Source: Patescibacteria group bacterium (lineage in GTDB: Bacteria > Patescibacteriota > Minisyncoccia > Minisyncoccales > CG1-02-41-26). From it: 34,263 nt of DNA. Below the pieces are notes generated by a model, which ran no database searches, was not told the origin of the DNA, and saw only the letters and a program-made list of their open reading frames with translations. The DNA is taken from the NCBI GenBank assembly GCA_023474835.1, contig JAMCXQ010000015.1:1-34263 (forward strand), in the 5' to 3' direction. Position numbers and translations under genes: made by a program. This document shows positions 1-34,263 of this stretch, piece by piece; the first letter of the stretch is position 1, and every line of letters begins with the position of its first letter.

Positions 1-95
1 AGCCCGGAAAACCCAACCGCCAGCTGCAAGGAAATGGCCAAAATAACGTAAATGCCAATTAAAATTAAAAGGTGGATAAAATATGCCTCAATCAT
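1..95 (-). CDS. livM: Branched-chain amino-acid ABC transporter permease, LivM-like, N-terminal fragment running off the window
   Basis: Reverse complement from 95 reads MIEAYFIHLLILIGIYVILAISLQLAVGFSG, matching the LivM N-terminal TM pattern; adjacent to livK-like and livH genes. Confidence 0.75.
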   Translation of the reverse strand, partial: MIEAYFIHLLILIGIYVILAISLQLAVGFSG

Positions 96-96
96 A

Positions 97-135
97 TAAT
101 AAGCTAATAAGCTGGTAAGTTGTAAGCATTAAGCA
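97..135. repeat. TAAGC-type 7-bp-period repeat
   Basis: TAAGCTA ATAAGCT GGTAAGT TGTAAGC ATTAAGC. Confidence 0.7.
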
Positions 136-175
136 AGTATTGAATAATTTTAACACAAACCCTTGTCAAACCAAA

Positions 176-223
176 ACCCCGCACCCCAAATTACGCCGAT
201 CGGCTTAATTTGGGGTACGGGGT
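176..223. repeat. 48-nt near-perfect palindrome, GATC-core family copy 1
   Basis: ACCCCGCACCCCAAATTACGCCGATCGGCTTAATTTGGGGTACGGGGT. Confidence 0.9.
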
Positions 224-253
224 ATCCGTCTAACCACTCAATCACTTGATTGC

Positions 254-1465
254 TCATTTGTTTTCTTGGTATGGCACAAATTGGCCATCTTTGACGGTTT
301 TTAAAATAACAGGTTTTTCAACATCGCCATTTTGTTTAAAGCTTGTATTACCGGTTACGCCTTGATAGTTTTGAATTTTCAGCAATTCGTTTTTGATTGC
401 CTCGGGGTTATTGTTGTTGTTTTTTATAGCCAAGGCCAAAATTTTTATTGCATCATACCAGGTAGCGGCCCAGACCTCTGGCTGTTTGTTATATTTAGCC
501 ATAAATTTTTTCTGAAAATCAACGATGCGTGGCTCGCTGCTATTGGTAATAAAATCAGGGTTAGTATAAATTGTGCCTTCGGCCGCCGGGCCTGCTACCA
601 GCAAGTTTTGTTGGCTTTCAAATCCTGGCGGCGCCAAGAATTGGCAATCCATTCCCAATTCTCTTGCTTGCTTCATAATCAAACCAGCTTCATTGTATGC
701 GAAAACATAAAGAAGGTCTGGCTTGGCGTCTTTTAATTTGGTTAACTGGCCGCGAAAATCCGTAGCGCCCCTTTCAAAAACTTCTGTCCCCGCAAATCTG
801 TTTCCCAAGTTTTCTTTTAGCTGGCTTATTAACCACTGGCTAAAATCAAATTGGAAATAAATAACAGCCAATTTTTTGTCCTGAAATTTATTGTTGATTA
901 AATCAAACATGGCTTGCAAGTCCTTTTCAAAGCCAGTGCCGTTTCTGAATACATAGCCGTTGCCTTTTTCTGTGATGCCCGGAGTGACGGTATTTGTCCA
1001 TAAAATAACTTTTGTTTCTTTGATAATAGGCAAAACCGCATCAGTGTCGCTGGTGGTGAAAACGAACACTACTGGAACCTTGTCAACATTGACAAGTTTA
1101 TTCACTGCGGTTACAGCTTGTTGATTTTGGCTTTGGCTGTCTTCGTATATAACTTTTAATGTTGGGCCGTTAGTCCCGCTTTGCTGATTAATTTCTTCAA
1201 TAGCTAAATCAATACCTTCTTTGGCATAATTGCCTAAATTAGCGGCTGGCCCGGTTAAAGGTAAAATCGCTCCGATTTTGATTGGTTCTTTGGTTGTTGG
1301 AGGAAGAGTGGATTTTTTATTTATCCCACACCAAATACCAACAACAGCGGCGATAACAATAACAAACATTAAAATCATCTTTAATATTTTACTCATATTT
1401 TTTAGGTTTAAGCCAACTTTATCAAAAACAGGAACATCGTCAATATTTCTGTTGTGTTTTGACAC
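254..1465 (-). CDS. ABC transporter substrate-binding protein, branched-chain amino-acid type (periplasmic-binding protein type I)
   Basis: 403 aa; N-terminal TM anchor then IKIGAILPLTGPAANLGNYAKEGIDLAIEEIN, typical of the LivK/Peripla_BP_6 family. Confidence 0.9.
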   Translation of the reverse strand: MSKHNRNIDDVPVFDKVGLNLKNMSKILKMILMFVIVIAAVVGIWCGINKKSTLPPTTKEPIKIGAILPLTGPAANLGNYAKEGIDLAIEEINQQSGTNGPTLKVIYEDSQSQNQQAVTAVNKLVNVDKVPVVFVFTTSDTDAVLPIIKETKVILWTNTVTPGITEKGNGYVFRNGTGFEKDLQAMFDLINNKFQDKKLAVIYFQFDFSQWLISQLKENLGNRFAGTEVFERGATDFRGQLTKLKDAKPDLLYVFAYNEAGLIMKQARELGMDCQFLAPPGFESQQNLLVAGPAAEGTIYTNPDFITNSSEPRIVDFQKKFMAKYNKQPEVWAATWYDAIKILALAIKNNNNNPEAIKNELLKIQNYQGVTGNTSFKQNGDVEKPVILKTVKDGQFVPYQENK

Positions 1466-1542
1466 AGCCGTTGACTTTTTGCCAAGAATACGCCATTATT
1501 TAACTATAAGTATCTGTCGCTTTCGCCGACAGCTCAACATTT

Positions 1543-2274
1543 ATGGTAAAAAAACTTTTAAGCGCACTCGGTTTAACGGAAAAACAGGCATTGGTGTATT
1601 TGGCCTGTTTGGAATTAGGCACTTCCCCGGCGCACAGAATCAGCCAGCGGGCCGGCTTGCCCCGTTCCACCACCTACGAAATTTTATCTAGTTTGCAGCA
1701 AAAGGGTTTTGCGTCAGTTTTTTTCAAAAAAACCATCAAGTATTTCAGCGCCGAAGAGCCAAAACGAGTTATTAGCGAAACGCAAAGCCGGATTGATTTA
1801 TTAAAAAACGCCCTGCCCCAAATAGAAGCAAGGTATTTGAAAGCCAGAGGCCGGCCTCAGGTCAGATTTTATCAAGGCAAAGTCGGCATCCAAAATGTTT
1901 TAGAAGAAATTTTAGAAGACACTCCAAGAGAAGTTTTCGGTTTCAGCGCGGTTGATGATTTTTTTAATTCTTTAGACGATTATTTTCCCAGTTTTGTGGA
2001 GCGCCGGGTGAAAAGAAAGATTTTTGCCAAATTGATTATGTCCAGTTCAATGATTAGGGCAAAAGAAACAAAAACATTGGATGCCAAACAGCTGAGGGAA
2101 TCGCGTATTATCTCTTCGCCCCATCAGCACCACGGCTCAATCCTTATTTGGAAAAACAAAATCGCTCTAATGTCGCTTAAAGACGAGTTTGAGGCGGTAG
2201 TTGTTGAAGGCGCTGAATTAGCCACGGTGCAAAAAACAATGTTCAACATTTTTTGGGACTCATTACCTAATTAA
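1543..2274 (+). CDS. TrmB-family transcriptional regulator
   Basis: 243 aa; N-terminal winged HTH LSALGLTEKQALVYLACLELGTSPAHRISQRAGLPRSTTYEILSSLQQKG plus TrmB-like C-terminal domain. Confidence 0.85.
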   Translation: MVKKLLSALGLTEKQALVYLACLELGTSPAHRISQRAGLPRSTTYEILSSLQQKGFASVFFKKTIKYFSAEEPKRVISETQSRIDLLKNALPQIEARYLKARGRPQVRFYQGKVGIQNVLEEILEDTPREVFGFSAVDDFFNSLDDYFPSFVERRVKRKIFAKLIMSSSMIRAKETKTLDAKQLRESRIISSPHQHHGSILIWKNKIALMSLKDEFEAVVVEGAELATVQKTMFNIFWDSLPN

Positions 2275-2290
2275 AAAACCCAAAACCCTG

Positions 2291-2326
2291 TGTTTCAAGT
2301 TACGTCGATCGACGTAACTTGAAACA
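2291..2326. repeat. 36-bp perfect palindrome, GATC-core family copy 2; sits between convergent genes and may terminate both
   Basis: TGTTTCAAGTTACGTCGATCGACGTAACTTGAAACA followed by TTTTTTATTT. Confidence 0.97.
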
Positions 2327-2335
2327 TTTTTTATT

Positions 2336-2366
2336 TGCTTACAACTTATCTGCTTACAGCTTACTT
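2336..2366. repeat. TAAGC-type heptamer tract overlapping the livH stop codon
   Basis: minus strand AGTAAGC TGTAAGC AGATAAG TTGTAAGC. Confidence 0.7.
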
Positions 2367-3230
2367 GTTTTCTCGTTTTCCTAAAATGCCCTGTGGTCTG
2401 AACAGCAGAAAAATAAACAAAATTACAAAAGCAATGGCGTCTTTGTAGCCGGAGGGCAAAAACCAAATGCCGAAATTTTCCACCAGCCCCAAAAGAAAAC
2501 TGCCCAAAATCGCCCCGGGCACCGAGCCTATCCCGCCAATTACCGCGCCTGTGAATCCTTTTATCATTAAGCTGGTGCCCATTGTCGGCTCCAGGTTTTG
2601 CTCCAAACCCACCAAAATGCCCGCCACCCCGGCAATTGCCGAACCGATTATAAAAACCCAGTTGTAAATTTTTTCCGCGGAAATGCCGCAAATCTCGCTT
2701 ACTTGTTTGTTGTCTGCCACAGCCCGCATAGCCTTGCCGATTTTTGTTTTTTTCATTAACAAAAATAGCAAAGCAAAAAACACAGCCGAAACAACAATTA
2801 TCGCTATTTGCAAGGGTGTTATAATTGCCCCTGCAAATTCCAGGCCCTTGGCTATTTCAATAAAACCGATTGTTTTTACGTCCGCCCCGAAAAAAAGCAA
2901 AATCAATGATTCGAACAGAATGAGCAGGGCGAAGCTGGCAATAAGCAATATAACAGCGCTGGCTTTTTTCTGCCTGAATTTTTTATAAACCAAAACATTG
3001 ATTGCCAGGCCGAAAACAGCCGCCAAAACAATTGCCAGAATAACTGCCAGCCAAAAATTCAAACCGAGCAAAGCAAAAAGCAAGTATAAAAAATAGCCAG
3101 ACAGGGCAATAACTGACCCATGAGCGAAATGCACGAACTTGCAAGTGGAATAAATCAAAGAAAACCCGCTTGCCGCCAAAGCGTATATTGCCCCTGCTAT
3201 TAAACCATTGACTAAAAGTTGGGTGAACAT
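2361..3230 (-). CDS. livH: Branched-chain amino-acid ABC transporter permease LivH
   Basis: 289 aa; MFTQLLVNGLIAGAIYALAASGFSLIYSTCKFVHFAHGS..., GGIGSVPGAILGSFLLGLVE. Confidence 0.9.
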   Translation of the reverse strand: MFTQLLVNGLIAGAIYALAASGFSLIYSTCKFVHFAHGSVIALSGYFLYLLFALLGLNFWLAVILAIVLAAVFGLAINVLVYKKFRQKKASAVILLIASFALLILFESLILLFFGADVKTIGFIEIAKGLEFAGAIITPLQIAIIVVSAVFFALLFLLMKKTKIGKAMRAVADNKQVSEICGISAEKIYNWVFIIGSAIAGVAGILVGLEQNLEPTMGTSLMIKGFTGAVIGGIGSVPGAILGSFLLGLVENFGIWFLPSGYKDAIAFVILFIFLLFRPQGILGKRENK

Positions 3231-3241
3231 ACGTTGAGATG

Positions 3242-5329
3242 TTAAATTCCCAGCCAGTTGCGTACCCCCTGCTCCCAGTTATGAAACTGCAGGTCGCTTT
3301 GCGAATTGCCGCTGCCCAGGGGGTTGTTTTTATTTACGTAAAACAAAATGCAGTGGCTGTCAAGCGAAGCGCCGTCAAGAACGGGTTTTCCGCTTGGCTG
3401 GTTTTGCGGTTTGATAAAGTTTTCCTGGGGCAAGCCGGGCAGGACTTTTAACATAAAATCTTTCCATATCGGGGCTGCCACTGACACGGCGCTTTTGGTC
3501 ATTGAAGCATTGTTATTGTTTCCCACCCAAACTCCAACCGCCAGATTAGGGGAATAGCCGATTGTCCAGCCGTCCCGTTCGTCCTGGGTGGTGCCGCTTT
3601 TTGCCGCGGTGTCGTATCCGGGCACAAACAAAGCCGAGTTGGCTCCGAACATCGGGGTTCTGGCCGCGTTGTCGGACAGAACATCGTTGATTTTTTGCGC
3701 GATGTCGCTGGGCAAAACCCTTATTGTTTTTGCGTTCATTGATTCAACGACGTTATCGCTGTCATCGGTGATTTCTCTGATGAAATTTACCGGCGTTTTC
3801 AGGCCGTTGTTGGCGAAAACCGAATAAGCGCTTGTCATTTCCAGCAGCTTCACTTCGCCCCCGCCCAAAACCAAAGCCAGGCCGTAGCTAACCGGGTCTT
3901 TCAACGTTGAGATGCCCATTTGCCCGGCCAGGTTAATGGTGTCTTTTATGCCTGCCAAATATAAAACCTTAACCGAGGGCAGGTTTCTTGATTGCGCCAG
4001 GGCCGAGCGCATGGAAATTTGTCCGCTGAACGTTTTGGTGTAGTTCTGCGGGTGATAGCATTTTTGGCCGTATTTGTCTTTTTCCTGCAAAGTGTTGGCG
4101 GCGCAGTTTTGGTTGAATTCCGTGGGCACGTCCCAAACCAAAGTGTCGGGCGTGAACCCTTTGTAAAAAGCCGCAGCATAAGCAAACGGCTTGAAAGCAG
4201 AGCCGGGCTGGCGAAGCGCCAGGGTTGTGTTAACCTGCGGGTCAAACTTGCAAGTAAGCCCGGGGGTGCAGCCGGCCGGGCTTGAAGTGCCGAAATAATC
4301 CTTGGAGCCGACCATTGCCAAAATTTCTCCGGTTTTCGGATTCATCGCCACCAGGCCGCCGTTGTTCGCCCCCCATTGCTTGATTTGTTTTACGCCGGTG
4401 CTTAAGGTTTTTTCCGCTTTTTCCTGCAGGTCATAATCCAGAGTGGTGGTGATTTTGAGCCCCTGGGTGGCGAGATATCCTGTGCCGTATTTCTTTTCTA
4501 AATAATCTTTTACCATCATCACAAAATGCGGAGCTTTTATCGGTTCAATTTTCTGGGCAAAATCAATTTTTTCCTGTTTTTCCTGTTTTACCTGTTCTTG
4601 TGAAATGTAGCCAACTTCAGCCATATTGTTCAGAACAAGGTCCTTTCGGGCTAAAAGTTTTGTCGGATCGGGCCAGGGCGAAAGCAAAGTGGGTGATTTA
4701 ATTAAGGCGGTGAGGCTGGCTGCCTGGGCCAGCGAAACATCGGCTATCGGTTTGTTAAAATACGCCTGGGAGGCGGCCTCAACCCCGTAAAGATTGCTGC
4801 CAAAAGGAATTAAGTTAAGATACCATTCCAGAATTTGTTCTTTTGAATATCTTCTTTCCAGTTCCATTGCCAGAATAATTTCCTGGGTTTTTCTTTTTAT
4901 GGTTTTTTTCTGGGTTAAAAAGTAGCTTCGGATGAGCTGTTGGGAAATTGTTGAAGCTCCCTGGGCCGGCTTTTGGATTTTCAAGTCAAGCAAAATCGCC
5001 CGGACGATTGATTTTAAGTTTACGCCTTTATGCTGGTAAAAAGCGCGGTCCTCGGTGGCCAAAACCGCCTGTTGCAGAAAAAGCGGAATGTTTGACAAGG
5101 GCACCAAAGTTCTTTTTTCCTCTCCGGCGATTTCATAAAGCAAAACCTCGCCGGTTCTATCGTAAATTTTCGCTGACTGGGCGATAAGCCCCTCGCCGAA
5201 TTTTTCGGGCCGGGGCAGGTCTTTTATCGACATCAAAAAAACAGCCGCCGAACCCGCAGCAATCAAAACAACAAAAGCCAGAACGAATTCCAGGAAATTG
5301 ATTATTTTTTTGAAAAATCTTTTTGGCAT
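3242..5329 (-). CDS. Penicillin-binding protein 1A family (transglycosylase/transpeptidase)
   Basis: 695 aa; transglycosylase motif AVLATEDRAFYQHKGVN, GASTISQQL; transpeptidase RQPGSAFKPFAY and AKSGTTQDERDGW. Confidence 0.95.
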   Translation of the reverse strand: MPKRFFKKIINFLEFVLAFVVLIAAGSAAVFLMSIKDLPRPEKFGEGLIAQSAKIYDRTGEVLLYEIAGEEKRTLVPLSNIPLFLQQAVLATEDRAFYQHKGVNLKSIVRAILLDLKIQKPAQGASTISQQLIRSYFLTQKKTIKRKTQEIILAMELERRYSKEQILEWYLNLIPFGSNLYGVEAASQAYFNKPIADVSLAQAASLTALIKSPTLLSPWPDPTKLLARKDLVLNNMAEVGYISQEQVKQEKQEKIDFAQKIEPIKAPHFVMMVKDYLEKKYGTGYLATQGLKITTTLDYDLQEKAEKTLSTGVKQIKQWGANNGGLVAMNPKTGEILAMVGSKDYFGTSSPAGCTPGLTCKFDPQVNTTLALRQPGSAFKPFAYAAAFYKGFTPDTLVWDVPTEFNQNCAANTLQEKDKYGQKCYHPQNYTKTFSGQISMRSALAQSRNLPSVKVLYLAGIKDTINLAGQMGISTLKDPVSYGLALVLGGGEVKLLEMTSAYSVFANNGLKTPVNFIREITDDSDNVVESMNAKTIRVLPSDIAQKINDVLSDNAARTPMFGANSALFVPGYDTAAKSGTTQDERDGWTIGYSPNLAVGVWVGNNNNASMTKSAVSVAAPIWKDFMLKVLPGLPQENFIKPQNQPSGKPVLDGASLDSHCILFYVNKNNPLGSGNSQSDLQFHNWEQGVRNWLGI

Positions 5330-5368
5330 ATTAGCTGTTTGTAGTGTAGCTCAAATTTTGCAGAAAAC

Positions 5369-5397
5369 AAAACCTCGGCAATGTTTTGCCGAGGTTT
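5369..5397 (-). terminator. Rho-independent terminator for the acidic-protein gene
   Basis: AAAACCTCGGCAAAACATTGCCGAGGTTTTGTTTT on the minus strand directly after the stop at 5409. Confidence 0.75.
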
Positions 5398-5408
5398 TGG
5401 GTTTTATT

Positions 5409-5579
5409 TTAGAAATCGCCGCCATCGTCATCAGCGTCGTCATCTTCCTCTTCCTTTTCATCTTCATCTTCGGCTTCATCAATATCGTCTTCGTCAATTT
5501 CTTTTTCTTCTTCATCGCCGGGCTCCTCATCGTCGTCCTGAGCGATAATGTTGTTTAACAATTCATCGTCAAATTGCAT
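5409..5579 (-). CDS. Small, very acidic protein (start reassigned to MQFDDELLNN...)
   Basis: 56 aa; Asp/Glu-rich C-terminus; ATG at 5579 preferred over the upstream start because the upstream part runs through an inverted repeat. Confidence 0.55.
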   Translation of the reverse strand: MQFDDELLNNIIAQDDDEEPGDEEEKEIDEDDIDEAEDEDEKEEEDDDADDDGGDF

Positions 5580-5615
5580 ATATAATTGATTCAAAAAAAT
5601 TGGGGTGGCCCTGCA

Positions 5616-5641
5616 TTTTGCAAAACCTGCGTTTTGCAAAA
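5616..5641. repeat. Nested inverted repeat TTTTGCAAAAC-CTGC-GTTTTGCAAAA
   Basis: 11-bp perfect arms, each containing the palindrome TTTTGCAAAA. Confidence 0.8.
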
Positions 5642-5730
5642 CCGGACCGCGACCTTTTAATTTTCAATTGATAACCCGATTGTAATGTTTCAGGAGATTA
5701 TGTCAAGAGGCCTGCGGCATAAGCCGTATT

Positions 5731-7563
5731 TTACTTTTCGCGCTTTAACTCGCCACGTTCAACAATTTCGTAGAACTTTTCATCGGAGCCGTACGGGTCA
5801 TTGATTTCTTTTACAATAGCGGGCTTAGTAGTTTGCAAGACGCGGTTGTTGGTGTTATTGTCTTTGCTGGTTTCCCCACCGAACCAACTGCTTCCAATCA
5901 TTTTCCCCGCGCGAACAATTACTAATTTTTGAGGATACCCATTTGTGCCAATAAACATAACCCCACCCTGATACTCTTTGTTGGCTAACTGTACTTCAGG
6001 CGGCGCGTCGTCAAATAAATGCTCGCCTTTTTTATCCGTGTAGCTATATTTTTCAGTGATTTCCGGTAAATTCGTTTGCACCCACTGCGTCAATTTTACA
6101 AACCGTTCCGCGGGAGATAATAGAATATCTTGTTTACCCTGGTTTGCCAGCCCCTCCCTAACTGCCCCTATCACCTTGTTGATTTGCGGGGCTAATTCCC
6201 GAACTTTGCCATGTTCCCCCGCCCTGTTCAGGGTTTTTAATTGTTCTAACATTGTTTCGCTGTTTTGTTCCAGCAGTTCTTTGGCTTGGTCAAACTCTTT
6301 TTTATCCAAGAGATTGTTCACCTGCCCCAGCACTTCATCAATGGTCGGCGGGGTTTCGGGGGCTGGGGGCTGGTCGGTTTGTGTTTCTGCTAATAATGGG
6401 GGTTTTTCTTGCCCGGGCTCCAAGCCGCTTGATTTGAACTTATCGTAGATATTTTTAAATGGCGAAAGATAATCTGGGTTTAATATTTTAGTCCATTCGC
6501 CTGTCAGGAATTCAACTGCAAGAGTTTTTGCAACATCGGGCAACGGGGTTTCGGGCAATATACGCCTGTTTTTATCCGGTGCGAACATCAAGCGCATAGC
6601 TTTTTCCCGTGTCAGATAAACATTCATCGTAGCCATTGCCCCTTCGATTAGCTTCCATTTCAGCAGGTCCTCCATAAACGAATAAAGATAATATGGAGGA
6701 TAGGCCCCGCCATCCATTTCATTTTTGACAGATTTTTCAATAAATTCTCTGAAAAACGGCCGGCTGATTAAGCTCGATACCCTATCTTTATTTGCATTGC
6801 CCCGGTCTTTCCCTAGCGATTCGTTAAACAGCATTTGAAACCCTCTTATCGCTTGTGCGTATTTCTTTTTTTCAATATCGTTTCTGATTTGCGCAACAAC
6901 TTGCTCGGATATGTTTTTCATCATTTCCAGCGCTTCGTCCAATGTTTCAGGCAGTTTTTCTGTCGACGGTTTGGTTTCCGTAGCGGAAGCGGATGATTGT
7001 TTTTCCGCAGCATTTTCTTCCCCCCTTTGCCCTGTTTGCGGCTTTTCTTCAATAATCAACTGGTTTTGGAAAAATTGGCAGAATTCTTCCGAGCCCCCAA
7101 CCATTACCTCTGCTTTGCGAGAAATTTCCGGGAAAGCAGAACAGTTAAAACCCGCATTGAGAACTTCGTTTACCCGATAACTTGGATGCTCTAATTTTTC
7201 CGGGTCTTTGGTCTTTAATATTTTACTTATAGTTTCTTTACTAAAACGCCCTGCAAGTTCTTGTGAGTCAGGGCTGTAAAAGCCGCCTATTCTGTCATTC
7301 GGGTAAACTTTAAGCGAACGAAGCAGGTCTTTACACCTTTCCCAAAGTTTTAATCTGCCATTCTCTATATTTCCGATTTTTGCTGTTTTATTTTTATGGA
7401 ATGCTTCAATTACCTCATTGGAAGTGGAAATTTTATCTCGCAAGCCGCGGTAAAACAAATAAGCCCAGTCCGTTAAAAACTCGGGAGGGTGAAATTCTTT
7501 TTTCTCCCCTGTTTCTTCCCAGCGTTTTTTGTATTCATTAAAATATTTCTCCAAATCTTCCAA
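5731..7563 (-). CDS. Mosaic hypothetical protein sharing modules with the upstream 920-aa gene; true start probably 7709 with a frameshift at 7622-7628
   Basis: 610 aa ORF with TTG start; contains PETPPTIDEVLGQVNNLLDKKEFDQAKELLEQNSETMLEQLKTLNRAGEHGKVREL also found in the neighbour. Confidence 0.8.
   Translation of the reverse strand: MEDLEKYFNEYKKRWEETGEKKEFHPPEFLTDWAYLFYRGLRDKISTSNEVIEAFHKNKTAKIGNIENGRLKLWERCKDLLRSLKVYPNDRIGGFYSPDSQELAGRFSKETISKILKTKDPEKLEHPSYRVNEVLNAGFNCSAFPEISRKAEVMVGGSEEFCQFFQNQLIIEEKPQTGQRGEENAAEKQSSASATETKPSTEKLPETLDEALEMMKNISEQVVAQIRNDIEKKKYAQAIRGFQMLFNESLGKDRGNANKDRVSSLISRPFFREFIEKSVKNEMDGGAYPPYYLYSFMEDLLKWKLIEGAMATMNVYLTREKAMRLMFAPDKNRRILPETPLPDVAKTLAVEFLTGEWTKILNPDYLSPFKNIYDKFKSSGLEPGQEKPPLLAETQTDQPPAPETPPTIDEVLGQVNNLLDKKEFDQAKELLEQNSETMLEQLKTLNRAGEHGKVRELAPQINKVIGAVREGLANQGKQDILLSPAERFVKLTQWVQTNLPEITEKYSYTDKKGEHLFDDAPPEVQLANKEYQGGVMFIGTNGYPQKLVIVRAGKMIGSSWFGGETSKDNNTNNRVLQTTKPAIVKEINDPYGSDEKFYEIVERGELKREK
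6257..6362. repeat. Composite repeated DNA block, exact matches to 8355-8416 and 9278-9345
   Basis: 6257-6318 = 8355-8416 (62 nt identical by eye) and 6295-6362 = 9278-9345 (68 nt identical by eye). Confidence 0.85.
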
Positions 7564-7726
7564 GTGTTTTCTCTTGTCTGCTTCGTCATACTCCGTTTCT
7601 TCAATCCATTTTTGAAGCTCGTTTTTTTCAATTCCAAAACTTGTTCTGTCCAGCCCTCGCTTTCTTTGTACCCTTCAGCATTAGGTTTTAATTTTTCTTG
7701 ATTTTCCATAAAAAATGATGCTTTTG

Positions 7727-10489
7727 CTATGTTCTGGGTTTTGTTATGACAATGGCTTTTTCCAAAACAAGAGGACCCCTCTCGGACGCCTTACCTTTGT
7801 AGGAAGCTGATGTTTTAAAGCCTGGCTGCAACACCTCTTTGACAAGCGCGTTGGTCACCGGCCCCTCTGTGCTATAATGTTCTTTTCCGGCATATGACAT
7901 CCCTGTTTTTTGTATAACATATATGTCCAATTCTTCCATTTTTTTAACAAACAAATCCCAGACATTTTTTATTTTATCTTTTCTTTTAAATAGCTCCACG
8001 CTGGCGTTTATAAGACCTCGCAATGCCGGATTTAAGGGTTGATGGGCGTCTGGGTCATCTATTATTGAAAATTCATCTTCGGGCACACGGTCTGTTTGTT
8101 GTACCCTTCTTTGGTAGGCAATATCAAACTCTTTTTCTGGGTAATCAGGGGTCTTTTCAATCTCTGCTATTAATTCTGATGCAATTTGCCAAATTTTTCC
8201 TCTTGCTTGTGTTTCCTGCCTGGTCGGTTTTTCTTGCTGTTCCGTTAGCCCCTCCTCAACCAACCGTATCGCTTCATTTATCGCATCGCCCAATTCCTGA
8301 ACTTTGCCATATTCCCCTGCTTTGTTCAGAGTTTTTAATTGCTCTATCATTGCCTCGCTGTTTTGTTCCAGCAGTTCTTTGGCTTGGTCAAACTCTTTTT
8401 TATCCAAGAGATTGTTTGCTCGGTTTAGCGTTTCTCCAACAATGCTTGGCGGGGCTTCGGGGGCTGGGGCGGTTTCTTTTGGATAAATTTTTATATCCAA
8501 ATCAGGCGGTTTTGTAAATCCATAGAGAGAACCGGAGAGAAGAATCGGCTCAAAGGAGTTTATGCTATTTAGCAAACTTTGCAATGTCCATTGTTCAGTT
8601 TGTAATTTTTCTATGGCGCCGCTATGATATTCAGGGTCATTGACAAAAAAAGAAATATTACCCCTATTGGCCTTGAATCCAGAAATCAAGATTGAATGGG
8701 CGGCCGGGTTGAATGGGTCAGTGTTTAACACTGCAACACCGCCTTCTCGCAAGAGTTGAAGCAGCTCCGCTACGCTGTTCAATGGGCGTTTTTCTAACCC
8801 TTTGCCCCGTAGGTATTCTTTTGTTTTTTCTATGTTTATACCCTGTTTGCCGCTTTCCTTAATTGATTCCAAAATATCCTTTTCCGAAAGGTTGTCCCTT
8901 AACCCCAGCGCCTCCAAAACATTTAACGCAGTGGCTGTGGTGCAGGACAGGGGTTTTGTTCGCGCAAAGTGTTCTTTTAGGATGTTTGGGGAGACATATT
9001 CAACGGATTCGTATATTTTGATTATTCCTTTTGTTTGTATCTCGCGTAACTCGTCATCCGTTTTTTGGATTTGTTTTTGAATTTTTTCTTGTGTTGTTTT
9101 GTTTTCGGGTGTTTTAATATCATCTATGCTGATTGTTATTTTTTCTGGACTTGGTTGTTGGCTTGGGTATTGGCTAATTTGGGATTTTATTTTTTCCAGT
9201 AATTGTTCCTCTTGCGTTTTAAACTTCGGGTTATCAAAAATGTTTGTTTGCGCGATTTTTTCTTGTTGTTTTTCCATCTCTTTTTTATCCAAGAGATTGT
9301 TCACCTGCCCCAGCACTTCATCAATGGTCGGCGGGGTTTCGGGGGTTTGTGGTTCGGGCGGCTTTTCTGCTAATGATTCGGTTGGTTTGTTTGTTTCGTC
9401 CCTAAAAATAACCTTTCCTTTTTTGACGACTTCCCATCGTTCGTCCGCTAACTTCTCTGTATAAGCAAGTTGCTCAATTTTTTCAATTATTCCTTCGCTG
9501 GCGTTATCAGGGAGATTGTAAAATGGTTTTAGCTGTTCTGTGAGTGTGGTATTGTTAAAATGGAGCCAAAGCGTTGGGAAAATATATCCTTTTTCTTTTG
9601 AATTATCTATTATGAAAAAGAAAGTCCCGGATCGGTTTTCTTCCAGCCGCACTTTTTTGTATGAATCCATTATACCCATATCCTCAATGCCCGGCGCGCT
9701 CATTCTCAAAAACCGATTTTTATATGTTGATCTCAGATAAACTTCCCATTGCCCCGGATCACTTTTACGATATTCGTTTATTTTTTCCATTAGTTTTTCC
9801 AAGCTTAGCGGGGCTTCGGGGGCTGGGGCTGGCGGTTCGGGCGACTTTTCTTTTTTGGTTAACAGTTCTGCTTTGTATTTTTTGCATTTTTCAACATTTG
9901 CTTTCCATTGCTCAAGGTTTTTTTCGGCTTCGGCTTGTGTGCCAAGGGAAACATGAGCTTGTTCGTAAATACTACCGGGTTCAAAAGACAAAGATAGCGC
10001 TGACGCCTTAACTCCAGCTTTTATTACATTTGTGACAAATCCATCACGAATACTTCCGCTAAATGGTATTTGATCTCTGTGTTCAAAGCATATCGTATTT
10101 TCCGGATCCATTACCAATAGTCCTAATTTTAGCAGTTTTTCTTTTATTTTTTTCCACAGGTCATAATCAAAAATTTTTTCAATGCCTCTTTTGTCTTTTG
10201 TATAACCATAAAGGGCAAAATAGTTTATAGCTAGATTCGATAAAAATTCTACTTCGCGCCGCACTCTTTTTTCTTGGTCTTGAATGGGCCTGCCGTCATC
10301 ATCAAGGGAGGAATTTTGTAAGTCGCTAATATAATCTTGCTTCCTTTCCGGCGGTAATAACTCGTCGGGTGATTTTTCAATTTCAGCAATCAGCTCGTTT
10401 TTCACTTGTTCAAATCTTTCTTCAAACTTGGCAAACCGTTCCGTTTCGCTGAGATTTTTGAAACTTTCCCTTGTTGTTGGTTTTTCCAT
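7727..10489 (-). CDS. Large mosaic protein with internal C39-like cysteine peptidase domain
   Basis: 920 aa; KPLSCTTATALNVLEALGL ... NPAAHSILISGF ... FFVNDPEYHSG (Cys/His/Asp-type signature); repeated linker modules APEAPPSI...NNLLDKKEFDQAKELLEQNSEAM. Confidence 0.8.
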   Translation of the reverse strand: MEKPTTRESFKNLSETERFAKFEERFEQVKNELIAEIEKSPDELLPPERKQDYISDLQNSSLDDDGRPIQDQEKRVRREVEFLSNLAINYFALYGYTKDKRGIEKIFDYDLWKKIKEKLLKLGLLVMDPENTICFEHRDQIPFSGSIRDGFVTNVIKAGVKASALSLSFEPGSIYEQAHVSLGTQAEAEKNLEQWKANVEKCKKYKAELLTKKEKSPEPPAPAPEAPLSLEKLMEKINEYRKSDPGQWEVYLRSTYKNRFLRMSAPGIEDMGIMDSYKKVRLEENRSGTFFFIIDNSKEKGYIFPTLWLHFNNTTLTEQLKPFYNLPDNASEGIIEKIEQLAYTEKLADERWEVVKKGKVIFRDETNKPTESLAEKPPEPQTPETPPTIDEVLGQVNNLLDKKEMEKQQEKIAQTNIFDNPKFKTQEEQLLEKIKSQISQYPSQQPSPEKITISIDDIKTPENKTTQEKIQKQIQKTDDELREIQTKGIIKIYESVEYVSPNILKEHFARTKPLSCTTATALNVLEALGLRDNLSEKDILESIKESGKQGINIEKTKEYLRGKGLEKRPLNSVAELLQLLREGGVAVLNTDPFNPAAHSILISGFKANRGNISFFVNDPEYHSGAIEKLQTEQWTLQSLLNSINSFEPILLSGSLYGFTKPPDLDIKIYPKETAPAPEAPPSIVGETLNRANNLLDKKEFDQAKELLEQNSEAMIEQLKTLNKAGEYGKVQELGDAINEAIRLVEEGLTEQQEKPTRQETQARGKIWQIASELIAEIEKTPDYPEKEFDIAYQRRVQQTDRVPEDEFSIIDDPDAHQPLNPALRGLINASVELFKRKDKIKNVWDLFVKKMEELDIYVIQKTGMSYAGKEHYSTEGPVTNALVKEVLQPGFKTSASYKGKASERGPLVLEKAIVITKPRT

Positions 10490-10492
10490 AAA

Positions 10493-10993
10493 TTATTTTG
10501 CAAGGCCTCCCGAAACCTTAGTGAAGGGGGTGAAACTAACGCACAAAGCCAAGGCCAAACCGTCGGCCGCGTCGTCGGGTTTGGGCAAGTGTTTCAGGCC
10601 CAAAACTTGCTGAACCATTTTTTGGATTTGTTTTTTGTCGGCTCGGCCGTAGCCGCATAAAGCCATTTTAACCTGCAAAGGCGTGAACTGCTGCACTTTC
10701 AGTTTTTTTTGGCTGGCGGCCAGCAGAATTACGCCCCGGGCTTCGGAAACCGGCAGGGCGGTTTTTAAGTTTTTGAAAAAAAAGAGCTGTTCCACGGCCA
10801 TAACATCGGGTTTGAATTTGCTGATAATTTTGTTGAGCTCAAAATAAAGTTTTGCCAGCCGCTCTCCGGCCGGTTTTTTCGCTTCGGTGGTTATTGCTCC
10901 GTAATCCAAAACCTCCAAAGCTTTTGGTTTTTTGGTTTTTATTACGCCCCAGCCCGTGATGGCCGTGCCCGGATCAATCCCGATAATAATCAA
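10493..10993 (-). CDS. ruvC: Holliday junction endonuclease RuvC (TTG start)
   Basis: MIIIGIDPGTAITGWGVI, VAVEQLFFFKN, KPDDAADGLALALC. Confidence 0.95.
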   Translation of the reverse strand: MIIIGIDPGTAITGWGVIKTKKPKALEVLDYGAITTEAKKPAGERLAKLYFELNKIISKFKPDVMAVEQLFFFKNLKTALPVSEARGVILLAASQKKLKVQQFTPLQVKMALCGYGRADKKQIQKMVQQVLGLKHLPKPDDAADGLALALCVSFTPFTKVSGGLAK

Positions 10994-11111
10994 TTATTCT
11001 AATTGCTCTAATTGCCCTAATTATTCTAAATAATAACCAATGACCAAATCCCAATTAGGATTTATTTAGGTTAATTGGAATAATTAGGTTAATTAGGTTA
11101 ATTTTTTAAAT
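10994..11111. repeat. AT-rich intergenic tandem/inverted repeats (TAATTRYYC-like and GGTTAATTA-like units)
   Basis: taattattc taattgctc taattgccc taattattc ... ggttaattgg aataattagg ttaattagg ttaatt. Confidence 0.7.
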
Positions 11112-11858
11112 TTAGTTCGCTAAATTTGAGAAAATATTTTGTGTTGCTTCGTTTTCGTCCAGTTCTTCAATCAGTTTTTGGCAGGCGGTTTGTTCGCTGT
11201 CGGACAGGGCAATTTCGTTTTTGGCAAGCCACGCCAAACTGGCCGATTCAATTTCCGCGCCCGCTTTGATTAAATTTTGTTTTGTCTGTTCCAAATTTTC
11301 CGGTTTTGTCCTAACCTCCAAAAATTCCCCGTCTTGCTCGCTGTACCATTCTATGTCTTCCGCGCCCGCCTCTATTGCCGTCAGTTCCAACTCTTCCTTA
11401 TTTTTGAGTTTTGAGTTTTGAGATTTGAGATTGACGATGATAATCCCTCGTTTTTCAAACTGCCACTTTATTGACCCCTCCTGCGCCAGCTTGGCATTAT
11501 GCTTGTTGAGAATTTGCTTTATTTCAGACATTGTCCTGTTTTTGTTGTCGGTGATGCCCTCAATGATAAAAGCGGAGCCCGAAGGCCCCAACGCTTCAAT
11601 GAAAATTTCTTCCAAAATTTGGCCGTCGTTAAGTTCGCCCGAACCCCTTTTTATCGCCCGTTCAATGTTGTCTTTGGGCATATTGGCTTTTTTTGCCTCG
11701 TCAATGGCTTGTTTGAGCTTTGGGTTAAAATCCGGGTTGGGGCCTTCTTTTGCCGCAATGGAAATAAGCCGCGCCAGTTTAGAGAAGATTTTGCTTCTTT
11801 GCTGGTCGTTTGCGTCTTTTGCTCTTTTTACGGTTTTAGCGTGCGAATGTCCTGACAT
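11112..11858 (-). CDS. yebC: YebC/PmpR-family (TACO1-like) translational/transcriptional regulator
   Basis: MSGHSHAKTVKRAKDANDQQRSKIFSKLARLISIAAKEG; contains extra LKSQNSKLKNK segment. Confidence 0.95.
   Translation of the reverse strand: MSGHSHAKTVKRAKDANDQQRSKIFSKLARLISIAAKEGPNPDFNPKLKQAIDEAKKANMPKDNIERAIKRGSGELNDGQILEEIFIEALGPSGSAFIIEGITDNKNRTMSEIKQILNKHNAKLAQEGSIKWQFEKRGIIIVNLKSQNSKLKNKEELELTAIEAGAEDIEWYSEQDGEFLEVRTKPENLEQTKQNLIKAGAEIESASLAWLAKNEIALSDSEQTACQKLIEELDENEATQNIFSNLAN
11401..11432. repeat. 7-bp-period repeat (AAAACTC/AAATCTC on minus strand) in frame inside yebC
   Basis: minus strand CAATCTC AAATCTC AAAACTC AAAACTC AAAAATA. Confidence 0.85.
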
Positions 11859-11904
11859 AGTATTATGAATTATGGATTACGAATGCATTGTAATGAAAAA
11901 TCCC

Positions 11905-12972
11905 TTAAAAATCAATTTTTTGGGCGTTGGTCGGTTTGGTTTTCTGTTTGAGAATTATCACGACAATTGCCGAACCAGCAGCAATGGCAATGCCAACGGC
12001 CAATTCCAAAATACGGTCCGGGTTTTTGGAAAAAGGGGTTTTGGCATTTATGTTGGCAGTCAGGTCTTCGGCTGTTTGCGCAATGTTTGACAAGGCGTTT
12101 GTCGCTGGATAGCCGGTCATGGACTTAACCTGGTTAAGCCCAGGGATGGCGGGGCCGGCAAGATTTTGCGCGCCCGGGGTGGGAGTGGAGCTCCAGACGT
12201 GATTTTGCCCCAGCCTGTTCCAGGATTGTCCCTGGCTTGCTTTGCCATATTCGGTTTTGCCGGCAATCTGTCCGTTTGGGTCCAGCAATTCCAGGCCGTC
12301 GCCGCTGTTTTGCAAAACGATTTTCGTCTGCGGTCTTGTCAAAACCAAAAAACCGTTCGCTTTTATTTCCGTGTTGTCAGGAAAAACAAATGTTTTTATC
12401 GAGCCGACAGTGTCTCTTAAACTCCAGCCCGCCAAAGAAACGTCAAAATTGTTAGCGTTAAAAAGCTCTACCCACTCGTTTTCTTCGTCAGAACCGCTGG
12501 GAGAGGGCATTACTTCGTTGATAAAAACGTTTTTCGGATAAGCAATAGTCTCCAGAGGGGTCCTCTCCGGAACTATTTCCAGGGGAGTTGTCTCCAGGGA
12601 GGACCCCTCTGGAGGTTTCTGCGTGGGCGCGGTTTCTGTGGTTTCCGCAGTTGTTGCGTTGGCTGTGGCAGGAGATATCTGGGAATCGGCAGTTGGCAAT
12701 TGGCTGGTTTGGCAATTGACGCAAGCCAGGCCTTGCTGTTTGATTTTTTCTAAGGTTTTTTCGCCTATGCCTTTTACTTTCAGCAAATCATCTACCGAAG
12801 AAAACGGCCTGGCATTTATAATCGCCTGGGCTTTGACCGGACCGATACCCGTTAATGTTTCCAAGCCAGTTAACGAAGCAGCGTTAATGTCCACTGGCCG
12901 GCCCGCAACAGCGGGAAACAAGGGCATAACCGCAAGGCAAACAGCCAGCGCAATTAGCGGCAGTTTATTCAT
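11905..12972 (-). CDS. ComEA-like helix-hairpin-helix protein fused to lamin-tail domain, signal peptide and C-terminal TM
   Basis: VDINAASLTGLETLTGIGPVKAQAIINARPFSSVDDLLKVKGIGEKTLEKIK; FINEVMPSPSGSDEENEWVELFNANNFDVSLAGWSL; C-terminal ILELAVGIAIAAGSAIVVIILKQ. Confidence 0.85.
   Translation of the reverse strand: MNKLPLIALAVCLAVMPLFPAVAGRPVDINAASLTGLETLTGIGPVKAQAIINARPFSSVDDLLKVKGIGEKTLEKIKQQGLACVNCQTSQLPTADSQISPATANATTAETTETAPTQKPPEGSSLETTPLEIVPERTPLETIAYPKNVFINEVMPSPSGSDEENEWVELFNANNFDVSLAGWSLRDTVGSIKTFVFPDNTEIKANGFLVLTRPQTKIVLQNSGDGLELLDPNGQIAGKTEYGKASQGQSWNRLGQNHVWSSTPTPGAQNLAGPAIPGLNQVKSMTGYPATNALSNIAQTAEDLTANINAKTPFSKNPDRILELAVGIAIAAGSAIVVIILKQKTKPTNAQKIDF
12550..12614. repeat. Inverted repeat CTCCAGAGGGGTCCTC ... 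GAGGACCCCTCTGGAG in frame within the HhH/LTD gene
   Basis: 16-nt perfect arms, 33-nt spacer; core GAGGGGTCCTC shared with the uvrB palindrome. Confidence 0.9.
12676..12703. repeat. 7-bp-period repeat in the HhH/LTD linker
   Basis: TATCTGG GAATCGG CAGTTGG CAATTGG. Confidence 0.7.
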
Positions 12973-12985
12973 AAAATCATAAATT

Positions 12986-13966
12986 TTATTTTTTGAGGTG
13001 CGAAAACGCCAGAGGCGTGGCTACCCTGCCTTTGGGGGTGCGGCTGATAAAGCCGAGCCGCATTAAATAGGGCTCGTAAACGTCCAAAATAGTGTCTTCT
13101 TCTTCGGCAATTGCCGCGGCGAGCGCCTGCAAGCCGGCCGGGCCGCCGCAGAACTTATCGATCAGGGCATTCATTAGCCGTTTGTCGGAGGCGGTCAGAC
13201 CTGCTTCGTCAATTTCAAGCTCGGCCAGCGCTGTTTTGGCAATTTCTTTTGTTATTATGCCGTTGGCTTTTACCTGCGCGAAGTCTCGTACTCTTTTAAG
13301 CAGATGATTGGCGGTTCTGGGAGTAAAGCGGCTGGCTTTGGCAATAACTGCCAGGCCATCTGGTTCGGCTTTGATGTTTAAAATCTGGGCTGAACGGGCC
13401 AGGATTTTTTCAATATCGGCTATGTCATAGAAGTTGAGGCCGAGCACGGCTCCAAATCTTGAGCGCAAAGGGGACGACACTGCCGCTAATCTTGTGGTGG
13501 CGCCGATTAAGGTGAAGCGGGGCAGGGCCAGTTCCATTGTGCGCGCCATCGGGCCCTTGCCCAAAATCAGGTTGAGCTTAAAGTCCTCCATTGCCGGATA
13601 AATGAATTCTTCTATTACTCTGTTGAGCCGGTGACATTCGTCGATAAACAAAATACCCCCTTCAGTAAGGTTTGTTAAAATGGCAGCCAGGTCGCCGGCC
13701 CGCTCGATTGCCGGGCCCGAAGTGATTCTGATATCCGCGCCGATCTCCTGGGCGATTAAATGCGCCATTGACGTTTTACCCAGCCCGGGATTTCCATATA
13801 AAAGGAGGTGCTCGGGCGCTTCTTTTCTTTGTTTCGCCGCGTCAATGATAATGCGGACATTTTGCTTTGTCCTATCTTGGCCGACAAAATTGTCCCAGCT
13901 CCTTGGCCGCAGAGTTAAATCCAAAAAATCCTCTCCCTCCAATTTTTGGGGTTGGGGTCTTGACAT
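12986..13966 (-). CDS. ruvB: Holliday junction helicase RuvB
   Basis: [61 protein letters not shown]. Confidence 0.97.
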
Positions 13967-13987
13967 TTTTGAAAAATATTATATAAT
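13960..13987 (+). promoter_or_regulatory. Sigma-70-type promoter TTGACA-N16-TATAAT
   Basis: TTGACA 13960-13965 and TATAAT 13982-13987; predicted start near 13994. Confidence 0.75.
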
Positions 13988-13993
13988 ATAATC

Positions 13994-14149
13994 GTTAGTT
14001 CAAATCCCCCAGGAATCCTTTTTTGAATGGATAAGCAGGTGCGAGCTTGCTTATTCCCGAAAAGAATTCTCACCCAAGGGCAAACTTTGGTAAGGGTTTT
14101 GGACTAATCCCCTCTCCTTCTTTGCTTGCAAAGAAGGAGATTTTGTTTT
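13994..14149 (+). ncRNA. Candidate standalone structured RNA; 6S-like architecture is possible
   Basis: Closing stem GUUAGUUCAAAUCCC/GGGUUUUGGACUAAU, internal hairpins GGAUAAGCA..UGCUUAUUCC and CCAAGG-GCAAA-CUUUGG, followed by an intrinsic terminator; no ORF on the plus strand. Confidence 0.65.
14114..14149 (+). terminator. Rho-independent terminator of the ncRNA
   Basis: CTCCTTCTTT-GCTTGC-AAAGAAGGAG followed by ATTTTGTTTT. Confidence 0.85.
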
Positions 14150-14156
14150 AACTAGG

Positions 14157-15452
14157 CTATTCTCCCGCGGTTCTTTCTATTTCTTCAATACTGGTGATTC
14201 CGCTCACCACCTTTAAAAATCCGTCTTCTTTTATGCTGATCATTCCTTTCTCTTTGGCTTTTTTGCGCAATTGGGGCACTGACGGCGACCGTAAAATCAT
14301 ATTTTCCGTTTCGTCGTCCACCACGAAAAACTCAAAAATGCCGATTCTTCCTTTATAGCCGGTATTGTTGCAAAAACTGCACCCGAAAGTATGCGGAATT
14401 TTTAAAGACGGGCTGGCAAGTTTTTTGGCTGTTTCATTTTTAACCGGGCCGGGGCTCAGGTCGGACAGCTCGTTTTGCAGTTTCCGCAATTCCTCGGCGG
14501 TTGGCTTTTCCTGTCTGGCGCAGTTAGGACAAATTTTTCTGACTAACCTTTGCGCCACGACCAAATTCAGGGCCGGCGCTATGTTCGTTGGTTTTTCGCC
14601 TAGGGCTTGCAAGCGGATAATCGCTCCGGCCGCGTCGTTCGTATGCAGGGTTGACAAAACCAAATGGCCGGTAAGGCTGGCTTGCAGGGCGATTGAGGCA
14701 GTTTCCAAATCCCTTATTTCGCCAACCAGAATAACGTCGGGGTCCTGCCGGACAATTGCCGAAAGCCCGTTTTTGAAATCGTAGCCTTTTTCCGGATCGG
14801 TTTGCGTTTGGGAAACGCCCGGCAAATGGTATTCAATAGGGTCTTCAATGGTGATGATTTTTATTTGGGGGTTTTGGATTTCTTTTAAGATGGCGTAAAG
14901 AGTCGTGGTTTTGCCCGAGCCGGTCGGCCCGGTAACGATTATCATCCCGTTGGGCTGGCCAATCTCTTTTTTGAAAACCGCCAGCAGTTCCGGTCTTACC
15001 CCCAGTTCTTCAACGCTCAAAACCTTTTTCGGGTTCAAAATCCGTCCAACCAGCGTTTCACCGTATTCCGAAGGCAGAGTTGACACCCTTACTTCAATTT
15101 TCGCCTGTCCAGCGTCAATGGTGAAACGGCCGTCCTGCGATTTTTCGGTTATATTAAGCTTGATGCCCGCCAGCAGCTTGATTCTTGACAGAATGTTTTG
15201 GTAGAGCTCTTTTTGCAAAAAGAGCACATCGTGCAGAAGCCCGTCAATGCGCACCCGCAACTTAACCGCTTTTTCCTCCGGCTCAAGATGAATGTCCGAG
15301 CAGTCAAGAACAATGGCTCCAGCAAGCATAATTTCCAAAAGAGCGGAAATCTCTTTTTGCTTGTTTTTGTCGATTAAGCCCTGGAACTGGCTCAGTCCAG
15401 CGACCGAGTTCCTGATTCCCGCCAGGTTGTTTATGCGTATTTGTTCTTCCAT
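14157..15452 (-). CDS. pilB: Type IV pilus / type II secretion assembly ATPase (PilB/GspE), short N-terminus
   Basis: GMIIVTGPTGSGKTTTLYAIL, ITIEDPIEYHLPG, VGEIRDLETASIALQASLTGHLVLSTLHTNDA; zinc motif CPNC..CSFC. Confidence 0.92.
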   Translation of the reverse strand: MEEQIRINNLAGIRNSVAGLSQFQGLIDKNKQKEISALLEIMLAGAIVLDCSDIHLEPEEKAVKLRVRIDGLLHDVLFLQKELYQNILSRIKLLAGIKLNITEKSQDGRFTIDAGQAKIEVRVSTLPSEYGETLVGRILNPKKVLSVEELGVRPELLAVFKKEIGQPNGMIIVTGPTGSGKTTTLYAILKEIQNPQIKIITIEDPIEYHLPGVSQTQTDPEKGYDFKNGLSAIVRQDPDVILVGEIRDLETASIALQASLTGHLVLSTLHTNDAAGAIIRLQALGEKPTNIAPALNLVVAQRLVRKICPNCARQEKPTAEELRKLQNELSDLSPGPVKNETAKKLASPSLKIPHTFGCSFCNNTGYKGRIGIFEFFVVDDETENMILRSPSVPQLRKKAKEKGMISIKEDGFLKVVSGITSIEEIERTAGE

Positions 15453-15460
15453 ATTTTGGT

Positions 15461-16495
15461 TTAACAGTTCAACAGGCTGAAAATTTCGCTTTTTGCGGCT
15501 TCCAAATTTCTTTCTTGGGAGCTGAAAAGCAATGCCGGCCCTTTTCTTTGGCTGGCCAGGGTTTTGGCGAGTTTCTGCGTTTTAGTTTTTTCCAACGAAT
15601 AAAAAACGCCCTTGACTTCAATCGGCGAGTTAATTTGTTCCCATAAAATCAGGAAACTTTGGAAAGGGAAAAGCCCGGCGCTTAGCTGTTGCAAACTGAA
15701 TTTTAAGTCTTTGCTTCCCGAACCGCTTAATTTGAATTCGTTTGCCCTCACAGAGGCCCAGCCGAGATTTTGTTCAAGAAAAAAGCGAAGCTTTCCGACA
15801 ATCAGTTCAAAAAGCTCCCAGATATTTTCCGTTTTTGCTTCCGTTGGGCGCAGAGCAATGCGGAGATGGCTGCTTTTTTGCTCCAAAACCCGTAAAATCG
15901 CCTTTGTTCTTTGTTCGGTCGGGGGGTTTTGTAGCAATCCGGTGAACAAACAATCAATAGTCGGTTCGGGCAAAGGGAAGTCGCAAACGCAGCAAAGCAA
16001 ATCAAAAACAACTTCGGAAATTGATGATGTTCCGCGCCTGTCAATGTCAATGATTTCTGCCGGCCTGCCGGAAAAAAGCGAACGGGCGGCCCGCAGATCG
16101 GCAACGCCCACGGTTATCAAAAGGCCGTTGTCCAAAACCGGCTTCAAAACAACGTTTTCTTTTTTCAGAACGCCGGAAGTTTTCAAAAGAAGGTTCAGAC
16201 CGTCGCTTGTTTTTTCATAAAAAAGTCGGGACAGCTTGGCGCCCGATTCTTTAATGGAAACGAGAAAGTCGGCCTGAGGCAGTGGCCGCATCAGTTCCTG
16301 TTTGGCCAGAAAGGAGAAGCGGGTCGGAAAATCGGGGGCGATGATGCTGGTGTTTGGATTTTGTTCTTTTAAGCTGTAAAATAGAGCCAGGGAGGCGGGC
16401 AGGCTGTCGCTTTGAAAATCGGGCGAAGCCAAAATATGGATTTTTTGCCCGCTTTGGATATAATCGTTAATTATTGAAACGGTTTCTTTTTCCAT
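15461..16495 (-). CDS. DHH-superfamily-like protein with apparently degenerate catalytic motifs
   Basis: 344 aa; IHILASPDFQSDSLPASLALFYSLKEQN and IIDIDRRGTSSISEVVFDLL resemble DHH folds but lack DxD and DHH residues. Confidence 0.5.
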   Translation of the reverse strand: MEKETVSIINDYIQSGQKIHILASPDFQSDSLPASLALFYSLKEQNPNTSIIAPDFPTRFSFLAKQELMRPLPQADFLVSIKESGAKLSRLFYEKTSDGLNLLLKTSGVLKKENVVLKPVLDNGLLITVGVADLRAARSLFSGRPAEIIDIDRRGTSSISEVVFDLLCCVCDFPLPEPTIDCLFTGLLQNPPTEQRTKAILRVLEQKSSHLRIALRPTEAKTENIWELFELIVGKLRFFLEQNLGWASVRANEFKLSGSGSKDLKFSLQQLSAGLFPFQSFLILWEQINSPIEVKGVFYSLEKTKTQKLAKTLASQRKGPALLFSSQERNLEAAKSEIFSLLNC

Positions 16496-16529
16496 GTTAT
16501 TTCATTCAAACTAATGTAAATAGTCATCT

Positions 16530-17048
16530 ATGTCAATCGCCAATAATCCACAGGCCGTAATTACTGACAGCGCCAGGCAAACTCAGGCTTTGGCCCGTGA
16601 AATTGCCCGAAGCATTTTATCCGTTCAACAGGCAGGGCCGGTTGTTTTGGCTTTGCGGGGCAATTTGGGCAGTGGCAAAACAACATTTGTGCAGGGACTG
16701 GCGAAAGGGCTGGGCGTGAAGAATGAAATTAACAGCCCGACGTTCGTGATAATGAAAAAATTTAAAATTCAAAATTCAAAATTCAAAACATTTAAGAATT
16801 TCTATCATATTGATTGTTATCGGCTCAACAAGCCCGAGGAAATTTTGTCTTTGGGCTGGCAGGAAATTATTGCCAATCCTAAAAATATCGTGGCAGTTGA
16901 ATGGCCCGGGAAAATAAAAAAGTTTTTGCCAAAACAAACAACCTGTCTGATTTTTAAATTTGTGAATAAAAATCAGCGGAGCATAAAATTCCAATTCCAA
17001 ATGTTAAATGTTTCAACTTGCGTCGATCGACGCAAGTTGAAACGCTGA
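16530..17048 (+). CDS. tsaE: tRNA threonylcarbamoyladenosine biosynthesis ATPase TsaE
   Basis: ALRGNLGSGKTTFVQGLAKGLGVKNEINSPTFVIMK ... FYHIDCYRL; C-terminus NVSTCVDRRKLKR encoded by a palindrome. Confidence 0.9.
   Translation: MSIANNPQAVITDSARQTQALAREIARSILSVQQAGPVVLALRGNLGSGKTTFVQGLAKGLGVKNEINSPTFVIMKKFKIQNSKFKTFKNFYHIDCYRLNKPEEILSLGWQEIIANPKNIVAVEWPGKIKKFLPKQTTCLIFKFVNKNQRSIKFQFQMLNVSTCVDRRKLKR
16764..16791. repeat. (AAAATTC)3 heptamer tract in frame in tsaE
   Basis: AAAATTC AAAATTC AAAATTC AAAACAT; encodes KIQNSKFK. Confidence 0.95.
17010..17043. repeat. 34-bp perfect palindrome, GATC-core family copy 3
   Basis: GTTTCAACTTGCGTCGATCGACGCAAGTTGAAAC. Confidence 0.97.
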
Positions 17049-17138
17049 GGGGATTAGGTTAGGTGGGTTTGTCCGGCTGGCGGATTGCATCATATACGGG
17101 CTTTTTTGTTTTATGGAAAAGATGTAGAATGTAAAATA

Positions 17139-19421
17139 ATGGAAATGGAACAAAAAACCAAGAAGTTTTTAATCATTGACTCAAATGCTCTGATACATCG
17201 GGCTTACCACGCTTTGCCGCCATTAACCACCAAAAACGGCGAGCTGGTTAACGCGGTGTACGGGTTTTTGCTCGCTTTGCTCAAAGCCATAAAGGATTTG
17301 CAGCCCGACTATATTGCCGCCTGTTTTGACGTAAAATTTCCCACTTTCCGGCACAAGGCGTTTGCCGCGTACAAAGCCAAAAGGGAAAAAGCGCCCGAAG
17401 AGCTTTACAAACAAATCAGCCTTGTTAAAGAAGGATTGGCGGCTTTTAACATTCTGGTTTTTGAAAAAGAGGGTTTTGAAGCGGACGATTTAATCGGCAC
17501 TCTGGCCAAAAAAGCGCCGCAAAAACAGGCCCTGCCCAAAGTTGAAACAGTAATTCTGAGCGGCGATATGGACAATTTACAGCTGGTGGACGAGCAGACA
17601 AAGGTTTTCACTTTCAGAAAGGGCTTAAAAGACGAGGTTTTGTATGATATCGGGAAAGTGAAAGAAAGATATGGCGGCCTGGAACCCTCGCAGTTGCAGG
17701 ATTATCGGGGTTTGGCGGGCGACCAGTCCGACAACATTCCGGGGGTGTCGGGCATCGGACAAAAAACAGCCATTGAACTTTTGAAAGAATTCGGCAGTTT
17801 GGAAAATCTTTACGACGCGATAGAAAATGAAAAGCCGCAAATAAGCAAAATCAAGCTCGGTGTTTTGCAAAAATTAAAGGATTATAAAGAGCAGGCGCTG
17901 ATTTCGCAGCAATTGGCGCAAATTCACGTTAACGTTCCGGTTGATTTCAATTTGCAGGATTGTTTGTTCAGTTTCGATTTTCAAAAAGCTGCGGATATGC
18001 TCAAAAGGTTTGAGTTTTTCAGTTTGGTTAACCGGTTGCCAGAACAGCAGCTCCCATTAGAAACTCCGTTTCTAACGGGGCAGGCAGCGATAAGCGGTAA
18101 GCAGCCAGCGGGCAGAAGTTTGTTTATCAACGAGGAACAAACAAAAAATGGCGATATTTTTTCCCAAATAGAAACTTTACAAAAACAGGGGATTTTATCA
18201 GCCAAAATAGCCGAGACTGAAAAAGAAATTGCTCCTTTGATAGCCCAAATGGAAAAGTGGGGCGTGAAAATTGACTTGGCGCAAATCAATAAATTGTCAA
18301 ACAGTTTGGGAAAGACGATTGTTGGCTTGCAAAAACAGATTTTCCGTCTTGCCAAACAAAAATTTAACATAAATTCAACTCAGCAGTTGTCGGAAATGCT
18401 TTTTGACAAAATGAAAATCTCGCCCCTGGGCCTGAAAAAAACTCCTGGCGGAGTTGTTTCCACCAGGGAAACCGAGCTGGAAAAACTGCGGGAAAAGCAT
18501 CCGATTGCGGGCAAGATATTGGATTACCGCGAGGTTTTCAAATTAAAAACAGGGTTTGTTGATTCTTTGTCGCAGATGGTAAGCGCAAAAGACGGCAGGG
18601 TGCACCCGCATTTTCACCAGCTGGGCACGGAAACCGGCCGTTTGAGCTGCTCGGACCCCAATTTGCAGAATATACCGGTAAGGGGCAGGCTGGGCAGGGC
18701 GGTGAGGCAGTGTTTCGTGCCCGAAAGCGGTTTTGAGTTTTTGTCGGCCGATTATTCGCAGGTTGAGCTGAGGGTGGCCAGCCATTTGTCCGGCGATAAA
18801 AAAATGATTAAGCTTTTTCGGGCGGGCGAGGACGTGCATACTTTGACTGCCAGTGAAATCTTCAACAAAGCAAAAGAAAAAGTGAGCCCAAAGGAAAGGC
18901 AAATAGCCAAAACGCTGAATTTCGCGGTTCTATACGGCATGGGGCCGGTGGCTTTTAGCCAAAGAGCGGGTATTGACAAAGAGAAAGCCAGAGAGTTTAT
19001 TGAGAAATACTTTGCCAAGTTTTCCGGCATTGCTCAATACCTGGAAGAAACAAAAGCCAAAGCCAAAGAAGACGGGTTTTCTCAGACGCTGTTCGGCAGG
19101 AAAAGGTTTCTCCTGGCGCTTGATTCCCGCGACCCGCGCCTGAGGGCACAGGCCGAAAGAATGGCCGTTAATATGCCTTCACAAGGCGCGGTTGCGGACA
19201 TCGTTAAAATGGCAATGGCCGAACTTTGGAAAAAGAAAATTATCAATCAGAAGTGCCGTTTGCTTTTACAAATACACGACGAGTTGCTTTTTGAGATAAA
19301 AAGAGAGAGAATAAAGGCAATAGCCCCCGTTCTCAAAAGAATTATGGAGGGAGTAGTCGCCCTGAAAGTTCCCCTGAAAGTCGGAATCAGCCAGGGAAAC
19401 TCCTGGGGAGATTTGAAATGA
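17139..19421 (+). CDS. polA: DNA polymerase I without recognisable 3'-5' exonuclease domain (ORF may start at 17085)
   Basis: 5'-3' exonuclease motifs (FLIIDSNALIHRAYHALPP, DYRGLAGDQSDNIPGVSGIGQKTA) and family A polymerase motifs (SADYSQVELRVASHLSGD, QIHDELLFEI), joined by only a short linker. Confidence 0.95.
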   Translation: MEMEQKTKKFLIIDSNALIHRAYHALPPLTTKNGELVNAVYGFLLALLKAIKDLQPDYIAACFDVKFPTFRHKAFAAYKAKREKAPEELYKQISLVKEGLAAFNILVFEKEGFEADDLIGTLAKKAPQKQALPKVETVILSGDMDNLQLVDEQTKVFTFRKGLKDEVLYDIGKVKERYGGLEPSQLQDYRGLAGDQSDNIPGVSGIGQKTAIELLKEFGSLENLYDAIENEKPQISKIKLGVLQKLKDYKEQALISQQLAQIHVNVPVDFNLQDCLFSFDFQKAADMLKRFEFFSLVNRLPEQQLPLETPFLTGQAAISGKQPAGRSLFINEEQTKNGDIFSQIETLQKQGILSAKIAETEKEIAPLIAQMEKWGVKIDLAQINKLSNSLGKTIVGLQKQIFRLAKQKFNINSTQQLSEMLFDKMKISPLGLKKTPGGVVSTRETELEKLREKHPIAGKILDYREVFKLKTGFVDSLSQMVSAKDGRVHPHFHQLGTETGRLSCSDPNLQNIPVRGRLGRAVRQCFVPESGFEFLSADYSQVELRVASHLSGDKKMIKLFRAGEDVHTLTASEIFNKAKEKVSPKERQIAKTLNFAVLYGMGPVAFSQRAGIDKEKAREFIEKYFAKFSGIAQYLEETKAKAKEDGFSQTLFGRKRFLLALDSRDPRLRAQAERMAVNMPSQGAVADIVKMAMAELWKKKIINQKCRLLLQIHDELLFEIKRERIKAIAPVLKRIMEGVVALKVPLKVGISQGNSWGDLK
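18053..18079. repeat. Near-perfect inverted repeat CCCATTAGAAAC-TCC-GTTTCTAACGGG in frame in polA
   Basis: 12-nt arms with a single mismatch. Confidence 0.85.
18089..18109. repeat. Heptamer repeat GATAAGC GGTAAGC AGCCAGC in polA linker
   Basis: same TAAGC heptamer style as several intergenic tracts in the window. Confidence 0.7.
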
Positions 19422-20038
19422 TAAAAAATATGCCTGTCATTAGCAAGGAAGAAGTCAATAAAATACTTCAGAAAAAAGGTGAAATCAGGGGAGCGGCTTT
19501 TCAGAGCATCGGCGATTTTGTTTTGAAACATAAAGGCCAGGCGGGACTGGCAAAAGTCGAGGAACAAATGAAGAAATGGGGCTGTAATTTTAACCTTTCC
19601 GAGATCAGCTCCGTGGCCTGGTATCCCATTGCTTGGGGCGCGTTGTTTGTTTTGGCGGCCCAGGAAGTTTTTGGCTGGACTGAACAGGACATTCGGGTAA
19701 TGGGTTCCAGTGCGCCGAAGGTGTCCGTTATCGTAAAAATGGTGTTCAAGCTTTTTCCCAACATTGAACGGCTGGCCGAGCAGATTCCGGTTTTTTGGCG
19801 CAAGAATTATACGGTGGGCGAAATAGAAGTAGTGAGTTTGGACAAGGATAAAAAAGAAATGGTTTTCCATTTGCGGGATTGCTCTTTTCACCCGTCGCTG
19901 TGCAGATATGTTGAAGGTTTTGCTGAAACCACTTTCCAATTGTCGCGGCCCAAGGGTTCGGTTATGAAAGTTAAAGAAACAAAATGTTCGATGAAAGACG
20001 GCGTTCCCTACGAAGAATACACCATTTCCTGGACGTAG
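19418..20038 (+). CDS. Putative sensory domain protein (V4R/DUF2378-like style), upstream partner of the histidine kinase
   Basis: 206 aa; KGEIRGAAFQSIGDFVLKHKGQAGLAKVEEQM and C-terminal CRYVEGFAETTFQLSRPKGSVMKVKETKCSMKDGVPYEEYTISW. Confidence 0.45.
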   Translation: MIKNMPVISKEEVNKILQKKGEIRGAAFQSIGDFVLKHKGQAGLAKVEEQMKKWGCNFNLSEISSVAWYPIAWGALFVLAAQEVFGWTEQDIRVMGSSAPKVSVIVKMVFKLFPNIERLAEQIPVFWRKNYTVGEIEVVSLDKDKKEMVFHLRDCSFHPSLCRYVEGFAETTFQLSRPKGSVMKVKETKCSMKDGVPYEEYTISWT

Positions 20039-20073
20039 TTAAAAATTTAAGCCGGGGATTTGCAAGTTTGCAT

Positions 20074-21630
20074 ATGGACGCAAAAAATAATTTTTCAAAA
20101 AGAAAAGAAAAAGAGCTGGAAGAAGATACCATTGTCCTGGAAATGGCCATTAAAAACTTCTGGGAAATTTTGCCTATTCCGGTTTGCACTACCAGCCCCA
20201 CTTTTATTATTTTGGAAACCGGCAAGGGGTTTGACGTTCTTTTCGGGTATGTGAAGAACGAGCTGGCGGGCGAAAGTTTAAAAGAAATGGCTTTTGATGG
20301 GGATAATTTCAAAAAAATCCTTGATAAACTTTTCCAGCAAAGAAAAATCTCCAATATTGAAGCAACGCTTCAAAACAAAAAAGGGGAGAAAATATCGGTT
20401 TTAGTTTCAGCTATTGCCCAGGAAGACAAGCGGGGAGAAGTGTTTTCCTATCTTTTTTCGTTTGTTGACGTTACTTTGATTAAAGAAACCGAGAGGAAAT
20501 TGCAGGAACAAATCAAGGATTCAATGCGGAATGCCCAAGAGCTTACTGAGTCCAAGAAGGCTTTAATGAACATTTTGGAAGATGTTGAGAAAGAGCGCAA
20601 AAAAGCGGAGTTGGAGCGCGATAAAACACTGGCTTTGATTCATAATTTCGCGGACGGCCTTTTGTTTTTTGAAAAGGGAAAACTCACGCTTTTCAACCCG
20701 CAGGCCGCCAAAACATTCGCGATGAACAGGAGTTTTAAGCGAAATCAAAGCGTTGCCGCTCTTAGTGAAAACGCCAAACTGAAGCCGCTGGTTGAGTTGC
20801 TGCAAAACTCGCACTTTAAAGCGTTCAGACAGGAACTGCGGCTGGCTGAAAATCTGATTTTGGAGGTTTCGTCAATAGAAGTGCCCCAGGAAGACGGTGA
20901 AAAAGGAGTTATGGTGGTTTTACACGACGTTACGCGGGAGAAATTCGTCGAAAAAATGAAAACGGATTTTGTCACTATTGCCGCCCATCAGCTAAGAACT
21001 CCCTTGTCGGCGATAAAATGGACATTGTCTATGCTCCTGTCCACCAGCGGCCTCGGGGCTGAACAGCAGGATTTCGTGAACAAGGCCTACGCCAGCAATG
21101 AACGGATTATCAATCTGGTGAACGACCTCTTGAATGTCACTAAGATTGAAGAAGGCAAATTTATTTCCGAGCTGGAAAAAACGGATATGGCGTCGGTTAT
21201 CAGACAGGCGATAAACGATATGAAAAACCTGGCCGCGGCTAAAAATCTGAAAACGGAATTTTTAACCTCTTCCGGCGTTCCTTTGGCGAACATCGACAAA
21301 GACAAAATTCTTCTGGCCGTGGGAAATTTGCTGGAAAACGCCATAAGGTATACCAGGGACGGGCAGATTACCCTGGAACTTGGCTTTGACAAGGAAAAAG
21401 AAGAACTTGTTTTTTCAATCACGGACACGGGCATCGGTATTCCCAAAGACCAGCAGGAAAGAGTGTTTTCCCGGTTTTTCCGGGCCCCCAACGCCCTGAA
21501 AGTTGAAACCGAGGGCTCGGGCCTGGGGCTTTATATAGTCAAAAACATCATTGAAGCGCATGGGGGCAGGATTTGGTTTAAGTCCGAACCGGACAAAGGG
21601 TCAACTTTTTATTTCGCTATTCCCCGATAA
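20074..21630 (+). CDS. PAS-containing sensor histidine kinase
   Basis: HisKA TIAAHQLRTPLSAIKWTLSMLL; HATPase NLLENAIRYT, DTGIGIPKDQQERVFSRFFR, GSGLGLYIVKNIIEAHGG. Confidence 0.93.
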   Translation: MDAKNNFSKRKEKELEEDTIVLEMAIKNFWEILPIPVCTTSPTFIILETGKGFDVLFGYVKNELAGESLKEMAFDGDNFKKILDKLFQQRKISNIEATLQNKKGEKISVLVSAIAQEDKRGEVFSYLFSFVDVTLIKETERKLQEQIKDSMRNAQELTESKKALMNILEDVEKERKKAELERDKTLALIHNFADGLLFFEKGKLTLFNPQAAKTFAMNRSFKRNQSVAALSENAKLKPLVELLQNSHFKAFRQELRLAENLILEVSSIEVPQEDGEKGVMVVLHDVTREKFVEKMKTDFVTIAAHQLRTPLSAIKWTLSMLLSTSGLGAEQQDFVNKAYASNERIINLVNDLLNVTKIEEGKFISELEKTDMASVIRQAINDMKNLAAAKNLKTEFLTSSGVPLANIDKDKILLAVGNLLENAIRYTRDGQITLELGFDKEKEELVFSITDTGIGIPKDQQERVFSRFFRAPNALKVETEGSGLGLYIVKNIIEAHGGRIWFKSEPDKGSTFYFAIPR

Positions 21631-21682
21631 AGCCCGCCTTTTCTTTTCGTTGTAAACTGCTAAAATCAAATAAAATAAAAAT

Positions 21683-22048
21683 ATGTCAAAAATACTTATC
21701 ATAGAAGACGACACTTTTTTAAGGGAGCTGATGAAGCGGAAAACCCAGGAAGCCGGCTTTGAAGTTATTGAAAGCGTTGACGGCGAATCAGGGGTAAAAG
21801 CGGCGAAAGAACAAAAGCCCGACCTGGTGCTTTTGGATTTGATTTTGCCTGGCGTTAACGGCTTTGAGGTTTTGGCTGCCTTGAAAGAAGACGTCGCCAC
21901 TTCCGACATACCGGTTTTGATTTTATCCAATCTCGGCCAGCAGGAGGACATAGACAAGGCAATGCGGCTGGGCGCCGCTGATTTTATGATAAAAGCGCAT
22001 TTCACGCCCAATGAAATCGTGGAAAAAGCCAAGCAGATTTTGAAATAG
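21683..22048 (+). CDS. Receiver-only response regulator
   Basis: MSKILIIEDDTFLRELMKRKTQEAGFEV...PDLVLLDLILPGVNGFEVL. Confidence 0.93.
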   Translation: MSKILIIEDDTFLRELMKRKTQEAGFEVIESVDGESGVKAAKEQKPDLVLLDLILPGVNGFEVLAALKEDVATSDIPVLILSNLGQQEDIDKAMRLGAADFMIKAHFTPNEIVEKAKQILK

Positions 22049-22052
22049 AAAA

Positions 22053-22790
22053 ATGCCTGAACTGCCCGAAGTGGAAACAATTAGGCGCCAGCTTGAAAAA
22101 GCCATTGTCAACAAGAAATTAAACGGCAAGAAAATAATCGGAGTGGGGAGAAAAGGGAAAATGCTCATTGTTGATTTTAGCGGCAAAGAAGCCCTGGTTT
22201 TCCATTTGAAATTAACCGGCCAGCTGCTTTTCAATGTCAAACCCTCGCTTTATACGCGCGAGGTTTTTAAATTTAACGACGGCAGTTGCCTGGTTTTTAA
22301 CGACGCAAGGAAATTCGGCTGGTGGAAAAAAGTAAAAGACCCGCTGTCAATGAAGGAAATAAAACAGCTGGGGCCGGACGCTTTGGAAATCAGCGAGAAG
22401 GATTTTGCCAGCCGCCTCGCCAAAAGAAAACAGGTAAAAATAAAACCGCTTTTAATGGACCAGAAATTCGTGGCGGGCATCGGCAATATTTATGCCGATG
22501 AAATATTGTTTGATGCCAAAGTAAAACCGGACAGAAAGGCAGGCGGCTTGACGGGAAAAGAGACAAAAGCTGTTTTTGAAAGCATGAAGAAAATTTTGAA
22601 GGCCGCCATAAAAGCGGGCGGTTCGTCAGTAAGAGATTATGTTGATGCGGGGGGCAGGCAGGGCGGCTTTGTGAAATACCACAAAGTTTATCAGAAAACC
22701 GGACAAAAATGCCAAAGGTGCCCTGGCGCTATCAGGCGCATAAAGCTGGGCGGCAGGTCGGCGCATTATTGCCCCGAATGTCAGAAGTAA
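22053..22790 (+). CDS. mutM: Formamidopyrimidine-DNA glycosylase (Fpg/MutM)
   Basis: MPELPEVETIRRQLE; KPLLMDQKFVAGIGNIYADEILF; zinc finger CQRC...YCPEC. Confidence 0.96.
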   Translation: MPELPEVETIRRQLEKAIVNKKLNGKKIIGVGRKGKMLIVDFSGKEALVFHLKLTGQLLFNVKPSLYTREVFKFNDGSCLVFNDARKFGWWKKVKDPLSMKEIKQLGPDALEISEKDFASRLAKRKQVKIKPLLMDQKFVAGIGNIYADEILFDAKVKPDRKAGGLTGKETKAVFESMKKILKAAIKAGGSSVRDYVDAGGRQGGFVKYHKVYQKTGQKCQRCPGAIRRIKLGGRSAHYCPECQK

Positions 22791-22799
22791 TTTTCAATT

Positions 22800-23717
22800 A
22801 TGCTGATATTTTTGCACGGCCAGGATACGTGCCGGTTAAAAAGAAAACTGCGGGAAATCGAAGACGGCTATCGCCGGACATATGGCGATTCTTTAAGCTT
22901 GGAAAAATTGGATTGCTGTGAAGTTGACTGGCGGGGTTTTTTGGACATTTTCAGCCAGCCCTCAATGTTCGTTAAAAAAAAGCTTTTGATTTTGGAAAAT
23001 GTTTTTGCCAATCCGGCTTTCACAAGCCAGCTGATAAAAAAAATCGGCTTCTTGGCAGACCTGCCGGACATAGTTGTTTTGGTTGAAGAAACCGGAATTG
23101 CCAAAAGCAACAAATTGTTTCTGCTTTTGCGCGAAAAAGCGAAAACCCAGGAATTTGTTTTGTTAACCGGGGCAAAATTAAAGCAGTGGGTGTGTGGCGA
23201 GTTTGCCGAATACCAGACACAGATAACAGATGGCGCTTTGGAAAAGCTGATAGGCTGGGCCGGCCCGGATTTGTGGCGTTTGAGCAATGAAATCGCCAAA
23301 TTATCGGCTTTCAGCAAGAACATAATTGAAAAAGACGTTGAATTGCTGGTTGAGCCCCCGATTGAGACGGCAATTTTCAAAACAACCGACGCCCTGTCGG
23401 AAAGAAAAAGGGGTCTGGCGCTGAAACATCTGCAAAGCCATTTGCAAAAAGGCGAAAACCCGATTTACCTGCTTTCAATGTTCGTTTTTTCGTTCCGCAA
23501 CCTTTTGCTGGCGAAAATGGCGCAGGCGGGCGGTTTTCCGGTTCAGAAACTGGGGCTGCATCCTTTTGTCGCCAGAAAATCCCTGATGCAGGCAAGCCGG
23601 TTTTCGTTTGAAGAGCTGAAAACAATTTACGGAAAGCTCGGGCAAATTGATTTGGCCGTTAAAACCGGCCAGGTGCCTCCGGAAATGGGCCTGAAAACCG
23701 CAGTTGCTTTTGTTTGA
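22800..23717 (+). CDS. holA: DNA polymerase III delta subunit (HolA)
   Basis: MLIFLHGQDTCRLKRKLREIEDGY; LWRLSNEIAKLSAFS; LYLLSMFVFSFRNLLLAK-like C-terminus. Confidence 0.85.
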   Translation: MLIFLHGQDTCRLKRKLREIEDGYRRTYGDSLSLEKLDCCEVDWRGFLDIFSQPSMFVKKKLLILENVFANPAFTSQLIKKIGFLADLPDIVVLVEETGIAKSNKLFLLLREKAKTQEFVLLTGAKLKQWVCGEFAEYQTQITDGALEKLIGWAGPDLWRLSNEIAKLSAFSKNIIEKDVELLVEPPIETAIFKTTDALSERKRGLALKHLQSHLQKGENPIYLLSMFVFSFRNLLLAKMAQAGGFPVQKLGLHPFVARKSLMQASRFSFEELKTIYGKLGQIDLAVKTGQVPPEMGLKTAVAFV

Positions 23718-23724
23718 TTTCCTG

Positions 23725-23760
23725 CCCAACTAAAAACCCCGTAAGGGGGTTTTAGTTGGG
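23725..23760. terminator. Bidirectional hairpin between convergent holA and rpsT
   Basis: CCCAACTAAAAACCCCGTAAGGGGGTTTTAGTTGGG. Confidence 0.75.
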
Positions 23761-23769
23761 TCTTGTTGT

Positions 23770-24045
23770 TTACTGCTTATCGCTTATTACCCTATTGAGC
23801 GCCTTGGTAATCCTTGATTTTTTTCTTGAGGCGGCGTTTTTTTTGATTACGCCGGTTTTGGCGGTTTTATCCAGCGCCTTGTAGATTTGCGGCAGAAGTT
23901 TTCGCGCCTCTTCTGTTTTCTTTTGGCCAATCAAATCCCGCGCCTCTTTGAGCAGGGTTTTCATTTTTTTCTTTTTCTGCAAGTTTTTTTGCTTTCGCCT
24001 TACGCTTTGGCGCAGGGCTTTTTTGGCTGATTTAGTGATGGGCAT
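23770..24045 (-). CDS. rpsT: 30S ribosomal protein S20
   Basis: MPITKSAKKALRQSVRRKQKNLQKKKKMKTLLKEARDLI...KTGVIKKNAASRKKSRITKALN. Confidence 0.92.
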   Translation of the reverse strand: MPITKSAKKALRQSVRRKQKNLQKKKKMKTLLKEARDLIGQKKTEEARKLLPQIYKALDKTAKTGVIKKNAASRKKSRITKALNRVISDKQ

Positions 24046-24058
24046 GTTCGCTATCGCT

Positions 24059-24095
24059 CAAATTCAAAATGCAAAATTAAAAATGCAAAATGATA
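24059..24095. repeat. 7-bp-period tract between rpsT and next gene
   Basis: AAATTCA AAATGCA AAATTAA AAATGCA AAATGAT. Confidence 0.8.
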
Positions 24096-24196
24096 GAGCA
24101 AAATTCATTTTGTTTAGGATACCAAAGTTGCGCTGATTTTGCAATAGCGCAGTGTTAGTGGTAGAATAAAATCAAAGTTAACCTTTAATTATTTTT

Positions 24197-24616
24197 ATGG
24201 ACCATCAATTCAAGAAACCGTTTGGATTTAACGTTGAATCCAATGACCTGAAAGCTTTGCAGGAAAGAATTGCCAAGCTTGAAGCGCAGTTGGCGCAGGA
24301 AAAGCGGGAGGTAAGCCCAACGGAAAAAACCGATTTGGCAAAAAAAGAAATCAGCCAGTACATCAGGGAAGTCCAGCAAATCCCTGATTTTGCCCAGCCT
24401 CAAAGCCAGAGAGACGACGTTAAAGAAATAAGGCTGATGCCGCCGACCCAGCAGGTCGGGGCTTTGGTTTCTTTGGCTTTGGGAGACGGCCTGGCCAAAG
24501 CCATTGCCATTGCCATTGGTTTGGATAACCCGGCGATTTTGGACGAAATGCACGACACTTTGGTGGACAGCTATTTTGACCAGCTGGTCAAACTGGGGGT
24601 GATTAAGATAATATAG
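24197..24616 (+). CDS. Conserved-looking hypothetical protein
   Basis: 139 aa ORF, coherent protein composition, followed by a same-strand gene set. Confidence 0.65.
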   Translation: MDHQFKKPFGFNVESNDLKALQERIAKLEAQLAQEKREVSPTEKTDLAKKEISQYIREVQQIPDFAQPQSQRDDVKEIRLMPPTQQVGALVSLALGDGLAKAIAIAIGLDNPAILDEMHDTLVDSYFDQLVKLGVIKII

Positions 24617-24621
24617 TGAGC

Positions 24622-24664
24622 AATAAGCAATAAGCAATAAGCAGTAAGCGATAAGCCAATAAGC
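24622..24664. repeat. Tandem heptamers (AATAAGC)3 AGTAAGC GATAAGC CAATAAGC
   Basis: direct reading; 7-bp period. Confidence 0.95.
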
Positions 24665-24665
24665 T

Positions 24666-25337
24666 ATGCCAAAATATCACGGAGAACAAATCCCCAACAA
24701 GGAGCAGGAAAAGATAAAAGTTTCCAAACTGCATTTTTTGATTCATCCGGGGTATGAACTTATTGAGGCGGCAAAGGCAGGCGATGATTTGGTTAAGCAG
24801 GACTTAACAAAATACAAAAAACTTCTTGATAGTTATATAACTGAGGCCCTGAAAATCAAAGAGAAAAACACAGAATTGCTCCTCCTTTTTCTAAGCGAGA
24901 ACCGTGATTTTTTGAAAGGTTTAAATAGGGAAAAGAATAAATTTAATTTTGAGTTGATTAGCATGATTTTATTTGAGACCATCGACGCTCTTAGGGAAAT
25001 TTTAGGGTCTCGTTTGATAGTTATTGCAGAAAATGTACCCCCGCTGTCCATTTATGCGATTCCAAGCAGGTGGCGGGATTATTTGAAGATGATACGAACC
25101 GTTACGTATCAGAATAAAAAATCAACAGATATGATAAAAGCAGTAAAACAGATAGCCAAAGAAAGGGGTTTTTATTGGGATGAGAATGTGGAAAGCGAGG
25201 CTTACGGCGAGTATAGAGATATTTGTGTTAAAGAAGGAGCAAAAAATTTGCAAAGGATGTTTGTTTTGAAGAAAGAACCCATTATTCGTGAGGAATTGAC
25301 TGATATTGCTTGGGATGAAAAGGTTAAGGCAGATTAA
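24666..25337 (+). CDS. Hypothetical protein
   Basis: 223 aa ORF with ATG immediately after heptamer tract. Confidence 0.7.
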   Translation: MPKYHGEQIPNKEQEKIKVSKLHFLIHPGYELIEAAKAGDDLVKQDLTKYKKLLDSYITEALKIKEKNTELLLLFLSENRDFLKGLNREKNKFNFELISMILFETIDALREILGSRLIVIAENVPPLSIYAIPSRWRDYLKMIRTVTYQNKKSTDMIKAVKQIAKERGFYWDENVESEAYGEYRDICVKEGAKNLQRMFVLKKEPIIREELTDIAWDEKVKAD

Positions 25338-25352
25338 CTTAACCGAATTTTC

Positions 25353-27809
25353 ATGCCAAATTTAATTTTTCCCATAATTTTTTTGGCTGTGTTCTGTGTC
25401 GTGGCAGCGGGGTTTGTGGCGCTGTTTTTGTCTTTGGCCAAAAAAAAATCACAGTGGTTTCTGCAAAGGGGAATGAACCTGGCTTTGTTTTTGGTTTCGG
25501 TGCCGCAAATCCAGCCGAAAGAAACGGAAAAGGAAATTCCCCTGGAAGTTGTATTGAAAGCAGCCGAACAGTTTTACTATAATTTAGCGGCTATCAGGGA
25601 GAAGAAGAAGTTTTTCAAGTGGCTGGTGGGCAATCCGTTTTTGGTTTTTGAGATTGCGGTTGACCGGTTGAGCGAGGAAATCTGTTTTTATTTCGCCTGC
25701 CCTCATTCTCTGGCGGGTTTGCTTGAAAAACAAATTCTGGGCTTTTGGCCAAAAGCCAGCGTTCAGCGTATTAAGGATTACAACATTTTTAATCCTTCGG
25801 GCAAATCCGTCGGCTCTATGGCTATTTTGGAGAGGCCGGGCGTTTTACCTTTGAAAACATACCAGGAATTAAGAATTGATCCTATTTCGCCCATAACCAG
25901 CGTTTTAACCAAGCTGGCAAAAGAAGGAGAGGGCGCTTCGGTTCAGGTGATTGTCCGGCCCAGGGGCAAGGGCTTGGCAAAAAGAGCCACCAAACTGATG
26001 GAAAACATGCAAAAGGGGGCAAGGATTGAAAAAGGCGTGGCTGGCTTTGAGTTTTATGACTTGGGCAAAACCGCCGAGATGCTCGGCTGGCAGAAAAAAG
26101 ACAAAAATCCGCAAGAGGAAATGAAACGGCCGGAAATAACGGCCGTGCAGCAGGAACAAATGGCCGCCATAGGCAAAAAAGCCGCCCAGCCGGTTTTTGA
26201 CGTCAATTTGCGTTTGGTTGCTTCGGCCGGCGACGAAGCAAGGGCCCAGACGATTTTGAAAGAACTGGAAAGCTCTTTTGAACAGTTTAACACCGTTAAC
26301 CTCAACAGTTTGAAATTCAAAAATTTCAAGGGTTCGGCTTTGCGCAAGCTTTTTTACCAGTATTCTTTCCGGGTTTTTGACGACAGAAAAACAATGCTTT
26401 TGTCCGCGGCCGAGCTCACTGGTCTTTTCCATTTTCCTTTGTCGGAAATCGGCACGCCCCACTTAAAATGGCTTAAAGCGAAACAGGCGCCCCCGCCCAA
26501 CAATCTGCCTCAAACAGGGCTTTTAATCGGCCGGAGCGTTTTCAGGGGAGACGAGCGGCTGGTGAGGATGATGCCCAACGACCGGGGCAGGCATCTTTAC
26601 ATTATCGGACAAACCGGCACGGGCAAGTCGGCTTTTATGAGAGAGCTCATCAGGCAGGATATGGAACAGGACCAGGGGCTTTGTTTTATTGACCCGCACG
26701 GCGATTCCGCGGAAATTTTGCTGGGTCTGGTGCCCAAAGAACGGGCCGAGGATTTGATTTATTTTAACCCGACGGATCCCCAAAAGGCCATTGGTTTGAA
26801 TATGCTGGAGTACAATCCGCAATATCCGGAAACAAAAACGTTCGTCGTCAACGAGCTTTTGGAAATTTTTGAAAAACTTTACAACTTACAGCAGCACGGA
26901 TTTGGCGGCCCGGTGTTCGAGCAGTACATGAGAAATTCCCTTTTGCTGGTAATGGAGCACCCCGAGTCGGGCAACACTTTGATTGAAGTGCCGCGGGTTT
27001 TGTCGGACACGGGCTTTCGGAGGTTCAAACTGCAAAGATGTCGCAACATCGTGGTGAAAAATTTCTGGGAACTGGAAGCGGAAAAAGCCGGAGGCGAGGC
27101 GTCTTTGGCGAATATGGTGCCTTATATCACCAGCAAAATGAACATTTTCATCGCCAATGACATGATGCGCCCGATTATCGCCCAGCAAAAGTCGGCTTTT
27201 GATTTCAGAACGATAATGGATGAGGGGAAGATTTTGATCGTCAATTTGTCCAAGGGCCAGCTTGGCGATATGAATAGTTTCTTGCTTGGTATGATAATTG
27301 TCGGCAAGCTTTTGATGGGTGCTTTGTCGCGGGCCGACGTGCCCGAATCCAGAAGGCGCGATTTTCATGTTTACATTGACGAGTTCCACAACGTAACCAC
27401 CAAAACAGTAGCCACCGGCCTGGCCGAGGCGAGAAAATACCATTTGAATCTGGTTTTGGCCCACCAGTTTATCGGCCAACTTGACGAACAAACCCAAAAA
27501 GCCATTTTCGGCAACGTAGGTTCAATGCTGTCTTTCAGGGTTGGGCCTGACGACGCCAAGTATCTCATTACCCAGTTTGGCCCGGTGTTTGACGAAAACG
27601 ACCTGGTTAATCTGGATAACTACAACGCGGCAATCCGGCTTTTGATAAACGGCGAAACCTCCCGTCCGTTTAACATTATGACAATGCCGCCCAAAAAAGA
27701 CGATGAGCAGGCTGCCGGCTTAATGAAAGAATTGTCACGGATAAAATTCGGCAAAGACCGCCAAGTTGTTGAGAAAGAGCTGGCCGAGCGCTTGCGAAAA
27801 GAGTTTTAA
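25353..27809 (+). CDS. Membrane-anchored VirD4/TraG/VirB4-like conjugation-type ATPase
   Basis: 818 aa; N-terminal TM; Walker A GQTGTGKSAFM, CFIDPHGD, Walker B VYIDEFHN, LVLAHQFIGQL. Confidence 0.85.
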   Translation: MPNLIFPIIFLAVFCVVAAGFVALFLSLAKKKSQWFLQRGMNLALFLVSVPQIQPKETEKEIPLEVVLKAAEQFYYNLAAIREKKKFFKWLVGNPFLVFEIAVDRLSEEICFYFACPHSLAGLLEKQILGFWPKASVQRIKDYNIFNPSGKSVGSMAILERPGVLPLKTYQELRIDPISPITSVLTKLAKEGEGASVQVIVRPRGKGLAKRATKLMENMQKGARIEKGVAGFEFYDLGKTAEMLGWQKKDKNPQEEMKRPEITAVQQEQMAAIGKKAAQPVFDVNLRLVASAGDEARAQTILKELESSFEQFNTVNLNSLKFKNFKGSALRKLFYQYSFRVFDDRKTMLLSAAELTGLFHFPLSEIGTPHLKWLKAKQAPPPNNLPQTGLLIGRSVFRGDERLVRMMPNDRGRHLYIIGQTGTGKSAFMRELIRQDMEQDQGLCFIDPHGDSAEILLGLVPKERAEDLIYFNPTDPQKAIGLNMLEYNPQYPETKTFVVNELLEIFEKLYNLQQHGFGGPVFEQYMRNSLLLVMEHPESGNTLIEVPRVLSDTGFRRFKLQRCRNIVVKNFWELEAEKAGGEASLANMVPYITSKMNIFIANDMMRPIIAQQKSAFDFRTIMDEGKILIVNLSKGQLGDMNSFLLGMIIVGKLLMGALSRADVPESRRRDFHVYIDEFHNVTTKTVATGLAEARKYHLNLVLAHQFIGQLDEQTQKAIFGNVGSMLSFRVGPDDAKYLITQFGPVFDENDLVNLDNYNAAIRLLINGETSRPFNIMTMPPKKDDEQAAGLMKELSRIKFGKDRQVVEKELAERLRKEF

Positions 27810-27819
27810 GCCTATAATT

Positions 27820-28530
27820 ATGGAGAAAATAAAATCTTCCGTCGGGAAGGCGCCAGAGCAAACAAAAACGCCTGACATTGAAAAGGATTATCAAAACGCC
27901 ATTAAAGAGTTAAAGGATATCTACAAAAGCGACAGCAGGCTGACCGATTTTTTATCAAGAGTTTTAATGTTTGTGAGGGCGGGCGTTTTAGAAGATGCCG
28001 ATGTTTCAAAAGTAACCGGTTTTTTGTGCGAAGACAAAACAAAAAAAAGATTGAGCGAATTCCTTGAAAAAGCCTCTCCTCTGGCCAAAAAAATCGTTGA
28101 TTTCGTCTGGTCAAATCCGGCCGGATTTGAAAAAATAGAAAGGGATATCTTTAATCGCGACGGCGCGTTCACGCCGGTTAACGAGGTTTTGTCTTACGGG
28201 GTAGACGAAGAAAAATCTTTCTTGCATTTGCATGTTCCTCCCTGCAAAACGGTTCAAAACAAAGTTTCTTTGCTTAAAGAAGGCCTGGCAGAAATTGCCG
28301 AAGTTGTGCAGGATAACGAAAACATTGAACGGATAACGGGAACATCGTGGATTGTCGCCCAAAACCCCAATTTGTTGAGGAGATTAGGGTTTACGATTGG
28401 CGGGAAAGAAAAAACGTATAAAAGGCTTTTGCGCAGTTCTTTTTTGGGAAACGAAAAGCCGGTTGGCTCGGCTTTTATGGAAAGAAATGATTTTTTAGCC
28501 AGATATTTGAAACAGAGGAACAACTCTTAA
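27820..28530 (+). CDS. Hypothetical protein (ATG at 27820 preferred over the 27766 start overlapping the ATPase gene)
   Basis: MEKIKSSVGKAPEQTKTPDIEKDYQNAIKELKD...; 236 aa. Confidence 0.65.
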   Translation: MEKIKSSVGKAPEQTKTPDIEKDYQNAIKELKDIYKSDSRLTDFLSRVLMFVRAGVLEDADVSKVTGFLCEDKTKKRLSEFLEKASPLAKKIVDFVWSNPAGFEKIERDIFNRDGAFTPVNEVLSYGVDEEKSFLHLHVPPCKTVQNKVSLLKEGLAEIAEVVQDNENIERITGTSWIVAQNPNLLRRLGFTIGGKEKTYKRLLRSSFLGNEKPVGSAFMERNDFLARYLKQRNNS

Positions 28531-30500
28531 CTGTTTTTTCCCGATTTTTTGATTAAATCCCTGATATCGGCGGCGCGTTCAAAATCCAGGTTATCGGCGG
28601 CTATTTGCATTTCTTTTTCCAGCAATTTAATATCCTGGATTGCGGCGAATTCCATTAAAACTTGTTTTTCCTGACTGGCGAATTGCCAGTTTTTTATTTC
28701 TTTGGCAATGGCCTGGGGTTTAACACGGTGTTTTTTGTTGTAAATCAGCTGGATTTTTCTGCGCCGTTCAATTTCGTTTATCGCCGATTTCATTGAGCCG
28801 GTGATTTTGTCGGCGTACAAAATAACCCGGCCGTCCAGGTGCCTTGAAGCCCGGCCCATTGTCTGGATAAGCGTGGTTTCGTTTCGCAAAAAACCTTCTT
28901 TGTCGGCGTCCAAAATCGCCACCAGGCCCACTTCGGGCAAATCAAGACCTTCCCGCAGAAGATTGATGCCGATGATAACTTCGTACTCGCCGCTTCTCAG
29001 TTTGTTGAGGATTTCCGGCCGCTCAAGCGTTTTTATTTCCGAATGCAGGTATTGCGCTTTTATTTGCTGTTCTTTCAGATACCCGGCCAGTTCCTCGGCC
29101 ATTCTTTTGGTCAAAGTAACGGCCAGAACCCGCTCGTTTTTCTGCCCGGCTTTTTTTATTTCTTCAATCAAGTCCTTTACCTGGTTTTTCGTGCTTTTTA
29201 TCTCAATGAGCGGCTCTGACAGCCCGGTCGGCCGCACCAGCTGCTCAACCACCATTTTTCTTCCGGATTTTTCAATTTCATAAGGCCCGGGCGTGGCGGA
29301 CATATAAATTACCTGTTCTGTTTTTTGTTCAAACTCGCTGAATTTGAGGGGCCGGTTGTCCAAAGCCGAAGCCAGCCTGAAACCAAAGTCAATCAAAACG
29401 TTTTTTCGGGCTTTGTCGGTGTTATACATCGCGTGCAGCTGGGGCACGGTTATGTGCGATTCGTCCACAACGACAAGCGGTGTCAGACTAGTGTCAGACA
29501 TATGTCTGACACCGAAATAATCCAGTAAAGTAAAGGGCGGGGCGCCGGGCTTTCTAAATTCAAAATAAGCCGAATAATTTTCAATGCCCGAGCAGTAGCC
29601 CATTTCCCTTATCATTTCCAGATCATAATTTGTCCGCTGTTCCAGGCGCTGCGCTTCCAGAAGTTTTTTTTGTTTTTTAAGCTCGGCCAGGCGGGCCTGC
29701 AAATCGTTTTCAATGTTAGCTATGGCTATTTTTTGCCTTGATTCTTCTGAAACCCAAAACTTCGCCGGAAAAATCGTAAAACGTGGGATAGAATTTACAG
29801 AGGGGTCCTCTCTGTCAGCTGACAGAGAGGACCCCTCTGTAAGCTTTTCAATTTTATCGCCGGAAAATTCCACTTTTATGATTTTTTCACCGGTGGCCAA
29901 ATAAATTTCCACTGTGTCGCCTCTCACCCGAAAAACTCCGGGCTTAAAGTCAAAATCGTTCCTTTGGAACTGCAAAGCGATTAAATGGCGCAAAAACCCG
30001 CTTCGCCTTATTTTCTGGCCTTGTTTGATTTCCAAGGAAACTTTTTGGTATTCTTCGGGCGAGCCGATGTTGTAAATGCACGAAACCGAAGCCACGATTA
30101 TAACGTCGCGGCGCGAAAGCAAGTCCTGCACCGCGGCGTGGCGCATCCGGTCGATCTGTTCGTTTATTTTCGCGTCCTTTTCAATATAGGTGTCGGTTGC
30201 GGGCAAATAGGCCTCGGGCTGGTAATAGTCGTAGTAAGAAACGAAATAATGCACGGCATTGTTGGGGAAAAAATCTTTAAACTCTTGATAAAGCTGGGCA
30301 GCCAATGTTTTGTTATGCGATATAACAAGAGTTGGCTTTTGGGTTTTTTCAATTACATTTGCCAAAGTAAAAGTTTTGCCCGAGCCCGTAACGCCCAAAA
30401 GCACCTGGTCGCGGCAACCCGCTTTTATATTTTTTACCAATTGAGTAATCGCCTTGGGCTGGTCGCCCGCGGGCTTGAACTTGGAAATTAACTTAAACAT
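28527..30500 (-). CDS. uvrB: Excinuclease ABC subunit UvrB with two palindrome-encoded insertions
   Basis: GDQPKAITQLV, VLLGVTGSGKTFTLANVI, YMSATPGPYE, GINLLREGLDLPEVGLVAILDADKEGFLR. Confidence 0.97.
   Translation of the reverse strand: MFKLISKFKPAGDQPKAITQLVKNIKAGCRDQVLLGVTGSGKTFTLANVIEKTQKPTLVISHNKTLAAQLYQEFKDFFPNNAVHYFVSYYDYYQPEAYLPATDTYIEKDAKINEQIDRMRHAAVQDLLSRRDVIIVASVSCIYNIGSPEEYQKVSLEIKQGQKIRRSGFLRHLIALQFQRNDFDFKPGVFRVRGDTVEIYLATGEKIIKVEFSGDKIEKLTEGSSLSADREDPSVNSIPRFTIFPAKFWVSEESRQKIAIANIENDLQARLAELKKQKKLLEAQRLEQRTNYDLEMIREMGYCSGIENYSAYFEFRKPGAPPFTLLDYFGVRHMSDTSLTPLVVVDESHITVPQLHAMYNTDKARKNVLIDFGFRLASALDNRPLKFSEFEQKTEQVIYMSATPGPYEIEKSGRKMVVEQLVRPTGLSEPLIEIKSTKNQVKDLIEEIKKAGQKNERVLAVTLTKRMAEELAGYLKEQQIKAQYLHSEIKTLERPEILNKLRSGEYEVIIGINLLREGLDLPEVGLVAILDADKEGFLRNETTLIQTMGRASRHLDGRVILYADKITGSMKSAINEIERRRKIQLIYNKKHRVKPQAIAKEIKNWQFASQEKQVLMEFAAIQDIKLLEKEMQIAADNLDFERAADIRDLIKKSGKNS
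29479..29513. repeat. Palindrome GTGTCAGACATATGTCTGACAC plus extra direct copy of GTGTCAGAC, in frame in uvrB
   Basis: GGTGTCAGAC-TA-GTGTCAGAC-ATAT-GTCTGACACC. Confidence 0.95.
29795..29842. repeat. 48-bp perfect palindrome in frame in uvrB
   Basis: TTACAGAGGGGTCCTCTCTGTCAGCTGACAGAGAGGACCCCTCTGTAA. Confidence 0.98.
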
Positions 30501-30520
30501 GCTAAAATGGTTTATAAACT

Positions 30521-31111
30521 ATGATAGCATATTTATCGGGCAATGTGATTGCCAAAAAGGACAATTTTGCCATTATTGAAACGCAGGGAGTCGGCTACGA
30601 GGTTTATTTCAGCCAAAAAACCGTTGGCGAATTGCCGGCGGCCGGGGAGCGGGCAGCCGTTTTCTGCTGTTTGGAAGCAAGCGAGCGGGGCGTGAAACTT
30701 TACGGGTTTTTGAGTTTTGACGGGCTTGAGGTTTTCAAAATTATCCGCAATATCCAGGGCGTGGGGCCCAGGGCGGCCTCGGAAATTGCCAGCACCTGTG
30801 CAATACAGGAAATTGAAAGGCAGATAAAAGACAACAAGGCTGATTTTTTGCGAGACGTGCCGGGAATCGGGCCAAAAAAAGCAGCCAAAATTATTTTGGA
30901 ACTGTCGGGCCAGCTGGAAGCCGCCAAACTGGCGGGCCAAAAAAGCAAGGCCGAGCCCGCCCAAACAGACGAGGCGCTTTTGGCTTTAATGAACCTGGGG
31001 TTTGCCAAGCAGCAGGCAAAAGAGGCATTGGCGCAATTGCCCCTTGACGTCCAGGACGCGCAGAAAAAAATCGCCCTTGCCTTGAAAGTTTTGGGGCGAA
31101 AACCAAATTGA
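30521..31111 (+). CDS. ruvA: Holliday junction DNA helicase subunit RuvA
   Basis: MIAYLSGNVIAKKDNFAIIETQGVGYEVYFSQKTVGELP; GVGPRAASEIAS; VPGIGPKKAAKIILEL. Confidence 0.96.
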   Translation: MIAYLSGNVIAKKDNFAIIETQGVGYEVYFSQKTVGELPAAGERAAVFCCLEASERGVKLYGFLSFDGLEVFKIIRNIQGVGPRAASEIASTCAIQEIERQIKDNKADFLRDVPGIGPKKAAKIILELSGQLEAAKLAGQKSKAEPAQTDEALLALMNLGFAKQQAKEALAQLPLDVQDAQKKIALALKVLGRKPN

Positions 31112-31185
31112 TTGGCTTTCGCGGACAATTTAGGCGGAGCTCCTGCGGAGCCGTTAAAAATTGCCCCGGGATTTTTCAAAAGATT

Positions 31186-32223
31186 ATGAAAGAAAAACAA
31201 TCGTCTCAACAGGAAACGGACAAAACCGCCAAAAGGAAACTTGAGCATATAAAGATTTGCCTGGAAGAAAACGTGCAGTCAACAATGAACAACGGCTTTG
31301 AAAGGATAAGTTTCAAAAGCTCGGAAAAACCCGGGATAAATCCTGAAAAAACGGATATTGTTGTTTCTTTTTTAGGCAGAAAATTCAACGCCCCGATTTT
31401 CATAGAAGCGATAACCGGTGGAGCTCCGGGCACGGAAAAAATAAATAAAAATTTGGCAACGGCCGGCCAAAAACTGGGAATTGGCATGGCTGTGGGTTCG
31501 CAAAGAGCAATGCTGGAAAATCCGGAGATCGGTTATACATATCAGGTGCGGGACGCAGCGCCCGACATATTTTTGCTGGCTAATATCGGCATAGCCCAGG
31601 TGCTGCAATATTCGCCAGAACAAATAGAGAGTTTGGTTAAAGCGATAAAAGCCGACGGCCTGGCCGTGCATTTTAACATAAGCCAGGAAATGGCCCAGAA
31701 AGAGGGCGACAAGGATTTTTCGGGCATTTACGAGGCTCTGGCCAGGTTGTGTTTTCGGGCCAAATTTCCGGTGATTGCCAAAGAGGTTGGTTTTGGAATG
31801 ACGGGGGATATGGCGAAACAACTGGAAAATTCAGGCGTTGCGGCAATAGACGTTGCCGGGGCCGGTGGCACGGACTGGCGCAAAATCGAGCTTTTGAGAA
31901 GCAATGAAATTGACGAAAATTATTCCAGCGAGGGCATACCAACGGCCTTATCCCTGGAACAATGTCTAAACTCGGTTAAAATTCCGGTTATTTCTTCCGG
32001 AGGCATAAGAACCGCAACGGACATTGCCAAATCCTTGGCAATGGGAGCGGCTTTGGCTGGTATGGCTTTGCCGCTATTGAAACCAGCCACTGTTTCGGCT
32101 GGCGAAGTTGTCAAGAAACTGAAAGAATATATTCTTGGGCTCAAAAAGATAATGGCCGGGCTCGGCGCTGAAAACATAAAAGAGTTGGGAAAAGTTATTC
32201 TTGAAGAAGAAATAAAAAGATAA
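31186..32223 (+). CDS. fni: Type 2 isopentenyl-diphosphate delta-isomerase (FMN-dependent)
   Basis: FEAITGGAPGTEKINKNLATAGQKLGIGMAVGSQRAML; AIDVAGAGGTDW; VISSGGIRTATDIAKSLAMGA. Confidence 0.93.
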   Translation: MKEKQSSQQETDKTAKRKLEHIKICLEENVQSTMNNGFERISFKSSEKPGINPEKTDIVVSFLGRKFNAPIFIEAITGGAPGTEKINKNLATAGQKLGIGMAVGSQRAMLENPEIGYTYQVRDAAPDIFLLANIGIAQVLQYSPEQIESLVKAIKADGLAVHFNISQEMAQKEGDKDFSGIYEALARLCFRAKFPVIAKEVGFGMTGDMAKQLENSGVAAIDVAGAGGTDWRKIELLRSNEIDENYSSEGIPTALSLEQCLNSVKIPVISSGGIRTATDIAKSLAMGAALAGMALPLLKPATVSAGEVVKKLKEYILGLKKIMAGLGAENIKELGKVILEEEIKR

Positions 32224-32224
32224 A

Positions 32225-33574
32225 ATGGCGCTCAATAAAATTTTCAGGAAAATCGCCCCGTATTTTTTGGTGTCCGCGTACCATTTCGCCTGGGCGTTTT
32301 TTGGCGCTTTGCTGTGCGGATTTCCGTCAAGAAAACTTTTTGTTATTGGGATTACGGGCACGAACGGCAAATCAACGACCGTTTTGATGATTTGCCGCAT
32401 TTTGGAAGAAGCCGGATTTAAGGTTGGCTCGGTTTCTTCTTTGTGGGTTAAAATCGGGCAAAAAGAGCAACCAAATCCCTGGCACATGACAATGCCGGGC
32501 AGGTTCAGTTTGCAAAAACTGATGAGACAAATGGCAAAAGAGGGCTGCCATTACGCGGTTTTGGAAGTGACTTCCGAGGGCGTTTTGCAATCGCGCCACA
32601 AGTTCATTAATTTTCAGGCTGCGGTTTTAAGCAATTTGTCAGCCGAACACATTGAACGGCACGGCAGTTTTGAAAAATACCGAGAGGCCAAAGGAAAGTT
32701 TTTTGCGGCGGTAAAAGGAACGCATATTATAAACGCGGATGATGAAAACGCGGAGTATTTTCTGCAATTTTCCGCCAAGCAAAAGCTTCTTTTCTCTCTG
32801 AATCCCAAAATACTTAACACTCCGCTGCTACGTAGCAGCGGAGTGTTAAGTTATAGGGTGGTTATGGGAACAGGGGGAGCGGAAAATGTTGAAGAAAAAA
32901 ACGGGCAATTATCATTTAATGTTGATTCCGTGCCGTTTGTTTTGCCTTTGATGGGAAAATTTAATGTTTATAACAGTTTGGCGGCGATTTGTGTTGGTGT
33001 GTCGCAGGGGATTTCTTTGGAAATTTGCCAGAAGGCTCTGGCGAAAATCGGGCAGATTGCGGGTAGAATGGAAATTGTGCAAAAAGAGCCGTTTCTGGTA
33101 ATTGTCGATTTGGCGCATACGCCCCCGGCCCTTGAAAAAGTTTACCAAACCTGCCAGGCGATGTTAGGCCCTGGCAACAAAATTATCGCGGTTTTCGGGG
33201 CGGCCGGGGGCGGCCGGGACAAGTGGAAAAGGCCGGAACTGGGACATTTGGCCGCCAGATATTGCGGGGCGATCGTTTTGACTAATGAAGACCCATACGA
33301 CGAATCGCCTACCGGCATAATTAACCAGATTGCCGAGGGAATGCAAGGAGTTAAACTCCTTGCAAGGTGCAAGGAGTTTAACTCCTTGCGAGTTTTCAAG
33401 ATATTGGACAGGAGAGGAGCGATTAAAAAGGGGCTGGAACTGGCGCGACCAGGCGACATTGTTTTGCTTTTGGGCAAAGGCACCGAAGCGACAATGGTTT
33501 TTGAAAACGGCCGCAAAATCGCCTGGAACGAAAAAAAAGTTGTTGAGGAATCGTTAAACAATATTAACTTATGA
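32225..33574 (+). CDS. MurE-like Mur ligase (UDP-MurNAc-tripeptide synthetase-like) with two palindrome-encoded insertions
   Basis: ITGTNGKSTTVLMICRILEEAGF; LSAEHIERHGSFEKYREAKG; FGAAGGGRDKWKRPELG; LTNEDPYDESP. Confidence 0.9.
   Translation: MALNKIFRKIAPYFLVSAYHFAWAFFGALLCGFPSRKLFVIGITGTNGKSTTVLMICRILEEAGFKVGSVSSLWVKIGQKEQPNPWHMTMPGRFSLQKLMRQMAKEGCHYAVLEVTSEGVLQSRHKFINFQAAVLSNLSAEHIERHGSFEKYREAKGKFFAAVKGTHIINADDENAEYFLQFSAKQKLLFSLNPKILNTPLLRSSGVLSYRVVMGTGGAENVEEKNGQLSFNVDSVPFVLPLMGKFNVYNSLAAICVGVSQGISLEICQKALAKIGQIAGRMEIVQKEPFLVIVDLAHTPPALEKVYQTCQAMLGPGNKIIAVFGAAGGGRDKWKRPELGHLAARYCGAIVLTNEDPYDESPTGIINQIAEGMQGVKLLARCKEFNSLRVFKILDRRGAIKKGLELARPGDIVLLLGKGTEATMVFENGRKIAWNEKKVVEESLNNINL
32812..32851. 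repeat. 40-bp perfect palindrome in frame in Mur ligase gene
   Basis: ACTTAACACTCCGCTGCTACGTAGCAGCGGAGTGTTAAGT. Confidence 0.97.
33343..33389. repeat. Nested inverted repeat (22-bp arms, 3-nt loop) in frame in Mur ligase gene
   Basis: GCAAGGAGTTAAACTCCTTGCA-AGG-TGCAAGGAGTTTAACTCCTTGC; each arm is itself palindromic. Confidence 0.97.
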
Positions 33575-34251
33575 GCGAGGCAAATTTTTTTAAAGAAAAA
33601 AGCCCGGAGGAAATTCTAAAAGCAAACGAAAAGCGTTTACGAAGCTGGGTTAAACCCTATAAACAGCCGGACAGTTCATTGGGCGCGGAAGATGATTTAA
33701 TGCAGATTGCCAGAGTTGCCTTTCTTGACGCTATCAAAACATTTGATCCCAAGAAAACAAAAAGCAAAAATTTTGATACCTGGGCGTGGTTTTGCGTTAG
33801 AAAAGCGGTCGTGGGCGAGCTTCGCGAGAAAGGTGGGGGCCTTAGCGGGGGTTCGTCGGAACAGCGTGGTGATCCTGTTATTAAAAAAGCGCAAAATTTC
33901 GGCATTGACGTTAGCAATACGGACAAAGCCGTTCCTTCAAGCCCGGACGATTCTAGAATTCAGGCATTAGCCAAACACTTTAAATTAAGCCCCCAATCGG
34001 TCGCGTCGCGTCTTTTACTGGCGCAAACAAAGGAAATGGCAAAACAGGAGGTGCGCCTTGATAAGATTCCTGCAAGTGAAGTTTTTATTAGTTCAGGTAA
34101 TAAAACAACGGGCAGAATAGAAGGCCAGGAAAATAATATCCTTTATAGCATAGGATTTGAAAAGCCAATTGACGACAAAATGGCTGACGAACAGTTATTG
34201 GAAATTATCAACGGGCTTCTTCCAAAAATTGAGAGTTTGGGTAATGCCTGA
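33571..34251 (+). CDS. Sigma-70 region-2-like protein; 3' end possibly artificial
   Basis: GAEDDLMQIARVAFLDAIKTFDPKKTKSKNFDTWAWFCVRKAVVGELRE matches the sigma-70 region 2 pattern; final 22 nt of the window are an inverted copy of an internal segment. Confidence 0.6.
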   Translation: MSEANFFKEKSPEEILKANEKRLRSWVKPYKQPDSSLGAEDDLMQIARVAFLDAIKTFDPKKTKSKNFDTWAWFCVRKAVVGELREKGGGLSGGSSEQRGDPVIKKAQNFGIDVSNTDKAVPSSPDDSRIQALAKHFKLSPQSVASRLLLAQTKEMAKQEVRLDKIPASEVFISSGNKTTGRIEGQENNILYSIGFEKPIDDKMADEQLLEIINGLLPKIESLGNA

Positions 34252-34263
34252 ATTCTAGAATCG
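33948..34263. repeat. Inverted repeat arms 33948-33969 and 34242-34263
   Basis: CGATTCTAGAATTCAGGCATTA and its exact reverse complement ending at the last base of the window. Confidence 0.95.

What the first reader, a model, noticed from the sequence alone, without database searches (positions are those of the whole stretch)
5731..10489. Two adjacent mosaic giant genes exchanging DNA modules
The segment 6257-6362 matches 8355-8416 in its first part and 9278-9345 in its second (62 and 68 nt identical), with a shared pivot encoding NNLLDKKE. The proteins share PETPPTIDEVLGQVNNLLDKKE and FDQAKELLEQNSE-AM-EQLKTLN-AGE-GKV-EL modules between otherwise different domains. This resembles linker-mediated domain shuffling, as in polymorphic effectors or modular surface proteins, but no signal peptide is apparent. 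Function unknown.
Basis: partly seen in the sequence, partly recalled or inferred. Interest (0 to 1): 0.72.

Follow-up and report, generated by a model that had tools for sequence, protein, structure and literature searches.

The report
Two orphan genes with recombined linkers
Two neighbouring genes found in only one of the small-genome bacteria searched share three copies of a proline-plus-helix linker, and one copy is a patchwork of the other two, which points to local recombination between linkers rather than a known toxin or surface-protein shuffling system.

Summary
Three in-frame copies of a Pro-rich plus helical linker (K1 in the downstream gene, K2 and K3 in the upstream gene) share exact tracts of 62 bp (K1/K3) and 68 bp (K1/K2), joined at a 24-bp pivot common to all three and encoding NNLLDKKE. 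The K1/K3 run exceeds all 20,000 shuffles of their differences and contains no synonymous change. The likeliest cause is gene conversion or unequal exchange between linkers.

It is not a dispersed cassette system. The module occurs nowhere else in this 647-kb genome. Neither protein has a convincing relative in 247 genomes of the order, 387 of the class, phages or plasmids. Both genes sit as an extra block between ruvC and a PBP1-type gene that are close neighbours in most relatives, and have lower GC3 than most neighbours.

The upstream protein carries a weak C39-like cysteine-peptidase domain (Cys516, His598, Asp618) and a divergent duplicated end domain. No signal peptide or membrane span is apparent. 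The downstream gene lacks an in-frame ATG start and may be frameshifted. The polymorphic-effector or surface-protein reading is not supported; linker-mediated mosaicism is. Function remains inferred.

The parts
7727..10489 (-). P2, 920-aa orphan protein: A2 - B2 - K2 - helical X - C39-like - K3 - A3; its ATG follows the ruvC stop codon by 3 nt
   Evidence: ORF and sequence; no relative found
5731..7563 (-). P1, 610-aa orphan ORF (TTG start): N-terminal region - helical middle - K1 - C-terminal domain B1; open frame extends 37 codons upstream without an ATG
   Evidence: no relative found
6130..6378 (-). K1 linker (P1 396-478): Pro-rich segment plus TPR-like helices; the mosaic copy
   Evidence: the only confidently modelled part of P1, pLDDT about 60-90
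9278..9370 (-). K2, half linker in P2 (PETPPTIDEVLGQVNNLLDKKE), ending at the pivot; 68-nt exact tract with K1 at 9278-9345
8240..8473 (-). K3 linker in P2 (673-750); 62-nt exact tract with K1 at 8355-8416
6257..6318 (-). tract in K1 identical to K3 (8355-8416)
6295..6362 (-). tract in K1 identical to K2 (9278-9345); its overlap with the previous tract, 6295-6318, is the pivot
8495..9019 (-). C39-like cysteine-peptidase domain of P2 (491-665); candidate triad Cys516 (8942-8944), His598 (8696-8698), Asp618 (8636-8638)
   Evidence: Pfam PF13529, E 4.8e-4 and 21.1 bits (cut-off 24) when the piece is scanned alone; not reported for the whole protein; coordinates
9875..10489 (-). A2, N-terminal domain of P2
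   Evidence: similar to A3, shuffle Z 8.1
7730..8239 (-). A3, C-terminal domain of P2
   Evidence: similar to A2, shuffle Z 8.1
5409..5579 (-). 56-aa very acidic ORF; family members keep a like ORF between ruvC and the PBP1 gene, marking the far edge of the extra block

Best explanation
P1 and P2 are two adjacent, lineage-restricted multidomain genes placed as an extra block behind ruvC. Their unlike domains are joined by copies of one linker, a Pro-rich stretch followed by TPR-like helices, which spread locally by duplication. The three copies lie in direct orientation and in the same codon phase, so recombination between them gives in-frame results. At least one recent conversion or unequal-exchange event copied sequence between K1 and the two P2 linkers, with the junction at the shared 24-bp pivot (pattern shown; mechanism inferred). 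At protein level the linkers probably act as spacers holding separate domains. P2 probably works as a soluble protein with a C39-type papain-like domain beside duplicated end domains; whether it cuts anything is unknown (inferred, about 25% for a working peptidase).
For: Tracts, pivot and codon phase. Run longer than any of 20,000 shuffles. No synonymous change inside the tract, several outside. Linker confined to these two genes. Block absent from relatives that keep the ruvC - acidic ORF - PBP1 order. GC3 37.8 and 44.2 against 51-57 for the core genes measured. K1 modelled as helices with pLDDT about 60-90 and weak TPR matches. C39 match with candidate triad. No hydrophobic segment.
Against: No orthologue is available to date or polarise the exchange. 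Strong constraint on the DNA itself could also keep the tract unchanged. The C39 match is below Pfam's cut-off, is not seen with the whole protein or in the own-genome family search, and lacks the usual glutamine six residues before the cysteine. Structures are otherwise low confidence. P1 may be broken at its 5' end.
Confidence: 0.62

Rival explanations
1. Plain recent duplication without exchange: K1 is close to the ancestral linker; K2 is a truncated copy cut at the pivot, and K3 a full copy whose first part diverged.
For: K2 really ends at the pivot; duplication alone can give a copy that matches each of the others in one half.
Against: K1 and K3 show a sharp edge between a 62-nt clean run and about 32% difference in the rest of the compared stretch (41 of 129), which uniform divergence does not give.
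Confidence: 0.25
2. Assembly artefact: short-read assembly joined segments wrongly through the 62- and 68-nt repeats.
For: The genome is a 35-contig draft; repeats of this length can confuse short k-mers; P1 may carry a frame break near its start.
Against: Mis-joining cannot create the identical tracts; the repeats are shorter than usual reads; gene edges fit the conserved neighbours.
Confidence: 0.08
3. Polymorphic effector or surface-adhesin locus with exchangeable modules.
For: Mosaic modules; a peptidase-like domain; restricted distribution.
Against: No secretion signal, membrane anchor, trafficking domain or immunity gene; no further cassettes in the genome; no convincing family match in Pfam for the whole proteins, NCBIfam, PHROGs or PADLOC.
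Confidence: 0.05

Closest known systems
Gene conversion / concerted evolution between direct repeats within and between neighbouring genes (general knowledge)
   Same: Sharp identity tracts in otherwise diverged direct repeats, including synonymous sites
   Different: Here only the linker is shared; the joined domains of the two genes are not demonstrably homologous
Peptidase_C39_2 (PF13529)
   Same: Match over profile positions 13-142 of 143, with Cys, His and Asp in the expected order
   Different: Below the gathering score; usual oxyanion Gln and CG motif absent; embedded in a multi-linker protein
TPR helical hairpins (TPR_12, HOP TPR2A)
   Same: Helix pairs with weak profile similarity
   Different: E-values 0.02-0.2, not significant; only a short unit per linker
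Polymorphic toxin systems
   Same: Modular architecture
   Different: No trafficking domain, no C-terminal toxin series, no immunity gene seen

Membership tests
Peptidase_C39_2 (PF13529) | Profile score over the gathering threshold | tested here: not met
   21.1 bits against 24; no report with the whole protein
Peptidase_C39_2 (PF13529) | Cys-His-Asp/Asn triad in order | tested here: met
   C516, H598, D618 by sequence; assigned by eye within the matched stretch
Peptidase_C39_2 (PF13529) | Gln before the catalytic Cys | tested here: not met
   Position -6 is Arg510
Peptidase_C39_2 (PF13529) | Papain-like fold | tested here: inconclusive
   Model of this region has pLDDT below 50 almost throughout
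TPR repeat | Significant TPR profile match in the linker | tested here: not met
   Best E 0.055 in Pfam, 0.021 in PDB
Polymorphic toxin system | N-terminal trafficking domain or signal | tested here: not met
   No family match and no hydrophobic segment
Polymorphic toxin system | Adjacent immunity gene | tested here: not met
   Next genes are the conserved acidic ORF and PBP1
Polymorphic toxin system | Variable C-terminal tips among relatives | not testable with these tools
   No relatives found
Modular surface protein | Signal peptide plus anchor or membrane span | tested here: not met
   Highest 19-residue hydropathy 0.73 (P1) and 1.1 (P2) against 2.67 for the PBP1; no dedicated signal-peptide program was available

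The most novel reading that the evidence does not exclude
The three phase-matched linker repeats act as a built-in recombination switch: crossing over between K2 and K3 removes the peptidase-like domain in frame, and between K3 and K1 fuses the two genes, so a population would hold several architectures.
Probability: 0.08. Interest if true: 0.6.

Novelty: new member of a known kind. Interest (0 to 1): 0.3.

Why it matters
It is a clear small example of how orphan multidomain proteins in reduced genomes can be assembled: a linker duplicates locally and then recombines in frame. It would matter more if populations proved polymorphic at this locus.

Tried and rejected
Weak genome hits were read one by one and rejected. 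C39-piece hits were GatA-like, GatB-like, RpoD-like sigma factor and other unrelated proteins (judged by eye). P1 hits were coupling-type ATPases and the P2 hit a low-complexity secreted protein. The A-domain profile hit, E 1.4e-4, lies in a 1,901-aa secreted protein with lamin-tail-like repeats. The WD40 match of P1 to PDB chains has no stretch passing on its own and comes from summing over repeats. A1 of P1 as a third A domain is not established (hhalign P 0.0095; no better than shuffles in HMMER), B1 and B2 are not alike, and a fourth linker in the middle of P1, first suggested by Z 5.7 against K2, failed the profile test. Single-sequence AlphaFold models were too poor for fold search apart from the linker. 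Four viral-contig scans got no answer from the server. Paper searches gave nothing specific.

Full report
Observation. The two longest direct repeats in the window are 68 nt (6295-6362 = 9278-9345) and 62 nt (6257-6318 = 8355-8416); then come the 24-nt pivot and a 22-nt Pro-rich repeat (8449, 9808), also in a linker. All three pivot copies read NNLLDKKE in the same phase of their genes. Over 6149-6339 the K1 and K3 linkers differ at 41 of 191 positions, but one run of 62 is clean; 20,000 shuffles of the differences never exceeded 50. The codon comparison shows no synonymous change in that run and both synonymous and nonsynonymous changes around it. K1 and K2 are identical from 6295 to 6362 and unlike on both sides.

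Anatomy. Both genes are on the minus strand. P2 (7727-10489) has the order A2, Pro-rich segment, B2, K2, a helical charged stretch, a C39-like domain, K3, A3. P1 (5731-7563) has an N-terminal region, a helical middle, K1 and a C-terminal domain. A2 and A3 are similar (Z 8.1 against shuffles), so P2 also holds a divergent internal duplication. Outside the linkers P1 and P2 are not demonstrably related. The best modelled part of either protein is the K1 linker, helical with pLDDT about 60-90; nearly everything else is poor. Weak TPR similarity fits helical hairpins but is not significant.

C39-like domain. Scanned alone, P2 481-665 matches Peptidase_C39_2 at E 4.8e-4, 21.1 bits against a cut-off of 24, over nearly the whole profile. 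Cys516, His598 and Asp618 lie in the expected order. The Gln expected before the Cys (general knowledge of the family) is an Arg. The whole protein gave no such match at E up to 1, and an own-genome search with the family did not report this place. I treat it as a probable, possibly inactive, C39-like fold.

Distribution. In its own genome (647 kb, 93.8% complete) the linker occurs only in these genes at protein and DNA level (shorter DNA matches at E above 0.1 are noise). No convincing relative was found: P2 in 60 near relatives, P2 and P1 in 247 genomes of the order and 387 of the class, in two genome-contig scans with peptide patterns, or in phages and plasmids. Weak hits were inspected and rejected. 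The own genus has no other held genome, so a genus-wide gene cannot be excluded.

Synteny. In most family members whose contig spans the place, ruvC is followed closely by the PBP1-type gene, with gaps of about 0.4-0.6 kb, 1.3 kb in one; in the gaps that I translated a short, very acidic ORF lies between them. The window keeps ruvC, the acidic ORF (5409-5579) and the PBP1, with P2 and P1 as an extra block in between. A few relatives differ (L030, L038, L039). Lower GC3 in P2 and P1 (37.8, 44.2) than in the core genes measured (51-57) suggests a later arrival, though LivK at the contig end is also low (38.4). No integrase or flanking repeat was recognised; this was not searched for specifically.

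Gene integrity. P1 has no ATG in its frame upstream of the TTG. An ATG at 7708 opens another frame that overlaps the start of P1. Either P1 starts at a non-ATG codon or there is a frame break, real or from sequencing.

Explanation. Shown: three phase-matched linker copies, a mosaic pattern, restriction to two adjacent genes, an extra block at a conserved junction. Inferred: conversion or unequal exchange between the copies. Less certain: a soluble multidomain protein with a peptidase-like fold and spacers. Plain duplication with truncation of K2 is the main rival; it explains the two halves but not the sharp edge of identity between K1 and K3.

Verdict. A real and well-read pattern with an ordinary evolutionary cause, in genes of unknown function. 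That the organism is a member of the candidate phyla radiation is inferred only from genome size and gene content. Interest 0.3.

Noticed in passing
5409-5579 (-): A very acidic 56-aa ORF; relatives in the family keep a like acidic ORF between ruvC and the PBP1 gene. An uncharacterised small protein kept in place.
   Followed up: partly
7500-7733 (-): The start of P1 has no ATG in frame, and an ATG-started frame at 7708 overlaps it; possible frame break.
   Followed up: partly
11905-12972 (-): Protein with helix-hairpin-helix and lamin tail domains between RuvB and YebC, also present in many relatives.
   Followed up: no
25353-27809 (+): Large TrwB/VirD4-like coupling ATPase in a chromosomal setting.
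   Followed up: no
15461-16495 (-): 344-aa protein next to a type II/IV secretion-type ATPase, kept at about 28-35% identity in the family, with no Pfam match.
   Followed up: no
L030 94-6404: In this relative the ruvC neighbourhood holds a MoxR-like ATPase, a VWA-type protein and a 1,105-aa ORF instead of the PBP1 (identities by eye).
   Followed up: no
254-3230: Branched-chain amino-acid type binding protein and permease with a TrmB-type regulator at the contig end; GC3 of the binding protein is low (38.4).
   Followed up: no
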